This document shows positions 1 to 64,000 of a DNA stretch of 64,000 nucleotides, piece after piece; position 1 is the stretch's first letter, and every line of letters starts with the position of its first letter. The notes beneath the pieces are model-generated. The model did no database searches. It was given only the letters and a program-made list of their open reading frames with translations, and had not been told where the DNA came from. The position numbers and the translations under genes were made by a program. The stretch comes from Roseobacter cerasinus (GTDB lineage Bacteria; Pseudomonadota; Alphaproteobacteria; Rhodobacterales; Rhodobacteraceae). The stretch covers positions 620,001-684,000 of the forward strand of contig NZ_BLIV01000001.1 of the NCBI RefSeq assembly GCF_009811755.1. Reading direction: 5' to 3'.

Positions 1-100
1 GCGGCGTTTGACTATTTTTTGGGCGGCTTTTCGGCGTGGCGCCAAGAGGTCGCAGGGGCTTTTGCTTGATTTGACCTGAGTGAGAACATATCAGGAACAT

Positions 101-1336
101 ATGGCGCGATTGTCTATGAAAGAGAAGCTGGCGATTCTGAGTGACGCGGCGAAGTACGATGCCTCCTGCGCATCCTCCGGCTCGACCAAGCGGGACAGCC
201 GGGATGGCAAGGGGCTGGGCTCGAACGAGGGCTCAGGGATATGCCACGCCTATGCGCCGGACGGGCGCTGCATCAGCCTGCTGAAGATCTTGAAGACGAA
301 TTTTTGCATCTATGATTGCGCCTATTGCATCAACCGGGTGTCGTCGAACGTACAGCGCGCGCGGTTCTCGGTGGAGGAGGTGGTGACGCTCACCATCGAG
401 TTTTACCGGCGCAACTATATCGAGGGGCTGTTTCTGTCGTCGGGCATCATCCGCTCGCCCGATGCGACCATGGCGGATATGGTGCGGATTGCCCGCAAGC
501 TACGGGAGGAGGAGAGTTTTCGCGGCTATATTCACCTCAAGACCATCCCCGACGCGGCGCCGGAGCTGATCGAGGAGGCAGGACGGCTGGCCGACCGCAT
601 TTCGATCAACGTGGAACTGCCGACGGATGCCTCCGTCAAGCAGCACGCGCCCGAGAAGAGCCCCGATCAGATTCGCAAGGCGATGGCCGATGTGCGGCTG
701 CGGCGGCAAGCGGCTAAGGATCGCAGCCATACGGGCAAGCGGCCCCCCCGCTTTGCACCCGCTGGCCAGTCGACGCAGGTGATTGTGGGCGCGGATGGGG
801 CCAATGACGCGACCATTCTGGGGCAGTCGACACGGCTATACGGCTCTTACGGGTTGAAGCGGGTCTATTATTCGGCGTTCTCGCCGATCCCGGATTCCTC
901 ATCACGGCTGCCGCTGGTCAGCCCGCCTCTGCAGCGCGAGCATCGGCTCTATCAGGCGGATTGGCTGCTGCGGTTTTACGATTTTCAGCTGGACGAGATC
1001 ACCGGCGTGGCACCCGGCGGCAACCTCGATCTGGAGGTGGACCCGAAACTTGCCTGGGCGCTGGCCAACCGCGCGCAATTCCCGGTGGACGTGAACCGCG
1101 CGCCGCGCGAGATGTTACTGCGGGTGCCGGGGTTTGGGGTGAAGACGGTGAACCGCATCCTCGGCACGCGGCGGCACCGCGCGCTGCGCTATGACGATCT
1201 GCTGCGCATCGGGGCGTCGATGAAAAAGGCGCGGGCGTTTGTCAGCGCGCAGGGATGGAGCCCGGGCGGCTTGACCGACAGCGCCGATCTGCGCGCGCGC
1301 TTTGCGCCGCCGCCGGAACAGCTGAGCCTGTTTTGA
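101..1336 (+). CDS. Putative DNA modification/repair radical SAM protein
   Basis: A 411-residue protein with a radical SAM cluster motif CX3CX2C at C69, C73 and C76, in the context KTNFC-IYD-C-AY-C. This ligates the 4Fe-4S cluster that cleaves S-adenosylmethionine. Near the C terminus a helix-hairpin-helix-like stretch (VPGFGVKTVNRIL) suggests DNA contact. The N-terminal MKEKLAILSDAAKYDASCASSG block is characteristic of the family annotated as putative DNA modification/repair radical SAM proteins. The ATG at 101 fits that N terminus; an in-frame GTG at 80 would add seven residues. The next gene starts 8 bases downstream and is the usual partner of this family. The chemical reaction is unknown. 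Confidence 0.88.
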   Translation: MARLSMKEKLAILSDAAKYDASCASSGSTKRDSRDGKGLGSNEGSGICHAYAPDGRCISLLKILKTNFCIYDCAYCINRVSSNVQRARFSVEEVVTLTIEFYRRNYIEGLFLSSGIIRSPDATMADMVRIARKLREEESFRGYIHLKTIPDAAPELIEEAGRLADRISINVELPTDASVKQHAPEKSPDQIRKAMADVRLRRQAAKDRSHTGKRPPRFAPAGQSTQVIVGADGANDATILGQSTRLYGSYGLKRVYYSAFSPIPDSSSRLPLVSPPLQREHRLYQADWLLRFYDFQLDEITGVAPGGNLDLEVDPKLAWALANRAQFPVDVNRAPREMLLRVPGFGVKTVNRILGTRRHRALRYDDLLRIGASMKKARAFVSAQGWSPGGLTDSADLRARFAPPPEQLSLF

Positions 1337-1344
1337 CCGGGCGC

Positions 1345-2796
1345 GTGACCCTGCCGCGCATCGGCACGGAGGCCGCGTGGCGGCGGGCGGCGCGGGGGTT
1401 CCTGAGCGCAGGCGTGCCGCCGGACGCGCTGCGCTGGACGGACGGCGAGGCGCCGCAGGGGCTGTTTGACACCGAGGCAGAGGTGCCCGAGGTGAACCGC
1501 GAGATCCGCGTGCCCCGCGCCTTTGCTGCGATGAGCAGTGCCGTGATCTGGCACAGCGATGCGGATCGCTTCGACCGGCTTTATGCTTTTCTCTGGCGAT
1601 TGCAGCGGGAGCCGGGGCTGATGCGGGATCGGGGTGATCCGGCGCTCGCGCATCTGCGGCGGATGGAGAAGGCGGTGCATCGCTGCAAGCACAAGATGAA
1701 GGCCTTCGTGCGCTTCCGCGAGATCGGCGACCCGGAGGCCACCCGCCGCAGTTTCGCCGCCTGGTTCGAGCCGACGCATCACACGGTTGAGTTCACCGCC
1801 ACCTTCTTTTCGCGCCGCTTTGCGGATATGGACTGGCGGATTTTCACGCCCGATGTCTCGGCGATCTTCGAGGACGGGCAGCTGCGGTTTCTATTGGATG
1901 CGCCGCGTCCCGAGATGCCTGAGGATGCGAGCGAGGGGCTGTGGGTCACCTACTTCCGCAACATCTTCAACCCGGCCCGGCTGAAAGTGCAGGCCATGCA
2001 ATCGGAAATGCCGAAGAAATACTGGCACAATATGCCCGAGGCTGCGGCCATACCCGAGTTGATCGCCGAGGCCCCGGCCCGCGCCCGGGCAATGGCAGCG
2101 GCGGCCCCCACCCTGCCGCCTCTGCGCACAGCCCGGGTGCAACGGGCCGCAGAGGCGCTGGCCCCGGATCACTGGAGCGGGCCGCAGGACGGGTTTGCCG
2201 CAGCACTTGCGGGCTGTACCCGCTGCCCTTTGCATCACGGCGCCACGCAAGCGGTGCCGGGCGACGGGCCGGCGACCGCAGCGCTGATGATCGTGGGCGA
2301 GCAGCCGGGCGATCTGGAGGATTTGCAGGGGCGGCCTTTTGTCGGGCCTGCGGGGCAGGTGCTGGACGCGGCGCTGCAGGCGGCGGGGGTGCCACGCGCG
2401 GAGGTCTATCTGACCAACGCGGTGAAGCACTTCAAATATGTCACACGCGGCAAGCGGCGCATCCATCAGCGGCCCAACACCAGCGAAGTCCATCATTGCC
2501 GCTGGTGGCTGGAGGCGGAGCTTGCGCGCGTGCGACCGCGCTTGGTTCTGGCGCTGGGAGCCACGGCGGCGCTGGCGCTTACTGGTGATGGTGCGGGTGT
2601 CATGCGCCGACGCGGGACGCTGGAGCGTGGGCGGCACGGCGGCGACGTGCTGCTCTCCCTGCATCCGGCGCATATTCTGCGCACGCCCGATGCGGCGGAG
2701 CAGGACCGGTTGCGCGCGGATCTGGTTGCGGACCTCGCAGCCGCGCATCGGATCGCGTCCGAGCGTCAGGCGCTGCCCGCCACTGAGACAGGCTGA
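1345..2796 (+). CDS. DUF4130 domain fused to UdgX-type uracil-DNA glycosylase
   Basis: A 483-residue two-part protein. The first roughly 250 residues match the DUF4130-type domain found beside radical SAM repair proteins. The C-terminal part is a family 4-like uracil-DNA glycosylase: CxxC at C291/C294, the GEQPG active-site loop at 318-322, and a C-terminal LHPAHILR loop. The loop KRRIH at 370-374, with H374, is the signature of UdgX enzymes, in which that histidine traps the uracil-excision product covalently on DNA (known from the mycobacterial enzyme). The GTG at 1345 gives the expected N terminus, with an 8-base gap after the radical SAM gene, so the two are probably co-transcribed. The 3' end overlaps the convergent iolG by 31 bases. 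Confidence 0.87.
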   Translation: MTLPRIGTEAAWRRAARGFLSAGVPPDALRWTDGEAPQGLFDTEAEVPEVNREIRVPRAFAAMSSAVIWHSDADRFDRLYAFLWRLQREPGLMRDRGDPALAHLRRMEKAVHRCKHKMKAFVRFREIGDPEATRRSFAAWFEPTHHTVEFTATFFSRRFADMDWRIFTPDVSAIFEDGQLRFLLDAPRPEMPEDASEGLWVTYFRNIFNPARLKVQAMQSEMPKKYWHNMPEAAAIPELIAEAPARARAMAAAAPTLPPLRTARVQRAAEALAPDHWSGPQDGFAAALAGCTRCPLHHGATQAVPGDGPATAALMIVGEQPGDLEDLQGRPFVGPAGQVLDAALQAAGVPRAEVYLTNAVKHFKYVTRGKRRIHQRPNTSEVHHCRWWLEAELARVRPRLVLALGATAALALTGDGAGVMRRRGTLERGRHGGDVLLSLHPAHILRTPDAAEQDRLRADLVADLAAAHRIASERQALPATETG

Positions 2797-3764
2797 CCGG
2801 TCTGCCAGGACTGCGTGGCGGCATCGGCGAGCATCTGGGCGCGCAGCCCGTCGGTGATGCCGGGCGACGGCGCGGTGCCGTCGCGGACGGCAGCGATGAA
2901 ATGCGCCATCTCCGCCAGATAGGCCGCCTCGTAGCGTTCGAGAAAGAAGTGCACCGCCGGAGCGGTGGCGAAGCCGATGGCTGTCGCCGTCTCGACCGTG
3001 TGCTCCTGCACATTGGCGGCGCGCAACATGCCATGTGACCCATGCACCTCAATCCGCTGGTCATACCCATAGGTGGCACGGCGCGAGTTGCTGATCTGGC
3101 AGATCTTGCCGCTGGCGGTGGTGAGGGTCACCGCTGCGGTATCGGCGTCCCCGGCGGCGCCGATCTCGGGATCGACCAGCGCGGAGCCCACCGCGAAGAC
3201 GTGCGTCGGCTCCTCCCCCAGAAGGAACCGCGCCATGTCGAGATCGTGGATCATCATGTCGCGAAAGATGCCGCCGGAGCTTTTGACATAGCTCACAGGC
3301 GGCGGTGAGGGGTCACGCGACAGGATCGTGATGATTTCCGCTTCGCCAATGTCACCGGCAGCGAGGCGGGCCTGCAGATGGGCGAAATTCGGGTCGAACC
3401 GGCGGTTGAAGGCGGTCATGAAGGGCACCGACGTGGCCTCGACCGCTGTGATGCAGTCGCGGATGCGGTCGGCGGACATGTCGATGGGCTTTTCGCAGAA
3501 GATCGCCTTGCCCGCCTTGGCCGCGGCATGGATCAGATCGTAATGCGTGTCGGTCGGCGTGCCGATCACCACGGCATCGACCTCCGCGCTGGCGATCAGC
3601 TCGCCCGGGTCGAGGGTCTGCGCGCCCGCCTTTGTGGCAAGTGCCTGAGCGGCGGCGGGGACCGCGTCGGAGACGGCACTGACCCGTGCGCCATCGAGCC
3701 GCGCGATGGAGCCCGCGTGCACCGCGCCGATGCGCCCGCAGCCCAGGAGGCCAATGTTCAGCAT
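2766..3764 (-). CDS. iolG: Inositol 2-dehydrogenase, Gfo/Idh/MocA family
   Basis: A 332-residue NAD(P)-dependent oxidoreductase. It has an N-terminal Rossmann motif (GLLGCGRIG) and the family's EKP motif at 91-93, whose lysine is catalytic. In the pathway it would oxidise myo-inositol to 2-keto-myo-inositol (scyllo-inosose). The ATG at 3764 lies inside the upstream aldolase gene (7-base overlap), so the two are translationally coupled. It is the last gene of the minus-strand iol operon. Two other family members are encoded nearby, so the exact inositol isomer each uses is inferred. Confidence 0.85.
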   Translation of the reverse strand: MLNIGLLGCGRIGAVHAGSIARLDGARVSAVSDAVPAAAQALATKAGAQTLDPGELIASAEVDAVVIGTPTDTHYDLIHAAAKAGKAIFCEKPIDMSADRIRDCITAVEATSVPFMTAFNRRFDPNFAHLQARLAAGDIGEAEIITILSRDPSPPPVSYVKSSGGIFRDMMIHDLDMARFLLGEEPTHVFAVGSALVDPEIGAAGDADTAAVTLTTASGKICQISNSRRATYGYDQRIEVHGSHGMLRAANVQEHTVETATAIGFATAPAVHFFLERYEAAYLAEMAHFIAAVRDGTAPSPGITDGLRAQMLADAATQSWQTGQPVSVAGSA

Positions 3765-4597
3765 TGCGTCTCTCCTGTCAGCCCGCGCAGGACGGTGCGG
3801 GTGGCCTCGACCAGCGGGTCGTGGGTGTCCTTCAGGATCTCCACACGGTCGAAGCGGGCCGGGTCGCTGTTGACGGCGGCGCGCAGGGCGGCGCCGAAGG
3901 CCATGCGCAGCTCGGTCCCGATGTTGTATTTGCAGACATGGGACGTGCGGGCGAGGTGCTGGCGTTGGGCCAGCGGCACGCCGGAGCCGCCGTGGATCAC
4001 AAGCGGCACATCCGTCAACGCTTCGATGGCGCGGATGCGGGGCTCGTCGAGCCCGCCTTCCTTGTTTTCCTGCAGGTGCACATTGCCGACGGAGATCGCC
4101 ATGGCGTCGACTTTGGTCTCGCGGGCAAATTGTGCGGCCTCCTCGGGATCGGTGCCTTGGGAGGCGGCGCCCTGAGCGTAGCCGACAAAGCCAATCTCGC
4201 CCTCGCAAGAGATGCCCGCGCTGTGCGCCATTTCGGCGATGGCGGCGGTCTCGTCGATGTTTTGCTGGAGCGGCAGGCGGGAGCCGTCGAACATCAGAGA
4301 GGTGAAACCGCTCTCCAGCGCCTCGCGGCACTCCACAGCGGTGTAGCCATGGTCGAGGTGGGCGACGACGGGCACGCTGGCCCCGTCTGCGAGATGGCGA
4401 AACATCTTGCCCAGAATCGGGAGCGGCGTGTGTGCGCGGCAGGAGGGGCCCGCCTGCAGGATCAGCGGCACGTGTTCGGCTTCGGCAGCGGCGACATAGG
4501 CGCGCATGTCCTCCCAGCCGAGGGTGACAAGGCCCGCGACGGCGTGGCCGTCTTTGAGAGCGGGCTGGAGAACGTCGGAGAGGGTGACGAGGGGCAT
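3758..4597 (-). CDS. iolJ: Class II fructose-bisphosphate aldolase family, probable IolJ-type aldolase
   Basis: A 279-residue class II (metal-dependent) aldolase-fold protein. The zinc-site motif AHLDHG is present, and the phosphate-binding VIHGGSG and YNIGTELR blocks follow. In inositol catabolism the matching step cleaves 6-phospho-5-dehydro-2-deoxy-D-gluconate to dihydroxyacetone phosphate and malonate semialdehyde. That role is inferred from the position between iolB and iolG; the fold alone could equally serve fructose- or tagatose-bisphosphate. No methylmalonate-semialdehyde dehydrogenase (iolA) gene is in the window. Confidence 0.75.
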   Translation of the reverse strand: MPLVTLSDVLQPALKDGHAVAGLVTLGWEDMRAYVAAAEAEHVPLILQAGPSCRAHTPLPILGKMFRHLADGASVPVVAHLDHGYTAVECREALESGFTSLMFDGSRLPLQQNIDETAAIAEMAHSAGISCEGEIGFVGYAQGAASQGTDPEEAAQFARETKVDAMAISVGNVHLQENKEGGLDEPRIRAIEALTDVPLVIHGGSGVPLAQRQHLARTSHVCKYNIGTELRMAFGAALRAAVNSDPARFDRVEILKDTHDPLVEATRTVLRGLTGETQC

Positions 4598-4637
4598 GAG
4601 CTATGTCCCGTCGCAGGTCGTTGAATTGAAAGACATC

Positions 4638-4657
4638 GCCCGGCGGCACCGCCGGGC
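4638..4657. other. Stem-loop in the iolB-aldolase gap
   Basis: A perfect inverted repeat GCCCGGCGG-CA-CCGCCGGGC in the 119-base gap between iolB and the aldolase gene. No T-tract follows on the minus strand, so this is more likely an mRNA processing or stability element than a full terminator. Function is inferred. Confidence 0.4.
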
Positions 4658-4716
4658 AGCCCCGTGCCCGCGGCCGGGGGTTGCCCTCCGTTCATCTTGC
4701 GACGTCGCAAACTGCA

Positions 4717-5559
4717 TCACTTGAACTTCGCCACCATGTCTTTGATGCCGGGGATCGTCTCGATCTGATAGGCGTGGGTGGGCTGGAAAAACTGCACCAG
4801 GCTGCGCTGGCTAAGGCCGCCGAGGATGGTGAAATAGTACATCTCGTAGCCCGGCATCACTGCGCAGGGGTGATAGCCCTTGTCGATGCAGATCGTGGAG
4901 CCATCCATCAGCTGGTAGGCATCGCCCGGCTGACCCTCCTCGCGCTGCAGGATTTGCACGCCAGAGCCATGCTTTGGCCGGAAGCGGAAGTTGTAGGTCT
5001 CGTCGTGCCGCGTCTCGTGTGGGAGATTGTCGGTGTCATGCTTATGCGCAGGAAAGCCCGACCAGCCGCCCTGCCCCACAGTGAAAAGCTCGGAGACCAG
5101 CAGGCGCCCGACCTTGTCGTGCTGCTTCTGGCCCAGGATGTGCTTGATCTTGCGGTGGGTCTTGGTGTCGTCGGAGCCATATTGCACCTTGTCGAGTTCA
5201 GGCACGCGCACATCGAACGGCTCCAGCACGGTGTCGTATCTGGCGCCCGCGATGAAGGTCTCCGTGGCGTCCGAGGTGCAAGTCAGGCGCACCTTGGCGC
5301 CGACGGGCACATAGACGCCTTCGGGCTCGCCATCCCAGACATCCTCGCTGCGGTTGCCGAGTTTGTTAAAGCTGACACCCTCGACCTCCACATCCACGGT
5401 GCCGGTGGCGGGCACGATGCAGGTCTCGTAGCCCGGCACCTGATACTCAAAGTTCTGGCCCTTCGTCAGTTTGACGATGTTGAAGTAGTTCAGCGGCACG
5501 GTGGGGTCATCGGCATCCACGATGGGCGTGTTGCGATTGTCGTGCGGGGCAATGTGCAT
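4717..5559 (-). CDS. iolB: 5-deoxy-glucuronate isomerase
   Basis: A 280-residue cupin-fold protein of the IolB family, with family blocks such as GYETCIVPATGTVDV near the N terminus and an HKHDTDN motif typical of the second cupin barrel. It converts 5-deoxy-D-glucuronate to 5-dehydro-2-deoxy-D-gluconate, the substrate of the kinase encoded just upstream in the same operon. Length is normal for the family (about 270-300). iolC ends 12 bases before it. Confidence 0.92.
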   Translation of the reverse strand: MHIAPHDNRNTPIVDADDPTVPLNYFNIVKLTKGQNFEYQVPGYETCIVPATGTVDVEVEGVSFNKLGNRSEDVWDGEPEGVYVPVGAKVRLTCTSDATETFIAGARYDTVLEPFDVRVPELDKVQYGSDDTKTHRKIKHILGQKQHDKVGRLLVSELFTVGQGGWSGFPAHKHDTDNLPHETRHDETYNFRFRPKHGSGVQILQREEGQPGDAYQLMDGSTICIDKGYHPCAVMPGYEMYYFTILGGLSQRSLVQFFQPTHAYQIETIPGIKDMVAKFK

Positions 5560-5571
5560 GATGTCTCCTTC

Positions 5572-6549
5572 CTAGGCCTCGGTCGGGCCGGGGTGCGCGG
5601 CGAGAAATGCCGCGAGTTGATCGGTGTCGGGCATGGCGGGCGCGCAGCCGGGGCGGGCCACCACATGCGACGCGCAAGCCGAGCCGCGCAGCACCGCCTC
5701 TTTCAGCGGGCGGCCTTTCGCGAGGCTGGCGAGCAAGCCCGCCATGAAGCTGTCGCCCGCGCCGGTGGGTTTCACGGCCTCGACAGGGTAGATGCCGGTG
5801 CGGGTCTCGGCGCCCTCCGCGAAGGTAATCGCGCCCTCTGGGCCCATCTTGTAGATCACGATTTGGGCGGAGGTCTCGGCCAGCGCGCGGGCCTTGGCGA
5901 GGCCCTTGTCGATGTGCCCGGCCATGAAGCCGAACTCCTCATCGTTGCCGACGATCACGTCGGCCATATCGCCCGCCCGGGTGAGCACATCGGCAGCTTC
6001 CTCCGCCGAGGGCCAGCTGTAGGGGCGGTAGTCGATGTCAAACAGGATCGGCAGGCGGGCCGCTTTCGCCTTCTCGAAGGCACGGAAGGCCGCGCTGCGT
6101 GAGGGTTCGGCGGCGAAGACCGTTCCGGCGGTGAGCACGGCACCGTAGGCGGTGAAGTCGATGGCCTCGATATCCGCCACGTCCATCTGAAAATCCGCCG
6201 CATTGTTGCGGTAAATGACGGATTGATGCTCTTCGATGCGGGTCTCGTAGACGGCGAGCGACGTGCGATATTCGCCGCGCACGCGTTTCACATGGGCGCG
6301 GTCGATGCCGTAGTGATCAAGCTGGCCCTCGCAGTACCAGCCCACCGCATCGTCGGAGACGGCGGTGACCAGCGCTGCCTTGCAGCCGAGCTTGACCAGC
6401 CCTGCCGCGGTATTGGCTGCCGAGCCGCCCATGCTCACATGCATGGTCGTGGCGTCGCGGGTGCGGGTGCCGGGCGGGTCGGCGTAAAAATCCATGCCCA
6501 CCCGGCCGATCACCAGGAAATTGCCGGTGGCAAGCGCGTCCCTGAGCAT
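5572..6549 (-). CDS. iolC: 5-dehydro-2-deoxygluconokinase, PfkB family
   Basis: A 325-residue ribokinase/PfkB-fold sugar kinase. The N-terminal glycine block (MGGSAANTAAGL) and the C-terminal PfkB signature with GAGDSF, whose aspartate is the catalytic base, are both present. It phosphorylates 5-dehydro-2-deoxy-D-gluconate. The ATG at 6549 overlaps the iolD stop codon as ATGA, giving the expected N terminus (MLRDALATGNFLVIGR). An open frame runs further upstream inside iolD, but that longer start would be out of line with the family. Confidence 0.92.
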   Translation of the reverse strand: MLRDALATGNFLVIGRVGMDFYADPPGTRTRDATTMHVSMGGSAANTAAGLVKLGCKAALVTAVSDDAVGWYCEGQLDHYGIDRAHVKRVRGEYRTSLAVYETRIEEHQSVIYRNNAADFQMDVADIEAIDFTAYGAVLTAGTVFAAEPSRSAAFRAFEKAKAARLPILFDIDYRPYSWPSAEEAADVLTRAGDMADVIVGNDEEFGFMAGHIDKGLAKARALAETSAQIVIYKMGPEGAITFAEGAETRTGIYPVEAVKPTGAGDSFMAGLLASLAKGRPLKEAVLRGSACASHVVARPGCAPAMPDTDQLAAFLAAHPGPTEA

Positions 6550-8411
6550 CAGACGCCCTTCCGCTGGCGCGGGCGGGCGCTTTCCCAGTCCGCATGGGCT
6601 GCGCGCACCTTTTCGGAGGTGGAGACTTGCGGGGTGCCGCATTCCCACCAGGTATGGCCTTGGGTCGTCCAGCCCTCGTAGGCGTCCACCTTCATCACGA
6701 TCACGCTGGTCTTGTCGGCGCCTTGCGCGCGTTTGAACGCCTCAGCCAACTCGGCGGGATTGGCGACGGTTTCAGCGTGAGCGCCCATGGAGGCGGCGTG
6801 CGCCTCAAAGTCCACGGCGAAGGGCTCCGGCACCGTGGGGCAGTCGGCGATCAGGTTGTTGAAGCTCTCGTTGCCGGTGTTGTTCTGCAGCTTGTTAATG
6901 ACCGCAAAGCCGCCGTTGTCGAGCACGAGGATGATCAGCTTCTTGCCCGTCAACACTGAGGAGTAGATGTCAGAGTTCAGCATCAGGTAAGAGCCGTCGC
7001 CGCAGAAGGTGATCGTGTCACGCTCCGGCTCACGCTGGGACTGGGCGATACGCGCGCCCCAGGCGCCCGCAATCTCATAACCCATGCAGGAGAAGCCGAA
7101 TTCGACATCCACCGTGCCCGTGTCCAGCGTGCGCCAGTTGGCGGTGACCTCTGCGGGCAGGCCTCCGGCTGCAGCCACGACCCGGTCGCGCGGATCGCAA
7201 AGAGCGTTCACCACACCAATGGCCTGCGCGTAGGAGTTGGGGCGGTTGCCATCATAGGAAACATTGTCGGCCACATAGGCGCTCCATTTGGCGCGGTGGG
7301 CTTTCGCGGAGTCGACCCAGGGGGCGGGCGCTTGGTCGTCACCCAGAGCGGTGGCGAGGGCTGTGAGCCCGAGTTTCGCATCGCCGACGATCGGCAGAGA
7401 GCGGTGCTTGCCCGCATCATGGCGGCCCGCGTTGAGCGAGATGAAGCGCGCGTCTTTGGAGAACGCCGTCCACGAGCCGGTGGTGAAATCCTGCAGCCGG
7501 GTGCCCACGGCGAGGATCACGTCCGCCTCTTCGGCGATGGCATTGGCGCTGTCGGAGCCTGTGACACCAATGGGGCCGATGTTGAGCGGATGGGTGTCCA
7601 CGAGGTTCGCGCGGCCCGCGATAGTCTCGACCACGGGGATCTGATGCGCTTCGGCGAAGGCGGTGAGGTCCGCCACCGCACGGGAATATTGCACGCCGCC
7701 ACCGGCGATGATCATCGGGCGTTGGGCGGTTTTCAGCAGGGCGGCGGCATCGGCGACTTCAGCCGCATCCGGCGTTTGGCGCCGAATGCGGTGCACGCGC
7801 TTTTCGAAGAACTCATCGGGGTAGTCATAGGCCCAGCCTTGCACATCCTGCGGCAACCCGATGAAGGCCGGGCCGCAATCGGCAGGGTCAAGCAATATGG
7901 CGAGTGCGGCGGGCAGCGACTGGATGATCTGGGCAGGGTGCGTGATCCGGTCCCAATAGCGGCTGACCGGTTTGAACGCGTCGTTCACGCCGACGGTCGG
8001 GTCGTGGAAATGCTCCATCTGCTGCAGCACAGGGTCCGGCAGGCGCGTAACATAGGCGTCCCCGCAGAGGAGCAGCATCGGCAGCCGGTTCGCATGCGCG
8101 AGCGCCGCAGAGGTGACAAGGTTCGACGTGCCCGGCCCGGCGGAGGCGGTGCAGAACATGAACCGCTGGCGCAGCCATTGCTTGGCGTATCCCACCGCAG
8201 CGAAGCCCATGCTTTGCTCGTTCTGGCCACGGTAGAGCGGGAGTGTCTCCTGCACGCCGTAGAGCGCCTCACCAAGGCAGGGCACATTGCCATGGCCGAA
8301 GATGCCGAAGCCACCGCCGCAGACGCGCATCTCCACGCCGTCGATCTCGATAAACTGAGCGTCCAGCCATTTGATGATGGCCTGCGCGGTGGTCAGGGTC
8401 TGAGAGGTCAT
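6549..8411 (-). CDS. iolD: 3D-(3,5/4)-trihydroxycyclohexane-1,2-dione acylhydrolase
   Basis: A 620-residue thiamine-diphosphate enzyme that opens the ring to give 5-deoxy-D-glucuronate. The three-part ThDP fold is visible. The N-terminal Pyr domain carries E65 (context RGQNEQSMG), the glutamate that activates the cofactor. A central TPP_enzyme_M domain contains GPIGVTGSDSANAIAEE. The C-terminal PP domain has the GDGSYLMLNSD start of the ThDP-Mg motif and LVLDNGGFAVIN. It is the first gene of the minus-strand iol operon, and its start lies 80 bases from the palindromic operator. Confidence 0.94.
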   Translation of the reverse strand: MTSQTLTTAQAIIKWLDAQFIEIDGVEMRVCGGGFGIFGHGNVPCLGEALYGVQETLPLYRGQNEQSMGFAAVGYAKQWLRQRFMFCTASAGPGTSNLVTSAALAHANRLPMLLLCGDAYVTRLPDPVLQQMEHFHDPTVGVNDAFKPVSRYWDRITHPAQIIQSLPAALAILLDPADCGPAFIGLPQDVQGWAYDYPDEFFEKRVHRIRRQTPDAAEVADAAALLKTAQRPMIIAGGGVQYSRAVADLTAFAEAHQIPVVETIAGRANLVDTHPLNIGPIGVTGSDSANAIAEEADVILAVGTRLQDFTTGSWTAFSKDARFISLNAGRHDAGKHRSLPIVGDAKLGLTALATALGDDQAPAPWVDSAKAHRAKWSAYVADNVSYDGNRPNSYAQAIGVVNALCDPRDRVVAAAGGLPAEVTANWRTLDTGTVDVEFGFSCMGYEIAGAWGARIAQSQREPERDTITFCGDGSYLMLNSDIYSSVLTGKKLIILVLDNGGFAVINKLQNNTGNESFNNLIADCPTVPEPFAVDFEAHAASMGAHAETVANPAELAEAFKRAQGADKTSVIVMKVDAYEGWTTQGHTWWECGTPQVSTSEKVRAAHADWESARPRQRKGV

Positions 8412-8491
8412 CGAAACAGGGGTCCTTCAGGCGGTCGGTGCGGCCAGATCAATTCGCGTCTTGATCAGCTCCGACTCTCACGATACTAATT

Positions 8492-8507
8492 TTGCAACCG
8501 GTTGCAA
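8492..8507. promoter_or_regulatory. LacI-type operator in the iolD / oxidoreductase divergent promoter
   Basis: A perfect 16-base palindrome, TTGCAACCGGTTGCAA, lies between the divergent starts at 8411 (minus) and 8533 (plus). The CG-centred form is typical of LacI/GalR-family operators. The same 16 bases recur at 14392-14407, in front of the inositol-type ABC importer and beside a LacI-type regulator gene. That regulator probably controls both sites, though this is an inference from proximity and identity. Confidence 0.82.
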
Positions 8508-8532
8508 CCGGAGTCTCACAAAAGGAACGCCG

Positions 8533-9636
8533 ATGGCTGAGATTGGGATAGGCATTGTCGGCGGCGGCTACATGGGCAAGGCGCATGCGGTGGCGATGTC
8601 TGCGGTGGGCGCGGTGTTCAACACAGGCCTGCGGCCCCGGCTGGAGATGATCTGCGCCACCTCGCCCGAAAGTGCGGAGCGGTACCGGACGGCCTATGGG
8701 TTTGCCCGTGCGACCGATGACTGGCAGGCGCTGGTCGCGGATCCGAAGGTCGAGGCGCTTGTGATCGCCAGCCCGCAGGAGACCCACCGCGCGATTGCCG
8801 AAGCGGCTTTCGCGCGTGGCAAGCCGGTGTTCTGTGAGAAACCACTGGGGGCGTCGTTGGAGGACAGCCGCGCGATGGTGGCTGCAGCCGAGGCCGCTGG
8901 TGTGGCGAATATGACCGGGTTCAACTACATCCGCACGCCCGCCAGCCAGTATGCGCGGGCGCTGATTGCAGATGGGGTAATCGGCGAGGTCACCTGGTTT
9001 CGCGGCGAGCATACGGAGGATTTTCTGGCTGATCCCAAGACGCCTGCCTCTTGGCGGACGGAGGGCGATGCGAACGGCACGATGGGCGATCTGGCGCCGC
9101 ATATGATCAATGCAGCACTGGCTCTGCTCGGCCCCATCGACCGGCTGATCGCCGAGGTGGAGGTGGTGCATGAGACGCGCCCCGGCGGCACGGTGACCAA
9201 CGACGATCACGGTCAGATGATGTGCCGGTTTGCACGCGGCACCATGGGGCAGCTTTACTTCTCGCGCATCTCGACGGGGCGCAAGATGGGCTATGCCTAT
9301 GAGATCACGGGTACGAAAGGCGCCATTCGCTTCGATCAAGAGGATCAGAACGCGCTCTGGCTCTACCGCGCTGAGGGGCCGGAGGCGACGCGGGGGTTCA
9401 CCAAGATCCTGACCGGCCCGGCGCACCCGGACTATGAGCCCTTTTGCGAGGGGCCGGGGCATGGCACCGGTTATCAGGACCAGATCATCATCGAAGCGCG
9501 CGACTTTCTGAAGTCCATCGAGACAGGGCAGCCGGTCTGGCCGACCTTTCGCGACGGCATGGAGGTCAACCGCGTGATCGCTGCAGCCATGGCCTCATCC
9601 AAAGACAAAACCTGGAAAGAGATTTCCGACTTCTGA
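8533..9636 (+). CDS. Gfo/Idh/MocA family oxidoreductase in the inositol cluster
   Basis: A 367-residue NAD(P)-dependent dehydrogenase with Rossmann motif GIVGGGYMGKAH and the EKP motif at 102-104. The ATG at 8533 has AAAGGAA just upstream. It heads the plus-strand iol transcript, directly behind the operator at 8492. It may act on an inositol isomer, a methyl- or amino-inositol, or another cyclitol; the family does not fix the substrate. iolE follows after 18 bases. Confidence 0.86.
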   Translation: MAEIGIGIVGGGYMGKAHAVAMSAVGAVFNTGLRPRLEMICATSPESAERYRTAYGFARATDDWQALVADPKVEALVIASPQETHRAIAEAAFARGKPVFCEKPLGASLEDSRAMVAAAEAAGVANMTGFNYIRTPASQYARALIADGVIGEVTWFRGEHTEDFLADPKTPASWRTEGDANGTMGDLAPHMINAALALLGPIDRLIAEVEVVHETRPGGTVTNDDHGQMMCRFARGTMGQLYFSRISTGRKMGYAYEITGTKGAIRFDQEDQNALWLYRAEGPEATRGFTKILTGPAHPDYEPFCEGPGHGTGYQDQIIIEARDFLKSIETGQPVWPTFRDGMEVNRVIAAAMASSKDKTWKEISDF

Positions 9637-9654
9637 CCCAAGAAAGGGCTTCCC

Positions 9655-10548
9655 ATGACGATACGAATTGGCAATGCGCCCTGCTCCTGGGGCGTGGAAT
9701 TCGCGGACGACGCGCGCAACCCCACGTGGCAATCGGTGCTGACGGACTGCGCGGCGGCGGGCTACAAGGGCATCGAGCTCGGCCCCGTGGGCTTCATGCC
9801 AGAGGACCCTGGGGAGCTGGGCGAGGCGCTGGCCCGGCACGATCTGGAGTTGATCGGCGGCGTGGTCTTCCGCCCGTTTCACGAGCCAGATGCCTGGGAC
9901 GACGTGGTGGACGGATCGGTGCGCACCTGCAAGGCGCTGGCCGCGCATGGCGCCAAACATCTGGTGCTGATCGATTCCATCTCGCCGCGCCGCGCGCCGA
10001 CAGCTGGGCGGGCCACGGAGGCCGAGCAGATGGACAGCGCGGAATGGGCTGCCTATCGCGACAAGATCGCAACCATCGCGAAGATGGGCGCTGAGGACTA
10101 CGGGCTCACCGTGGGCATCCACGCCCATGCGGCGGGGTTCATGGACTTCGAGCCGGAGTTGGAGCGGTTGCTGGACGAGGTGGATGAGAGCGTACTCAAG
10201 ATCTGCTTCGACACCGGCCATCACTCCTATGCGGGCTTCGATCCGGTTGCCTTCATGCAGCGGCACATCGGGCGCATCTCCTACATGCACTTCAAGGATA
10301 TTGATCCGGTGGTGAAGGCCAATGTGATCGCCAAGCGGACCGGGTTCTACGACGCCTGCGGACAGGGGATTTTCTGCAACCTCGGGCAAGGGGATGTAGA
10401 CTTTTCGGCGGTGCGGCAAGTGCTGCTGGACGCGGGCTTCGAGGGCTGGTGCACGGTGGAGCAGGATTGCGACCCGCTTTTGGACCCGGACCCGCTGGGC
10501 GATGCCCGCGCGAACCGTGAATATCTTGAATCCATTGGCTTTCGGTAA
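9655..10548 (+). CDS. iolE: Inosose dehydratase
   Basis: A 297-residue xylose-isomerase-like TIM-barrel protein. The N terminus (IGNAPCSWGVEF) and the GIHAHAAGF block are characteristic of IolE, and the metal-ligand regions (ICFDTGHHSYAG, YMHFKDIDP) are intact. It dehydrates 2-keto-myo-inositol to the dione that IolD hydrolyses. Length is standard. An AAGAAAGG ribosome-binding site precedes the ATG at 9655. It lies between two Gfo/Idh/MocA dehydrogenase genes in one plus-strand transcript. Confidence 0.93.
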   Translation: MTIRIGNAPCSWGVEFADDARNPTWQSVLTDCAAAGYKGIELGPVGFMPEDPGELGEALARHDLELIGGVVFRPFHEPDAWDDVVDGSVRTCKALAAHGAKHLVLIDSISPRRAPTAGRATEAEQMDSAEWAAYRDKIATIAKMGAEDYGLTVGIHAHAAGFMDFEPELERLLDEVDESVLKICFDTGHHSYAGFDPVAFMQRHIGRISYMHFKDIDPVVKANVIAKRTGFYDACGQGIFCNLGQGDVDFSAVRQVLLDAGFEGWCTVEQDCDPLLDPDPLGDARANREYLESIGFR

Positions 10549-10560
10549 GGGGTGCTGGAC

Positions 10561-11694
10561 ATGACAAAACTCAACTGGGGCATGATCGGCGGCGGAGAAG
10601 GCAGCCAGATCGGGCCAGCGCACCGTCTGGGCGCGCAGGCGGATGGCAACTTTGTGCTGGCGGCGGGGGCGCTGGATGTGGATGCGGAGAAAGGCCGCGC
10701 CTATGCGCAGTCGCTGGGGGTCGCGGCGGATCGTGCCTATGCGAACTGGCAGGAAATGTTGGAGGGAGAACGCACGCGCGAAGATCGCGTTGATCTGGTC
10801 ACCGTGGCCACGCCGAACTCCACCCATTTCGAGATCACCAAGGCGTTCCTTGAGGCTGGGTTCAACGTGCTCTGCGAAAAGCCGATGACCATGACCGTGG
10901 AGGAAGGCGAGGAGATTGTGCGCGTGGCCGAGGCCTCGGGCAAGATCTGCGCGGTGAACTACTGCTATTCCGCCTACCCGATGGTGCGGGAGATGCGGCA
11001 GATGGTGAAGACCGGCCAGATCGGCAAGGTGCGCCTCGTGGTCGCCAACTTCAGCCACGGGCACCACGGCGATGCGGGTGACGCGGACAATCCGCGCGTG
11101 CGCTGGCGCTATGATCCGACGATGGCGGGGGTATCTGGGCAGTTCGCCGATTGCGGCATCCATGCGCTGCATATGGCGAGTTTCATCGCGGGTGACGAGG
11201 TGCGCAGCTTGTCTGCCGATTTCGCCTCGACCATACCTTCGCGTACGCTGGAAGACGACGCGATGGTGAACTTCCGCATGGAAGGCGGCACGGTCGGGCG
11301 GCTCTGGACCTCTTCCGTTGCCATCGGGCGGCAGCATGGGTTCGACATTCAGGTTTTTGGCGAGACGGGGGGGATGCGGTGGGCCTCCGAGCAGCCCAAT
11401 CAGGTCTTCTACACGCCTGTCGGTGGGCGTACGCAGATCATGGAGAAAGGTGAGGCTGGACTGTCGGATGAGGCGGCGCGGCTCAGTCGCGTGGCGATTG
11501 CCCACCCCGAAGGCTTCCCACTGGCGGTGGCGAACATTTACGTCGATCTGGCCGCCGCGATCCGGGGAGAGATGCGCGACGCCCTGCCCTCCGCAACGGA
11601 TGGGTTGCGGTCCATGGTGGCGGTCTATGCCGCAGTGGCCTCGGCAAAAGCCGAGGGTGCATGGGTCGATTCACGACCACCGATGTTGCGGTGA
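10561..11694 (+). CDS. Gfo/Idh/MocA family oxidoreductase, IdhA/scyllo-inositol dehydrogenase-like
   Basis: A 377-residue dehydrogenase with N-terminal GMIGGGEGSQIG, a glycine-rich dinucleotide site with the spacing seen in inositol and scyllo-inositol dehydrogenases, and an EKP motif (LCEKPMTM). I chose the ATG at 10561, which has AAGGGG eight bases upstream; a GTG at 10552 would add three residues. It is the third family member in this region and the last gene of the plus-strand iol transcript, 12 bases after iolE. The exact isomer used is not readable from sequence. Confidence 0.85.
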   Translation: MTKLNWGMIGGGEGSQIGPAHRLGAQADGNFVLAAGALDVDAEKGRAYAQSLGVAADRAYANWQEMLEGERTREDRVDLVTVATPNSTHFEITKAFLEAGFNVLCEKPMTMTVEEGEEIVRVAEASGKICAVNYCYSAYPMVREMRQMVKTGQIGKVRLVVANFSHGHHGDAGDADNPRVRWRYDPTMAGVSGQFADCGIHALHMASFIAGDEVRSLSADFASTIPSRTLEDDAMVNFRMEGGTVGRLWTSSVAIGRQHGFDIQVFGETGGMRWASEQPNQVFYTPVGGRTQIMEKGEAGLSDEAARLSRVAIAHPEGFPLAVANIYVDLAAAIRGEMRDALPSATDGLRSMVAVYAAVASAKAEGAWVDSRPPMLR

Positions 11695-11763
11695 TCACGC
11701 CACTTCCTCGGACTGAAGCAGCACCCGCTGCCGTTCTTGTGAAGGTGGTGCTAAACTTCTGCC

Positions 11764-12288
11764 ATGTCCATATTGATCTCTCTTTCAGGCCTTCCCGGGG
11801 TTGGCAAGACGACAGTCGCAAAGGCTCTGGCTGCGCGGACCAAGGCTTTTCACCTGCGCGTCGACTCGGTTGAGGCAGCGTTGAAGAGAAGCGTCCTGAA
11901 CATCCATCCGGCGGAAGATGCTGGCTATCTGGCAATTTCTTCCATTGCAAAAGACAACCTCTTGCTTGGCTTCGATGTAATCGCGGACACGGTCAATCCG
12001 ATTCGAACCACAAGAGAGCTATGGTCGCAGACCGCCACCGCTAGCTCGGCCCAACTTCTGAATGTCGAAGTAGTCTGTTCAAACGAGAAACTACATCGCC
12101 AACGGGTTGAGACACGCAAGAGTGACGTCGAGGGTCTCGTTCTCCCTGACTGGAAGAAGGTCTCCAAGCGCGAGTTTGAACCATGGCAAGTTGACCGCGT
12201 CGTGGTGGATACCGGCACGATGACAATCGATGACTGTGCGGCGACGATTGCGCAGGAGATGAAACCGCTCAGATCCAGGTTTCGATAG
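11764..12288 (+). CDS. P-loop ATPase/kinase-like protein
   Basis: A 174-residue single-domain protein with a Walker A motif GLPGVGKT at 9-16. It resembles small AAA/zeta-toxin- or gluconokinase-like P-loop kinases that phosphorylate small molecules, but I cannot assign a substrate. Its base and codon use is clearly less G+C-rich than the iol genes on its left (AAAGACAACCTC, TCAAACGAG and similar). It borders a degraded stretch, which suggests horizontal arrival. It starts 69 bases after the previous gene and has no visible link to inositol metabolism. Confidence 0.65.
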   Translation: MSILISLSGLPGVGKTTVAKALAARTKAFHLRVDSVEAALKRSVLNIHPAEDAGYLAISSIAKDNLLLGFDVIADTVNPIRTTRELWSQTATASSAQLLNVEVVCSNEKLHRQRVETRKSDVEGLVLPDWKKVSKREFEPWQVDRVVVDTGTMTIDDCAATIAQEMKPLRSRFR

Positions 12289-12321
12289 ACCTCGGCCCGA
12301 GACGGTCGTGCCGGGAACAGC

Positions 12322-12525
12322 TATGCCTCAGGCCGGAGCGTCCCCCGCTCCACAGTCGAGCAGGGAAAGCTCCGCGCTTCGGGGTAGCGGTCGGGCTCGT
12401 CGAGCATGGTGACCATCAGTTCAATGGATGACATCACAATCTGGTGGACCGGTTAGCGAAGGTGGTCTTCCCCCTGCGGGCGGTTTCCAAGTCATTGCGG
12501 CCAAAGTTCCCGGTACCCTCGGCCG
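12322..12525 (-). pseudogene. Broken 3' fragment of a LacI-family regulator
   Basis: Read on the minus strand, about 12322-12440 encodes a peptide nearly identical to the C terminus of the intact LacI regulator at 13311-14309. Shared blocks are QIV-SSIELMV-MLDEPDRYPEAR, FPCS-VERGTLR. Further upstream, a diverged piece (GRNDLETAR against GLNDMEMAR) follows after an in-frame TAA and a short deletion. No start or DNA-binding domain remains. It looks like the remnant of a second regulator copy or of a tandem duplication about 1 kb apart. Confidence 0.78.
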
Positions 12526-12865
12526 ACTCAGCCTCGGACAAGACCCGTTATGCCTGGCAAACGCGGATGACTTCTCAATCAATGCGCGGCAATTGATTGC
12601 GGCAACCTCACGATGGATCTTGTCGTCTTTCACTTCAAACCTGCTCCCCGAAGCCCTACCCGAAATGAATGATGTCAGTGCAGTAGAGACACTGAAGACA
12701 CCACGTCAAAGGCGGGCAGCCTTATGTCAGTGGTTCGGGAGGCCAGCGCGCGCAGGTCACCCGATCCGGCGGTCATAGCCAACGCTACACATCACGGGGA
12801 GCACCGGGTATCTGCATTCAGTGGCTTTGATCGGGACTTGACGGCGCAACGGCAGAGGCTCAGCC

Positions 12866-13141
12866 CTACCCTTCAATTGGTCGCCAAGCGATCGCGGCCA
12901 GATAATTCCCGGTTTTAACAGCCACCACCGTTGTCCGCGCGGGGCCGTATTTGTCGGAGCGCCGAAACCGCCTTGTTGTTTTGCGGTTCTTTGCCTTCCG
13001 GACCAGGCCTGTGAGTGTGAGCACGGTGAATTCGCCCTCCCCCGCCAAAGGGATGCTGTGGATCGGCAGCCACCCCTGCTCGAACGCACGCTCCACAAGC
13101 GCATAGGGGTCAAGCCCTGTTTTTGAGGCGAAATCTCTCAA
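12866..13141 (-). pseudogene. Short unassigned frame, possible gene remnant
   Basis: A 91-residue open frame with protein-like composition (blocks GLDPYALVERAFEQGWLPIHS and GPARTTVVAVKTGNYLAAI). It has only a TTG start, no good ribosome-binding site, and an in-frame stop two codons upstream. I do not recognise a family. It could be a small hypothetical gene or the 3' end of a lost gene; its place in the degraded stretch favours the latter. Confidence 0.28.
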
Positions 13142-13310
13142 TGCTTACAACCAAACTACACAACAGACGCCGTCGAAACTGGCTCCGCGAAAGACAATAG
13201 CCTGAGTTCGACCGGAGTGTAATACACGTTTGTCGTGTGGCATGAACGACCGCCAAGCTCACACTCGGTTGAGGGCTCACGCTGACCTCTGGCACGGGAC
13301 GGCGTCTGGC

Positions 13311-14309
13311 TTATGGCAATGATCTGAGCGTACCGCGTTCGACAATCGAGCAGGGAAAGATACGGGCCTCGGGGTAGCGGTCCGGCTCGTCCAGCATGGC
13401 GACCATCAATTCAATCGACGACGTCACGATCTGGCGGATCGGTTGGTGGATCGTTGTAAGCTTGATGTTCTCCCAGCGGGCCATTTCCATGTCGTTGAGA
13501 CCAATGATCCCGATGTCCTCAGGCACGCGCAGCCCGCTGTCGGCGATGGCAGAGAGCACGCCGATGGAGAGCACGTCGTCGCCGCAGAAATAGGCCTCTG
13601 CCGGGTCCGACTTCAGAAGACGCAGCATTTCGCGGCGGCCTGCGTTGAAGGAATAAGCATCCGCAAAGCTGTAGCTGGTCTTGACGTCCCGATGCGCACC
13701 GAGTTCGGAGAAGAAGCCGGAGTAGCGGTCCTGCGTGGAGGTGGCCGCTTCGGGGCCGCCGAGGAAGGCGATCTTGCGGTAGCCGCGTGCGACCAGGGTG
13801 CGCGCGGCCATGCGCCCGCATTCGACGTTGTTGATGCCCACCACATGCACCTCGGGTGCGCTGGAATAGCGGCCGAAGCTGTGCACCACGGGTACGCCCG
13901 CGTCGCGGAAGGCCTTGGAGAAGCCGGGCGGCAGGGTTGAGGAGGCCACCACCGCGCCATCCACGGAATACTGCTTCAACATGCGCACAGAGGCCTGCGG
14001 GTCGGTCTCGTCGGTGAGGTTCACCAGCAGCGGACGCAGGCCTCGATCCTGTAGGCCGCGCGTGAAGAGATCGAAGACCTGCAGGAAAATCGGATTGTGA
14101 AAGTTGTTCGAGATCAGCCCGATGAGCTTGGTCCGCCCGGTGGTGAGCGACGAGGCCAGCGCGTTGGGGCTGTAGCCCAGATCGCGCGCGGCCTTCTCGA
14201 CCTTGCGGCGCATCTTTTCCGAGACCGAGGCGCCATCGGTGAAGGTGCGCGAGACCGCAGAGCGAGACACGCCCGCGCGTTCTGCAACCTCTTTCAATGT
14301 GACGGGCAT
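13311..14309 (-). CDS. LacI-family transcriptional regulator of the inositol region
   Basis: A 332-residue regulator. The N-terminal helix-turn-helix (VTLKEVAERAGVSRSAVSR) and hinge helix (GYSPNALASSLTTGRT) are typical of LacI/GalR. Residues from about 60 form a periplasmic-binding-like sugar domain with IGLISNNFHNPIF. It is transcribed away from the ABC importer, and the 22-base palindrome at 14389 lies in the shared promoter. It is therefore the likely binder of that site and the one at 8492, and probably represses the iol genes until an inositol metabolite appears. That role is inferred. Confidence 0.9.
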   Translation of the reverse strand: MPVTLKEVAERAGVSRSAVSRTFTDGASVSEKMRRKVEKAARDLGYSPNALASSLTTGRTKLIGLISNNFHNPIFLQVFDLFTRGLQDRGLRPLLVNLTDETDPQASVRMLKQYSVDGAVVASSTLPPGFSKAFRDAGVPVVHSFGRYSSAPEVHVVGINNVECGRMAARTLVARGYRKIAFLGGPEAATSTQDRYSGFFSELGAHRDVKTSYSFADAYSFNAGRREMLRLLKSDPAEAYFCGDDVLSIGVLSAIADSGLRVPEDIGIIGLNDMEMARWENIKLTTIHQPIRQIVTSSIELMVAMLDEPDRYPEARIFPCSIVERGTLRSLP

Positions 14310-14388
14310 AGGTCTGGGTCCGATGCGATTGGGTCCGGTCTCTTTTATCTGACGATCCGGGCCCTTGCAGCATGAAACAGCGCGGCGC

Positions 14389-14410
14389 TTTTTGCAACCG
14401 GTTGCAAAAA
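14389..14410. promoter_or_regulatory. LacI-type operator in front of the ABC importer
   Basis: A perfect 22-base palindrome whose core TTGCAACCGGTTGCAA (14392-14407) is identical to the site at 8492-8507. It lies between the regulator start at 14309 and the binding-protein start at 14497. Its right half supplies a possible -35 element (see 14402-14430), so bound repressor would block polymerase. Confidence 0.85.
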
Positions 14411-14430
14411 AACGCCCCCCGTGCTTTAGT
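14402..14430 (+). promoter_or_regulatory. Possible sigma-70-type promoter overlapping the operator
   Basis: TTGCAA (14402-14407) as -35 and TTTAGT (14425-14430) as -10, with a 17-base spacer. This would start transcription near 14437 for the ABC importer. The -10 match is only partial, so this is tentative. Confidence 0.4.
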
Positions 14431-14496
14431 CAGATTCGGAGAAGTGACGCAGGTCACTCTTGCGCCATGAGAACGGTGAACCCTTGGGAGGAATAC

Positions 14497-15447
14497 ATGA
14501 CATCTCTGATGAAGAAACTGGCATTGGCCACGGCGGTGGCCGCCGCATCCTTTACGGTCGCGCAGACAGCGGCGGCTGAGGGCGAGAAATACATCCTCGT
14601 CAGCCATGCGCCGGACAGCGATACCTGGTGGAACACCATCAAGAACGGTATCGCGCTCGCCGGTGAGCAAGTGGGTGCCGAGGTCGAGTACCGCAACCCG
14701 CCCACCGGGGATATCGCCGACATGGCGCGGATCATTGAGCAGGCCACGGCCTCCGGTCCCGATGGCATCATCACCACGCTGGCGGACTTCGACGTGCTGA
14801 AGGGGCCGATTTCGGCGGCGGTCGATCAGGGTATCGACGTCATCATCATGAACACCGGCACGCCGGAGCAGGCGCGTGAGATCGGCGCGCTGATGTATGT
14901 GGGCCAGCCCGAATATGACGCAGGCTTTGCCGCCGGTCAGCGCGCCAAGGATGAGGGCGTGACCAACTTCCTCTGCGTGAACCACGCGATCCAGCAGCCC
15001 ACAGTGGGCGAGCGCTGCCGTGGCTATGCGGATGGTCTGGGCATTGATCTGGGCGATTCGATGATGGACAGCGGCACCGACCCCTCGGAGATCAAGAACA
15101 AGGTGCTGGCCTATCTCTCGGCCAACCCGGATGTGGACGGCATCCTGACGCTGGGCCCGGTGTCGGCAGACCCGACGATTGCCGCGTTGCAGGAAAACGG
15201 CATGGCGGGGGCGATCCACTTCGGCACCTTTGACCTCGGCGAAGAGATCGTGAAGGGCATTAAGGACGGCACCATCAACTGGGGCATCGACCAGCAGCCC
15301 TTCTTGCAGGCCTATATGCCGGTTGTGATCCTGGCCAACTGGGACCGTTTTGGCGTGCTGCCGGGCAACAACATCAACTCCGGCCCCGGGTTCGTGACCA
15401 AGGATGCGCTGACCAAGGTGGAAGAGTTCGCGGGCGAGTACCGCTGA
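14497..15447 (+). CDS. Sugar/inositol ABC transporter, periplasmic binding protein
   Basis: A 316-residue binding protein with a clear signal peptide (MTSLMKKLALATAVAAASF, cleavage after the TAAA region near residue 27) and a ribose/inositol-type periplasmic-binding fold. The N-terminal block is YILVSHAPDSDTWWNTIKNG, and the DGI and NTGTPE ligand blocks follow. It is preceded by GGGAGGA six bases before the ATG at 14497. The location opposite the LacI regulator and under the iol palindrome suggests myo-inositol as the ligand; ribose or another sugar is possible. A terminator-like stem-loop follows before the permease. Confidence 0.9.
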   Translation: MTSLMKKLALATAVAAASFTVAQTAAAEGEKYILVSHAPDSDTWWNTIKNGIALAGEQVGAEVEYRNPPTGDIADMARIIEQATASGPDGIITTLADFDVLKGPISAAVDQGIDVIIMNTGTPEQAREIGALMYVGQPEYDAGFAAGQRAKDEGVTNFLCVNHAIQQPTVGERCRGYADGLGIDLGDSMMDSGTDPSEIKNKVLAYLSANPDVDGILTLGPVSADPTIAALQENGMAGAIHFGTFDLGEEIVKGIKDGTINWGIDQQPFLQAYMPVVILANWDRFGVLPGNNINSGPGFVTKDALTKVEEFAGEYR

Positions 15448-15464
15448 TCTCCTAACGACGCTTC

Positions 15465-15498
15465 GGGCGGCTTTCGCAAGACGATAGCCGCCCTTTTT
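15465..15498 (+). terminator. Stem-loop with T-tract between binding protein and permease
   Basis: GGGCGGCT ... AGCCGCCC, an 8-base-pair stem with a 13-base loop, followed by TTTTT. It fits a leaky intrinsic terminator that lets the binding protein be made in excess over the membrane components. Confidence 0.78.
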
Positions 15499-15530
15499 CC
15501 CACTTTCTGCATGCACCGGGGGACAAGGCC

Positions 15531-16637
15531 ATGGCAGACACCACCGACGAGCGCATAAAAGAGATATCGCCGCTGCGCCGCGCGCTGATCCGCCCGGAAC
15601 TCGGCGGCATGGTCGGCACCGTCGCGGTCTTTACACTCTTCGCGCTCTTTGCCTTCGATTCCGGCATGTTCAACAGCCAAGGCGTGATGAACTGGTCGAT
15701 CGTCTCGGCGCAGTTCATGATCATCGCCGTGGGTGCCTGCCTGCTGATGATCGCGGGGGAGTTTGACCTCTCCGTCGGCTCAATGATCGGCTTTGCGGGC
15801 ATGATGATTGCCGTCTTCGGTGTGGTGCTGGCCTGGCCCATGTGGATCGCCATCCTCATCACCTTCGTGATCTGCTGTGCGCTGGGGGCGCTCAATGGCT
15901 GGATTGTGGTGCGCACCGGCCTGCCCAGCTTCATCGTCACGCTGGCGTTTCTCTTCATTCTGCGCGGCTTCACCATCTACATCCCTCAAACAGTCGAACG
16001 CAAAACCATCATCGGCGGTATCCGCGACGCAGCCGAAGGCGATTGGCTCGCCCCCATCTTTGGCGGAAAGATCGGGCAGCCGATCTTTCAGTGGCTCGGC
16101 GATATGGGCGTGATTGGCGTCTTCGAGCGTGGCACGCGGGCGGGCCAACCGGTGGTCGACGGCATCCCCATGCTGATCGTCTGGGCGATTGCGCTGATCA
16201 TATTCGGGCATATCCTGCTGACGCGCACGCGGTTCGGCAACTGGATCTTCGCGGCGGGCGGCGACGCCGAGGCTGCGCGGAATTCGGGCGTGCCGGTGAA
16301 CAAGGTCAAGATCCTGATGTTCATGTTCACCGCCTTCTGCGCCACGGTCTTTGCGGTCTGTCAGGTGATGGAATTCGGCTCGGCTGGGGCCGACCGGGGG
16401 CTATTGAAGGAGTTCGAGGCGATCATCGCCGTCGTCATCGGCGGCGCGCTCCTCACAGGCGGCTATGGCTCGGTGATCGGCGCCGCGCTCGGCGCGCTGA
16501 TCTTCGGGGTGGTCCAGCAGGGGCTGTTCTTTGCAGGCGTTGAATCGAGCCTCTTTCGGGTGTTCCTCGGGGTCATCCTGCTCTTCGCGGTGATCCTGAA
16601 CACCTACATCCGCCGCATCATCACGGGAGAACGGTAA
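15531..16637 (+). CDS. Sugar/inositol ABC transporter permease
   Basis: A 368-residue integral inner-membrane protein of the RbsC/BPD_transp_2 type, with about ten hydrophobic segments. The central LMIAGEFDLSVGSMIGFAG and GGALLTGGYGSVIGAALGAL blocks are characteristic of this permease family. It would form a homodimeric channel for the sugar delivered by the preceding binding protein. The stop codon shares one base with the ATPase start (TAATG), so the two are translationally coupled. Confidence 0.92.
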   Translation: MADTTDERIKEISPLRRALIRPELGGMVGTVAVFTLFALFAFDSGMFNSQGVMNWSIVSAQFMIIAVGACLLMIAGEFDLSVGSMIGFAGMMIAVFGVVLAWPMWIAILITFVICCALGALNGWIVVRTGLPSFIVTLAFLFILRGFTIYIPQTVERKTIIGGIRDAAEGDWLAPIFGGKIGQPIFQWLGDMGVIGVFERGTRAGQPVVDGIPMLIVWAIALIIFGHILLTRTRFGNWIFAAGGDAEAARNSGVPVNKVKILMFMFTAFCATVFAVCQVMEFGSAGADRGLLKEFEAIIAVVIGGALLTGGYGSVIGAALGALIFGVVQQGLFFAGVESSLFRVFLGVILLFAVILNTYIRRIITGER

Positions 16638-17416
16638 TGGCTGATCCGATCATCCAGATGAAGGAGATCCAGAAGCACTTTGGCTCGGTCATTGCGCTGG
16701 CGGGTGTGTCAGTCGATGTGTTTCCCGGTGAGTGCCACTGCCTGCTGGGCGATAATGGCGCGGGCAAGTCGACCTTCATCAAGACCATGTCTGGCGTGCA
16801 CAAGCCCACCAGCGGCGAGATTGTCTTCGAGGGTCAGCCGCTCGACTTCGCCGACCCGCGCGACGCGATTGCAGCAGGCATTGCCACCGTGCACCAGCAT
16901 CTGGCGATGATCCCTCTGATGAGTGTCAGCCGGAACTTCTTCATGGGCAACGAGCCTGTGCGCAAGATCGCTGGGCTAAGCTTTTTCGATCATGACTACG
17001 CCAACCGCGTGACCATGGAGGAGATGCGCAATATGGGCATCAACCTGCGGGGACCGGATCAGGCGGTGGGCACGCTCTCGGGCGGCGAGCGTCAGACCGT
17101 GGCGATTGCGCGCGCCGTGCATTTCGGCGCCAAGGTTCTGATCCTGGATGAGCCGACGTCAGCGCTTGGCGTGCGGCAGACCGCCAATGTGCTGGCCACC
17201 ATCGACAAGGTGCGCAAGCAAGGCATTGCCGTGGTCTTCATCACGCACAACGTGCGCCACGCCATGGCCGTGGGCGACCGCTTCACCGTGCTGAACCGAG
17301 GCCAGACGCTAGGTACGGCCGTGCGCGGAGAGATCACCCCCGAAGAGCTGCAAGATATGATGGCAGGCGGCCAGGAGATGGTGCAGCTCGAAGGCAGCCT
17401 CGGCGGTACCGTCTAG
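16637..17416 (+). CDS. Sugar/inositol ABC transporter ATP-binding protein
   Basis: A 259-residue single nucleotide-binding domain. Walker A is GDNGAGKST, the signature is LSGGERQTVAIARA, and Walker B is VLILDEPTSALG. RbsA-type transporters often use a double-length ATPase, whereas this protein carries only one domain, so a homodimer is expected. It overlaps the permease by one base and completes the importer operon. Confidence 0.92.
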   Translation: MADPIIQMKEIQKHFGSVIALAGVSVDVFPGECHCLLGDNGAGKSTFIKTMSGVHKPTSGEIVFEGQPLDFADPRDAIAAGIATVHQHLAMIPLMSVSRNFFMGNEPVRKIAGLSFFDHDYANRVTMEEMRNMGINLRGPDQAVGTLSGGERQTVAIARAVHFGAKVLILDEPTSALGVRQTANVLATIDKVRKQGIAVVFITHNVRHAMAVGDRFTVLNRGQTLGTAVRGEITPEELQDMMAGGQEMVQLEGSLGGTV

Positions 17417-17459
17417 CAGATCAGCCAAACCGACAAATCACAGATCGTGCAGCCCGTAC

Positions 17460-17478
17460 GTCCGGCTGAAAGCCGGAC
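17460..17478. terminator. Stem-loop after the ABC importer operon
   Basis: GTCCGGCT-GAA-AGCCGGAC, an 8-base-pair perfect stem in the 123-base gap between the ATPase gene and the convergent lipase-like gene. No T-tract follows, so it may act with Rho or only protect mRNA 3' ends. Confidence 0.42.
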
Positions 17479-17539
17479 AGTGCGCGCGCCCTCGACGGGG
17501 GCAAGCGCACTTTCTCCGGGCCTGGTGAAACGGATGTTT

Positions 17540-19564
17540 TCAGAACAGCCGAAAACCCACCTTGTTCCATAAGCGGTCCCAGACATGGAAATCGGTGAAA
17601 TAGCCCGTATGCCCGCCCGCCGGCACCGACCAGTTGCCAGCAAGCCCTTCCACGTCATCTATCGTCGTACCGACAAAATCATCCGCCCGGTGGATGTTGT
17701 GCCAGACGATACCCTTCGGCATGTTGTCAATGGGGACCTGAAAGAACTGCCCAAAGTACCGCCGGTAGATATGCGTGACAGGTGACCCCATCGTCACCAG
17801 CAAAACCATTGGGTGCTTCCGATACGGCAACACGTCCTGCAGCTTTGCAATCTTCTTTTTGACCCATTTGTTCTGCAGCATCTGTGTGCTGACCACAGTG
17901 CCCTGTGAATGCGAAATCACGGTGATCCGATCTGGCTTCAACGCTTCAACACCATAATAAAGCACCCGTCGAAAGCGCGCATCGATGGCGTTGCGCTCGT
18001 GGAAATTGGGGCGGCGCTCCTCGACGGAGTTCAACCACATGCAGTTCTTCACCACCGCATAGGTCACGATGTCCCGCACCACTCCAAGGCCACCTGCAAC
18101 GAAGTTGGAGAAGTTATAGATCAGCACGAAGAGCCCCAAAAGTGCGGTCATCACATAGGGTGTGGCGGCGCGCAGGCAGGTCATCGCCTGGTCAAACGAC
18201 CGGGTAGACTCAGCCAGAACGCAGACCGGTTCCTCCCCTTCGATTATCCGCCCGTGATACAAGTCATAGGTGATGAAAACGGCAATCATTGTGAGTGCCA
18301 CGAAGAACGCCCATTGTAACCCGATGTTCAGGATCACGCGCGCGCCAAGCTCGTGTTGCTTGTAAAGCAGCTCCTTATTGAACGCACGCACAGCGACGAG
18401 CAGCAGCCCCACCACCACAATCAATATCAGGCCCAGAAAGGTGACAGACAGCGTGCCCATCGCCTCATTCATCGGGCCAGCAAAGTAGTCGTTGAGAAGT
18501 TCCAGACCCTTGTTCTCATTCGCATCTTGAGGCTGCTCGCTTTGAGATGTTGTGGTCTCCTTGTTTTGGTCTGCGGTGCTCCGGACCAGTTCGACGAACC
18601 CGACCCAGATGGCGCTTGAGATGATCATCCAGAACATGATCATCGCCGCACAGATACTGGGGTAAATGTTGCGGTGCCGCCGATCCTGCCGCGCTGCTAC
18701 GGTGTCTTGCTGAAAAAGCAGGGTGACATAGCTCGCCATTGCCAGAAAAACGACAGACGCCCAGGACACCCCCAAAGCGGTCACACTGTAGCGCACAAAG
18801 GAATTCAGGTTAGTGAAGGGGTTGTCCACATCGGTCTGACAGCTCAGATGATCACAGAAATCACCGCCGAAAACGCCGTATTCCCACAGAAACAGCATCA
18901 CCACGCCAAGCGCGGTCATGCCTCGCCCGAAGATGCGCACCAGATATGTATTGGCCCGCGCAGCCGTGATCACGCCAACGCCGAGGGTCAGCGCGCCATG
19001 TAGAAAAAAGACCCAGATCAGCGGAATCTTGTCCCAACTTCGCTCAGCGGCGGGAATGTCACTGGCCACAATATCGAGCGGTGTGACATCCGCCAAAAGA
19101 AGCCCGGCACCAATCGCCAGCATCGCGTTCAGAGGCGCCACCAACCCATAGAAGATCCATGTGAACAGATGCACCACACCGATGGGGAACCGGCCCCGAT
19201 TGTTCTCCACATTGTCCATGGCCAGATAGCCAAGACCCAACACCACCTTGAGCAGGTCGAAAATCGTACGGAATGGACCAACGGGCGCAGGCGAGCGATC
19301 GGCCCAATAGACCTCGGCAAAGAGGGTTTCGTCATCTCCGTCAACGGGCCGCACCTTGCGCAGATGCATCGGAAAGAGCTTGGCGCGGCGCTCGCTCCCG
19401 TTGAATTCCTGTTCGGCCAGCTGGATCAGGTCGCGCTCGACCACAACCGGCACGCGGTTCACATCTGGAAATCGCGTTGTGGCAGCACCAACAATCGCGT
19501 CCACCGTCTCGCCGGGTTTCTGCTCTCCAATACCATGAACGGTCAGTACGAGGTGACGCCCCAT
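17540..19564 (-). CDS. Polytopic membrane protein with alpha/beta-hydrolase (lipase-like) motifs
   Basis: A 674-residue protein. The N terminus has LVLTVHGIGEQKPGE, an oxyanion-hole-like HGIG motif, and near residue 550 there is ISHSQGTVVS, the nucleophile elbow of an alpha/beta hydrolase (S-x-S-x-G type). Between them lie eight or more hydrophobic segments, so the hydrolase appears split around a membrane domain. Close in-frame starts are the ATG at 19564 and a TTG at 19579; I chose the ATG. It stands alone, convergent with the inositol importer. Substrate is unknown; lipid or ester hydrolysis at the membrane is a reasonable guess. Confidence 0.7.
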   Translation of the reverse strand: MGRHLVLTVHGIGEQKPGETVDAIVGAATTRFPDVNRVPVVVERDLIQLAEQEFNGSERRAKLFPMHLRKVRPVDGDDETLFAEVYWADRSPAPVGPFRTIFDLLKVVLGLGYLAMDNVENNRGRFPIGVVHLFTWIFYGLVAPLNAMLAIGAGLLLADVTPLDIVASDIPAAERSWDKIPLIWVFFLHGALTLGVGVITAARANTYLVRIFGRGMTALGVVMLFLWEYGVFGGDFCDHLSCQTDVDNPFTNLNSFVRYSVTALGVSWASVVFLAMASYVTLLFQQDTVAARQDRRHRNIYPSICAAMIMFWMIISSAIWVGFVELVRSTADQNKETTTSQSEQPQDANENKGLELLNDYFAGPMNEAMGTLSVTFLGLILIVVVGLLLVAVRAFNKELLYKQHELGARVILNIGLQWAFFVALTMIAVFITYDLYHGRIIEGEEPVCVLAESTRSFDQAMTCLRAATPYVMTALLGLFVLIYNFSNFVAGGLGVVRDIVTYAVVKNCMWLNSVEERRPNFHERNAIDARFRRVLYYGVEALKPDRITVISHSQGTVVSTQMLQNKWVKKKIAKLQDVLPYRKHPMVLLVTMGSPVTHIYRRYFGQFFQVPIDNMPKGIVWHNIHRADDFVGTTIDDVEGLAGNWSVPAGGHTGYFTDFHVWDRLWNKVGFRLF

Positions 19565-19732
19565 GCCTGTGTCTTTCAAATATCATTAACCAATACATCG
19601 ACACTAACATGATTCCGTGATTTCGCCTATCTCGCAGCATCTGAGTGCACCAACGGCCATCTTGCAAGTCGTCGAGCGGGCCGTTCGGGATCTATGCGGC
19701 GCGCGTTCAAAGGCATGCGGGAGGCTTGACAC

Positions 19733-19755
19733 AAAAAAACGGCCCAGTAGGGCCG
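19733..19755 (-). terminator. Rho-independent terminator of the VPLPA-type protein gene
   Basis: On the minus strand, CGGCCC-tact-GGGCCG is followed by a run of T after one base (the plus strand reads ACAAAAAAAC before the stem). It lies 29 bases past the stop codon at 19784. Confidence 0.85.
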
Positions 19756-19783
19756 CTTTTCCGGTGATATGCGCAGGTTGAAA

Positions 19784-20335
19784 TCAGCGTGAGCTGCGCC
19801 GGCGCAGACCAAGCAAGGCGATGCCACCCACAGCGAGCAAGGGCAGCGACGCGGGCAGCGGGATCGGCGCCAGATCGGAATAGACGCGCGCGGTGACCGG
19901 TGAGATAACACTGTTGTCGAGCGACTCGGCAAAGAAAGAAAACACCACCGTTGCCGTGTCACCAAAGAGATCAGCGTCAGCCCCGGTCAGACTGCCGAAC
20001 ACCAACGTCAGAAAATCCTCGGTCGGCGCGCCAGTTGGCCCAATTGGTGTGATGTCGAGCACCACGGAGAGCAGGTCGGAACTCTCCAGCAGTGGGTCGG
20101 GGCCCAGATCCGTGATCAGTATGCTGGCGTTCTGCAGGCCACCCAACTGCTGCCCACCCGCCGCAATATCGGTGTCGTCAAAGTCCAGATCGAAGAATTC
20201 GGCAAAGAGATCGCCAGCGGGATCACCATCCACCAGCGCCTCACCCTGGGCTTCAAAGATCAGCAACTGCGCGGCCTGCGCAGACAGCGGAGCCAACAGA
20301 AACAAGCTGGCCAAAAGAGATTTAATCAAAGTCAT
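19784..20335 (-). CDS. Secreted protein with VPLPA-type C-terminal sorting signal
   Basis: A 183-residue exported protein. The signal peptide (MTLIKSLLASLFLLAPLSAQA) is followed by an Asp-rich beta-type domain. The C terminus has the sorting tripartite: the PLPA motif (PIPLPASLPLLA), a hydrophobic helix, and RRRSSR. This matches VPLPA/PEP-CTERM proteins handled by exosortases. I chose the ATG at 20335 because it starts the signal peptide; a longer frame adds 12 residues. It is 57 bases downstream of the giant nuclease on the same strand, with its own terminator. No exosortase gene is in the window. Confidence 0.82.
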   Translation of the reverse strand: MTLIKSLLASLFLLAPLSAQAAQLLIFEAQGEALVDGDPAGDLFAEFFDLDFDDTDIAAGGQQLGGLQNASILITDLGPDPLLESSDLLSVVLDITPIGPTGAPTEDFLTLVFGSLTGADADLFGDTATVVFSFFAESLDNSVISPVTARVYSDLAPIPLPASLPLLAVGGIALLGLRRRSSR

Positions 20336-20392
20336 GTTTACATCCTTCAGGGGTAGAGGGCGCGGCGGCAAATAGACCGCCGCGCCGGTAGA

Positions 20393-23300
20393 TTAGGCAA
20401 GGTCAAAGACGCCTTCGTTGATGATGGCGATCTCTTCAATATCGCTGATGCCGCGCAGGAAGATCACGTCGCGATCCTCGTCAAGCTGCAGCAACAGGTT
20501 GTCGCGCCCAAGTGTGCGGGCCGAGGCAATCACAGCGCCATCCAGGTCCAGCGTGTCGATCCCGGCCTCGAAATCGAGGATGCGCAGGCTGTCGCGTTGG
20601 CCGTCGATGTCGGTGAAGACAAAGGTGTCCGCATCCCCACCGCCCGAGACAACATCCAGACGTCCGCCACCAGAGACAATGCGCTCTGCCACATCCGTTC
20701 CGGCCAGACGGTCATTGCCATCTGTTCCGGCCAGCAGAAGCTCTGTGTCGCGGTCCAGGTCAAGACCCACAATCACCGGGTCATGGTCGGAGCCGCGCAG
20801 CGGGGTGCTGCCGTCAAACAGCCCCTGATCCGTCGGACGCAGTGTGTCGGACTGCGAGAACGTGCCATCGAGGTTGTAGTCGAAGAACACCGGCGTGTCA
20901 GAGTTGACGTTCCAGGTGGTCGCGCCGGTGACCTGATCCAGCAGGGTCTGATTGGCCAGCGCATAGTCCAGCGTGCCGATCTGCCCGCTGAAGCGGTAGG
21001 AGTAGACGTCATCGCCTTCGAATTCCCGCGCAAGATCGGTATAGCCCGCCTCTTCGAGCTTCTGAATGGGCGTCTCACGCGCATAGGCATTCAGATCGCC
21101 GAGGATCATCACGTCTGCATCATCCACACCGGTTGGGTTGGTCTCCAACCACGCAGCCAGCTCCACCGCGGCGGCTTCACGGGTCGCGTTGTTGCGCCCT
21201 GCCCCATCGCCCTGGTCCTGATCCTCGACGGCCCCCGTGGGCGAGCCTTTGGATTTGAAGTGGTTGACCGAGGCGGTGAAGACACCACCCGTCTCAATCT
21301 CCTCAAAGCTTTGCGCCAAGGCCGCGCGGTTGAACGCATCACCGCCCTGCCCCGCGCCAAGCGGATCAAGGAAGGCATCGGTGTCCAGAATGGCCGCATC
21401 CCCCACCAGCTTGGTGGTTGTGGTGTCATAAATGAAGGCCACGGCGATGGCGTCATCACCCACGAACTCCGTGCCCGGATCAACAAAATCCCAGACCTCG
21501 GCACCCAGCGCCGCATTCAACTCACCCACCAGCGTCTTGATGGCAAATTCGTCACCGGCAAAGTCGTTCTCGATCTCGATCAGGCCGATCACGTCGCTGT
21601 CCATGCCGAGGATGGTCTGCACCAGCTTCTCGGTCTGCCGCGCCAGCTCTTCGGGGTTTTCGGCACCCCGCGCGTTTTCGCCATTGTCGATCTGCCCGCC
21701 AAGCGTGGTGAAATAGTTCAGCACATTGAGCGAGCCGACCTTGTAGTCGCTACCAACATCTTCGGGCTCCGTCGGTGCCGGGTTGGTCGCTTCCTCCAGT
21801 TCAAATTCGGACGCCTCCGGCAGGCGAAGGCGAAACTCGCCAAAATCGAAGTCCATGATCGCAGTCAGCCCGTCGACCGATTGGCCCATGCGCGGCCCGT
21901 CTTCCGGCCCGCCGATCACCGTACCATCTGGCAGGGTGATCGGATCGAAGTCGCTGCGCTCGGTGTTGGTGCCGTCGTCGATGGCGATGGTGCGGTCGGC
22001 AACCTCTTCGAGATAAGCCGCGTTGCCCTCTGCATCAGGCGTGTTGATCTGGCTGTACTGGTAAACCGGCCCGTCCGATGTGAGCACTGCCCGGCCGAAA
22101 TCCTCATAGTCGAAGCTTTCGGAGAAGGTCAGCGCCTCCTCAATGGTAACAAGCATGCTCTCATAGGCCTCGCGGTCATCCACATCCGGCAATTGGATCG
22201 ACTGGGCCAGCGACATCGGATCGACGGCTGCCTCTTCCTCGACGCGGATCTCTTGCACCTGGATGGTGGTCTTGCCGAAGCGTTCGATCACTGTGCCCAG
22301 CACGCGGACCTTGTCGCCTGCGTTCACATCCGTGCCCAGATCCCCGTTGCCCTCGAAGGCAAAGATGCCTTCCGAGGTCATTGCGTCGGCGTCCTGGTCA
22401 CCCGCCTCTTCCATCAGGAAGAAGCCGCCCAGATCGCGGAAGCTGTCTGCATCACCGTTCTGGAAATCACCGGTCACGATGGCCTCGATCACCACGGTCT
22501 GGCCGACCAACGCGCTGGCAGCACCACTGCCTTGCACGTCGCTGATCAGCGTCGGTTCATCGTCAATGTTGCCACCACCGCCACCGCCACCGCCGCCGCC
22601 AAGGCCGGTGCCGGAGGTCGGTGTGTTGATCTCGGCGTTATTGAAGAAGTTGAGCAGGTCAAAATCCCCGGCGGTGTCAGTATCCACCCCGTCCTCCACG
22701 CGGCGCACACCGGCTGGCAGGAAATTCCCATCGGGGCCAACGCCGGGGGCATCCAAGGCCGGCGTATCGCCATCCGCATCCAGCGTCGCCACAGAGTCGA
22801 CCACCACCTCATTGCCGGTGATAGCATCGCCCTGCAGGCTTGATGTCTCGACCAGCGCGAAGGTGGACGAGCCATTTTCCAACGCATTGGCAGGTAGGGT
22901 CAGGTTGGCAGAGACGCCATAGGTCGCCTCGGCTGTCTGGTTCGCAAGCAGCAGGAAGCCATTGTCTCCCAGAACCGTGCCTGGCTCGAAATCCAGACGG
23001 AAATCGATGCTGCCAGCCCCCTCAGGAGCATCCGCATCGTTTTCCACGACGATCAGGCTCAGGCCATCAAGCGAGGCGCCTGGCGTGCCAAAAAGCTCGA
23101 CATATTCGGAATCAATGCCCGTGGTGCTGGAGAGCACCGCGTTGATCACCACGCTGTCCTCGGTCCCTTCGTCAAAGACTGTGTCATTGCGGAAGTTGAG
23201 GTTCTGAATGCGGCTGTCACCGGAGGGGTTGGTATCGGCCTCATCGAACGGCGTCTCAAGATCATCGAGGTATTCGGCCAGCGCGTCCTGTTCGGTGCCG

Positions 23301-25711
23301 TTATCTGCAAAGGTCGCATCGCCTGTCCGCGCGGCGTCGCCTTGTGCCAGATCCACGCGGTTCGCGCTTTCACCTTGTGGGAAAGGATAGCCATCACCGC
23401 CACCCGCCAGGAAGTTCAGCGTCACAATGCGGAACTCCTGGCTCGCATCGCCGCTGATCTCACCATCGCGGACCAACTCGGCAATCTGATTGCCGTCCTC
23501 ATCGACAATCTCGGCGTTCACAATCCGGTCGCCTGCGGGCAGATCCGGGTCAAAGGAGAACTCGACGCCCGACACCTGCGGGAAGCGCCCGGCCGCTCCG
23601 GGTAATGCGCCGACGCCATACTCCAGCACCTCGACCAGTTCCGCTTTGGTCAGCGTCAGCAAGGTCAGCCCGTTGTTGAAGGCCAGCGTGGTCTGGATGT
23701 CATTCTGGCTGATGCCGCCCTCGGGCTTGACCACATTGCCATCGCCATCAACGATTTCGCCATTTGGCAGGCGGGTCGCAGTTGTATCCCCTGGCAGCAC
23801 CACAGTTTCGCCGATGGAGGCGCGGATGCCGCCGCCATTCTTGATCGAGACGACAACCGTCTCATCCGCGTCTTTTGCGGCGGCAAGGTTGGCATCTGCC
23901 GTCAGATTGCCCAGGTTGGTCTCCTGCGTGCGCACACCGTCAGGGTCACCCTCCGCGCCGGAGCGGTTCCCGTTCAGGAAGACATCGGACGCGCCAAAGA
24001 CGTTCGATTCCGTCGCAATGATCTGCGCTTCGATCGCATCAGCAATGGCCTGGATTTCCGGATCGATCAGCCCTTCTGCGTTCAGATCCGCCACACCCTG
24101 CGCGTCGGTGGCATAGGCGCCGGATACATCCGCATCATAGGTGCCCGGGAGGATATTTCCATCCGCGTCAAACTCGATGACCAGACGGCCCACGTATTTG
24201 TAACTGCCGTCGGTGTTCACAACCGCTGTCTGGGTGCCGCCCGCATTCTCGACAAAGATCGGGTATTCGCCCTGCACGCTGTCACCGTCTCGTGGGCGGT
24301 CATTCTCGTCAAAGAGGCGTGTGTTCGAGCCACCGGCAACAATCACATCAACGCCTTCCAGCCGCGCCGCCAGTTCCTGCTCGATGTTCAGGCGTTGCAT
24401 ATGCGCCAGCAGGATGACCTTGTTCATGCTGGGATCCGCGTCCAGCAGCGCATCCACTTCGGCCTGGATTTGCGCGGCCAGCGCGTCGAGCTGTTCGGAC
24501 GTTGGCGTGTCGTCGAACTCTCCCGGCAGGATGCCCAGATTCCCAGGGCTGGAAATGCGCCCCAGCGTTGGAGTGGTGGCCCCCACCACACCGATTTTCT
24601 CGCCACCCGTTTCCAGCACCACCGAGGATGTCACGGTGTTGCCGACCGGCGCCGCACCACCCGCAACCTCGAGCGGGGCGAGGTTCGCGTCGGTCGAATA
24701 GTCGAGATTGGCGGAGAGATAAGCAAAGTCGGTGCCACCAAAGTCCGTGCCAAAGATATCACCGGGCGCATCACCGGAGATCAGATCGGCCAGTGCTTCG
24801 GTGCCGAAGTCAAATTCGTGGTTTCCAAGCGCGATGGCCTGGATACCCAACTCGTTCTGAATCTGGATGTCGGCAATGCCAGCAGAGCCAAAGACCGCTT
24901 CAGAGGCGTCAAAGAACACACCGGGGATGATCGCGTCCCCTGACGAAAGGGTCAGCGTATTGTCCGGCTCTCCATCGTTGCCAAGGTCCTGTGCCCGCAG
25001 CGCGTTGAGAACCGCAGAGAGGTTCGGCGCATCGACCACGGCGCCGGAGGACGCCTCCTGATCCGCGATATGCAGCAGTTCGAGGGTGAAAACGCCACCG
25101 TCACCATCGGTGGCTTCAAGCCCGTCGACCAAAAGATTGTCGATCCCGAACTCATCGCGCGAGCCTCCGCCGTCGATATCATCGCCAGACCAGCGCAGGT
25201 GGAAGGTTGTGTTGGCGGGCAGATCCGGCAGCGGGACTGAGACAGTTGACGCAACAACGCCATTGGCGTCTGCCGCACCGGGGCTGGCGAACGTATTCAG
25301 CGGCGAGAAGGTGACACCGTCCAGCGAAAACGACAGATCGAAGCCGTTGCTGCGGGCCTGGTCGTTGTTCACCAACCGCTCAAAGCTGACAACCACGTCC
25401 GACAGATCGGTCGGGCCGCTGTCCAGGGTGAGTGTGATCTCTCCGGGGGTGAAATCGCTGCCTCCGGGCTGCAGATAAAGCGCATTGTCATCAGCGTCCC
25501 TCGTCAGTGCGTAGACGCCGCCTGTGGTGACGCCGCCAGCGGTCTCGCCGCGCGCAAGATCATTGTCGGAGTTGAACCCGTCGATGGACCAGATCAGCGA
25601 GTCGAGCTGGCCTGCGCCTGGTGTATCGCCCAGACCAAGACCAAGAAAGTCATTGAAATTATTCGCATAAATTTGGCGGCGCATATCGGAACCCGTTGTT
25701 TCTACAATCAT
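20393..25711 (-). CDS. Giant secreted 5'-nucleotidase/ExeM-NucH-type nuclease with RTX C terminus
   Basis: A 1772-residue multidomain protein. An N-terminal beta-rich region is followed by a 5'-nucleotidase metallophosphatase from about residue 208 (LELLHIADQE, GNHEFDFG near 295) to about 775. A lamin-tail-like domain lies at about 850-940, then a linker with a run of ten glycines near 1040. An OB-like nuclease-associated domain follows (about 1057-1147), then an endonuclease/exonuclease/phosphatase domain at about 1322-1650 (GSLNVLNYF, GDLNAYARETP, RGSDHDPVIVGL). The RTX-like segment (GTDGNDRLAGTDVAERI, GGGDADTFVF) at about 1656-1700 is typical of type I secretion substrates, and there is no N-terminal signal peptide. 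The likely job is releasing phosphate and nucleosides from extracellular DNA. The start is uncertain: an ATG at 25768 is in frame, and another at 25684 is possible. Confidence 0.88.
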   Translation of the reverse strand: MIVETTGSDMRRQIYANNFNDFLGLGLGDTPGAGQLDSLIWSIDGFNSDNDLARGETAGGVTTGGVYALTRDADDNALYLQPGGSDFTPGEITLTLDSGPTDLSDVVVSFERLVNNDQARSNGFDLSFSLDGVTFSPLNTFASPGAADANGVVASTVSVPLPDLPANTTFHLRWSGDDIDGGGSRDEFGIDNLLVDGLEATDGDGGVFTLELLHIADQEASSGAVVDAPNLSAVLNALRAQDLGNDGEPDNTLTLSSGDAIIPGVFFDASEAVFGSAGIADIQIQNELGIQAIALGNHEFDFGTEALADLISGDAPGDIFGTDFGGTDFAYLSANLDYSTDANLAPLEVAGGAAPVGNTVTSSVVLETGGEKIGVVGATTPTLGRISSPGNLGILPGEFDDTPTSEQLDALAAQIQAEVDALLDADPSMNKVILLAHMQRLNIEQELAARLEGVDVIVAGGSNTRLFDENDRPRDGDSVQGEYPIFVENAGGTQTAVVNTDGSYKYVGRLVIEFDADGNILPGTYDADVSGAYATDAQGVADLNAEGLIDPEIQAIADAIEAQIIATESNVFGASDVFLNGNRSGAEGDPDGVRTQETNLGNLTADANLAAAKDADETVVVSIKNGGGIRASIGETVVLPGDTTATRLPNGEIVDGDGNVVKPEGGISQNDIQTTLAFNNGLTLLTLTKAELVEVLEYGVGALPGAAGRFPQVSGVEFSFDPDLPAGDRIVNAEIVDEDGNQIAELVRDGEISGDASQEFRIVTLNFLAGGGDGYPFPQGESANRVDLAQGDAARTGDATFADNGTEQDALAEYLDDLETPFDEADTNPSGDSRIQNLNFRNDTVFDEGTEDSVVINAVLSSTTGIDSEYVELFGTPGASLDGLSLIVVENDADAPEGAGSIDFRLDFEPGTVLGDNGFLLLANQTAEATYGVSANLTLPANALENGSSTFALVETSSLQGDAITGNEVVVDSVATLDADGDTPALDAPGVGPDGNFLPAGVRRVEDGVDTDTAGDFDLLNFFNNAEINTPTSGTGLGGGGGGGGGGNIDDEPTLISDVQGSGAASALVGQTVVIEAIVTGDFQNGDADSFRDLGGFFLMEEAGDQDADAMTSEGIFAFEGNGDLGTDVNAGDKVRVLGTVIERFGKTTIQVQEIRVEEEAAVDPMSLAQSIQLPDVDDREAYESMLVTIEEALTFSESFDYEDFGRAVLTSDGPVYQYSQINTPDAEGNAAYLEEVADRTIAIDDGTNTERSDFDPITLPDGTVIGGPEDGPRMGQSVDGLTAIMDFDFGEFRLRLPEASEFELEEATNPAPTEPEDVGSDYKVGSLNVLNYFTTLGGQIDNGENARGAENPEELARQTEKLVQTILGMDSDVIGLIEIENDFAGDEFAIKTLVGELNAALGAEVWDFVDPGTEFVGDDAIAVAFIYDTTTTKLVGDAAILDTDAFLDPLGAGQGGDAFNRAALAQSFEEIETGGVFTASVNHFKSKGSPTGAVEDQDQGDGAGRNNATREAAAVELAAWLETNPTGVDDADVMILGDLNAYARETPIQKLEEAGYTDLAREFEGDDVYSYRFSGQIGTLDYALANQTLLDQVTGATTWNVNSDTPVFFDYNLDGTFSQSDTLRPTDQGLFDGSTPLRGSDHDPVIVGLDLDRDTELLLAGTDGNDRLAGTDVAERIVSGGGRLDVVSGGGDADTFVFTDIDGQRDSLRILDFEAGIDTLDLDGAVIASARTLGRDNLLLQLDEDRDVIFLRGISDIEEIAIINEGVFDLA

Positions 25712-25946
25712 GGAGGGTCCGCGCCAGCCCGTTCTGGACTGACTGTCATCGCACCCCGCTCCCGTCATCGGTAGTGTCGATTTGTAACGGGTTGTTAACG
25801 ATCAGCCTACACTTTTTACGGGTGACTGATGGTTGACGTTAGGGTATCCTGTTAAAAAATGAGCGCTCAAATGGTGCGCGCGGGCAGCCCTGCGAACAGT
25901 GTGCTGACCCACTCAGGCACGGGCCGCGAGGCGCAGCTTTCGCAGC

Positions 25947-26195
25947 TCAGCTCTGGCCTGCGGGCACGCTATCTTCCGATGTCAGATCAAGGCCATACGC
26001 ACTGCGCATCTGTTCAATAAACGCCAGCGTATCGTCATCAAAAGGCGACCTGCCTTCAAAACTGTGCAGCAGAATACCCTCGAGCAAATCGCCAAGCGAC
26101 ATTTCATGCTGCGCGGCGACTGCTTTGAGTACTTTTAGGATGCGTTTCTCGATGCGAACACCGGTTTGCACGCGTTCTATCTTTTTATTTGCCAT
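25947..26195 (-). CDS. Small ribbon-helix-helix-like protein
   Basis: An 82-residue basic protein. The block QTGVRIEKRILKVLKAVAAQHEMSLGDLLEGI has the strand-helix-helix pattern of ribbon-helix-helix DNA-binding or Arc-like proteins. The ATG at 26195 has AAAGGCGG upstream; an in-frame start at 26234 would add 13 residues without family support. No toxin partner is adjacent. It may be a stand-alone regulator. Confidence 0.6.
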   Translation of the reverse strand: MANKKIERVQTGVRIEKRILKVLKAVAAQHEMSLGDLLEGILLHSFEGRSPFDDDTLAFIEQMRSAYGLDLTSEDSVPAGQS

Positions 26196-26698
26196 ACCGC
26201 CTTTACCATACGTAACCCCATAAATATCGGGCAAAACTTATCAACTTCACCCATGACTGGAAAGGGCCGGTTCACGTCAGGGTTGGAATACCGCAGGCCT
26301 TTACAGGCTAAATTGCAAATCAAATCTCGGAATAGTATATTCTGCACCAATGCAGCGCACGGCGGGGTTGTGCTATCATAAAAAAACTCGGATCAGAGTT
26401 TCGAAAAAGACCGATTCAGATTGCAAACCAATCCCAGGGGGATTCAGGGAAATACCCAAGCCTGCGCAAGCGGATGGCGCCAGGATTTGGCACCTCATCA
26501 TGTACAAACGACTTGGACGCCCCGGACAGCAGCGCAATGCAGAACCACATGTCGCGCAGGCACCCCATCCGCAGGCCTGGCAGTTCCGGCAGCAAGGCAA
26601 TCTGTTCAAACGGGCGGAACAGAACTATGCGTTCTTGTGTTTCTCACTGACTTTGTTCACAGTGCGCTGCGACATCGGGAACGAAGGGAGAGGTTCCA
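26196..26698. other. 503-base gap upstream of the sensory module
   Basis: No supported gene. The left part (to about 26400) is AT-richer and includes AATAGTATATTCT near 26331-26343, a possible promoter region. The right part keeps open frames on both strands, but their composition is not protein-like. No stem-loop or repeat stood out. Confidence 0.45.
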
Positions 26699-27448
26699 AT
26701 GCCGCTTAAAGCTCGCTGGATGACCTGCCTTTCTGCCGCCCTCACGCTGAGCGCCTCGTCGGCTTTTGCAACTGAAAAGCTGCTGGTTGTGGCGGACGAA
26801 TGGCCCCCATTCTCGGGTGCAACGCTGCCCAATATGGGAATATCGCTGGATGTCACCCAAGCCGTTCTTGTCCGAGCGGGCTATCAGGTGGAACTCGCTA
26901 TTCTGCCATGGACACGCGTTGTCAGCGGGGCCAAGTCGGGTGAATACGATATCATCACCAGCCTCTTTCTTGATACAGAATTTGAAAAATCTCTGACCTA
27001 TTCAGACCCTTTCTTCACAACGGAAGTGAAATTCGTTCGTAAAGCCGGGTCGGATATTGTCTTCGACGGTCTGGACTCGCTGAAACCCTATGTAATCGCG
27101 GTCGGAACCGGCTTTCTCTATGAGCCTGAATTCGACAGCGCGACCTATCTGAATAAATTCGAGGTCACGACCGCCATCCAGGGCGTGAGAATGGTTGCAG
27201 CGGGCCGCGTCGATCTGACCCTCGATAGCACCGACGTCATTCGTCACGCAATTCAGAGTGAAGCGCCGCAATTGATTGATCAGGTCGAACTGTTTGGACC
27301 ACCGCTCGCGACGCCGGAGATCCATATGGCCGTTTCGAAAACGCGCACAGACCATGAAGAGATTGCGGCCGCCTTCAACGCGGCCCTCGTCGAGATGAAA
27401 GCGGATGGCTCCCTTGACGCCTTGCTGCAAAAACACACGCAGAACTAG
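26699..27448 (+). CDS. Family 3-type periplasmic solute-binding protein of the sensory module
   Basis: A 249-residue protein with a signal peptide (cleavage near ASSAFA-TE) and a PBPb/family 3 binding fold, including VVADEWPPFSG and YSDPFFTTEVKF. GGGAGAGG precedes the ATG at 26699. No permease or ATPase follows; instead a hybrid histidine kinase starts 2 bases after the stop. It may therefore act as the ligand-sensing partner of the kinase rather than in uptake. Ligand unknown. Confidence 0.8.
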   Translation: MPLKARWMTCLSAALTLSASSAFATEKLLVVADEWPPFSGATLPNMGISLDVTQAVLVRAGYQVELAILPWTRVVSGAKSGEYDIITSLFLDTEFEKSLTYSDPFFTTEVKFVRKAGSDIVFDGLDSLKPYVIAVGTGFLYEPEFDSATYLNKFEVTTAIQGVRMVAAGRVDLTLDSTDVIRHAIQSEAPQLIDQVELFGPPLATPEIHMAVSKTRTDHEEIAAAFNAALVEMKADGSLDALLQKHTQN

Positions 27449-27450
27449 AA

Positions 27451-29763
27451 ATGGACCGCCCAAAAAGCAACTGGCTCGCCCTGAAGCTCTTGCTCTGGGT
27501 TCTGGCGCTCAACGCTTTTCTGTCGCTGATTGCGACTTCGGTCCAGCTTTATCTGAACTTTGACCGTCAAAACCGGGCGCTGGAAGACATCACCCAACAG
27601 GTCGAACGAGGCTTCGGGCAGAGCCTGAGCTTCGCCTTGTGGTCCTTTGATCTGCAGCAGGTCGAACAAATCCTCGACGGGGTCCATTCCGGGGCCGACA
27701 TTGCCACCTTGCGCCTGACCTCTGACCAGGGCCGAACGTGGTTTCGCGGTCCGGAGCGCCCTGACGAGGTTTTGCAGGACAGGGTGATCGAGCTGGTCTA
27801 TACCGACCCCGCGCGCGGGCAAGCGGTGGTGGGTGTGCTTGACGTCGGTCTGAGCCGGGCCCGCATCTGGTCTGAACTCTATGCGCAAGTGCTGGTGCTG
27901 TTCTTCGCCAATCTGGCCAAAACAGGCTTCGCCTCGGTTGCAATACTCCTTGTCTTCCGAAGCCTGGTGAGCCGCCATCTGCGGCAGATCTCGTCATATG
28001 TTTCTCAGCCCTACTGGCTCACCGAAGAGGACAACCTGACGCTGGAGCGCTCTGAAAGCACCCGCGACGATGACCTTGAGGCGATCGTTTCCGCGATCAA
28101 TACAACCCGGGATCGATTTGAGGATTTAGACCGGGAGCGGGCGACAGCATCCCAGCAGCTGCGACTGGTGCTTGATACCACGATGAACGGCATCATCGGC
28201 CTCGATCACAGCGGTGTCGTGAATGTCATCAACCCGGCGGCCCGCCACATGCTTGGTGGCAAATCCGAGAGCACGCCGTTTCCGTGGCCCGAAGCAATCA
28301 AATTCCTCGATATCGCGGATTTACATCCACTGGACGCCTCTGCCGATCCGATCAATCGTGCCCTGGCAGGTCAGTCCTTGCACGGCGAGACACATCTGAT
28401 GACCCGCGCGGGAGAAAGCGAAAACCGTTATGTCAGGGTCAGCAGCACGGTGGTCGAGGACGAGTTGAGTGATCTGCGCTGTGTGATCGTGCTCGACGAT
28501 GTCTCGCAGTTGGAAAAAAACCGCCAACAGATCGAACGGCGCGGACGGCTGGATGCCCTGGGTCAACTCACCGGCGGCATCGCGCATGACTTCAACAATT
28601 TGCTGGCAACGATCCTTTATGCCATGCAGTTGACAAGGGCCGACAACATTTCCCCCAGATCCGACCGGGTCCTTGCGACAGCGCTGAGCGCGGTTGGTCG
28701 GGGCCGGGAGCTGACCGGTCGGCTTCTCGCCTTTGCCAAACGGCAGCCAGGGCTTGCCAAATCGCGCAATGCGTCTGAGATTTTCGGGGAATTTGAAGCG
28801 CTGGTTCGGCCCGCGATCGAGGCAAATGTCGAGCTGTCCTTTGTGCCGCCTGATCCCGATGTTCTGATCTACTGCGATCAGGGGCAGCTGGACAATGCGC
28901 TGCTCAATCTGGTCCTGAACAGCCGCGACGCCATCATGCGCAGCAGCAAGGGCAGCGCCATCATCGTCAAGGCGCGTGGGCTTGATGAATTGGACGCGGA
29001 CCTCATCCTGCGGCGGGAAAACTTACATGCCTACATCACACAAGGCATGAAGCAGGAACACGCGCAGGACGTGGCCCGCCATGATGAAAAGGCCTACCGC
29101 TACGTGGAAATCTCGGTCACCGACGACGGCCCGGGCATGTCAGAGGAGATCAAAAGCCGCGCCATTGACCCCTTCTTCACCACCAAGGACAGCAACTCCG
29201 GGTCCGGCCTCGGGTTGTCGATGGTCTACGGCTTTATCCAGCAGTCAGACGGCGAATTCCGGATTTATTCAGAACTGGGTTTTGGCACCACCATCCGCAT
29301 GATTCTGCCACGCGGCAGCCCCGACAATGAACGCGAAGAGCCGGTTCCACGCCTTCCGGCGCGGCGTGGCACTGGCCAATATGTGCTTGTCGTCGAAGAT
29401 GAGGAAAACCTGATCGCTGTCATGGAAGATCTGATCGAAGAACTGGGGTTCCGCTTCCGTGCGGCACGCTCCGGTCAGGACGCGCTCGATGTTCTCGGCA
29501 GTGGAGTGCCCGTGGACGTGATGCTGACCGATATCGTCATGCCCGGGGGCATCGGCGGCTTTGAACTGGCAAGCAAGGTTCGCAAGTTGCGACCGGATCT
29601 GCCCATCATCTACATGTCGGGCTATACCGGCTTCACCTCTACTGAAATGGGTGACGTGGTTGCGCCCATGCTGCAAAAACCCTGCCCACCCGTGGAATTG
29701 GCCGAAGCGCTCTATGGCGCTCTGGAGCCGAAGGAGAAGGGGGCTAAGGACGCAGAGAGTTGA
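27451..29763 (+). CDS. Hybrid sensor histidine kinase
   Basis: A 770-residue kinase. A membrane helix lies at about 10-32 and a periplasmic region to about 145, followed by a second helix near 149-172. A PAS-like domain begins near 225 (LVLDTTMNGIIGLDHSG). The phosphoacceptor is H379, in GGIAHDFNNLL. The ATPase domain has an N-box (LLNLVLNSRDAI), G1 (DDGPGMSEE) and G2 (GSGLGLSMV) boxes. A C-terminal receiver has D694 in MLTDIVMPGG. The H-D-F-N-N-L form is typical of HWE/NtrB-like hybrid kinases in alphaproteobacteria. It sits between the binding-protein gene and a stand-alone receiver, so signal probably passes binding protein, kinase, receiver. Confidence 0.92.
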   Translation: MDRPKSNWLALKLLLWVLALNAFLSLIATSVQLYLNFDRQNRALEDITQQVERGFGQSLSFALWSFDLQQVEQILDGVHSGADIATLRLTSDQGRTWFRGPERPDEVLQDRVIELVYTDPARGQAVVGVLDVGLSRARIWSELYAQVLVLFFANLAKTGFASVAILLVFRSLVSRHLRQISSYVSQPYWLTEEDNLTLERSESTRDDDLEAIVSAINTTRDRFEDLDRERATASQQLRLVLDTTMNGIIGLDHSGVVNVINPAARHMLGGKSESTPFPWPEAIKFLDIADLHPLDASADPINRALAGQSLHGETHLMTRAGESENRYVRVSSTVVEDELSDLRCVIVLDDVSQLEKNRQQIERRGRLDALGQLTGGIAHDFNNLLATILYAMQLTRADNISPRSDRVLATALSAVGRGRELTGRLLAFAKRQPGLAKSRNASEIFGEFEALVRPAIEANVELSFVPPDPDVLIYCDQGQLDNALLNLVLNSRDAIMRSSKGSAIIVKARGLDELDADLILRRENLHAYITQGMKQEHAQDVARHDEKAYRYVEISVTDDGPGMSEEIKSRAIDPFFTTKDSNSGSGLGLSMVYGFIQQSDGEFRIYSELGFGTTIRMILPRGSPDNEREEPVPRLPARRGTGQYVLVVEDEENLIAVMEDLIEELGFRFRAARSGQDALDVLGSGVPVDVMLTDIVMPGGIGGFELASKVRKLRPDLPIIYMSGYTGFTSTEMGDVVAPMLQKPCPPVELAEALYGALEPKEKGAKDAES

Positions 29764-29859
29764 CGGCTCACCTCTGTACCCTCTAAGCAAGCATACAGCG
29801 TATGAGGATCAGTAAAGACCTGGGGCGAGGCACAACGTAGAAACATGGTGGATTGAAGC

Positions 29860-30279
29860 GTGGCAAAGTTACTGCTGATGGAAGACGATGCGCACTTTGC
29901 GTCTGTGCTGACCGAAGTGTTGCTGGAACAGGGGCATTCGGTGCAGTCCTGCGCATCCGCAACCGAAGCCTTCTCACTGATCTCCGAGAACCGCTTTGAC
30001 CTTCTGATCACCGACATCATCGTGCGCCAGGATAACAGGTCTGTGCCGGATGGTGGCATCTCTCTGATCTCAAGGCTCCGTGGCGCGCTCAGTTGGAACC
30101 TTGAGCCCTGGATGAAGGAAATGCCGATCATCGCGATATCGGGCGCCATTCATAACCAAGGCATGTCCGATCTGCTCAAGATCACGCGGGATCTGGGCGC
30201 GGATATGACCTTGAGCAAGCCGACCGATACCAAGGATCTGCTGGACGCCATCAATCTCTTGCTGCGCAAGTCAAAATAG
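29860..30279 (+). CDS. Single-domain response regulator
   Basis: A 139-residue CheY-like receiver with no output domain. The acidic pocket is E8/D9/D10, the phosphoacceptor is D52 (LLITDII), and the switch Ser and Lys are in IIAISGA and LSKPTD. A GTG start is used at 29860. It follows the hybrid kinase by 96 bases and is probably its downstream or phosphorelay partner. It must act by protein contact, as it has no DNA-binding part. Confidence 0.88.
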   Translation: MAKLLLMEDDAHFASVLTEVLLEQGHSVQSCASATEAFSLISENRFDLLITDIIVRQDNRSVPDGGISLISRLRGALSWNLEPWMKEMPIIAISGAIHNQGMSDLLKITRDLGADMTLSKPTDTKDLLDAINLLLRKSK

Positions 30280-30627
30280 GGTGGCGTCATCAACCGCCAC
30301 CGCAGTTCTCGGCAGCGCCGGGCACCCAATCGTCGCTTTTATCAATTGATGGACCCCAAACGGCCTTCGCTCCCAAACCGGTGAGGGGGATCCGGGCCAA
30401 TGAGGTGCTTTGCACCGATCAGCGTGCAAGTACGGTTTTTCCGCAAATTGCGCATGCTCGCCAGGTTTGCACCAGATGCCACCCCTGCGCAAAAGCAGCA
30501 TAACTCGCTGTAAAATATTCATATTTTTGCGCGGCAGCCGAACGCCTGAACCATCAAAACCATCAGGCTTCGCAGAATCTTAAATTTCTGTTAACCTTAC
30601 GTCATCATGTGAGCGGAGGAGGTGGAG
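30280..30627. other. Gap before the ten-gene operon, probable promoter region
   Basis: No gene supported in 348 bases. The last third is AT-rich (TCTTAAATTTCTGTTAACCTTACG around 30578-30601), unlike the flanking coding sequence, and is the likely promoter of the operon starting at 30628. I could not pick a -35/-10 pair with confidence. Confidence 0.45.
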
Positions 30628-31062
30628 ATGGGCGTAGATGTCCCTGACGACTATGAGATAGACCTCAACCTCAGTGGCGGCACCACAATAGACGGTGACC
30701 TGTCAATGGACACCGACCTGCGCATCCGCGAATTGCCGACCATAGAGTTGCGCGTGCGCGAGCTTCCGGAAGTCAAAATTGGTGTCACGGAACTGCCCAA
30801 AGTGCAACTCGGCGTTGACCCCATCGATTTCTCACTGCGGATCAAGGAAATTCCGGCGATCCGGGCGCATCTGCCTGCGAATTTCAAGGTTGGGTTGTCG
30901 CTCCTCGGGAATGAGCTCCTGGCCATCAACCTCTGCGGCGAAGCGCAGGTGATCACCGAGGACTATGTCCCCAACCCCTGCGAGATCTGCGGCCCGCCGG
31001 GCAATGCGCGCGAGATCGCTGGCAATGTCAGCCGGATCGAGCTGATCGAAGACGATGGCTGA
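30628..31062 (+). CDS. Uncharacterised protein with decapeptide repeats
   Basis: A 144-residue protein, first in a ten-gene operon, with GGAGGAGG just before its ATG. Residues 31-80 form a ten-residue repeat: LRIRELPTIE, LRVRELPEVK, IGVTELPKVQ, then a diverged unit and LRIKEIPAIR. Alternating hydrophobic positions suggest stacked beta strands. A CxxC pair (PCEICG) lies near the C terminus. I know no matching family. It has no signal peptide, so it is probably cytoplasmic. A structural or scaffold role is a guess. Confidence 0.72.
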   Translation: MGVDVPDDYEIDLNLSGGTTIDGDLSMDTDLRIRELPTIELRVRELPEVKIGVTELPKVQLGVDPIDFSLRIKEIPAIRAHLPANFKVGLSLLGNELLAINLCGEAQVITEDYVPNPCEICGPPGNAREIAGNVSRIELIEDDG

Positions 31063-31765
31063 GCTGAAAGAGAGCATCACCCTGCGCAGGGGCCGCGCGA
31101 TGGCACCGTTTGAGGTGGCCGAGCCGCAGGCGGGTGTCCTCAAGCTGGGCGGCGCTTTGAAGACAGCGATGGGGGCGGAGCTGCGCGCACGGCTGATCCC
31201 GCGCAAAGGTCTGACGCGCATAGCGGCGCGCATCGACAAAACGGCACCTCCGGGGCGGCACACGGCCACACTGGTGACCGAGGACGGCGAATACCCCGTC
31301 ACCGTGGACGTTCCAGTGCGCGAAAAGCTACGCATCTCACCAGGGTCAATCAGCATCACCGGGCGACCAGGCACGCGGGTCACAGCGCAATTCACCCTCT
31401 CGAACCGGGGCAACGTGGCCTTGCCTGTCCCAAACGGGGGCGTGGGCGGGCTCTTTGCCTCTGACGGGGTGGCGGGCGCGTTTTCGGCGGCCTATGCCTC
31501 GGATGCCGAGGCGCCCCTGGAGGTCTTTGGCGAATTCATTCAAGGCCTGCGCCGGTCCTATCTGGGGCTTATGCGGTTGAAGTTCACGTCAAAGGACAAG
31601 GGCAATCTGTCACCGGGCCAGAGCCGCGCGCTGTCGGGCGAGTTTGCCATACCGGCACCGTTGAATGACGCCACGCAGTTGGGTGCGGGCCGCAAGTTCC
31701 ACACCACCATCGCCATGCCACATCTGCGCCTTGTGGCCCGTCTGACCCTGAGCGCTCCGAAATAG
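31055..31765 (+). CDS. Uncharacterised protein with two beta-sandwich (NEW3/Ig-like) domains
   Basis: A 236-residue protein overlapping the previous gene by 8 bases. Two stretches have the pattern of immunoglobulin-like or NEW3 beta sandwiches: about 40-95 (PPGRHTATLVTEDGEYPVTV) and about 97-225 (ISPGSISITGRPGTRVTAQF, SNRGNVALPVPNG). No signal peptide or catalytic motif is visible. The family is unknown to me. Its beta domains resemble those of three later proteins in the operon. Confidence 0.7.
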   Translation: MAELKESITLRRGRAMAPFEVAEPQAGVLKLGGALKTAMGAELRARLIPRKGLTRIAARIDKTAPPGRHTATLVTEDGEYPVTVDVPVREKLRISPGSISITGRPGTRVTAQFTLSNRGNVALPVPNGGVGGLFASDGVAGAFSAAYASDAEAPLEVFGEFIQGLRRSYLGLMRLKFTSKDKGNLSPGQSRALSGEFAIPAPLNDATQLGAGRKFHTTIAMPHLRLVARLTLSAPK

Positions 31766-31779
31766 AAAGGGGACCGCCC

Positions 31780-32409
31780 ATGACAAAGAGTAAGATGACC
31801 ATGCGAGACGTACGCCAGAGTATGGACAGTATGTCGGACATGATGGTCCGCCAGATGGACCTGACCGGCGAGTTGGTCGACAGCCTGGCAGGCACGGCGC
31901 AACGGTTTCTCTCCACGCTCTCGGCGGGGCAGTCCTCGAACTGCTGCGACATCCCAGAGCCGTGCTGGATGCCGAAAGATCTGGGCGAGGTGCATTGCCA
32001 GCTCTGCGCGGGCAGCACCGGGATTGTCGAGATCCGCATCACCAACACCGATTTCCGCCCGCGCAATTTCACGCTGGCGGCGGCTGGGCCCGATGCCGGG
32101 CGGGTCAAGCTGACGCCAAACAGTTTTGCGCTGGGACCGAAGGAGCGGCGCACGGTGCGCGCGCAGTTTGACACCAAACTCGATGACGGGGTGCATTGCG
32201 CGGAATTCGAAGCGCTGATCTGGGTGGTGGGCTGCAACAGTCATTACCTGCGCTGGACCATTGAGGTCGGCAAGACCGAGCGCGCCTGCTGTCATCACGT
32301 GGAGGTCTTCGACCAGCCGGATTATGAGCATCATTGGTATGATCATTTCTATTGCGTGCGGCCCTGTTACGGCCGCTCGGTGCGCCCGGGCAGCGGGATC
32401 AAAGGGTGA
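31780..32409 (+). CDS. Uncharacterised Cys/His-rich protein with helical N terminus
   Basis: A 209-residue protein. Residues 1-48 form a Met-rich amphipathic helix. Eleven cysteines follow (55, 56, 62, 73, 76, 140, 152, 170, 171, 192, 196), with CQLC at 73-76 and a His-rich tail (CCHHVEVF, HHWYDHFYC). Residues about 80-165 look like an Ig-like beta sandwich (GIVEIRITNTDFRPRNFTL). Metal binding or disulfide crosslinking is possible. AAAGGGG precedes the ATG. Family unknown. Confidence 0.7.
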   Translation: MTKSKMTMRDVRQSMDSMSDMMVRQMDLTGELVDSLAGTAQRFLSTLSAGQSSNCCDIPEPCWMPKDLGEVHCQLCAGSTGIVEIRITNTDFRPRNFTLAAAGPDAGRVKLTPNSFALGPKERRTVRAQFDTKLDDGVHCAEFEALIWVVGCNSHYLRWTIEVGKTERACCHHVEVFDQPDYEHHWYDHFYCVRPCYGRSVRPGSGIKG

Positions 32410-32412
32410 TCC

Positions 32413-32922
32413 ATGTCGAACTCACAGATGAAAGACCTTTTCAGCCAGGCCATGCGCCTGAACATGAAGTATTATTCCGGATTATTTGACGTCACGAAGG
32501 ATTACCTGGGCGCGCTGCGGACGCTGGCGGAGCAAGGGCTCGAGACCGATGTGGCGCGGCCTGTTCCGCCGACGGCGCCACCGGCGGTGCCCGCGATCCA
32601 GCCCCTGATCCTTGCCGCCCCAGCGGGCAAGGAGGCAGCGGCCAGCTTTGCGGTCACGAACAACACCGGGCAGGAGGTGGCGGCGGACCCTGAGGTCTCG
32701 GAGAACCTGAGGGCAGCGGGCGTCGTGGCCGAACCGGCGGGCCGGATGGTCGCGCATGGGGAAGACGTGGTCTTCACGCTGAAGGGCAAGCCGACGTCGA
32801 AGATGAAACTCGATGAGGACATCCATGGCACGGTCAGCGTGCGCCCCTTCGGGGATCGTGAGATTCCGGTGGTGCTGCGCCGCTTGCGCGCGCCCGCCAA
32901 AGCGAAGGCAAAGACCGCGTGA
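32413..32922 (+). CDS. Uncharacterised protein: helix, beta domain, Lys/Ala tail
   Basis: A 169-residue protein. The N-terminal helix (about 3-45, MKDLFSQAMRLNMKYYSG, LFDVTKDYLGALRTLAEQ) resembles the amphipathic helices of phasins. A Pro/Ala linker leads to a beta-type domain (about 70-155), and the chain ends in APAKAKAKTA. The same plan recurs in the protein at 34834-35421. It starts 3 bases after its upstream neighbour and overlaps the methyltransferase by 4. Family unknown. Confidence 0.7.
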   Translation: MSNSQMKDLFSQAMRLNMKYYSGLFDVTKDYLGALRTLAEQGLETDVARPVPPTAPPAVPAIQPLILAAPAGKEAAASFAVTNNTGQEVAADPEVSENLRAAGVVAEPAGRMVAHGEDVVFTLKGKPTSKMKLDEDIHGTVSVRPFGDREIPVVLRRLRAPAKAKAKTA

Positions 32923-33758
32923 GCGCGCCGGGTGGCATCATGGCCGAAGGCGTGCTGGTGCAGGCGATGCACCTCTATTCCGCGCTGGTGATGAAGCCCT
33001 ATGAACAGGGCCGCAATGCGGGACTGATCGAGCGCACGACGCTGGGCACCCTGCCCCAACCGCTCGATCGGAATGGCCTCGGCCCGCATTTCTCCAAGAA
33101 ATACCCCAAGCCGGTGCTTTTGGGGCGCGCAACCGAGAATGACGCGCTGGTCTCCGAGTTTGACCGCATGGGCGAGATTTACGACGCCTATGTGCGCCCT
33201 TTCTCGACGCCGATCATGAATGCCGCCGTGGAGGAGCTGTCGGCCTGGATCAAGCCGGATTTCCGGCTGCTGGACGCGGGCTGTGGCGCGGGGCGCGAGC
33301 TCTGTCGCCTATCGCAGATGGTGCCAGATGGTGAAGCGGTCGGCATTGATCTGGCGGCGGGGATGGTCAATGCCGCCTATGCCTCGGCCCGTGCAAAAGC
33401 CTTTGATCATACAGCGTTCTTTCAATCTGACGTGGGCGATTTGCCCGAGGTCTTCACCGGGCAGTTCGATCTGGTCTATTCCTGTCTGGCGCATCACCAC
33501 TACCCCGACCCGCCCGCTGCCACGCGCGAGATCTTCCGTGCCCTGCGCCCGGGCGGCTACTACACGGTGATCGACGCGGGCCCCGAATGGTTCGTGAAAC
33601 GCTCCTCCGGGCTCGCGCTCTGGGCCGATCCGGGCTGGATCGGATTTCACACGCCCGAGCAATTTATGGCGCTCTTCGAGGCGGCGGGGTTCGAGACCAC
33701 CGGCTGGATCGACCTTGTGCCCGGTTTCGGCATCGCCTGCGCGCAGAAGCCCCTTTGA
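32919..33758 (+). CDS. SAM-dependent class I methyltransferase
   Basis: A 279-residue protein with the SAM-binding motif I LLDAGCGAGRELC, then an acidic GIDLAAGMV motif II and a YSCLAHHHYPDP motif. A GTG start at 32919 gives a 4-base overlap with the previous gene; an ATG at 32940 would be seven residues shorter. It overlaps the prenyl synthase start by 4 bases as TTGA. Methyl acceptor unknown; an isoprenoid lipid is suggested by the neighbour. Confidence 0.87.
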   Translation: MSAPGGIMAEGVLVQAMHLYSALVMKPYEQGRNAGLIERTTLGTLPQPLDRNGLGPHFSKKYPKPVLLGRATENDALVSEFDRMGEIYDAYVRPFSTPIMNAAVEELSAWIKPDFRLLDAGCGAGRELCRLSQMVPDGEAVGIDLAAGMVNAAYASARAKAFDHTAFFQSDVGDLPEVFTGQFDLVYSCLAHHHYPDPPAATREIFRALRPGGYYTVIDAGPEWFVKRSSGLALWADPGWIGFHTPEQFMALFEAAGFETTGWIDLVPGFGIACAQKPL

Positions 33759-34822
33759 CCACGCCGGACTACGACCGGGCCCTCATCGAGCAGGCCCTCA
33801 AAACCGCAAGGACCCGGACCGAAAAGGCAATGACCCGGTTTTTTGATGCTCGGCGCGAAACGGGGATGGATGTGCTCTACGATCAGATCAGCGATTATCC
33901 GTTTCGCGTTGGCAAAGGCCTGCGGCCCGCGCTGGTCTATGCCGCCTGCCAGGGCATGGGCGGCACCGAAGCACAGGCCGAAAACACCGCGACGGCCATC
34001 GAGCTCTTCCACAATGGCGCGCTGGTGCATGACGATATCGAGGATATCTCCGATTTCCGGCGCGGGGATGAGACGCTCTTTCGCCGCCACGGGGTCCCCA
34101 TTGCGATCAACACCGGCGATGCGACCTTCGTGTTTTGCCTCTCGCTGCTGCTCGACAATGTCGAACAGCTCGGCGTGCGCAAGGCGATGCGCATCCTCAA
34201 GGATTTCGAACGGCTAAGCCGAGAATCCGTCGAAGGGCAGGCCATTGAACTCGACTGGATCCACAACGCACGCTTCGATCTCGATAGTGAAGACTACCTG
34301 CGCATGGCCTACAAAAAAACCTGCTGGTACACGATGATCGCGCCCTTGCGGCTGGGTGTCGTGGCCGGGTCCGGCCCGTCGATGGTGGCCGATCTCGAAG
34401 ACGCGCTGATCGAAGTGATGGAACTGGGCTATCTCGCGGGCATCGGCTTTCAGGTGCAGGATGACCTGCTGAACCTGACTGCCGACGAAGTGCTCTATGG
34501 CAAAGAGATCAGCGGGGATCTCTACGAAGGCAAGCGCACCATCATGCTGCTGCATTTCCTGCGCACGGCCCCCAAGCGCCAGCGCACCCGGGCGATCAAG
34601 CTGCTGACCCAGCCACGCGCGGAGAAGGAGCCCGACGAGGTGCGCTGGCTGCTGCAGGCCATGCACGAAGCAGGCTCCATCGACCACGGGCGCGAGCTGG
34701 CGCAGGATTTCATCACCCGGGCTTTGACATTCGAAGCGGAGGGGCTGCGCTTCATGGCAGAGACCCGCCACCGCCAATTCCTGCGCGAAGTGCTGAAATA
34801 CGTGATTGCAAGACTTAAGTAA
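33755..34822 (+). CDS. Polyprenyl synthetase family protein (trans-isoprenyl diphosphate synthase type)
   Basis: A 355-residue all-helical class I isoprenoid enzyme. The first Asp-rich motif is DDIED at 93-97 (context LVHDDIEDISDFRRGDE). The second is DDLLN at 236-240, with the last Asp replaced by Asn. GQAIELDW and KKTCWYT blocks fit the family. A TTG at 33755 overlapping the methyltransferase stop is the best start; the open frame runs back into that gene. It is longer than bacterial FPP/GGPP synthases (about 290-300). It could make a C15-C20+ diphosphate, or be a related class I terpene enzyme. Confidence 0.85.
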   Translation: MTTPDYDRALIEQALKTARTRTEKAMTRFFDARRETGMDVLYDQISDYPFRVGKGLRPALVYAACQGMGGTEAQAENTATAIELFHNGALVHDDIEDISDFRRGDETLFRRHGVPIAINTGDATFVFCLSLLLDNVEQLGVRKAMRILKDFERLSRESVEGQAIELDWIHNARFDLDSEDYLRMAYKKTCWYTMIAPLRLGVVAGSGPSMVADLEDALIEVMELGYLAGIGFQVQDDLLNLTADEVLYGKEISGDLYEGKRTIMLLHFLRTAPKRQRTRAIKLLTQPRAEKEPDEVRWLLQAMHEAGSIDHGRELAQDFITRALTFEAEGLRFMAETRHRQFLREVLKYVIARLK

Positions 34823-34833
34823 GAGGGACCGAC

Positions 34834-35421
34834 ATGCCACATGACCACGACCACGGGAGCACGCCTTCGAGCCCGTTTGAGGAGCTGATGAAACTGCAAA
34901 GCGCATTTCAGCAGAGCCTGAGCCAGGCGACGATGCAGTATCTGCGGCAGCTGCAGGGTATCGTTGGGCCGGTCACCCCCGGCACCGTGGTGCAGCAGGT
35001 GGAGGGGACAGGCGTCACGCTCAAACTGCGCCCGGGCGGACAGGCGAAGGCATTGGTGAACGTGGAGAACCGCCAGCGCGTGCACTCCATGGTGACGCCG
35101 ATGATCACGCCGCTGGTCTCGGACACCGGGGCCACGTGGTTCGCGCAAACGGCATTCACACCGCCCACAGCGCTGCTGGCGACGGATGAGGTGTTGGACT
35201 TCGCGCTGGTGCTGGAGGCGCCGAAGGATATGCCCGTGGGGGTCTATCGCGGGGCGGTGCTGATCTATGGCTGCAGCGACGGGGTGGTGCCGCTGGAGGT
35301 GACCGTGGCGAAACAGGCGGCGAAGCGCAAAGCCGCCCCGGCTGCTGCCAAAGCCAAGACAGCGGCAAAGAAAGCACCTGCGAGGAAGCCCGCTGCCCGC
35401 AAACCCACCAAAGCGTCCTGA
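34834..35421 (+). CDS. Uncharacterised protein: helix, beta domain, long Lys/Ala/Pro tail
   Basis: A 195-residue protein. A His-rich start (MPHDHDHG), an amphipathic helix at about 13-45, a beta-sandwich-like domain at about 58-155 and a highly basic tail at 158-195 (KAAPAAAKAKTAAKKAPARK). Such tails occur in PhaF-type phasins and histone H1-like proteins and can bind DNA or other polyanions. The plan matches 32413-32922. Eleven bases separate it from the prenyl synthase. No known family recognised. Confidence 0.7.
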   Translation: MPHDHDHGSTPSSPFEELMKLQSAFQQSLSQATMQYLRQLQGIVGPVTPGTVVQQVEGTGVTLKLRPGGQAKALVNVENRQRVHSMVTPMITPLVSDTGATWFAQTAFTPPTALLATDEVLDFALVLEAPKDMPVGVYRGAVLIYGCSDGVVPLEVTVAKQAAKRKAAPAAAKAKTAAKKAPARKPAARKPTKAS

Positions 35422-35426
35422 GGAGT

Positions 35427-35996
35427 ATGACCATGGCCAACAGCGCACACATTCGCCTCATTGACCCGCCCGAGGACGCGGGGCGCACCACGGCGAGCCT
35501 GTTTTCCTCGCTCGCCAGCAGGCTCATCGCACTACACTATACGTCCGGTGTCAGCGTCATCGGCTCCACCCTCGCGGGGCTCGCCGAGGCGGGCCGCGAG
35601 ATTTCGAAGACTGCGGAGGGCGCGCGTATCCGCCGAGCGCTGGAGGCAAGCGCGGTCAAGGACAACGGCGAGCTTTTGTGGAGCGCCCTTCGGGTGACCG
35701 GCTGGACCGAAGGCATGCCAGCCGCCCCTGTGCTCGACCACATCCGAAACGACCTCGCCTTGCTGCTCGCCGATGATCTGGCCGAGACGATTGATAACGT
35801 GCCCGCGCCGCTGGAGAACAAGGTGCATCGCAGCAAGACGGTGCCGCCAGCGATCACCTTCATCGACACGCTGATGGGCCTGTGGATCCATTCACGCGAG
35901 ATCGTGCAATCGGTTGAGGCGCTGGCCCGTAGCGCACCTGAGCGGGACGACATCGAGCCCGGGGACGCGGTGCACAGCGGCCCGATCCTGCGGTGA
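35427..35996 (+). CDS. Uncharacterised helical protein of the operon
   Basis: A 189-residue, mostly helical soluble protein with no signal peptide, membrane segment or catalytic motif I can see. The N-terminal half (SLFSSLASRLIALHYTSGVS) is amphipathic. It overlaps the CrtC-like gene by 4 bases (GTGA). Function unknown. Confidence 0.65.
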   Translation: MTMANSAHIRLIDPPEDAGRTTASLFSSLASRLIALHYTSGVSVIGSTLAGLAEAGREISKTAEGARIRRALEASAVKDNGELLWSALRVTGWTEGMPAAPVLDHIRNDLALLLADDLAETIDNVPAPLENKVHRSKTVPPAITFIDTLMGLWIHSREIVQSVEALARSAPERDDIEPGDAVHSGPILR

Positions 35997-36991
35997 CAGC
36001 CTTCGATGTGCTCCGGCCGCCGGTTCTGAGCGATCCCACGGCGGCGGCCTACAAGGACTGGTTTCACCTCAACGTGTTCCTGCCCGACTCGGGGCGCGTT
36101 GTGCTGATCAACCTGTCGATGCATGGGCCGCCCTGGGACCAGCGGGCTCGGGCAGTCGGCGTGGCGCTGGCGAGCGCGCCGGATGGCGATTGGATTGGCG
36201 GGATCGAGATTGCGTCGTTCGCCGAGAGCAAAGTGGACACGCAGGCGCTGTTTCTCAGCACCGTTTCGATGGCTGTGACCAGAGATGGCACGGCGCTGCA
36301 CGCCAAAGTCGCCCGCCCTGAAGACGGGTTCGAGGCGGACCTGATCGCCCGTCCCGTTCTGTCGGCGGGCGCGCTGGACCTCACGGCGCAGTTCGGCAGT
36401 GGCTGGATCGGCTGGAGCGCGGTGCCAGTGCTGTCTGTCTCCGGTACTCTCAAACTCGATGGAGAGGACATCTCGTTGGAAAACGCGCGCGGCTATCACG
36501 ACCATAACTGGGGGCGTTGGTTCTGGGGTGAGGATGTGGCCTGGGAATGGGGCGCCTGGGTTCTGAGTGAGGATATCACCGTGGTGGCCGCACGGGGCAC
36601 CGACAAGGCCCATTTCAACCGGCAACCGCCGCATGTCTTTCTGGTTTACCGCAGCAAAGTCTACGGGTTCCTGCCAGGGCAGGTTAGATTGAGCTTTGAT
36701 ACGGCTCCAACCCGCGCGAACCGGCGCCTGCCCGGCGCGCTGGCCGCAATCCACCCAGACCGCCGCGCGCCGGATCTGCCAAGGAGAGTGACCTTGCAGG
36801 CGGTCAGTCGGCACGCGCAATTCGAACTGGTCTTCGAGCCGGAGACTGTCGCGCAGCTGCTGCTCTCCGACCCGATGCGCCCCGGATCCGGCTTCATCAA
36901 CGAGTTGGCCGGACGCTGCCGTCTCGTGGCGACGCTGGACCAGACCTTGCTGCGCGCCGAAGGCTCGGGCGTGTTCGAATATGTCGAATGA
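35993..36991 (+). CDS. CrtC/AttH-like protein (carotenoid hydratase-type lipocalin fold)
   Basis: A 332-residue protein. The block GYHDHNWGRWFWGEDVAWEW is the hallmark of the AttH/CrtC superfamily, which includes carotenoid 1,2-hydratase (hydroxyneurosporene synthase) and lipid-pathway proteins. The GTG at 35993 gives a 4-base overlap. With a prenyl synthase and a methyltransferase in the same operon, hydration or binding of an isoprenoid is a plausible role. No phytoene synthase or desaturase gene is in the window, so a classical carotenoid pathway is not shown. Confidence 0.78.
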   Translation: MTAFDVLRPPVLSDPTAAAYKDWFHLNVFLPDSGRVVLINLSMHGPPWDQRARAVGVALASAPDGDWIGGIEIASFAESKVDTQALFLSTVSMAVTRDGTALHAKVARPEDGFEADLIARPVLSAGALDLTAQFGSGWIGWSAVPVLSVSGTLKLDGEDISLENARGYHDHNWGRWFWGEDVAWEWGAWVLSEDITVVAARGTDKAHFNRQPPHVFLVYRSKVYGFLPGQVRLSFDTAPTRANRRLPGALAAIHPDRRAPDLPRRVTLQAVSRHAQFELVFEPETVAQLLLSDPMRPGSGFINELAGRCRLVATLDQTLLRAEGSGVFEYVE

Positions 36992-37502
36992 GCCTCGGCA
37001 TCTGCGCGACTGGATCGTCGCGCTTTATGCGGCTTTGGACGAAGCCGAACCGCAGCGGGCCGAGGCCATTCGAAAGCTCGCGGGAGATGAGATCTCACGC
37101 ATGGCGCTGGACAAAGACCGGATCACCCTTCGCTTTGTCGATGGGGCGTTGATCGTGCGGCGGATGCGGGCAAGCACCGCGCAGCTGAAAAGCCCGCACG
37201 GGGCAACCGATCGGCACACGGTGACGGCACTGCTGCGAGGGTACATGGAGATATCGGAAGCAATTTCGAACGACCATATTCGACTGCATGGCACGGCGGA
37301 TCAAGTCATGGCCATCTGCGCGATCATCGAGATCCTGGTTGACGCCAGCACACGTATCCCCGCACTGCAACGACTGGCCGAAGCCTTTCTGGCCACCACA
37401 GATGCGGGTGACATCCGAGGTGCCCGCAAAAACCGCTCGAACCACCGCGAGCGGATCGCGCAGAAAGAGAACAGCCTTCTGCGGCGCCATGGCCTGCTCT
37501 GA
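36981..37502 (+). CDS. Uncharacterised protein, last gene of the ten-gene operon
   Basis: A 173-residue protein overlapping the CrtC-like gene by 11 bases. The middle (RITLRFVDGALIVRRM, HGTADQVMAICAIIEILVD) has an alternating strand/helix pattern loosely like sterol-carrier (SCP2-type) domains, but the match is too weak to name. The basic C terminus (GARKNRSNHRERIAQKEN) is probably helical. Function unknown. Confidence 0.65.
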   Translation: MSNEPRHLRDWIVALYAALDEAEPQRAEAIRKLAGDEISRMALDKDRITLRFVDGALIVRRMRASTAQLKSPHGATDRHTVTALLRGYMEISEAISNDHIRLHGTADQVMAICAIIEILVDASTRIPALQRLAEAFLATTDAGDIRGARKNRSNHRERIAQKENSLLRRHGLL

Positions 37503-37696
37503 CCGCCGTAGGTGCGCCGGGTTCGGATGCCTGGCGATGACCAAAGGGTGAAATCTTGACGTGATCCGCTGAGAAACCGGTATTGTGACCTTTGGGGTCG
37601 ACTTGATCACGATGCCGGCCCGTGTTCAGAACAATCCAAACCGGCCCAGCGACACCAAAACGCGGCCACCCAACGCCAGCGACCGAGGCAGTGAGC

Positions 37697-38626
37697 ATGA
37701 GCAAAATCGACAGAAATTCCACCCATGACGCTGAAGAGGACGCGCGCAACGACAACATCGTGATCTACGTCAACGGTGATCTGGTGCCAAAGTCGCAGGC
37801 GGTTGTGTCGGTCTACGACTCAGGCTTCATGCTGGGCGACGGGATGTGGGAGGGGCTGCGTTTGCACAACGGCAGATGGGCGTTTTTCGACGACCATATG
37901 GATCGGCTGTTCAACGCGCTGAAGTCCGTCTCCATCGACATCGGCATCGGCATCGGGCCGAGGGATGTGCTCGACATCCTGAACCGCACGGCCGAGGCCA
38001 ACGGTATGACAGACGACGCCCACTGCCGTCTGATGGTCACGCGCGGACGGAAGGCAAAACCCTTCCAGCATCCGGATCTGTCGCGCTTTGGCCCCACCAT
38101 CGTCGCGATTGTCGAACATTCCAGGCCTGCGTCTGGCCTACAGGCCAAGGGTATCCGGCTGGCCACTGTGCCCCAGGTCCGTGGATTGCCCATGTCTCAG
38201 GATGCGAAATACAACTCCCACTCCAAGCTCAATTGCGTCATCGCCTGTCTGCAGGCCGAACAGGCGGGCGCCGATGAAGGGCTGATGCTTGACCCCCATG
38301 GATTCGTGAACACCACCAATGCCTGCAATTTCTTCATCGTGCGGCGCGGTGAGGTTTGGACCTCGACTGGCGACTACTGCATGAACGGGGTGACTCGGCA
38401 GAAGGTGATCGACCTCTGCCGCGCCCATGACATCCCAGTGTTTGAGAAGAACTATTCGCTCTATGAAGCTTACGGCGCGGATGAAGCCTTCCTGACCGGG
38501 ACCTTTGGTGCGCAGACGCCCGTGGCGGAGATTGACGGTAAGCGCATCGGGACCGGTGACAGGCCTATGACGACGCGGATCCGCGCGCTATATACGGACC
38601 TCGTGCGCGAGAACACAAGCGGCTGA
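37697..38626 (+). CDS. Class IV aminotransferase (D-amino acid/branched-chain type)
   Basis: A 309-residue PLP enzyme of fold type IV. The N-terminal IYVNGDLVP and SVYDSGFMLGDGMWEGLR blocks and the lysine in AKYNSHSKLN, which forms the PLP aldimine, are visible. VNTTNACNFFIV is the fold IV cofactor-binding block. The ATG at 37697 was chosen; an in-frame start at 37622 adds 25 non-family residues. It could be a D-amino acid or branched-chain aminotransferase. It follows the ten-gene operon by 194 bases, and a functional link is unproven. Confidence 0.85.
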   Translation: MSKIDRNSTHDAEEDARNDNIVIYVNGDLVPKSQAVVSVYDSGFMLGDGMWEGLRLHNGRWAFFDDHMDRLFNALKSVSIDIGIGIGPRDVLDILNRTAEANGMTDDAHCRLMVTRGRKAKPFQHPDLSRFGPTIVAIVEHSRPASGLQAKGIRLATVPQVRGLPMSQDAKYNSHSKLNCVIACLQAEQAGADEGLMLDPHGFVNTTNACNFFIVRRGEVWTSTGDYCMNGVTRQKVIDLCRAHDIPVFEKNYSLYEAYGADEAFLTGTFGAQTPVAEIDGKRIGTGDRPMTTRIRALYTDLVRENTSG

Positions 38627-38660
38627 ACAGGCTGCAAGTGCATGCAGTCCCGCGCGCCCG

Positions 38661-39548
38661 TCACGACAACCTGGCGAGGAAACGCTCGATCACCGCGTCG
38701 GTATCCCGGCTGGCGTGCCAATAGGCAAAAACGCGAACAGGGTCGTGGCCAAAGGGAAACGGGTGGATCTGCACCGGCCACCGTCGGGAAATCTGGTGCG
38801 CTGCACGTTCGGGTAAGGTCGCGATCATCTCTGTGCCACACAGAACATAGGGCACCAGCGAATAGGACCAGACGGTGATCTGCCGCTTCCGGATCAGGCC
38901 TTCGCGCCTCAGAACCTCTTCGTCGTCGTGAGTCATCTGGTGTTGAATGTATTTCACGACCACATGTCGGCGCTCCAGAAACGCCTGCCGGGTCAACTGC
39001 CCTTGCGGCGGCCCCCGCTCTGCACAGGAAAGACAGACAAACCCTTCCGAGAACAGCTCAGCCTTGGGCGGCATGCCCACATCAAGCGACTGCCCGGCGA
39101 GCAGCAGATCAACCTCGCCGTTTCGCAGCAACTTCCCCGAATCCTCCGAGAGCGGCAGCAGATCAAACCGCAGCCCGGGCACCTCGCGGGTGGAGGCGAT
39201 GATGCCCGGCCCGACACAGGTTTGCAGGACAAACTCAGACGCAACAATCGTCACCTCCCGATCAATGGTCTCGCTGTCCGCGTAAGGCCGAAGTGCGGCG
39301 AAGGACTGCGCCTGCGACAACAGTTCGTTCATCGGGGCGATCAGGCTGCGCGCAAAGGGGGTCAGCACCATGCCCCGCCCGGATCGCACCAGCAGCGCAT
39401 CATCGAAATGCAAGCGTAGCTGCGACAGCACAGCGCTCATCGCCGATTGGCTGAGATGCGCGCGCTTGGCCGCGCGGGTCACATTACCCTCGGCAAGCAG
39501 CGCTTCAAGGCCGATCAGTTGATTGAGGTTGAAACCGGACAGACGCAT
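38661..39548 (-). CDS. LysR-family regulator
   Basis: A 295-residue regulator with N-terminal winged helix-turn-helix (GNVTRAAKRAHLSQSAMSAVLSQLR) and a periplasmic-binding-like effector domain. The NodD/PnbR-like start (NLNQLIGLEALLAEG) is typical of a LysR subgroup. It is divergent from the phytanoyl-CoA dioxygenase-like gene and probably regulates it. AT-rich sequence lies between the two starts. Confidence 0.88.
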   Translation of the reverse strand: MRLSGFNLNQLIGLEALLAEGNVTRAAKRAHLSQSAMSAVLSQLRLHFDDALLVRSGRGMVLTPFARSLIAPMNELLSQAQSFAALRPYADSETIDREVTIVASEFVLQTCVGPGIIASTREVPGLRFDLLPLSEDSGKLLRNGEVDLLLAGQSLDVGMPPKAELFSEGFVCLSCAERGPPQGQLTRQAFLERRHVVVKYIQHQMTHDDEEVLRREGLIRKRQITVWSYSLVPYVLCGTEMIATLPERAAHQISRRWPVQIHPFPFGHDPVRVFAYWHASRDTDAVIERFLARLS

Positions 39549-39653
39549 GTATCATCCAAAAAAATGATGTTGCTTTATCTTATAAATCAATTTTTGAGAT
39601 TTCCCTAGCCATGCAATATTATCCCCGCGACCACTGACACAGGAGCCGCCGCC

Positions 39654-40481
39654 GTGAACATCGCCTCCAAAGTATCCGCTTCTCCGGGCAGCATTGCTGA
39701 CGCCTATACGCGGGATGGCTTTGCGCTGCCGCTCGATATCCTGAGCGCGGCAGAGGCACAAAGCCTGCGCGACGATCTGGAGCGTGCGGAAGCAAACCTT
39801 GCAGATGATACCGAGCGACTGGCGCTGTTGCGCACCTACCCGGACCGACTGCTGCCCGGCTTTGACAGTCTGATCCGACATCCGGCGATCATCGAGGCCG
39901 TGTCTTCGGTGCTTGGGCCCGATCTGCTGGTCTATAGCGGTGCGCTGTTCATCAAACCGGCGCAGTCCGACAAGATCGTCTCCTGGCATCAGGATCTGAC
40001 CTATTGGGGGCTGGACGACGCAGAGGAGGTTACCTGCTGGGTCGCCCTCTCTCCGGCAAACCGGGACAGCGGCTGCATGCGGTTTGTCCCCGGCAGCCAC
40101 AAGCAACGCATCGTTGAGCATGTGGACACCTACGCCGAAGACAACCTGCTCTCGCGCGGGCAAGAGATTGCCGTTGAAGTGGATGAGGCCGACGCGGTGC
40201 TCTGCGAGTTGACCCCTGGGCAGGCCTCCATGCATCACGGCCATCTGTTCCACGCCTCAGGGCCCAACACCACCGACGACCGCCGCATCGGCGTGGCGAT
40301 CCGCTATATCCGCCCGTCGATGAAGCAGAGCTCCGGTGATCGCCCGCTTGTCGCCATCGTCAGCGGCGTGGATCGGTTCAAGAATTTCGACATCGCGGCC
40401 AGCCCGCAGGGGCGTCTTCTGGAGCGGGATTTCGAGATCTGCCGCGCTGAGGCGGAGCTGCGACGGAAGCTGTTCTTGTAG
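39654..40481 (+). CDS. Phytanoyl-CoA dioxygenase (PhyH) family protein
   Basis: A 275-residue Fe(II)/2-oxoglutarate-type oxygenase. The facial triad is visible as WHQD (H and D) and MHHGHLFHASGPN (distal H). A GTG start at 39654 follows GGAG. It is divergent from the LysR gene and convergent with the oxidoreductase at 40488 (6-base gap). The family hydroxylates many substrates, including phytanoyl-CoA, small metabolites and halogenated compounds, so the substrate cannot be named. Confidence 0.85.
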   Translation: MNIASKVSASPGSIADAYTRDGFALPLDILSAAEAQSLRDDLERAEANLADDTERLALLRTYPDRLLPGFDSLIRHPAIIEAVSSVLGPDLLVYSGALFIKPAQSDKIVSWHQDLTYWGLDDAEEVTCWVALSPANRDSGCMRFVPGSHKQRIVEHVDTYAEDNLLSRGQEIAVEVDEADAVLCELTPGQASMHHGHLFHASGPNTTDDRRIGVAIRYIRPSMKQSSGDRPLVAIVSGVDRFKNFDIAASPQGRLLERDFEICRAEAELRRKLFL

Positions 40482-40487
40482 ACGCTG

Positions 40488-41543
40488 TCACACCGGCTTT
40501 GTGGCCAACGGCGTGGCCGAGGCGGCGCTGCTCTCATAAGCCGCTTCGACCAGCGCCATCGTAGTCCAGGCGTCCTCCACACTGCTGATCAGAACATCGT
40601 CCTCGCCGGTGGCAAAGCGTTGCAGCTGGCTCATCCGGCTGCCAAAGGCATCGGGGAACCAGGCGCCCCGCAGCGGCACCGCCTGCCACCCATCGCCAGT
40701 GTTGAGTTCCAGAATGTCCGGCTCGCCTTTCGGATAGTCGAGATTTACGCCCAGCTGCAGATAGGCGGCCCCCTCGGTGCCACAGATGCGGAACGCGCAG
40801 GCCTGATGTTTGCGACCAAATGCGTGGTTGTGGTTGATCGACAGCGCGCAGCGCACCTCGTCGCCATAGTCGAGGATCGCCGCCGTGCGCGTCTGCGCGA
40901 TCTTGGACGACGGATGCCCAAGCGTTTTCGCATGCACACCCAAGGGGTCCCCCAGCAGGCTGCGCACGAGGTCGAGATAGTGAATCGAATGCAGGCTGAT
41001 CTCCACCCGTGGCAAAGGCTCCAGGAACTTCCACAGACCCCAAGGCGTGTTCAGTGCCAGCCAGGCATCAAAATCCACCACGCCGCCCAACAGGCCACGG
41101 TCAATGGCATCGCGCAGGGCCAGCATCATCGGGGCAAACCGGAGTTGAAAATTCACCGCCGCTTTCAACTGCCGCGCGCGACAAATCTGCAAAATCTCGG
41201 ACGCGCCAGCCAGATCGCTGCCCATGGGCTTTTGGATCAGAACCGGCGCGCCCGCTGGGAGACCCTCAAGGATTGCGGCATGCGCGTCGGGCGGCGTTGC
41301 CAGATCGAAGACCACATCACCCAGCCGCGCCGCCTCTTCTGGAGATGCAAACGCTGTAAACCCATGTGCGCGCGCCAAGGCCTCCGCCTTTTCGGTGTCA
41401 GGGTCATAGATCCCAGCCACCGCGTAGCCTGCCTTGGCATAAGCTGGCAGATGCGCGTCGGTCACAATCGACCCGGCGCCAAAGATGACGATGGGCTTGG
41501 GATGACTGGCGCGGGGCCAGAATTGCATCAGATCATCGAACAT
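40488..41543 (-). CDS. Gfo/Idh/MocA family oxidoreductase with QKP in place of EKP
   Basis: A 351-residue NAD(P)-dependent dehydrogenase (Rossmann block VIFGAGSIVTDAHLPAYAKAG). At the position of the family's EKP motif it has QKP (VLIQKPMGSDL); the catalytic lysine is kept. It belongs to a tightly packed minus-strand cluster with a mutarotase, an enolase-superfamily enzyme and an ABC importer, so a sugar or sugar-acid substrate is likely. Confidence 0.83.
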   Translation of the reverse strand: MFDDLMQFWPRASHPKPIVIFGAGSIVTDAHLPAYAKAGYAVAGIYDPDTEKAEALARAHGFTAFASPEEAARLGDVVFDLATPPDAHAAILEGLPAGAPVLIQKPMGSDLAGASEILQICRARQLKAAVNFQLRFAPMMLALRDAIDRGLLGGVVDFDAWLALNTPWGLWKFLEPLPRVEISLHSIHYLDLVRSLLGDPLGVHAKTLGHPSSKIAQTRTAAILDYGDEVRCALSINHNHAFGRKHQACAFRICGTEGAAYLQLGVNLDYPKGEPDILELNTGDGWQAVPLRGAWFPDAFGSRMSQLQRFATGEDDVLISSVEDAWTTMALVEAAYESSAASATPLATKPV

Positions 41544-41546
41544 GGC

Positions 41547-41876
41547 CTAGTCGAGGTGAAACACCTCCTCCATCATCGCCCACCACTCTCCGTCCTTGCG
41601 GGTCTCCAGCGGGATTTGGCAGGGCATACAAACCGCCCACCAGCGTTGCGTTTCCGGGTCCGCCGCCATCTTGGCCGCATCAGCCGCGAAATCCGTGCCG
41701 TGGTATTCCCAATAGCCGAACAGCATGTTCTCCGGCTCCTTCAGGAAGATCGAATAGTTGCGGATGTTGCATTCGGTGATCTTGGCGAGAACACCCGGCC
41801 ACACATCCGCATGCAGGCGCTTGTATTCGGCCACATTGTCGGCTTCGAGACCAATGACCATGCCCATACGTTCCAT
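41547..41876 (-). CDS. L-rhamnose/L-fucose mutarotase-type protein
   Basis: A 109-residue single-domain alpha/beta-barrel protein of the RhaM/FucU-like mutarotase family. The GYWEYHG block and the tryptophan-rich WW and EWWAMMEEVFHLD C terminus are characteristic. It speeds interconversion of sugar anomers. Three bases separate it from the dehydrogenase. The exact sugar (rhamnose, fucose or a related deoxy sugar) is inferred from the family. Confidence 0.88.
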   Translation of the reverse strand: MERMGMVIGLEADNVAEYKRLHADVWPGVLAKITECNIRNYSIFLKEPENMLFGYWEYHGTDFAADAAKMAADPETQRWWAVCMPCQIPLETRKDGEWWAMMEEVFHLD

Positions 41877-41888
41877 CGCACATGCCTC

Positions 41889-43001
41889 CTAGCTTGTGAC
41901 TCTGGCCGAGAGACCATCGACCCGGGCCGCATCCAGCCGGTCCAGATCCCAATCAATGCCCAGCCCCGGCGCATCTGACGGATAGGCGCGCCCGTCTTTC
42001 ATTGCCATGGGCGAGGCGGTCAGGCTGTCGAGCTGCGGGATGTATTCCAGCCAAGGGGCGTTCGGAATGGCGCAGACAAGGCTGACATGCAGCTCCATCA
42101 GGAAGTGCGGGCAGACGGGCACGTTATGCGCCTCGGCCAGATGCGCGACTTTCATCCACGGCGTGATGCCCCCGATCCGTGCGACATCCACCTGCACGAT
42201 GCTGGCCCCGCCTGTGGTCAGATAGTCTTTGAACTGCGACAGCGAATACATGCTTTCCCCCACCGCGATCGGCACGGAGGTGGAGGCCGCCAAAAGCGCG
42301 TGTTCCATCACGTCGTCGGCGGGCATCGGCTCCTCGAACCAGGCGATGCCAAACTCTTCCAGCACACGCGCGCGGCGGGTGGCTTCGGCGCGTGAAAAGT
42401 ACTGGTTGGCATCCACCATGATCTCATAGTTGGGGCCCACCGCCGCGCGCACGGCGGCCAGACGTTGCCGGTCTTCGTCCAGATGTGGACGCCCGATCTT
42501 GATCTTGCTGCCGGAGAACCCTGCCGCCTGCGCCGCCACCGCATCCGCGACCAGATCGTCGGTCGAGATGTGCAGCCAGCCGCCTTCGGTTGTGTACATG
42601 GGCACGGACGGCTTCGCGCCGCCCAGCATCCGCCACAGCGGCACGCCCGCACGCTTGCAACGCAGATCCCAGAGCGCGGTATCAATGGCCGCCAGCGACA
42701 GCGACGTGATGGCGCCCACAGCCGTGGCATGAGTCGAAAACAACAGGTCACGCCAGATCCGCCCGATCTCTTCCGCCTCACGCCCGATCAGCTGCGGCAC
42801 CAACGTCTCGCGCAGCAGCGACATGATGGCCGGGCCGCCCTGCCCGATGGTATAGGTGTAGCCCAGACCAACCGCCCCCTCGCTGTCGGTGATCCGCACA
42901 AAGGGTGTTTCCTGGCTTTCAAAGCTCTGAATGGCATCTGTGCGCTTCACCTTAGGCGTCAGGTTGGCCATGAAAATCTCGACTTGGGCGATACGGGCCA
43001 T
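41889..43001 (-). CDS. Enolase-superfamily sugar-acid dehydratase (mandelate racemase/MLE type)
   Basis: A 370-residue protein with an intact mandelate-racemase-type active site: KxK at K166/K168 (SGSKIKIG), metal ligands D197, E223 and E249 (VDANQ, WFEEP, VGES), and H299 (CPHFLMELH). Enzymes of this subgroup often dehydrate sugar acids such as L-rhamnonate, L-fuconate or galactonate. Genomic context with a mutarotase and a lactonase-type hydrolase supports a sugar acid. Substrate not fixed by sequence. Confidence 0.88.
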   Translation of the reverse strand: MARIAQVEIFMANLTPKVKRTDAIQSFESQETPFVRITDSEGAVGLGYTYTIGQGGPAIMSLLRETLVPQLIGREAEEIGRIWRDLLFSTHATAVGAITSLSLAAIDTALWDLRCKRAGVPLWRMLGGAKPSVPMYTTEGGWLHISTDDLVADAVAAQAAGFSGSKIKIGRPHLDEDRQRLAAVRAAVGPNYEIMVDANQYFSRAEATRRARVLEEFGIAWFEEPMPADDVMEHALLAASTSVPIAVGESMYSLSQFKDYLTTGGASIVQVDVARIGGITPWMKVAHLAEAHNVPVCPHFLMELHVSLVCAIPNAPWLEYIPQLDSLTASPMAMKDGRAYPSDAPGLGIDWDLDRLDAARVDGLSARVTS

Positions 43002-43005
43002 GGCG

Positions 43006-44094
43006 TTACCTCAGGCTGTTCTGGGATTGCGCGTCGAACAAATGACAGCGCGTCAGATCCAACTGGAAAGACAGGCGCTCGCCCGGCGCAACCGGGCGTG
43101 GGTTCAGCATCTTGGCCTGCACCTCCTTACCTGCGATGGACGTGAACAGGAGCGTTTCAGTGCCAAGCGGTTCCGACAGTGTCACCGCCATGTCCAGCTC
43201 GGCAGAGGCACCCCCCATCGGCATCGCATGGCCTACGGGCATCAGGTTGTCCGCTCGAAAGCCCAGGATAACCTCCTGTCCCTCGTGGGTCTTGTCGCTG
43301 AACTGGCCCGGGACGGGCACGTCCAGCCCGTTCTCCAAGACGATGCGATCCTTTGACACCCGGCCCGCCAGCAGGTTCATCGGCGGCGAGCCAATGAAGG
43401 TCGCCACAAAGGTATTGGCCGGGTTCTCGAACACCTCCAGCGGTGTGCCGACCTGCTCGATGTGCCCATCGCGCATGATCACGATCCGGTCCGCCAGGGT
43501 CATCGCCTCCACCTGATCATGGGTCACATAGACGATGGTGGAATTCACCTTCTGATGCAGCTTCTTGATCTCGGTCCGCATCTGCGTGCGCAGCTTGGCA
43601 TCGAGGTTCGACAAAGGCTCGTCAAAGAGAAACACATCCGGGTGGCGTACAATGGCGCGGCCCATGGCGACCCGCTGGCGCTGCCCGCCCGAGAGCGCAC
43701 CGGGCTTGCGGTCCATATACTCCGTCAGGCTGAGGATTTCCGCAGCTTCATCGACGGCCTGGTCGATCTCTGCTTGCGTTTTCTTGGCGATCTTGAGCGA
43801 GAACCCCAGGTTCTCCCGCACAGACATATGCGGGTAAAGCGCGTAGTTCTGGAACACCATGGAGATATTGCGGTGGCGCGGCGGCAGGTCGTTGACCACC
43901 CGGTCCCCGATCACGATCTCTCCGCCGGAGATCGCCTCCAACCCCGCGATCATCCGCAGGGTTGTCGACTTGCCGCAGCCCGAGGGCCCGACCAGCACCA
44001 CGAATTCGTTATCGTCGATGTTCAGATCGACCCCATGCACCACCTGAAGCGCGCCATACCGTTTCACCACATTCCTAAGGTTGACTTGTGCCAT
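43006..44094 (-). CDS. ABC transporter ATP-binding protein (UgpC/MsmK type)
   Basis: A 362-residue ATPase with Walker A GPSGCGKST, signature LSGGQRQRVAMGRA and Walker B VFLFDEPLSNLD, followed by a C-terminal TOBE-type domain from about 240. This layout matches carbohydrate importers of the CUT1 family. I used the ATG at 44094, which gives the typical MAQVNLRNVVKRYG start. It is followed by the dehydratase gene after 4 bases. Confidence 0.92.
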   Translation of the reverse strand: MAQVNLRNVVKRYGALQVVHGVDLNIDDNEFVVLVGPSGCGKSTTLRMIAGLEAISGGEIVIGDRVVNDLPPRHRNISMVFQNYALYPHMSVRENLGFSLKIAKKTQAEIDQAVDEAAEILSLTEYMDRKPGALSGGQRQRVAMGRAIVRHPDVFLFDEPLSNLDAKLRTQMRTEIKKLHQKVNSTIVYVTHDQVEAMTLADRIVIMRDGHIEQVGTPLEVFENPANTFVATFIGSPPMNLLAGRVSKDRIVLENGLDVPVPGQFSDKTHEGQEVILGFRADNLMPVGHAMPMGGASAELDMAVTLSEPLGTETLLFTSIAGKEVQAKMLNPRPVAPGERLSFQLDLTRCHLFDAQSQNSLR

Positions 44095-44099
44095 GTGGC

Positions 44100-44966
44100 T
44101 TATCCTTTCACGCCGCCGAAGGTCAGGCCGGCAATGAGGTGCTTTTGTACAAGGAAGGTAAGGATCAGCGCGGGGATGATCATCAGGACCGCCAGCGCGC
44201 ACATCCCACCCCAATTGATGGTGAATTCGCTGGTGAAATCGCGCAGGCCCACCGGCATCGTCTTGGAAAAGGTCGAGCGGGTCAGTTGGCTCGCCAGCGC
44301 ATATTCATTCCAGGAGGTCAGGAAGGCAAAAATACCGGCCGAGGCGACCCCGGCGCGCGCCACCGGGAACTCTACCTTCCAGAAGGCCTGCCAGCGGGTG
44401 CAGCCGTCTATCTCAGCGGCCTCTGCCAGCTCGACCGGAACCTGGCGAAAGAAGCCGTCGATCAGCCAGATGGTGAAGGGCACGTTCAGCGAGACATAGA
44501 CGAGGATCAGCCCGATATGGGTGTCGATCAGCCCGGTGCGCGCCATCACGATGAACAGCGGCAGCGACAGGGCCACACCCGGGACCGCGCGGGTCAGCAT
44601 CAGCCCGATGAAGATCGCCGCCTTGCCTTTGAACTGGTACCGTGCAAACGCATAGCCCCCCGCCATACCCACAAGGATCGCGATGACCGTGGAGGTGACG
44701 GAGATGATTAGAGAATTGGTGAAGTACCGTAAGACCGGTACGCCCCCCTCACCGACACCGCCGAACATGGCGCGGTAGTGGTCGAGGTTCAGATCCTGCG
44801 GGATCCAGACCGGTGGTTTAGCCATGATCTCGACCGTGGGACGGAAGGAGTTGAGCACCACCCACAGGCCCGGGATGCAGATAAAACACATAGCAATGAA
44901 GAGCGCGAAGAGCTGCAACCCCTTCAGGGTCCGGGCGCGCAGACGGTGGTGGCGGTTCTCGTCCAT
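44100..44966 (-). CDS. Carbohydrate ABC transporter permease, MalG-like
   Basis: A 288-residue inner-membrane protein with six predicted helices and the ATPase-contacting EAA loop (VELAEAAEIDGCTRWQAFWKVEFP). It pairs with the permease at 44969 to form the CUT1-type channel. Only 2 bases separate the two permease genes. Confidence 0.92.
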   Translation of the reverse strand: MDENRHHRLRARTLKGLQLFALFIAMCFICIPGLWVVLNSFRPTVEIMAKPPVWIPQDLNLDHYRAMFGGVGEGGVPVLRYFTNSLIISVTSTVIAILVGMAGGYAFARYQFKGKAAIFIGLMLTRAVPGVALSLPLFIVMARTGLIDTHIGLILVYVSLNVPFTIWLIDGFFRQVPVELAEAAEIDGCTRWQAFWKVEFPVARAGVASAGIFAFLTSWNEYALASQLTRSTFSKTMPVGLRDFTSEFTINWGGMCALAVLMIIPALILTFLVQKHLIAGLTFGGVKG

Positions 44967-44968
44967 GC

Positions 44969-45865
44969 TCAGCCCCCCATGCCCAGTTCGGCGCGCGCGG
45001 CGTTCAGCTTGCGGAAGAAGTAGATGGTGAAGAAAATGGCGAGAAAGATGGAGATGTAGCCCATCGCATTGGCGTAACCCATCTTGGCATCGACGTAGCC
45101 GGTGCGCCCGATCATCGTCCAGATCAGCTCTGTCCGCCGCGCGGGGCCACCGTTGGTCATGATCTGTACGATGTCATAGGCGCGCGCCACATCCAGCGAC
45201 CGAATGGCCAGCGCGATGTAGATAAAGGGCATGATGTAGGGCAGCGTGATGTGGCGAAAGCTTTGCCAGGGTGTGCAGCCATCAACCTTGGCCGCCTCAA
45301 TCGGGTCGCGTGGCACCGCGAAAAGCCCCGCCAGAATGAGGATGGCGAATACGGAGGTGGAGGACCACATCTCCGCCACGAGAATTGAGAAGAACGCGAG
45401 CTGCCCATCGACCAGCCAGGGGATCGCCGTATTCGACAGCCCCAGCGATTGCAGCGCGTTGTTCACCAGCCCCACATTGTCGTTGAAAATGAATTTGAAC
45501 TGAAAGCCGACCAGAAGCGGCGAGAACATCATCGGAAACATCATGATCGTGCGCAGCGCGCGCTGCCCGTAAGTCACCTGATTGACCAGCAGGGCCAGGC
45601 CCAGGCCCAGCAACATCTCCAGATTGAGCGCGATGGTCAGCAGCAGCAGAGTGCGCCCGAAGGCCGCCCAGAAATGCGCGCTCTTGGCGGCCTTTTCGTA
45701 GTTGAAGGTGCCGATCCAGTTATAGAGCGAGTCCGGTCGCGTCAGCCGGTACGACGTGAAGCTAGAGTAAAGCGACAGCAGCAAAGGGATCAGCACCACC
45801 GCCGCCAGAACGATGATCGCAGGCAACAAAAGCACAAACCAAGCTGGAAGGCGGAAGCGCGTCAT
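44969..45865 (-). CDS. Carbohydrate ABC transporter permease, MalF-like
   Basis: A 298-residue permease with six hydrophobic segments and an EAA-type loop (PIEAAKVDGCTPWQSFRHITLP). I chose the ATG at 45865 because AAAGGA lies eight bases upstream; the ATG at 45874 would add three residues and overlap that ribosome-binding site. It lies between the binding protein (about 90 bases away, with a stem-loop) and the second permease. Confidence 0.9.
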   Translation of the reverse strand: MTRFRLPAWFVLLLPAIIVLAAVVLIPLLLSLYSSFTSYRLTRPDSLYNWIGTFNYEKAAKSAHFWAAFGRTLLLLTIALNLEMLLGLGLALLVNQVTYGQRALRTIMMFPMMFSPLLVGFQFKFIFNDNVGLVNNALQSLGLSNTAIPWLVDGQLAFFSILVAEMWSSTSVFAILILAGLFAVPRDPIEAAKVDGCTPWQSFRHITLPYIMPFIYIALAIRSLDVARAYDIVQIMTNGGPARRTELIWTMIGRTGYVDAKMGYANAMGYISIFLAIFFTIYFFRKLNAARAELGMGG

Positions 45866-45916
45866 CGCCTGCATCCTTTACATTCGAACCGGTGGACGGT
45901 GGGTGGCACGGTGGCA

Positions 45917-45948
45917 GCCCGCCCCGGGACATTGGCCCCGAGGCGGGC
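45917..45948 (-). other. Stem-loop between binding protein and permease genes
   Basis: An imperfect long stem, GCCCGCC...GGCGGGC with CGGG/CCCG inside, around an ATTG loop. No T-tract on the minus strand. Placement after the binding-protein stop suggests mRNA processing or partial attenuation. Confidence 0.5.
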
Positions 45949-45954
45949 GCAGGG

Positions 45955-47262
45955 TCAGTAGACGCCGTTTTCCTGCATCATCTCATCGACGGCCTCTGAG
46001 GCGTCGCCCAGAGCTTCTTCGATGGATTTGTCCCCGAGGATTGCGGCCTGCAATTCGGGATAGATCAGGTTCGTTGCCTCGATCCAATAGGGCGTCTGCG
46101 GCGCGGGAAACGCATGCTCAGACCCGGCCTGGAAAGCTGCAATCGCCTCCGAGCGGAAGGGGTCGGATTGCGAGGTTTCGAGCACGTGATCCCAGACGGC
46201 TGTCCGCGTGGGCAGCGAACCGCCCGCACTTTCCAGCTTCTGGCTGTCTTCATTGGTCAGCCAGGCCACCAGAGACGCCGCCGCCTCTTTGTTCTCGCAA
46301 GACTCGGTCACCGAAAACCCATGGTGCCCCGACCAGCCGGTCCGAATGCCTGCGCTGCCTTGCGGCTGCACGATCACACCCACGTCTCCGGCGGCTTTCG
46401 ACGTGTCTTCGCCGTTGAAGAACCCCGCCCAGCCCGGCCAATCGAGGTTGAGCGCGATGGTCCCGGAGGCAAAGCCCTGCCCCAGATCATCCCACAGATA
46501 AGAGGTGGTGCCCGGCGGCACCGCGCCCGCCTGATAGAGATCGACAAACCAGGCCAGCGCCCGCTGCCCCGCCTCGCTGTCAAAGGCCGGTGACCAATCC
46601 TCGTTGAAAAGCTGCCCGCCCTCAGCGATGATCATCTCATAGAAACGACCAACGATGGCCTCGTCCTTGCCAGCGTACTGCGTGCCATAGAAGTTGGGCG
46701 CGTCGGTGAAGAAGATCGCCTGCGCCTTATACTCCTCCCAGGTGTCGGGCGGCGCCAGATCGCGGCCTGTCTCAGCCTTGTAGGCGGCCTGATTGTCCGC
46801 GTCCTCGTATAGCGATTTCAGGTAATAGAGAACCGACACGTCGAACTGCGCCCGCGGCAGCATGACCAGCGCATCCCCGATCTTGGAGGCCGAAAGGTTC
46901 GACGGCACGTATTCCGCAACGAAATCCTCTGACAGATAGGGGTTCAGATCAGTGTAGAGATTGGGGTACTGCGACGCGAAAGACGAATGGTTCGACCCCA
47001 CGCACCAGCCCAGCGTGCCCGCCGCCAGATCGGATTTGAACTCCTTGTCCAATTCGAAGTGGTTCTTCTTCGAAATGATCTCTACCTCCGCACCGGTCGC
47101 GGCCTCCCACTCCCCGATGCGCGCATAAAGCGCCTCATACTGCTGCCCACCGATCAGCTTGGCTTGCAGGGTCACCCCATCAAACTCAGCGGCTGATGCG
47201 GCGCCGGTGGCCGCAGCCAAAGCCGTGGCACCCAGCAGCGCTGTCAGTTTCAAATTTCTCAT
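45955..47262 (-). CDS. Carbohydrate ABC transporter binding protein (family 1)
   Basis: A 435-residue periplasmic protein with a signal peptide (MRNLKLTALLGATALAAATG, cleavage near ASA-AE). The MalE-like family 1 fold is visible in YEALYARIGEWEAATGAEVE and the C-terminal half. The ATG at 47262 has GGGAGGA upstream; an earlier in-frame start would precede the signal peptide by 14 residues. It is the first gene of the minus-strand importer operon and is divergent from the lactonase-like gene. Confidence 0.9.
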   Translation of the reverse strand: MRNLKLTALLGATALAAATGAASAAEFDGVTLQAKLIGGQQYEALYARIGEWEAATGAEVEIISKKNHFELDKEFKSDLAAGTLGWCVGSNHSSFASQYPNLYTDLNPYLSEDFVAEYVPSNLSASKIGDALVMLPRAQFDVSVLYYLKSLYEDADNQAAYKAETGRDLAPPDTWEEYKAQAIFFTDAPNFYGTQYAGKDEAIVGRFYEMIIAEGGQLFNEDWSPAFDSEAGQRALAWFVDLYQAGAVPPGTTSYLWDDLGQGFASGTIALNLDWPGWAGFFNGEDTSKAAGDVGVIVQPQGSAGIRTGWSGHHGFSVTESCENKEAAASLVAWLTNEDSQKLESAGGSLPTRTAVWDHVLETSQSDPFRSEAIAAFQAGSEHAFPAPQTPYWIEATNLIYPELQAAILGDKSIEEALGDASEAVDEMMQENGVY

Positions 47263-47325
47263 GACGTCCTCCCATCTGGATTGAACGAGCGGTATGCGCT
47301 TCATTTCAACTATTCACATACAAAC

Positions 47326-47346
47326 TTGACTTTCATATTTAGTCAA
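47326..47346. promoter_or_regulatory. Inverted repeat in the divergent sugar-cluster promoter
   Basis: TTGACT-9 bases-AGTCAA in the AT-rich 118-base gap between the binding-protein gene (minus) and the amidohydrolase gene (plus). It is a candidate operator, possibly for the IclR regulator at 48271. The left arm could also serve as a -35 element. Confidence 0.45.
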
Positions 47347-47380
47347 CGTCTATCTTTAGAGGGAAGAGGAGACCCAGGGA

Positions 47381-48223
47381 ATGCTGTTCGATACCCATCT
47401 GCATCTGATCTATAAGGACCGGCTCTCCTATCCTTGGCTCGATGATTACGCGGCGCTGAACCACGACAACGGGTTCGATGAGTACGCGCGCCTGGCCGCC
47501 CGTCTGGGCATCAGCCACTGCTTTCACATGGAAGTCGACGTGGCCGAAGATCAGATCGAGCAGGAGGTTGCGGTGATCTCGAAGCTGGCCGGAGCGCACA
47601 ACGGGTTGCTGCGCGGCATCATTTCTTCCTGTAGGCCAGAACATGGCGGATTTGCCGCCCATCTCGACCGGGCGCGGGCGACGGGTTTGGTCCGAGGGTT
47701 TCGGCGCGTACTGCATGTGGTGCCCGATGATGTCAGCACAACCCAGACGTTCCGCGACAATATCCGCCGTCTTAGCGGGACAGGGATGACCTTCGATCTG
47801 TGTGTCTTGCCACGCCAGCTGCCGCTCGCGATCGACCTTGTGGACCACTGTCCCGACGTCACCTTCATCCTTGACCACTGCGGCGTGCCTGATGTCGCCT
47901 CGGGGGCGTTGGAGCCCTGGCGCGACCACCTGCGCGCGGTGGCCGAGCGACCGAATGTGCACGCCAAGATCTCGGGTGTGATCGCTTATGGCGACGCGGC
48001 GACCTGGACGCTTGAGGACATCAGACCCTTTGTCGAAGAGACTGTCGACGCCTTCGGGACAAACCGACTTGTGTGGGGCTCCGACAGCCCGGTCTGCAAT
48101 CTTGGCGGCGATCTGCCCACATGGGTGGCGGTCACCCACATGCTGACCCAAGGGTGGTCGGAGGAGGAGCGCAATGCACTATATTACCTGAACGCCCTTG
48201 ACCTATGGCAGTTGGACGCCTGA
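47381..48223 (+). CDS. Amidohydrolase-2 family hydrolase, lactonase-like
   Basis: A 280-residue TIM-barrel metal hydrolase. The DTHLHL start gives the HxH metal site, FILDHCGVPD the barrel histidine, and WGSDSPV the catalytic aspartate. L-fuconolactonase and related sugar-lactone hydrolases belong here. Next to a mutarotase, a dehydrogenase and a sugar-acid dehydratase it would open the lactone made by the dehydrogenase. This order is inferred. Confidence 0.85.
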   Translation: MLFDTHLHLIYKDRLSYPWLDDYAALNHDNGFDEYARLAARLGISHCFHMEVDVAEDQIEQEVAVISKLAGAHNGLLRGIISSCRPEHGGFAAHLDRARATGLVRGFRRVLHVVPDDVSTTQTFRDNIRRLSGTGMTFDLCVLPRQLPLAIDLVDHCPDVTFILDHCGVPDVASGALEPWRDHLRAVAERPNVHAKISGVIAYGDAATWTLEDIRPFVEETVDAFGTNRLVWGSDSPVCNLGGDLPTWVAVTHMLTQGWSEEERNALYYLNALDLWQLDA

Positions 48224-48270
48224 TGGCACAGCGCAAGATCCGAGCCCACCTCTAACGAAAGTCAAAACAG

Positions 48271-49083
48271 ATGAGCAAAGCCGTGGCGAGCACCGAGAAA
48301 TACAGCGCCCCGGCCCTGTCCAAAGGGCTCGATATTCTTGAGCTTCTGGCAGCGCAGACCAACGGTCTGAAGAAAAACGAAATCGCGCAAGCGCTCGACC
48401 GCTCCGTGAACGAGCTGTACCGCATGTTGGCTGTGCTGGTGGCGCGTGGCTATGTTCTGTTCGATGAGGAAAGCGAGCGCTATGCGCTGTCGATGCGCCT
48501 GTTTGAGTTGTCGCATCGCTATCCGCCGACGCGTCGGCTCACGGCGGTGGCGGGCCGGATCATGGAGCGCACGGCTGCGGTGCTGAACCAGTCCATGCAT
48601 CTGGCCATTCCCTACGACGGCCAGATCCTCGTCATCGCGCAGATCGACTCGCCCGGCAACAACATCACAGTGGTGCGCCTCGGCGCGCAGGTTCCCATTG
48701 TGCTCACCTCATCAGGGGCCAGCCTGCTGCACCAGCTGACAGCAACGGAACGGCGCGACATCTGCGCCAAAAGCGAGGCTTTTACGACCGAAACGATGGC
48801 CGTGTTCGAAGAAGCGGTGGCGCAGGTGGTCAGCACCGGCGTCTGCGAAAGCCCGTCTTCGGTCATTCAAGGTGTTCTGAACCTGTCCGTCCCGGTGTTC
48901 GGATACGCAGGTGAGGTTGTCGCCGCGCTCACCATCCCGCATGTGCAGCGGCTGCACGCGTCGAGCGACCCCGATGTGGAAGCCTGCAAGCGCATCTTGA
49001 TCGCAGCGGGCCGCGATATCTCCGAAAGGATTGGCGCAGGCGCGACAGTGGGCGCCAATCTGACCCCTCCTCCCATGCTCTGA
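48271..49083 (+). CDS. IclR-family regulator
   Basis: A 270-residue regulator with an N-terminal winged helix (SKGLDILELLAAQTNGL, KNEIAQALDRSVNELYRML) and a C-terminal effector domain (SGASLLHQLTATERR). It follows the lactonase-like gene by 47 bases on the same strand and probably controls the sugar-acid cluster. Confidence 0.88.
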   Translation: MSKAVASTEKYSAPALSKGLDILELLAAQTNGLKKNEIAQALDRSVNELYRMLAVLVARGYVLFDEESERYALSMRLFELSHRYPPTRRLTAVAGRIMERTAAVLNQSMHLAIPYDGQILVIAQIDSPGNNITVVRLGAQVPIVLTSSGASLLHQLTATERRDICAKSEAFTTETMAVFEEAVAQVVSTGVCESPSSVIQGVLNLSVPVFGYAGEVVAALTIPHVQRLHASSDPDVEACKRILIAAGRDISERIGAGATVGANLTPPPML

Positions 49084-49174
49084 GGCAGGCGCCCTCTGGG
49101 TTCTGACCGGGGGCAATGATCACCAGCCCGGGAGATCGCTGCGCGACGCCCCGTTGCCCACCAAGGGGTCCGCG

Positions 49175-50575
49175 TTATGATACGGCTCTGGCCACATAGG
49201 TGCGCAGCATATGCGCGTCATAGAGCGGCATCGCCACAACCTCTTCGCCCAACTGCACAACAGCCGGAGACAGATATCGCAGGTTCGGCGCTTTGGTCTG
49301 GCACTTCGCGTCGATGACCAATCCGCCTGAACGGTTGCGGTCGATCAGACCCTGCCTCAGCAAATCCTCGGTCAGCGGATCAAACCGCGAGTGCGGCGCG
49401 GCCCCGGCACAGTTCACCACAAAGCCCGTCTCACGCCGCTGCGTGACCCCGTGTTCGTCATCAAAAACAACAGTCGCGCCCGTGTTCGTGGTCTCGATCC
49501 GGCGCACGTGGCCCTTCACGATCTGCACGCGGCCAGCGTCGACCAGCCGCCGCATGTCAAAGATCGTGTCTCGGGTGCCGCCCCGCAGCCAGAAGCGCAG
49601 CACCTTGGCAACCTCAGCTGCCTCCTCCGGGTCGGCCACGTAAAGATGCAACGGGTGCTCCAGGAAGTGCGCCCGGAAACCCGCCCTCACATCGCGCCGC
49701 TCGTGGCCCGATGCCTCCGCCGCGTCGATCTCCCTCCGGATCTCGGACAGGAAACTCTGTGCAGAGGCATGGCCCGGTGACAGGTTGGGCTTGGCCAACC
49801 TGCGCGGCAGGGTCGGCACCAGCGGCGGCGGCACCTCACCTTCCGGCGCGCAAAAGGCAAATCTGATCTCGCTGTCCGGAATATGGCTCTGGCAGAGCCG
49901 CAGCACGTCCAGCATCGCCGCGTTGCCACCAATGCAGAAAATCTCCGACCCGGCTTTGATATGCTCGGAGATCCGATGCTCATATCCAAAGACCGACGGC
50001 GCGCTGAAGGGGCCGTCGTCCCCCTCAAATCGCATCGTCTCCGGCCCGCCCGGAGCAACATCCGCGCTTTGTGCATCCAGCATTTGCCCGCCCGATGTCC
50101 GGATGCTGACCTTGTGGTCTTCGACACGCATGGACGTGGCGATATCGTCAATGAGAGTGACCTTAATCCCCGCCTTGCGCAGTTGGTCGATGATTTGCTG
50201 CGCGCGCAGTTCCATGAAGTCGCCGTAGAACTCCCGTGGGGCGTTCACGCCGTGGACATCGCCTGCCGCCACCAGCGGAGCGGCCGCACGGAGCCAGTCT
50301 GGTTTGCGGCCCGCCATCGTAATTTCAATCCTGTCCCAATTCTCGGCCAGCCATGCGGCAAAGGCCGGGTCGATGTCATCCGCTGGCGAGTTCAGAAGAT
50401 AGGCAAAACGCCAGGGCGCATCCTCCGCATCCCTCGCATAGGCCACGCCCCGGCCAAGCTGCGACGCGGTTCTGCCGACGACCGTCACATGCACGATGTC
50501 GCGCGTCAGACAGCTCTCCAGAAAGGCCAGCGCTGTGATGCCGTCGCCGACAATAAGATGAGATGGGCCTGGCAT
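49175..50575 (-). CDS. FAD/NAD(P)-binding protein
   Basis: A 466-residue flavoprotein. The N-terminal dinucleotide site is HLIVGDGITALAFLES, a variant of GxGxxA, and VVNCAGAAPHSRFDP is a second FAD contact. It belongs to the FAD-NAD(P)-binding group (HI0933/YdhS-like) often found in siderophore, cyclitol or unknown pathways. It stands alone, with gaps of 91 and 192 bases. Substrate unknown. Confidence 0.8.
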   Translation of the reverse strand: MPGPSHLIVGDGITALAFLESCLTRDIVHVTVVGRTASQLGRGVAYARDAEDAPWRFAYLLNSPADDIDPAFAAWLAENWDRIEITMAGRKPDWLRAAAPLVAAGDVHGVNAPREFYGDFMELRAQQIIDQLRKAGIKVTLIDDIATSMRVEDHKVSIRTSGGQMLDAQSADVAPGGPETMRFEGDDGPFSAPSVFGYEHRISEHIKAGSEIFCIGGNAAMLDVLRLCQSHIPDSEIRFAFCAPEGEVPPPLVPTLPRRLAKPNLSPGHASAQSFLSEIRREIDAAEASGHERRDVRAGFRAHFLEHPLHLYVADPEEAAEVAKVLRFWLRGGTRDTIFDMRRLVDAGRVQIVKGHVRRIETTNTGATVVFDDEHGVTQRRETGFVVNCAGAAPHSRFDPLTEDLLRQGLIDRNRSGGLVIDAKCQTKAPNLRYLSPAVVQLGEEVVAMPLYDAHMLRTYVARAVS

Positions 50576-50767
50576 AGACTGTCCCGCTTGGTCTTGGTTT
50601 TTGGTGGCATTTGTCCGTGCCCGTATTGTCCAGAAGTGTCAACACCGGGCGCCCTACCAACGAGCCGGGGCACGGCTCGGGATCTGCAGCTGCCGGGTTA
50701 ACAGGCAGCTGATCCGCGCATTGCGACGCGGCTTGAGCCATCCCGGTGGGCGGTGCAGCGGATTCAC

Positions 50768-51976
50768 TCAACCTTCTCCGACAATCAACGCCCCCTTGGC
50801 CCGAAGCTGATCTATCGTCACTTGTTCATACCCGTGCTGCCGCAGGATTTCGGCCCCATGCTGCCCAATGGTAGGTGCGGGTGCTGTGACGCTGCCGGGG
50901 GTCTCGCTGAACTTGATCGGCAAACCAATGGACTTGACCTGACCGGCCACCGGATGTGTCGTTTCCACAATCATGTCACGGGCCAGCGCCTGCGGGTCCC
51001 GATGCATCTCGCAAATATCCATGACGGGACCAGCGGGCAGACCCGCCGCTTCCATCCTATCCATCCAGTCTTGCGTGTCCCGGTGTTGCAGGTGCTGCTC
51101 AAGGACCGGCACCAGAGCGGGCAGGTTGGTGATCCGGTCCGCGTTGCTGGCAAACCGCGAATCGTCGTTGAGGTCGGGCGCTTCGATCACCTCCAGCAGC
51201 CGCAGCCAGTTGCGCTGGTTCGCCGCCCCGATGTTGATCCAGCCGTCCCGGGTGCGAAAAGACTGATAGGGCGCATTCAGTGGATGGGCGGAGCCGAGGG
51301 CGCCCGGCGCCTGCCCGGTGGCAAAGGCAATGGCGGATTGCCAGTAGGTCAGCGATATCCCCGCCTCAAAAAGCGAAGTGTCAACCATCTGCCCTTCGCC
51401 GGTCTGCTGCGCGTGGCTGTAAGCCGCGACGCAGCCCAAAGCCGCCAGAAACCCGGCCGTAATATCCGCAATCGGCGCGCCGGGTTTGACCGGTGGGCGC
51501 CCTGGCCCCTCGCCCGTGATGGACATCAGCCCCGACATGCCCTGCGCGATCAGATCGAAACCGCCTTTCTCGGCATAAGGCCCGGTGCGCCCGAACCCCG
51601 AAATGGCGCAATAAACCAGCTTGGGATTGCGCTGACGCAGCGCGGCATAATCCAGGCCAAGCCGCTGCATGGTGTCGTGCCGGTAATTCTCGATGACCAC
51701 ATCCGCGCCGTCCAACAGCGTACGCAGCACGTCGATGGAATCGGAGTCTTTCAGGTTCAACGCAAGGCCGCGCTTGTTCCGGTTCATCATCATGAAGGCC
51801 GCACTTTCGCCCTTGATGTCGGGCGGCAGAAAGCGGCGGCTATCGTCTCCGTCGGGCTTTTCCACCTTGATCACATCCGCGCCCATATCCGCCAGCATCA
51901 TGCCGCAGGCGGGGCCAGCCATGATATGGGCCAGCTCGATCACCTTCATGCCGGCGAGAGGCCCTGTCGAGGTCAT
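50768..51976 (-). CDS. CaiB/BaiF-type (class III) CoA-transferase
   Basis: A 402-residue class III CoA-transferase with family blocks GMKVIELAHIMAGPACGMMLADMGADVIKVE and ADVVIENYRHDTMQRLGLDY. Such enzymes move CoA between organic acids. I used the ATG at 51976, which overlaps the hydratase stop as ATGA and has GGAG upstream; an in-frame GTG at 51988 is less likely. It is the last gene of the GntR operon. Confidence 0.9.
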   Translation of the reverse strand: MTSTGPLAGMKVIELAHIMAGPACGMMLADMGADVIKVEKPDGDDSRRFLPPDIKGESAAFMMMNRNKRGLALNLKDSDSIDVLRTLLDGADVVIENYRHDTMQRLGLDYAALRQRNPKLVYCAISGFGRTGPYAEKGGFDLIAQGMSGLMSITGEGPGRPPVKPGAPIADITAGFLAALGCVAAYSHAQQTGEGQMVDTSLFEAGISLTYWQSAIAFATGQAPGALGSAHPLNAPYQSFRTRDGWINIGAANQRNWLRLLEVIEAPDLNDDSRFASNADRITNLPALVPVLEQHLQHRDTQDWMDRMEAAGLPAGPVMDICEMHRDPQALARDMIVETTHPVAGQVKSIGLPIKFSETPGSVTAPAPTIGQHGAEILRQHGYEQVTIDQLRAKGALIVGEG

Positions 51977-52749
51977 GTTCCGCTCCACTCTGGTTTCTGC
52001 TTGGCCAGGAAGGCTTCAAGCCCATGTTTGAAGTCGCGGCTCATGTAACAGGAGGTGATCAGGTCACTGTCTTCCACCGCAAGTGCGGCGCGGTTGCGGC
52101 GCATGGCCTCCTTCGTCGCCCGCAGGGTCAGCGGCGCCATCCCGGCCAAGTGATCCGCGAGCTCCGTCGCACGCGCGATCAGGGCGGCTTCATCAGGCAG
52201 GATTTCGGAGACCAGCCCCGTGGCCAGCGCCTCCTCTGCGCCCATGAGCCGGGCGGTGAAAATCATCTCGCGCACCCGCCCCGCGCCGATCAACTCGCTG
52301 AGCCGGGCAAGACTGCCTGCGTTCAGGCAATTGCCCAGCGTGCGGGCGATGGGAAAGCCAAACTTCAGCTGCGCAGAACTGATCCGAATATCACAGGCCG
52401 CTGCGATCGACGCGCCGCCGCCCGTACAGGCGCCATGCACGGCGGCCACAGTTGGCACGGGACATTGATCCACCGCCGCGAGCACGCGCGAGATGTTGTC
52501 TTCATAGTCCAACGCATCCTGAGCTGTCTCGAAGACGCGGAACTGGGTCATATCCGTACCTGCAGCAAAGGCCTTGCCGCCCGCGCCGGTCAACACCATG
52601 GCGCGCACCGACCCGTCTGTCGGGATGGTCGCGCAGATCTCGGCCAGCGCATCATACATCGCGAAGGTTAGTGCGTTGCGCGCCTCGGGTCGGTTGAAGG
52701 TCAGCCAAAGCGTTTGGCCCTTCATTTCAGACGTGAGTTCAGAGGACAT
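51973..52749 (-). CDS. Enoyl-CoA hydratase/isomerase family protein
   Basis: A 258-residue crotonase-fold protein. The CoA/oxyanion blocks AFAAGTDMTQF and HGACTGGGASIAAACDIRI are clear. The usual GGTQRL block is replaced by NCLNAGSLARL, so the reaction may differ from simple hydration. It is coupled to the CoA-transferase gene by ATGA and lies 66 bases after the GntR gene. Confidence 0.88.
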   Translation of the reverse strand: MSSELTSEMKGQTLWLTFNRPEARNALTFAMYDALAEICATIPTDGSVRAMVLTGAGGKAFAAGTDMTQFRVFETAQDALDYEDNISRVLAAVDQCPVPTVAAVHGACTGGGASIAAACDIRISSAQLKFGFPIARTLGNCLNAGSLARLSELIGAGRVREMIFTARLMGAEEALATGLVSEILPDEAALIARATELADHLAGMAPLTLRATKEAMRRNRAALAVEDSDLITSCYMSRDFKHGLEAFLAKQKPEWSGT

Positions 52750-52815
52750 AGTGCGACGTACTCCTGTGAGGGGGTGTGGTCCACGGATCGAAAGAGAACA
52801 GACGCGGTTGGCCGC

Positions 52816-53499
52816 TCAGCCTTCGGGCTCCGCATCGCCACCGGCGTCGATTGCTTTGATGTGCGCTGCAAACTTGTTCATCATATGCAGCTTCATCAGC
52901 TGCCCAAGGCCATCCGCATCTCGGGCGCGCAGTTTTGCCATCATACGTTCGTGCTCGTCGATGGCCTCGGCCCAACGCTCATCCGAGAGGTTCACCATAA
53001 AGCGCGCCCGCCGGACACGGCCCGCCAAGAGCTTATGGTGGCTTTCGAGGATCTCGTTCTGCGCGCCCCGGATCAGCGCCTGATGAATGTCCTGATTGGC
53101 CTGGAAATAAGCCTGACGGTCCCGCGCGTGATAGGCTTGCACCATGTCGCGGTGCCGCGCCTCGATGTCTGCGATCCCGGCATCCTCCAGATGCGCGCAG
53201 GCCAGCTCTCCGGCCAGTTGCTCTAGCCGTGAAATCACGGGAAAGGTGTCTTCCAACTCCTGCCGGGTGACGCGTGCGACACGCGCGCCGCGATTGGCCT
53301 GCAACACCACAAACCCTTCGGAGGCCAAAACCTTCAACGCCTCACGCAACGGTGTGCGGGACACACCGAAAGCCTCACAAAGCTCTTTCTCGGGCACCTT
53401 CTCGCCGGGCTTCAGGGTATCGTCGACCACGAGATTGCGCAGCCGGTCGACAAGCTCCTCATGCAGTGTGGGGCGTTTGATGGCCTGGGTCAGGGTCAT
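52816..53499 (-). CDS. GntR-family regulator (FCD subfamily)
   Basis: A 227-residue regulator. The N-terminal winged helix (KVPEKELCEAFGVSRTPLREALKVLASEG) is typical of GntR, and the rest is an all-helical FCD effector domain. Nine bases separate it from the FAD/Fe-S enzyme. Candidate target: the AT-rich palindrome at 56445. Confidence 0.9.
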   Translation of the reverse strand: MTLTQAIKRPTLHEELVDRLRNLVVDDTLKPGEKVPEKELCEAFGVSRTPLREALKVLASEGFVVLQANRGARVARVTRQELEDTFPVISRLEQLAGELACAHLEDAGIADIEARHRDMVQAYHARDRQAYFQANQDIHQALIRGAQNEILESHHKLLAGRVRRARFMVNLSDERWAEAIDEHERMMAKLRARDADGLGQLMKLHMMNKFAAHIKAIDAGGDAEPEG

Positions 53500-53508
53500 G
53501 GTGTCATC

Positions 53509-56382
53509 CTATCCAGCAAGTGCCTGATCGAGCAAGCGGGCAGCGTGCATAGCGCGGCGCGGCGTGCCATCCGCGATCTGATGGCGGCAGGAGGTGCCGT
53601 CCGCAACCACAATCGCATCCTCCGGCGCTGCCGCGAGCGCGGGAAAGAGATCAAGATTGGCCATCTTGAGCGACATATCGATGGTGTCGGGCGCGTAGCC
53701 GAAGGCCCCCGCCATCCCGCAACAGCTGCTCTCGATCAGGGTCACTTCAGCCTCAGGAATGCGCTTCAGGAGATCAAGCATCGGGCTGACCGCGTCATGG
53801 GACTTTTGGTGGCAATGCCCGTGCACATAGATCGGTTTACCCAGCGGTTTCATCTCTGGGCTTGGGCGGAGCGCGAGGAATTCCTCGAACGTCTGCGCCG
53901 CGGCCGCAAGCGCCTGGGCATCCTCTCCGGGGCACAGCGCCAGAAACTCGTCGCGAAATGTCAGAATTGAGGAGGGTTCCAACCCGACCACAGCGACACC
54001 CTTGGCCACGGCCTCCCGTGTCGCCTCGATGATCCGCTTGGCCTCCGCCCGCGCTTCTTCAACGCAGCCCACTGCGAGCAGCGTGCGCCCGCAGTCCAAC
54101 GGCCTGCCAGAGCCGTCTTGCGCCACCGCGACGCGCGCGCCTGCCGCACGCAAGACGCGCACTGCTGCGCGCAGATTCTCCGGTTCGAAATAGCGGTTGA
54201 ACACATCCGCAAAGAGCAGAACATCCGGCGCGGCATCTTGCGCCTCCTCATCCCGGAACGGGTTGGAGGACCAAACCGGCAAGTCGCGCCTGTGCGACAC
54301 ACCGGTCAGGGCCTCCGTCAGTCGGCGCAAGGGGCCGATCCTGTTGCGCAGGTTCATCACCCCCGCAACTCTCGCGGCCTTGGGCGCGTAGCGCGGCAGA
54401 TACCCAACCAGTTTGTCCGCAAAAGACAGCCCGTTTTCCTTGCGTCGCGCCGACAGCACTTCGATCTTCATGCGGGCTATATCGACGCCCGTGGGGCACT
54501 CGCGCCTGCAGGCCTTGCAGGACACGCAGTATTTCATCGTGTCGGCCAGCGCATCCGACGTCAGCCCACCGGGCATCTGACCGCTGATGGCAAAGCGCAG
54601 GGTGTTCGCTCGCCCGCGCGTGGCATCCCGTTCATTGCGTGTGGCGCGAAACGACGGGCACATGCCGCCCCCCTTCAGCTTGCGGCACGCCCCATTGTTG
54701 TTGCACATCTCCACGGCGCCCTGAAAACCGCCCCCGCTGCCCGGCCAAGCGGACCAGTCGAGCGCCGTTTCAAACTCCGGCACCGCGTAGGTCGGCCCGT
54801 AACGGAACACGCGGCGGTCATCCATCGCGGGCGCATGCACGATCTTGCCCGGGTTCATCAGCCCGTTTGGATCAAACCGCACCTTGACCTCTTCGAAAGC
54901 GGATACAATGCGCGGGCCAAACATCTTTTCGTGGAACTCGGAGCGCACAATCCCATCCCCATGTTCGCCGGAATGCGAGCCCTTGTACTGCTTGACCAGA
55001 TCAAAGCACTCTTCAGCAATAGACCGCATGGTTTTGACGTCTTTGTCCTGGCGCATGTTCAAAACAGGGCGCACGTGCAGACACCCAACAGAAGCATGGG
55101 CGTACCAGGTCCCCTTGGTGCCATGGCGCGCGAAGATATCTGTCAGCCCTTGGGTGTACTCCGCCAGATCAGGCAGGGCGACCGCGCAATCCTCGACAAA
55201 GGAAATTGGCTTGCCCGCCTCCTTCATCGACATCATCACGTTCAGACCTGATTTGCGATATTCGGCAATTGCCGATTGCAGCGCAGCGTCGGTGACCGGC
55301 AGGGCGCCGCCCCAACTGGAGCCATGGCCTGTGAAGGCAAAGCCCAGATCCCCCATCAGCTCTTGCAGCTCAGCCAGCTTGGCCGCATTGGCCTGCGCGC
55401 TTCCCTCGGCAAACTCAACCAGCAAAAGCGCCGCCGGGTCCCCCTGAACAAACGCGTCAATCGTCTTTCGGAAGAGCGGGATGTCGCGGCCAAGCGCGAT
55501 CATCGTGTCGTCGATCAGCTCCACCGCCTGCGGGCCAAGCTTGACCAGATGCTGCGCCGCGTCCATCGCCGCATAGAAGGTCGGGAAATGGCAGATGCCG
55601 GTCACCTTCTCACCCGGCAGATGCGCAAGGCTCAACTCCAGCTCGGTGAAATAGGCCAGCGTGCCTTCGGAGCCGACAAGCAGATGGGCCATGTTCACGT
55701 CGTTCCCGGTCAGCGCGTCGATGTTATAGCCACCGACACGGCGCTGGACTTTCGGGAAAGACTGCTCGATCTCCTCCGCTTCACGCTGGCCAAGGGCGCG
55801 CATGTCCCGCACCAGATCCGCATAGGGGCCGGGCATCGGGTCAGCTCCGTTGAACCGCGCGGCCGTTCCGTCCGGCAAAATCGCCGAGATGGCCCGCACA
55901 TTGTCCCGCATGATGCCATAGCGCAGCGACTTCCCGCCCGAGGAATTGTTCGCCGCCATCCCCCCAAGCGTACAGCGCGAGGCAGTGGACGGGTCAACCG
56001 GGAACCACAGGCCGTGCGGTTTCAAAGCCCGGTTCAACTCGTCCAGCACCAACCCCGGCTCGACCCGCGCGATGAGGGTGTCCGTGTCAATCTCCAAGAT
56101 CCGATTGAGGTGACGCGTGTTGTCGAGCACCACGGCACGGTTCACGGTCTGACCACATTGAGACGTGCCGCCGCCACGCGGCAGGACGGGCGTTTCCTCC
56201 TCCCGCGCCACCTGCATTGCGGCCTCGACATCCTCTGTCGAACGCGGGACAACGACGGCCTCAGGCACCATTTGGTAGATGGAGGCATCGGTCGCATAGC
56301 GGCCGCGCGCGGCTGCGTCGACCATCACCTCACCCTCAACAGCCGCAGCCAAGCGATTGGAAAGACGTGTGTTTTCGCGCAT
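53509..56382 (-). CDS. FAD-linked oxidase with Fe-S and CCG domains
   Basis: A 957-residue enzyme. An FAD-binding PCMH domain comes first (PRGGGTSQCGQTVN), then an FAD-oxidase C-terminal domain. A ferredoxin-like cluster motif follows (CVSCKACRRECPTG), and last a heterodisulfide-reductase-type CCG domain (SSCCGMAGAFGY). This layout matches D-lactate/D-2-hydroxyglutarate dehydrogenases of the YdiJ type (about 1000 residues). The ATG at 56382 was chosen; a TTG at 56424 is in frame. It is first in an operon with GntR, hydratase and CoA-transferase, and probably oxidises a 2-hydroxy acid feeding the quinone pool. Confidence 0.9.
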   Translation of the reverse strand: MRENTRLSNRLAAAVEGEVMVDAAARGRYATDASIYQMVPEAVVVPRSTEDVEAAMQVAREEETPVLPRGGGTSQCGQTVNRAVVLDNTRHLNRILEIDTDTLIARVEPGLVLDELNRALKPHGLWFPVDPSTASRCTLGGMAANNSSGGKSLRYGIMRDNVRAISAILPDGTAARFNGADPMPGPYADLVRDMRALGQREAEEIEQSFPKVQRRVGGYNIDALTGNDVNMAHLLVGSEGTLAYFTELELSLAHLPGEKVTGICHFPTFYAAMDAAQHLVKLGPQAVELIDDTMIALGRDIPLFRKTIDAFVQGDPAALLLVEFAEGSAQANAAKLAELQELMGDLGFAFTGHGSSWGGALPVTDAALQSAIAEYRKSGLNVMMSMKEAGKPISFVEDCAVALPDLAEYTQGLTDIFARHGTKGTWYAHASVGCLHVRPVLNMRQDKDVKTMRSIAEECFDLVKQYKGSHSGEHGDGIVRSEFHEKMFGPRIVSAFEEVKVRFDPNGLMNPGKIVHAPAMDDRRVFRYGPTYAVPEFETALDWSAWPGSGGGFQGAVEMCNNNGACRKLKGGGMCPSFRATRNERDATRGRANTLRFAISGQMPGGLTSDALADTMKYCVSCKACRRECPTGVDIARMKIEVLSARRKENGLSFADKLVGYLPRYAPKAARVAGVMNLRNRIGPLRRLTEALTGVSHRRDLPVWSSNPFRDEEAQDAAPDVLLFADVFNRYFEPENLRAAVRVLRAAGARVAVAQDGSGRPLDCGRTLLAVGCVEEARAEAKRIIEATREAVAKGVAVVGLEPSSILTFRDEFLALCPGEDAQALAAAAQTFEEFLALRPSPEMKPLGKPIYVHGHCHQKSHDAVSPMLDLLKRIPEAEVTLIESSCCGMAGAFGYAPDTIDMSLKMANLDLFPALAAAPEDAIVVADGTSCRHQIADGTPRRAMHAARLLDQALAG

Positions 56383-56444
56383 TAAAGCCGTAACTCCCCC
56401 GATAGTCAGGCCCGAAAACCGCAACCAGATTTTTGGGTTGACTG

Positions 56445-56462
56445 AATTATGAATTCATAATT
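56445..56462. promoter_or_regulatory. AT-rich palindrome in the divergent acid-catabolism promoter
   Basis: A perfect 18-base palindrome AATTATGAATTCATAATT between the FAD-enzyme start (56382, minus) and the class V aminotransferase start (56522, plus). It is much AT-richer than its surroundings. It is the likely operator of the GntR regulator at 52816, though the match to a FadR-type site is not exact. Confidence 0.65.
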
Positions 56463-56521
56463 ACGTTTTGACAATATGAAATTGCGCCGAGTCCACGGCG
56501 CCGCTGGGAGGACGAGACACC

Positions 56522-57709
56522 ATGCGCCAGGCTGGCAGACATTTCCTGCAAATTCCGGGTCCGAGCGCTGTGCCCGACCGCATTCTGAAAGCCATTGGTC
56601 AGCAAACAATTGACCACCGCGGCCCGGATTTTGCCGAAGTGGGTCTGAAAGCGCTTGGCGGGATGAAGACGATCTTCAAGACCGAGCAACATGTCTTCAT
56701 CTTCCCCTCCTCCGGCACAGGCGCCTGGGAAGCGGCGCTGGTTAACACGACCTCGCCCGGCGATAGGGTGCTGATGTTCGAGACGGGGCATTTCGCCACG
56801 CTGTGGAACAAGATGGCCCGCAAGATCGGTGTCGCGCCGGAGTTTTTGGAAGGGGACTGGCGGGGCGGGGCTGAGCCCGACCGGATCGAAGCACGCCTGC
56901 GGGCTGATACCAGCCACGAGATCAAAGCGGTCTGTGTGGTGCACAATGAGACCTCGACGGGGTCGGTCTCCCCCATCGTGGAGGTTCGCAAGGCAATCGA
57001 TGCGGCGGGGCACCCCGCGCTTCTGATGGTGGATTCGATTTCCGGGCTCGCCTCCATTGATTTCCGGTTTGACGACTGGGGCGTCGATGTCTGCGTTTCC
57101 GGTTCACAGAAGGGTCTGATGCTGCCGCCAGGGCTCAGCTTCAACGCGGTCAGCGACAAGGCGTTGGAGCATGCAAAATCCGTGAGTATGCCGCGCAGCT
57201 ATTGGGACTGGCAGGACATGGTGGGGCCCAATGCTTCGGGCTATTTCCCCTACACGCCCGGCACCAACCTGCTTTACGGGCTGAATGAGGCCATCGACAT
57301 GCTGCACGAGGAAGGGTTGGACAACGTCTTTGCCCGGCACGCGCGGCATGGTGCAGCCACGCGCGCCGCCGTCCGCGCCTGGGGGCTGGAGGTGCTCTGC
57401 GCGCGGCAGGGGCAGGAATCCGGCGTTCTGACGGCCGTGCTGATGCCGGAGGGGCATTCCGCAGATGGTTTCCGCGCGACGACGCTCAAACACTATGATA
57501 TTTCGCTTGGCAACGGCCTGTCAAAGGTCGCCGACAAGGTGTTCCGCATCGGGCATCTGGGGGATTTCAACGATCTGATGCTGATGGCGACGCTATCTGG
57601 CGTCGAGATGGGGCTAGCAAAGGCGGGCGTGCCGCATCAGTCCGGCGGGGCGCAGGCCGCAATGGAGTATCTCAAAGACACAACAGACGAGCGGGTGGCC
57701 GCTGAATAA
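56522..57709 (+). CDS. Class V aminotransferase (glyoxylate-type)
   Basis: A 395-residue PLP enzyme of fold type I, alanine/serine/aspartate-glyoxylate aminotransferase group. The N-terminal IPGPSAVPDRIL block, the HNETSTG block, and the aldimine lysine in SGSQKGLM are visible. Length and start match serine-glyoxylate and BhcA-type aspartate-glyoxylate aminotransferases. No other beta-hydroxyaspartate-cycle genes are adjacent, so the amino donor is open. It shares a divergent promoter with the FAD/Fe-S enzyme. Confidence 0.88.
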   Translation: MRQAGRHFLQIPGPSAVPDRILKAIGQQTIDHRGPDFAEVGLKALGGMKTIFKTEQHVFIFPSSGTGAWEAALVNTTSPGDRVLMFETGHFATLWNKMARKIGVAPEFLEGDWRGGAEPDRIEARLRADTSHEIKAVCVVHNETSTGSVSPIVEVRKAIDAAGHPALLMVDSISGLASIDFRFDDWGVDVCVSGSQKGLMLPPGLSFNAVSDKALEHAKSVSMPRSYWDWQDMVGPNASGYFPYTPGTNLLYGLNEAIDMLHEEGLDNVFARHARHGAATRAAVRAWGLEVLCARQGQESGVLTAVLMPEGHSADGFRATTLKHYDISLGNGLSKVADKVFRIGHLGDFNDLMLMATLSGVEMGLAKAGVPHQSGGAQAAMEYLKDTTDERVAAE

Positions 57710-57743
57710 CGCTCTGCAAGGGGCACCAACGGGAGGAAAATCA

Positions 57744-58724
57744 ATGACACTGAAAGCAACCATACTGGCGAGTGTGGCGGCGGTGGCGATGCCAGTGGCG
57801 GCCACGGCGGCAGATCTGACGCTGCGGTTTGGGCATGTGGGCAATCCGGGGTCGCTCTTTGAAGCCTCGGCAAACGCTTTTGCTGAATGCGCCAACGGCA
57901 AACTGGGTGACCGGGCCGAAGTCCAGACCTTTGGCGCCAGCCAACTCGGAAAAGACCGTGAACTGCTGCAAAAGCTGAAGCTCGGGCAAGTGCACTTCTC
58001 GCTGCCCTCCTCGGTCATGTCGTCTGTCGCGCCAGAGTTCGGTGTCTTCGAGATGCCCTACATCGTGCAAGACCGCGACCATATGCGTCGCATTCAGGCT
58101 GAACTCGGCGATGTGTTTCAAGAGGCAGCCCTCGGCCAAGGCTATCGGATTATCGGCTACTTCGAGAACGGTTTCCGCCACATCACCAACAACACGCGTC
58201 CGATCAACACGCCAGACGATCTGCAAGGCATCAAGCTGCGCACGCCCAACGGCGAGTGGCGCGTGAAGATGTTCCAGCAATATGGCGCAAACCCGACGCC
58301 CATGGCTTTCTCAGAAGTCTTTACCGCGTTGCAGACCAACGTGATTGACGGGCAGGAGAACCCCTACGCCCAGATCGCCTCGGCCAAGTTCCAGGAGGTG
58401 CAGAAGTATCTGTCGATCACCGGCCATGTCTATACGCCGGGATACGTTCTTGTGGCTGAAAGCCAGTGGCAGAAGTGGCCGGAAGACGTGCGCGCCGATC
58501 TCGAAGCCTGCGGGGCCGAGACGCAGGATTTCGTCTACGCGCATGCCACCAAGCTGGAAACCGACCTGCTCGACGTGATCCGCGAGGCGGGTGTGGCAGT
58601 CAATGAGGCCGACAATCAGGCTTTCATTGATGCCTCTGCCGCGATCTATGAGGAATTCGCTACATCCGTCGATGGTGGAGCGGAGTTGATTGAGCGTATT
58701 CAGACCCTCGCATCTGGGTCCTGA
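57744..58724 (+). CDS. dctP: TRAP transporter solute-binding protein (DctP family)
   Basis: A 326-residue periplasmic protein with signal peptide (cleavage near TAADL, residue 23) and a DctP fold. The block GIKLRTPNGEWRVKMF contains the arginine that pairs with substrate carboxylate, and ENPYAQI is the usual second contact. GGGAGGA lies before the ATG. With the preceding aminotransferase and the FAD/Fe-S enzyme, a 2-hydroxy or 2-oxo acid, or dicarboxylate, is likely. Confidence 0.92.
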   Translation: MTLKATILASVAAVAMPVAATAADLTLRFGHVGNPGSLFEASANAFAECANGKLGDRAEVQTFGASQLGKDRELLQKLKLGQVHFSLPSSVMSSVAPEFGVFEMPYIVQDRDHMRRIQAELGDVFQEAALGQGYRIIGYFENGFRHITNNTRPINTPDDLQGIKLRTPNGEWRVKMFQQYGANPTPMAFSEVFTALQTNVIDGQENPYAQIASAKFQEVQKYLSITGHVYTPGYVLVAESQWQKWPEDVRADLEACGAETQDFVYAHATKLETDLLDVIREAGVAVNEADNQAFIDASAAIYEEFATSVDGGAELIERIQTLASGS

Positions 58725-58732
58725 CCCGATCT

Positions 58733-58758
58733 GGGCCGGGGGTGTTGGCCCCCTGCCC
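58733..58758 (+). other. Stem-loop between TRAP binding protein and small permease
   Basis: GGGC-c-GGGGG / CCCCC-t-GCCC with a 6-base loop, nine bases after the dctP stop. No T-run. It may stabilise or process the binding-protein mRNA. Confidence 0.5.
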
Positions 58759-58814
58759 GCACTTGCCCTCTTCCTCACACAGCACCGGCGCATGGCGACC
58801 GGCAGAGGCGTTTT

Positions 58815-59357
58815 ATGCTCACATGGCTCCGCAGATTCTTTGAGGTCGTCCTCGAATACTTTGTGATCTTCCTGATGGTGATCCTGACGGGAGTCGTTGT
58901 TGTCGCCGTCATCTACCGCTTGGTTGGCTCAAGCCTCGCCTGGTACGACGAGGTTGCCGCGATCCTGCTGGCGTGGATCACCTACTACGGGTCGGCCCTG
59001 GCCGCGCTGCGGCGGAGGCACATCGGGTTTGACTCGGTTCTGCTGTCGATCCGCATGCCGACCCGGATGTGGGCGGTCGCTTTCGCGGAAGGCATAACCG
59101 CCGGGTTCTTCATCCTGCTGGCTTGGGCTGGCTACACGGTAATGACGATCCTGGGTGGTATGTCGCTTGTGTCCCTCACCTGGGTGCCGATCAGCTTCAC
59201 ACAGTCCGTCATCCCCATTGGAGCGGTGCTCTTCCTGATCTGTCAGGCGCTGAGCCTGCCAGAGTATTGGCGCAGAACGGCGGCGGGCGTGTCGCTTGAG
59301 CACGCGGAAATCGAGGAAGAAGTGGAAACCGAGATGAAGAAAGCGGGGAACGCCTGA
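58815..59357 (+). CDS. dctQ: TRAP transporter small permease (DctQ family)
   Basis: A 180-residue protein with four hydrophobic helices, matching the DctQ layout (first helix YFVIFLMVILTGVVVVAVIY; WYDEVAAILLAWITYYGSA). It is coupled to the large permease: the stop at 59355 overlaps the next ATG at 59357 by one base. An acidic C-terminal tail (EIEEEVETEMKK) is unusual but compatible. Confidence 0.92.
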   Translation: MLTWLRRFFEVVLEYFVIFLMVILTGVVVVAVIYRLVGSSLAWYDEVAAILLAWITYYGSALAALRRRHIGFDSVLLSIRMPTRMWAVAFAEGITAGFFILLAWAGYTVMTILGGMSLVSLTWVPISFTQSVIPIGAVLFLICQALSLPEYWRRTAAGVSLEHAEIEEEVETEMKKAGNA

Positions 59358-60637
59358 TGCTGATGCTGGGGATCTTCATCGCGATGGTTGCGATGATCTG
59401 CCTGAATGTGCCCATCGGCGTGGCACTCGCCGTCTCCGCGATCGGAGGTCTGCTGGTGCTGGAGGGCACCGGGTCTTTGGTGAATGTCGCGCTGGACATG
59501 TACGGCGGCGCGACCAAATTTTCGCTGATCGCGATCCCGATGTTCGTGCTCGCTGGCGCGATCATGAACGCAGGTGGGATCACAGACCGGCTGATCAACT
59601 TCGTCGCCGCCCTCATCGGCTTTATCCGGGGCGGGCTTGCGCATGTGAACATCGGCGTGTCGCTGTTCTTCGCGGAGATCTCGGGTTCCGCCGTGGCCGA
59701 TGTCGCAGCGATGGGCTCCGTCATGATCCCGCAAATGAAGAAGCGCGGCTATTCCGGCGCGCTCTCTGCGGCGGTGACGTCCTCATCGGCCTCGCTTGCC
59801 ATCATCATCCCGCCATCCATTCCCATGATCCTCTACGCCACCTCGGCCAATGTCTCGGTCGAGCAACTGTTTGTCGCGGGCGTGGTGCCGGGCCTCATGG
59901 GGGCCGCAGGTCTGATGGGCGTGGCTTACTATTTCGCACGCCGCTACGACCTGCCGAGAGAAGACGCATTTTCAGGCCGCAAACTCTGGGAAGCCTTTGT
60001 CGACGCGCTGCCCACCTTTGCCCTGCCGGTGATCATCCTCGGCGGCATCTTCGGTGGCTATGTCACGGCAACCGAAGCGGCGGGCCTCGCGGTTCTGGCC
60101 GCCATCGCAATCAGCCTGTGGTACCGCCAGGTCGATCTGCGGCACCTGCAGCGCTCCATGCTCGATGGCGGGATGCAGACGGCGGTGGTGATGCTGCTGG
60201 TGGCGGCGTCGGTCGTGATGGGAGGGTTCCTGACCCGGGCGCAATACCCGCAGGAGCTGGCCGCTGGCATCCTCAGCATCACGGAAAACAAGTGGCTGAT
60301 CCTGCTGATCCTGAACTTCTTCTTCCTGATCATCGGCTTCTTTCTGCATTCCGCCGCCGCGATCATTCTGGTCGTGCCAATTGTCATCCCGCTGATTGAT
60401 GCTGTGGGCATCAACCCCATCCACTTCGGTCTCGTGGTCACGCTGAACCTCGCCATTGGGCAGCAGACGCCACCCGTGGCCAGCGTTCTGATCACCGCCT
60501 GCGCGGTGGCCCGCGCCAACATCTGGGACGTGACCAAGGTGAACATCTATTTCATCGCGGTCCTGCTGACCGTTCTGCTGATGTGCACCTATATCCCGGC
60601 GATCCCGCTATTTCTGGTCGACTATTTCTATGGGTGA
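59357..60637 (+). CDS. dctM: TRAP transporter large permease (DctM family)
   Basis: A 426-residue protein with about twelve hydrophobic segments. The DctM blocks GISGSAVADVAAMGSVMIPQ-like (here AEISGSAVADVAAMGSVM), IIPPSIPMILYA and HFGLVVTLNLAIGQQTPP are clear. It uses a sodium gradient with the dctP/dctQ products. It converges on the FAH-family gene with a 4-base gap. Confidence 0.94.
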   Translation: MLMLGIFIAMVAMICLNVPIGVALAVSAIGGLLVLEGTGSLVNVALDMYGGATKFSLIAIPMFVLAGAIMNAGGITDRLINFVAALIGFIRGGLAHVNIGVSLFFAEISGSAVADVAAMGSVMIPQMKKRGYSGALSAAVTSSSASLAIIIPPSIPMILYATSANVSVEQLFVAGVVPGLMGAAGLMGVAYYFARRYDLPREDAFSGRKLWEAFVDALPTFALPVIILGGIFGGYVTATEAAGLAVLAAIAISLWYRQVDLRHLQRSMLDGGMQTAVVMLLVAASVVMGGFLTRAQYPQELAAGILSITENKWLILLILNFFFLIIGFFLHSAAAIILVVPIVIPLIDAVGINPIHFGLVVTLNLAIGQQTPPVASVLITACAVARANIWDVTKVNIYFIAVLLTVLLMCTYIPAIPLFLVDYFYG

Positions 60638-60641
60638 GAGG

Positions 60642-61325
60642 TCAGACCACCTTGACCGTCAGCTCTCCGACCCCCTCGATTGTCGCATGCATGGTGTCGC
60701 CTCGCGAAACGGCCCCCACACCCGCAGGCGTGCCCGCCAGAATGACATCACCGGCAGCCAGCGCGAAGTACTCCGAGAGATAGGAGATCATCTCGAGCAC
60801 CTTCCAGATCATCTGATTGAGATCCCCCTCCTGCCGCACCTCACCATTCACGGTGAGTGAGATGCGCCCCTGATCGGGGTGACCAACCTCTGACACCGGC
60901 CGCAGCGGCCCCACCGGTGCCGACCGCTCAAACGCCTTGCCGATCTCCCAGGGGCGGCCCATCTTCTTGGCCACACCCTGCAGGTCGCGTCGGGTCATAT
61001 CGAGGGCCACGCCATAGCCCCAGACATGGTCAAGCGCCTGATCCAAAGCGATGTTTGTGCCGCCGGATTTCAAGGCAACCAGCAGTTCCACCTCATGATG
61101 AACATCGGACGACTGCGCCGGGTAAGGAAAATCACCTGACGCATCGAGATTGTCAGGGTTTTTCTGAAAGAAAAACGGCGGCTCCCGGTTGGGGTCATGC
61201 CCCATCTCCACCGCATGCGCCGCGAAGTTGCGCCCGATGCAATAGACGCGTCTGACCGGGAAAGCTGCGCCATCAACTGTGGGAATGGCCGGTATCTCGG
61301 GCGCCGGGATGACATGATCGGGCAT
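60642..61325 (-). CDS. Fumarylacetoacetate hydrolase (FAH) family protein
   Basis: A 227-residue FAH-fold protein. Metal-site blocks HHEVELLVAL and the N-terminal CIGRNFAAHAVEMG are typical of small FAH-family enzymes such as acylpyruvases, 2-oxo-acid decarboxylases and hydratases. It faces the TRAP operon. The family does not fix the substrate. Confidence 0.9.
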   Translation of the reverse strand: MPDHVIPAPEIPAIPTVDGAAFPVRRVYCIGRNFAAHAVEMGHDPNREPPFFFQKNPDNLDASGDFPYPAQSSDVHHEVELLVALKSGGTNIALDQALDHVWGYGVALDMTRRDLQGVAKKMGRPWEIGKAFERSAPVGPLRPVSEVGHPDQGRISLTVNGEVRQEGDLNQMIWKVLEMISYLSEYFALAAGDVILAGTPAGVGAVSRGDTMHATIEGVGELTVKVV

Positions 61326-61494
61326 TATTCTTCTCCTGAGCGGTGGGGCGTGCGGCCTGCCTCGCCTCTATCAGGTCGCGCTCTGAAAGGCACGCATGAT
61401 GGTGGCGCTCCCCTTCAGGTGGGATTGCGAGACCCCGCAGATGGCACCTAGAGCCATGTCATCTTATTGTCGGCCTTTGGTGTCTCAAAACGCA

Positions 61495-61521
61495 ATCGAA
61501 GGCCCCAGAGGAGCCTTCGAT
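61495..61521 (-). terminator. Probable terminator of the taurine-type ABC operon
   Basis: A perfect 9-base-pair stem ATCGAAGGC / GCCTTCGAT with a 9-base loop, 51 bases past the permease stop. On the minus strand the stem is followed by TGCGTTTTG, a weak T-rich tract. Confidence 0.62.
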
Positions 61522-61571
61522 GAATGTCTTTGACTGGTGTAAGTCACGCAGTCACTAAACTGAGGCGCGGC

Positions 61572-62837
61572 TTACCCTTTCCCTTTCCACGGGACGAGCA
61601 TGCGTTCGGCCCACCGCATAAGCATGTCGATGCCAAAGCCGATCACACCGATCAGGATGATGCCCATGATCACGATATCGGTGTTCTGGAACTTCGAGGC
61701 CGTCATGATCATCATGCCCGCCCCCTGCTCCGCCGCAACCAGCTCAGCCGCAACCACCGTGCCCCAGCAAACGCCCATGGCAACCCGCGCGCCGGTGAAG
61801 ATCTCGGGCAGCGAGTTGGGGATGATCACGTGACGCATGATCTGCCATTTGCTGGCCCCCAGCGAGTAAGCAGCGTGCACCTTGGAGATCTTCACGCCGG
61901 ACACACCGGAACGTGCCGCAATCGCCATGATCCACAACGCAGCCAGGAACAACAGGATGATCTTGCCCGCCTCACCAATACCCGCCCAAATGATCACCAG
62001 CGGGATCAGAGCCAAGGGCGGCACCGGCCGCATGAACTCGACAATCGGGTCAAACCAGCCCCGGAACCAGTCGCTCAGCCCCATCGCATAGCCCAGCGGG
62101 ATGCCCACCAGAGCGCCGATCACAAAGCCCACGATCACGCGGAAGAGCGAATAGCCCAGATGCTCAACCAGGGTGAAGTTGCGAAAGCCGGAGCTGACCA
62201 CTTCAATGGTCCGGGTCCAGACCGCCTCGGGCGCGGGCAGGTAGAGTGGCTCCATCTGCCAGCCCTTGGCAGGCTCAAAGTTCGGTGTGCCCCGGTCGCT
62301 AAGCGTGACAGTCCCGCCATCCACCGCAACCGTCTGACCGGGGGCGATGGACTGTCCGTTGACGGCCACAACAGTTGCACCGTCGTCACGGCCCAGCTCA
62401 TCGTTCCGATCCACCCGGATCAGCCCCGAACGCCATTGCGCAATCGCGGCTGAATCGTTCTTGGCAAAACCATCGCCCGGGTCGACCTCGGGCGCGTCCG
62501 TGCTGATTTCGCGCGGATGCACAACAACGGTGACCGTCGCATCGTCACTCTGGCCATTCGCCTCAGCCGTATAGGTGAATGTCGTTGTCCCTTCATAAGG
62601 CCCCGGCGCATGCAGAAAGCCCGGCAGCAGGCTGGAGCCGGTAAAGATGCCCCACATCAGGAAGATCGTCAGGATCGAGATGATGCCCGCCGCCCGGTTG
62701 GGGCGCACAGCACTTTCATCGCCAAAGGTCACCGTCTTGAGCGAGGTGTAGTCCTTGAGGCCAGCACCCTGTACGACCTTGGTCACGATGAAGAACGCCG
62801 CCACAAAGATGGTGACATATATCAGCAGAGGGATCAT
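61572..62837 (-). CDS. tauC: Taurine/sulfonate-type ABC transporter permease with extra N-terminal domain
   Basis: A 421-residue permease, much longer than the usual roughly 270. Two N-terminal helices (LLIYVTIFVAAFFIVTKVV and IISILTIFLMWGIF) are followed by a periplasmic-looking beta-rich insert at about 60-205 (TFTYTAEANGQ, ATVTVVVHPREIS). The core permease at about 210-421 has the EAA loop YSLGASKWQIMRHVIIPNSL. The stop at 61572 ends the operon. Taurine is inferred from the neighbours; nitrate or other sulfonates are alternatives. Confidence 0.85.
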   Translation of the reverse strand: MIPLLIYVTIFVAAFFIVTKVVQGAGLKDYTSLKTVTFGDESAVRPNRAAGIISILTIFLMWGIFTGSSLLPGFLHAPGPYEGTTTFTYTAEANGQSDDATVTVVVHPREISTDAPEVDPGDGFAKNDSAAIAQWRSGLIRVDRNDELGRDDGATVVAVNGQSIAPGQTVAVDGGTVTLSDRGTPNFEPAKGWQMEPLYLPAPEAVWTRTIEVVSSGFRNFTLVEHLGYSLFRVIVGFVIGALVGIPLGYAMGLSDWFRGWFDPIVEFMRPVPPLALIPLVIIWAGIGEAGKIILLFLAALWIMAIAARSGVSGVKISKVHAAYSLGASKWQIMRHVIIPNSLPEIFTGARVAMGVCWGTVVAAELVAAEQGAGMMIMTASKFQNTDIVIMGIILIGVIGFGIDMLMRWAERMLVPWKGKG

Positions 62838-63640
62838 GCCGCGTTCTCCTTCCCGCCCATGATTTCTTCTTCCATATCCCAGATCATGTTCAGGATCTCT
62901 TCCCGCTTGGGCCCGAAGTCGGGGTGTTTCTTCACTTCTCGCAGATCGGCATTCACGCCGAGATCCGCAAAAGGCAGCCGGTATTCGGTGTGGATACGCC
63001 CGGGGCGCGGCGCCATCACGATCAGGCGTTCACCCAGAAGCAGCGCCTCTTCGACCGAGTGGGTGATCAGGATGATCGTCTTGCCGGTCTCTTTCCAGAG
63101 CTTCAGCACAAGGCTTTGCATCTTCTCCCGCGTGAGCGCGTCGAGCGCGCCCAGCGGTTCGTCCATCAGGATGACATCCGGGTCATTCGCCAAGCACCGC
63201 GCCAGCGCCACGCGCTGCTGCATCCCGCCCGAGAGCTCATAAACCGCCTTTTCCTTGAAGTCCTGCAGGCCCACCACGTCGAGCAGGTGGTCGACCGTCT
63301 CGTCCTTCTCGGCCTTGGGTGTGCCCTTCATCGAGGGGCCAAAGCCCACATTCTCGCGCACGGACATCCACTCAAACAGCGCGCCCTGCTGGAACACCAT
63401 GCCACGCTCGGCATCCGGCCCGGTCACCTTGTGACCATTCAGGATCAGCTCTCCGCTGGTAGGCGCCAGAAACCCCGCCACGATGTTCAGCAATGTGGTC
63501 TTGCCGCAGCCCGAGGGCCCCAGCACGCTGAGCAACTCGCCCGCCTTGAGGTCGAGTGAGACGTCCTGCAAAGCCTGCACATGGCTGCCATTCGGCAGAT
63601 CAAAGCGCATCGATAAACTATTTATGGATAATCCGGTCAT
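62834..63640 (-). CDS. tauB: Taurine/sulfonate-type ABC transporter ATP-binding protein
   Basis: A 268-residue ATPase with Walker [10 protein letters not shown], signature [14 protein letters not shown] and Walker [13 protein letters not shown]. Its stop overlaps the permease start by 4 bases, as ATGA. It matches the TauB/SsuB/NrtD group. Confidence 0.9.
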
Positions 63641-63683
63641 GTCATCACGTCCCCACCTATTGCCCGCGCATAGCGGAAAAATG

Positions 63684-63743
63684 GGCGGGGTTGACCCCGC
63701 CTTCTGCCTTGTTTGCGAAGCGGCGCGGGACTGTCCCGCGCCG
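63684..63743. other. Two stem-loops between the binding-protein and ATPase genes
   Basis: Stem 1 at 63684-63701 (GGCGGGG-ttga-CCCCGCC) and stem 2 at 63721-63743 (CGGCGCGGGA-ctg-TCCCGCGCCG, 10 base pairs). Both lie between the binding-protein stop at 63754 and the ATPase start at 63640. No T-tract. They probably shield the binding-protein mRNA or attenuate the downstream genes. Confidence 0.55.
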
Positions 63744-63753
63744 CCCGGCGACT

Positions 63754-64000
63754 TTACATTTCGCTCGCAGCTTGCAGCGGGCCCGTGTTCACCGAGTCCT
63801 CATAGCTGTCGAGTGCCGACCCGATTGAACCGGCCTCCACAAACACGCCTGCCACGCCCTGCATGAAGGGGGCAGCGTTTCCGCCCAACCACTTCTCGGA
63901 AAGCTGTTCTTCAATCGAGGGGAAGGTAAATCCGCCAATGGCGGTGCGCGCGGCGTCGAGATCCATACCGGCCTGCTGTGCAATCACAGACAGCATCTCT
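63754..64000 (-). CDS. tauA: Taurine-type ABC transporter binding protein, C-terminal part
   Basis: Only the last roughly 82 codons are in the window; the gene continues past the right edge. The segment SIEEQLSEKWLGGNAAPFM matches the C terminus of taurine-binding proteins of roseobacter-type TauA. Assignment is from this part and from the adjacent tauB/tauC-like genes. Confidence 0.7.
   Translation of the reverse strand, partial: EMLSVIAQQAGMDLDAARTAIGGFTFPSIEEQLSEKWLGGNAAPFMQGVAGVFVEAGSIGSALDSYEDSVNTGPLQAASEM

Follow-up and report, generated by a model that had tools for sequence, protein, structure and literature searches.

We identified a compact, self-contained set of ten genes in Roseobacter cerasinus whose products probably synthesise and package an unusual isoprenoid lipid; the set recurs in a few unrelated bacteria. 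The ten genes are a conserved unit, and their isoprenoid chemistry, proposed in an initial annotation of this DNA, is reasonably supported by the prenyl synthase g6 and by the CrtC/kievitone-hydratase fold of g9. Searches of an open-access library gave no description of such a gene set.

A ten-gene operon with a conserved upstream element

In the ORF listing of the window (the whole 64,000-nucleotide stretch of DNA that was analysed), ten same-direction plus-strand ORFs occupy 30622/30628-37502, and an alignment of relatives places the conserved ATG of g1 at 30628. The junctions from g1 to g10 measure -8, +14, +3, -4, -4, +11, +5, -4 and -11 bases, in agreement with the coordinates and with the ten-gene operon first described, with gaps of at most 14 bases and overlaps of 4 to 11 bases. 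All ten genes are maintained, as shown by their pN/pS values of 0.07-0.39 against Ruegeria L012. The GC content of the 6.9 kb cassette (63.6%) is near that of the window (61.8%) and by itself gives no signal of transfer. None of the ten proteins contains a transmembrane-like stretch (highest 19-residue Kyte-Doolittle mean 1.57).

Table 1. Genes of the isoprenoid cassette and the element upstream of it (window positions).
Feature	Coordinates	Strand	Length	Description
Upstream element CTTCGCAGAATCTTAAATTTCTGTTAACCTTACGTCA	30568..30604	+		Conserved, just 5′ of g1; probable promoter/operator
g1	30628..31062	+	144 aa	ELPxI strand-like repeats, then strongly conserved core HLPANFKVGLSLLG..LCGEAQVITE.Y.PNPCE; no family
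g2	31055..31765	+	236 aa	Beta-rich judged from sequence; rapidly evolving (63% to Ruegeria); no family
g3	31780..32409	+	209 aa	N-terminal helix (by eye) and Ig-like region with conserved Cys
g4	32413..32922	+	169 aa	N-terminal helix and beta domain (by eye), Lys/Ala tail; g7 paralogue
g5	32919..33758	+	279 aa	Class I SAM methyltransferase; Pfam PF13847 1.3e-20
g6	33755..34822	+	355 aa	trans-Polyprenyl diphosphate synthase; PF00348 1e-50; both Asp-rich motifs
g7	34834..35421	+	195 aa	Weakly phasin-like helix plus beta domain (by eye), ending in a Lys/Ala tail; g4 paralogue
g8	35427..35996	+	189 aa	Helical in a model of low confidence; 93% to Ruegeria; no family
g9	35993..36991	+	332 aa	CrtC/AttH/kievitone-hydratase-fold protein; AlphaFold and Foldseek
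g10	36981..37502	+	173 aa	SCP2-like lipid-carrier candidate; profile search and weak Pfam matches

The upstream element is conserved across six distinct Roseobacter-group loci (the window, L008 and L010-L013, in an alignment without L009). At ≤3 mismatches, six of seven Roseobacter-group genomes have its pattern once each, 5′ of the operon; at this threshold it is absent from the seventh (G459, locus L009), and a reversed control gave 0 matches. Because the genes flanking the operon differ among these loci while the element stays with it, the operon has a cassette-like appearance. A sigma-70 scan found no promoter in the region of the element, and terminator-like matches were no commoner than in shuffled sequences. 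The upstream kinase/regulator and the downstream aminotransferase were rejected as partners, as other Roseobacter-group loci are without them; the single aminotransferase match, at L012, is 5 kb off on the opposite strand. The window contains no tRNA and the interval 28000-40000 no Rfam match, and there is thus no evidence of an integration site near the operon. No relatives were found on plasmids (tblastn with g9, g3 and g7) or in IMG/VR (scans with g1 and g9).

Conservation of the cassette across phyla

We collected 18 distinct loci with the CrtC-like protein g9. All ten genes occur together in nine of these, comprising seven Roseobacter-group genomes, one Lysobacterales MAG and one actinobacterium and thus two phyla, and in 17 of the 18 the cluster that contains the g9 homologue also contains a prenyl synthase. 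Sequence identities of g1-g5 track those of g6-g10, with Spearman coefficients of 0.96 for 36 genome pairs and 0.89 for 21 Roseobacter-group pairs, the pairs not being independent. Co-occurrence, on which the initial annotation had staked its interpretation, is therefore borne out: beyond this genome, and in other phyla too, the genes without a known family accompany the prenyl synthase. Within the genus the distribution is patchy (6 of 19 genomes); the genome surveys took the best few candidates per genome at E 1e-10, a setting that faint relatives can escape. The unit looks like a horizontally spread, self-contained isoprenoid cassette. Not every locus carries the full set. In the stretches examined, g1-g4 were not seen at eight of the 18 loci (L015, L035, L036, L037, L040, L041, L044 and L046) and seven of these eight are also without g7, which means that not all loci have the supposed coat. 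Assignments of g2 and g3 at L016 (g3 at 26%) and of the g10-like and g8-like parts at L046 were made by eye only.

The isoprenoid enzymes

Only g5 (methyltransferase) and g6 (polyprenyl synthetase) match Pfam above cut-off, in line with their earlier recognition as a SAM methyltransferase and a class I prenyl synthase. The PF00348 match of g6 scores 172.7 bits against a cut-off of 27, its Asp-rich motifs VHDDIED and QDDLLNL align to those of solved synthases, and its best PDB match is 1wmw (5.5e-54). The best NCBIfam models, IdsA and f2_encap_cargo4, both fall below cut-off. Five residues before the first motif g6 has a Gly, where aligned GGPP synthases have W/Y/F and an octaprenyl synthase has Ala. 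This replacement of an aromatic residue suggests a longer product, probably longer than C20.

Pfam gives g9 sub-threshold matches only (Tocopherol_cycl 0.006, DUF2804 0.04), and its AlphaFold model (pLDDT 89.4) has the two-domain lipocalin-like beta fold of AttH, kievitone hydratase and 25-phosphosteroid lyase. Foldseek matched it to 2ich (1.4e-12), 7a0q (6.8e-11) and 9g4c (1.1e-9), all with probability 1.00, at TM scores by query of 0.57-0.64, rmsd 6.1-6.7 and 12-16% identity; the CrtC/AttH-like label given to g9 at the outset thus holds. Described residues of Rubrivivax gelatinosus CrtC include the catalytic Asp D268 (PMC4717167), Y266 and H239/W241. In g9, D170 is invariant (10/10) and aligns with an Asp in 2ich and 7a0q; it corresponds to D268 by motif only, the alignment being one without an authentic CrtC. 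Two residues before it, Y168 (compare Y266) is likewise invariant (10/10), and 2ich and 7a0q have Trp there. W141 is invariant and residue 139 is Ile in 10/10 sequences, a pair mapped to the His-x-Trp of CrtC by spacing only, and by this mapping g9 may lack the catalytic His. CrtC has been reported to hydrate >20 C12-C20 terpenes (PMC12402844) and kievitone hydratase to hydrate a prenyl double bond (PMC5805349). Searches of g9 against PF07143 gave no match at E up to 1, and hhalign against the AttH-type PF07143 proteins of the genus was not significant (E 0.28, probability 0.2; 11 of 13 g9 sequences used, with L035 and the L044 fusion left out). These genus proteins were rejected as CrtC: they adjoin what we take to be an FtsX-like permease and look AttH-type, and for this reason provide no test of the CrtC catalytic residues.

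The small proteins

None of the seven proteins said at first to match no known family exceeds a Pfam cut-off. NCBIfam matches far below cut-off were obtained for g7 (best 0.00033, on the Lys/Ala tail) and g8 (0.023), with none for the other five. With PHROGs at E up to 0.1, the sole match among the seven was of g7 to a DNA-binding family (0.055); as this was the one weak match for eight proteins searched, a phage origin is unsupported. AlphaFold predicts g8 from ten sequences as helical at a pLDDT of 43.6, too low for the model to be of use, and its ten members have no Pfam match.

For g10, the profile search of 453 proteins ranked the SCP2 protein of the same genome as best non-family match (11.5 bits, E 0.0055; the single SCP2 sequence tried), followed by a match at 4.1 bits. 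Matches of this profile to L035, L037, L040 and L046 are circular, because it contained their sequences. Matches to the Pfam SCP2 families (PF02036/PF13530) stayed below cut-off, in 2 of 7 members at best E 0.15 and in 1 of 7 with SCP2_2 at 0.02, and a PDB profile search gave no meaningful match. In character g10 seems closer to a lipid carrier than to a structural protein.

The two Lys/Ala tails claimed initially are present, on g4 and g7. A shared amphipathic helix and beta sandwich, attributed to several of the proteins, is retained in part: g4 and g7 are paralogues (hhalign probability 98, E 5.8e-14), but the resemblance of g3 is weak (E 0.006, probability 6 against g7; no significant similarity to g4 or g2) and helix amphipathicity is at best marginal (hydrophobic moment against shuffles, p 0.04 for g7, 0.07 for g3, 0.11 for g8 and 0.16 for g4). 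FixG_C is found sub-threshold in 6 of 9 g3 members. Phasin_2 (PF09361) matches g7 at 16.0 bits against a cut-off of 24.9 and is sub-threshold in 4 of 6 g7 relatives. We rejected a phasin reading of g4 and g7, since the phasin of the same genome is absent among the 30 best matches of 453 proteins to either profile. That phasin adjoins a gene that we take to encode a PHA synthase, away from the cassette on another contig.

Models for the function of the cassette

We tentatively favour, at somewhat less than even confidence, a cassette that makes a prenyl chain and modifies it by CrtC-type chemistry, with dedicated small proteins that carry it and perhaps coat it. g6 would supply a prenyl diphosphate whose chain probably exceeds C20; g9 would add water to, or catalyse an elimination at, an isoprene double bond in this chain by CrtC-type chemistry; and g5 would methylate one step of the route. 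The SCP2-like g10 could bind the greasy intermediate or product, while g4 and g7, and perhaps g1-g3, might assemble in the cytosol into a dedicated scaffold or coat, holding the lipid product in a bound particle or a small inclusion. Wax-ester synthase (WS/DGAT) genes lie on both sides of the Geodermatophilaceae set, in 1 of 15 loci examined, and in this actinobacterial relative could esterify an alcohol product. These two flanking genes, together with the SCP2-like g10 and the sub-threshold Phasin_2 matches of g7 relatives, hint at a lipid setting. The interpretation originally offered thus survives in its isoprenoid enzymes and its co-occurrence; the coat is weakened by the failure of the g4 and g7 profiles to list the genome's own phasin and by the loci without g1-g4.

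It is quite possible that the cassette instead encodes a soluble specialised-metabolite pathway, in which g6, g9, g5 and accessory redox enzymes give a small secreted or membrane isoprenoid and no lipid inclusion forms, the small proteins acting as substrate carriers and as a scaffold for several enzymes. Redox neighbours point this way: five more distant actinobacterial loci pair the prenyl synthase and g9 with an FAD oxidoreductase, G395 has a g9-type domain fused to one (HpnE/CrtD-like matches), L015 is near a ferritin-like/amine-oxidase/Rieske fusion and L014 adjoins a Rieske oxygenase. The patchy distribution, the SCP2-like carrier and the eight loci without g1-g4 also fit. However, a plain pathway would not usually include several conserved small proteins that are not enzymes, the paralogous basic-tailed proteins look structural, and no transporter or regulator was recognised among the ten.

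A fuller version of the favoured reading is an isoprenoid organelle, a particle of hydrated and possibly esterified long-chain prenyl lipid made by g6, g9 and g5, loaded by the SCP2-like protein and coated by the Ig-like/phasin-like g1-g4 and g7, whose actinobacterial version would have an encapsulin-like shell and an FAD desaturase-like enzyme instead. We consider this unlikely. More doubtful still is a protein-bounded nanocompartment, with an encapsulin-like shell around the prenyl synthase in the five distant actinobacterial loci and g1-g4 and g7 as shell in the Roseobacter-type cassette. Five loci (L035-L037, L040 and L041) have a conserved ~255-aa protein 5′ of the prenyl synthase whose profile is collinear with encapsulin (Maritimacin) at E 0.4, and the best NCBIfam model of the L036 synthase is an encapsulin-cargo prenyl transferase (2.4e-56, 191 bits against a cut-off of 450); encapsulin-associated prenyl transferases have been described (PMC8346489). 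But the encapsulin match is not significant and was rejected, unrelated Rab11 chains score better (0.06), and the five members have no Pfam encapsulin match. Nor has any of the ten window proteins an encapsulin family match in Pfam or NCBIfam, and g1-g4 and g7 are, if anything, closer to Ig-like/phasin-like proteins. Very improbable is an accessory system of PHA granules or of the cell envelope, with g4 and g7 as the coat of polyhydroxyalkanoate granules and only an incidental presence of the isoprenoid enzymes: the weak Phasin_2 matches and the phasin beside an apparent PHA synthase would fit, but the two loci are on separate contigs, the g4 and g7 profiles miss that phasin, and prenyl synthase, g9 and small proteins travel together across phyla.

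Coated inclusions of PHA, triacylglycerol and wax esters are familiar from bacteria, and we know of no precedent for an isoprenoid inclusion with its own coat genes; if the favoured reading is true, such a counterpart would be new. Even without an inclusion, the cassette is a compact, transferable isoprenoid gene set with a putative hydratase-fold enzyme and seven proteins outside curated families, and it occurs in marine bacteria whose group includes laboratory strains.

Comparison with known systems

Family 2B encapsulin-prenyl transferase systems (PMC8346489) resemble the cassette in combining a prenyl synthase with proteins that may package it; no such shell protein is recognised here, and the other nine genes go unmentioned in the accessible part of that paper. 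Like phasins (Phasin_2), g7 has an N-terminal helix (weak Pfam match) and a Lys/Ala-rich tail, but it is below cut-off, has an extra beta domain and is not linked to a PHA synthase. With trans-prenyl diphosphate synthases (Thermus GGPP synthase 1wmw, IdsA, encapsulin cargo prenyl transferases) g6 shares PF00348 and both Asp-rich motifs, differing in its Gly where they have an aromatic residue and in a cassette without a recognised encapsulin gene. Compared with the SCP2 lipid-carrier domain, g10 is sub-threshold in Pfam and has an extra C-terminal tail, whereas its profile places the genome's SCP2 protein first among non-family proteins. Finally, g9 falls below Pfam cut-offs for the CrtC/AttH/kievitone hydratase/25-phosphosteroid lyase superfamily, adjoins a prenyl synthase but lies outside any carotenoid or ABC-transporter locus, and has no evident His of the CrtC His-x-Trp pair, yet it has the same two-domain beta fold and the conserved Asp before WG.

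Operon structure and distribution

We found the ten plus-strand genes g1-g10 to be the closely packed operon that the initial annotation had described. Each of the ten genes has a pN/pS of 0.07-0.39 between the window and the Ruegeria copy (L012), which marks all ten as maintained proteins. Pfam assigns a family above cut-off to just two of them: g5 (class I methyltransferase) and g6 (polyprenyl synthetase). The two-component genes just upstream of the operon are not common to its other Roseobacter-group copies.

Coordinates of the operon, its upstream element and neighboring features
Feature	Locus	Position	Strand	Details
g1-g10	window	30622/30628-37502	+	ten ORFs, junctions -8 to +14 bases
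Conserved upstream stretch	window	30568-30604		directly upstream of g1; six-locus alignment
CHASE5 histidine kinase with receiver domain, then stand-alone response regulator	window	27451-30279
Wax-ester synthase/DGAT genes	L016	829-2301 and 9662-11005		PF03007, 1.2e-46 and 7.6e-44; both sides of cassette
Ferritin-like/flavin amine oxidase/Rieske fusion	L015	2143-5385		1080 aa; 2.4 kb from g6-g10
FAD amine oxidase/desaturase-like domain fused to CrtC-like domain	L044	6250-9009		919 aa
Divergent CrtC-like ORF, then SCP2-like stretch (by eye) and split prenyl synthase	L046	8624-11820		other genus of the window's family

A scan of genome contigs found nine loci with the CrtC-like gene g9: six from the Roseobacter group and one each from a Lysobacterales MAG (L014), a Bacteroidetes MAG (L015), and a Geodermatophilaceae MAG (L016). 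At an E threshold of 1e-10, with self-hits counted, the g9 profile matched 2/398 genomes from the window's phylum, 7/396 from the phylum of L016, 1/395 from that of L015, and 2/295 from the window's family (294 genera sampled). Matches to g3 occurred in 6 of 59 relatives, all within the window's genus (6/19 there), and the one match among the 295 family genomes was the window itself. The cassette is therefore rare and patchy in its distribution. With genomes met twice entered once (e.g. G012 = L011, G007 = L013), g9 homologues were found at 18 distinct loci: the window, L008-L016, L034-L037, L040, L041, L044, and L046. Among the matches listed from an open-access library, which has few subscription papers and no bioRxiv preprints, we found no description of this gene set.

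Gene content of the cassette

Co-occurrence of the unfamiliar genes with the prenyl synthase in other genomes, the test proposed in the initial annotation, was observed, and a prenyl synthase lies within the g9 cluster at 17 of the 18 loci. Half of the loci (9/18: the window, L008-L013, L014, and the actinobacterial L034) carry complete g1-g10. Because the g1-g5 and g6-g10 halves are opposed tail to tail in L014, and lie on one strand with g6-g10 first in L034, they suggest two sub-modules. L015 has g6-g10 alone of the ten. L016 has g6-g10 plus g1- to g4-like ORFs on the opposite strand, with no methyltransferase found on its 11-kb contig; here the g1-like ORF scores 4.8e-6, the g4-like ORF 1.5e-6 against the g7 profile, and g2 and g3 were assigned by eye (g3 identity 26%).

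Five actinobacterial loci (L035, L036, L037, L040, L041) share a cluster of an approximately 1430-aa AAA-type regulator, an encapsulin-like candidate, a prenyl synthase, a weak g8-like ORF (2.9e-6 to 1.1e-3), the CrtC-like gene, a weak g10-like (SCP2-like) ORF in three of them (L035, L037, L040), an approximately 750-aa FAD oxidoreductase, and a Pro-rich protein with YLQ/YLE helices. The regulator, encapsulin-like candidate, oxidoreductase, and Pro-rich protein are present in 5/5, and the cluster is possibly an encapsulated isoprenoid pathway. At L044, g9 is fused to an FAD oxidoreductase with no prenyl synthase within 18 kb, and the fusion adjoins a 1864-aa ORF resembling the large regulator of these five loci. 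At L046, a g9-like ORF accompanies a prenyl synthase that a frameshift or assembly error has divided between two ORFs, one of which also holds the SCP2-like stretch.

Cassette mobility

Sequence comparison indicates that the operon moves as a cassette. Of nine genes flanking it in the window, none was found alongside the six other Roseobacter-group copies (L008 offers only 302 bases upstream). A 30-37 base stretch directly upstream of g1 is conserved in six distinct loci (the window, L008, and L010-L013; L009 lies outside the alignment), and sequence further upstream is not alignable among them. In 6/7 genomes, the pattern drawn from this stretch has one match only, lying upstream of the operon; its presence in the six is by construction, and the new information is the single occurrence. 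The reversed control gave no match, and the pattern is absent from the L009 genome (G459) at 3 mismatches. Identities of g1-g5 and g6-g10 correlate, with Spearman coefficients of 0.96 (36 pairs from nine genomes) and 0.89 (21 Roseobacter-group pairs), the pairs not being independent.

Small proteins

No transmembrane-like stretch was found among the small proteins (highest Kyte-Doolittle mean 1.57), and thus the system is probably cytosolic. The proteins g4 and g7 are paralogues. Of the g7 relatives, 4/6 match Phasin_2 below cut-off, but in a 453-protein set the 30 best matches of the g4 and g7 profiles do not include the genome's own phasin. Outside its own family, the g10 profile ranks first, among 453 proteins, the SCP2 protein encoded in the window's own genome (11.5 bits, with 4.1 for the second), and g10 has weak SCP2 matches in Pfam. 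Relatives of g3 match Ig-like FixG_C below cut-off in 6/9 cases. The core of g1 is very conserved with no family match, and g8 received no family from Pfam or modelling.

The initial annotation had proposed that the enzymes make or modify an isoprenoid lipid that the small proteins coat, scaffold or tether, perhaps as a phasin-like inclusion. The isoprenoid chemistry is well supported. The coat or inclusion is plausible, based on these sub-threshold resemblances and on the one genome with flanking wax-ester synthase/DGAT genes (L016), the only one of 15 examined loci in which such genes were found; this reading is weakened by the eight of 18 loci (L015, L035, L036, L037, L040, L041, L044, L046) where g1-g4 were not seen in the stretch examined.

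Isoprenoid enzymes

No family matched g9 above cut-off. AlphaFold modelled it well (pLDDT 89.4, pTM 0.90), and the 24 best Foldseek matches in the PDB are AttH, kievitone hydratase, 25-phosphosteroid lyase, the pericyclases CghA, Fsa2, and Phm7, and relatives, with probability below 0.7 from match 25 on. We take these enzymes to be one superfamily. D170, invariant in 10/10 sequences, aligns with an Asp of both AttH and kievitone hydratase; Y168 is likewise invariant at a position where both carry Trp. CrtC has a His-x-Trp motif, whereas in g9 this His is not evident. Hydration, elimination and cyclisation all belong to the known repertoire of this fold. We favor hydration of a terminal isoprene because two characterised members of the fold do it (PMC4717167, PMC5805349, PMC12402844).

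For g6, the closest aligned structure is the Thermus GGPP synthase (5.5e-54). Five residues ahead of its first Asp-rich motif, g6 has Gly, in contrast to the Trp, Tyr or Phe of the aligned GGPP synthases and the Ala of octaprenyl synthase. Under the known chain-length rule, this points to a predicted product longer than C20.
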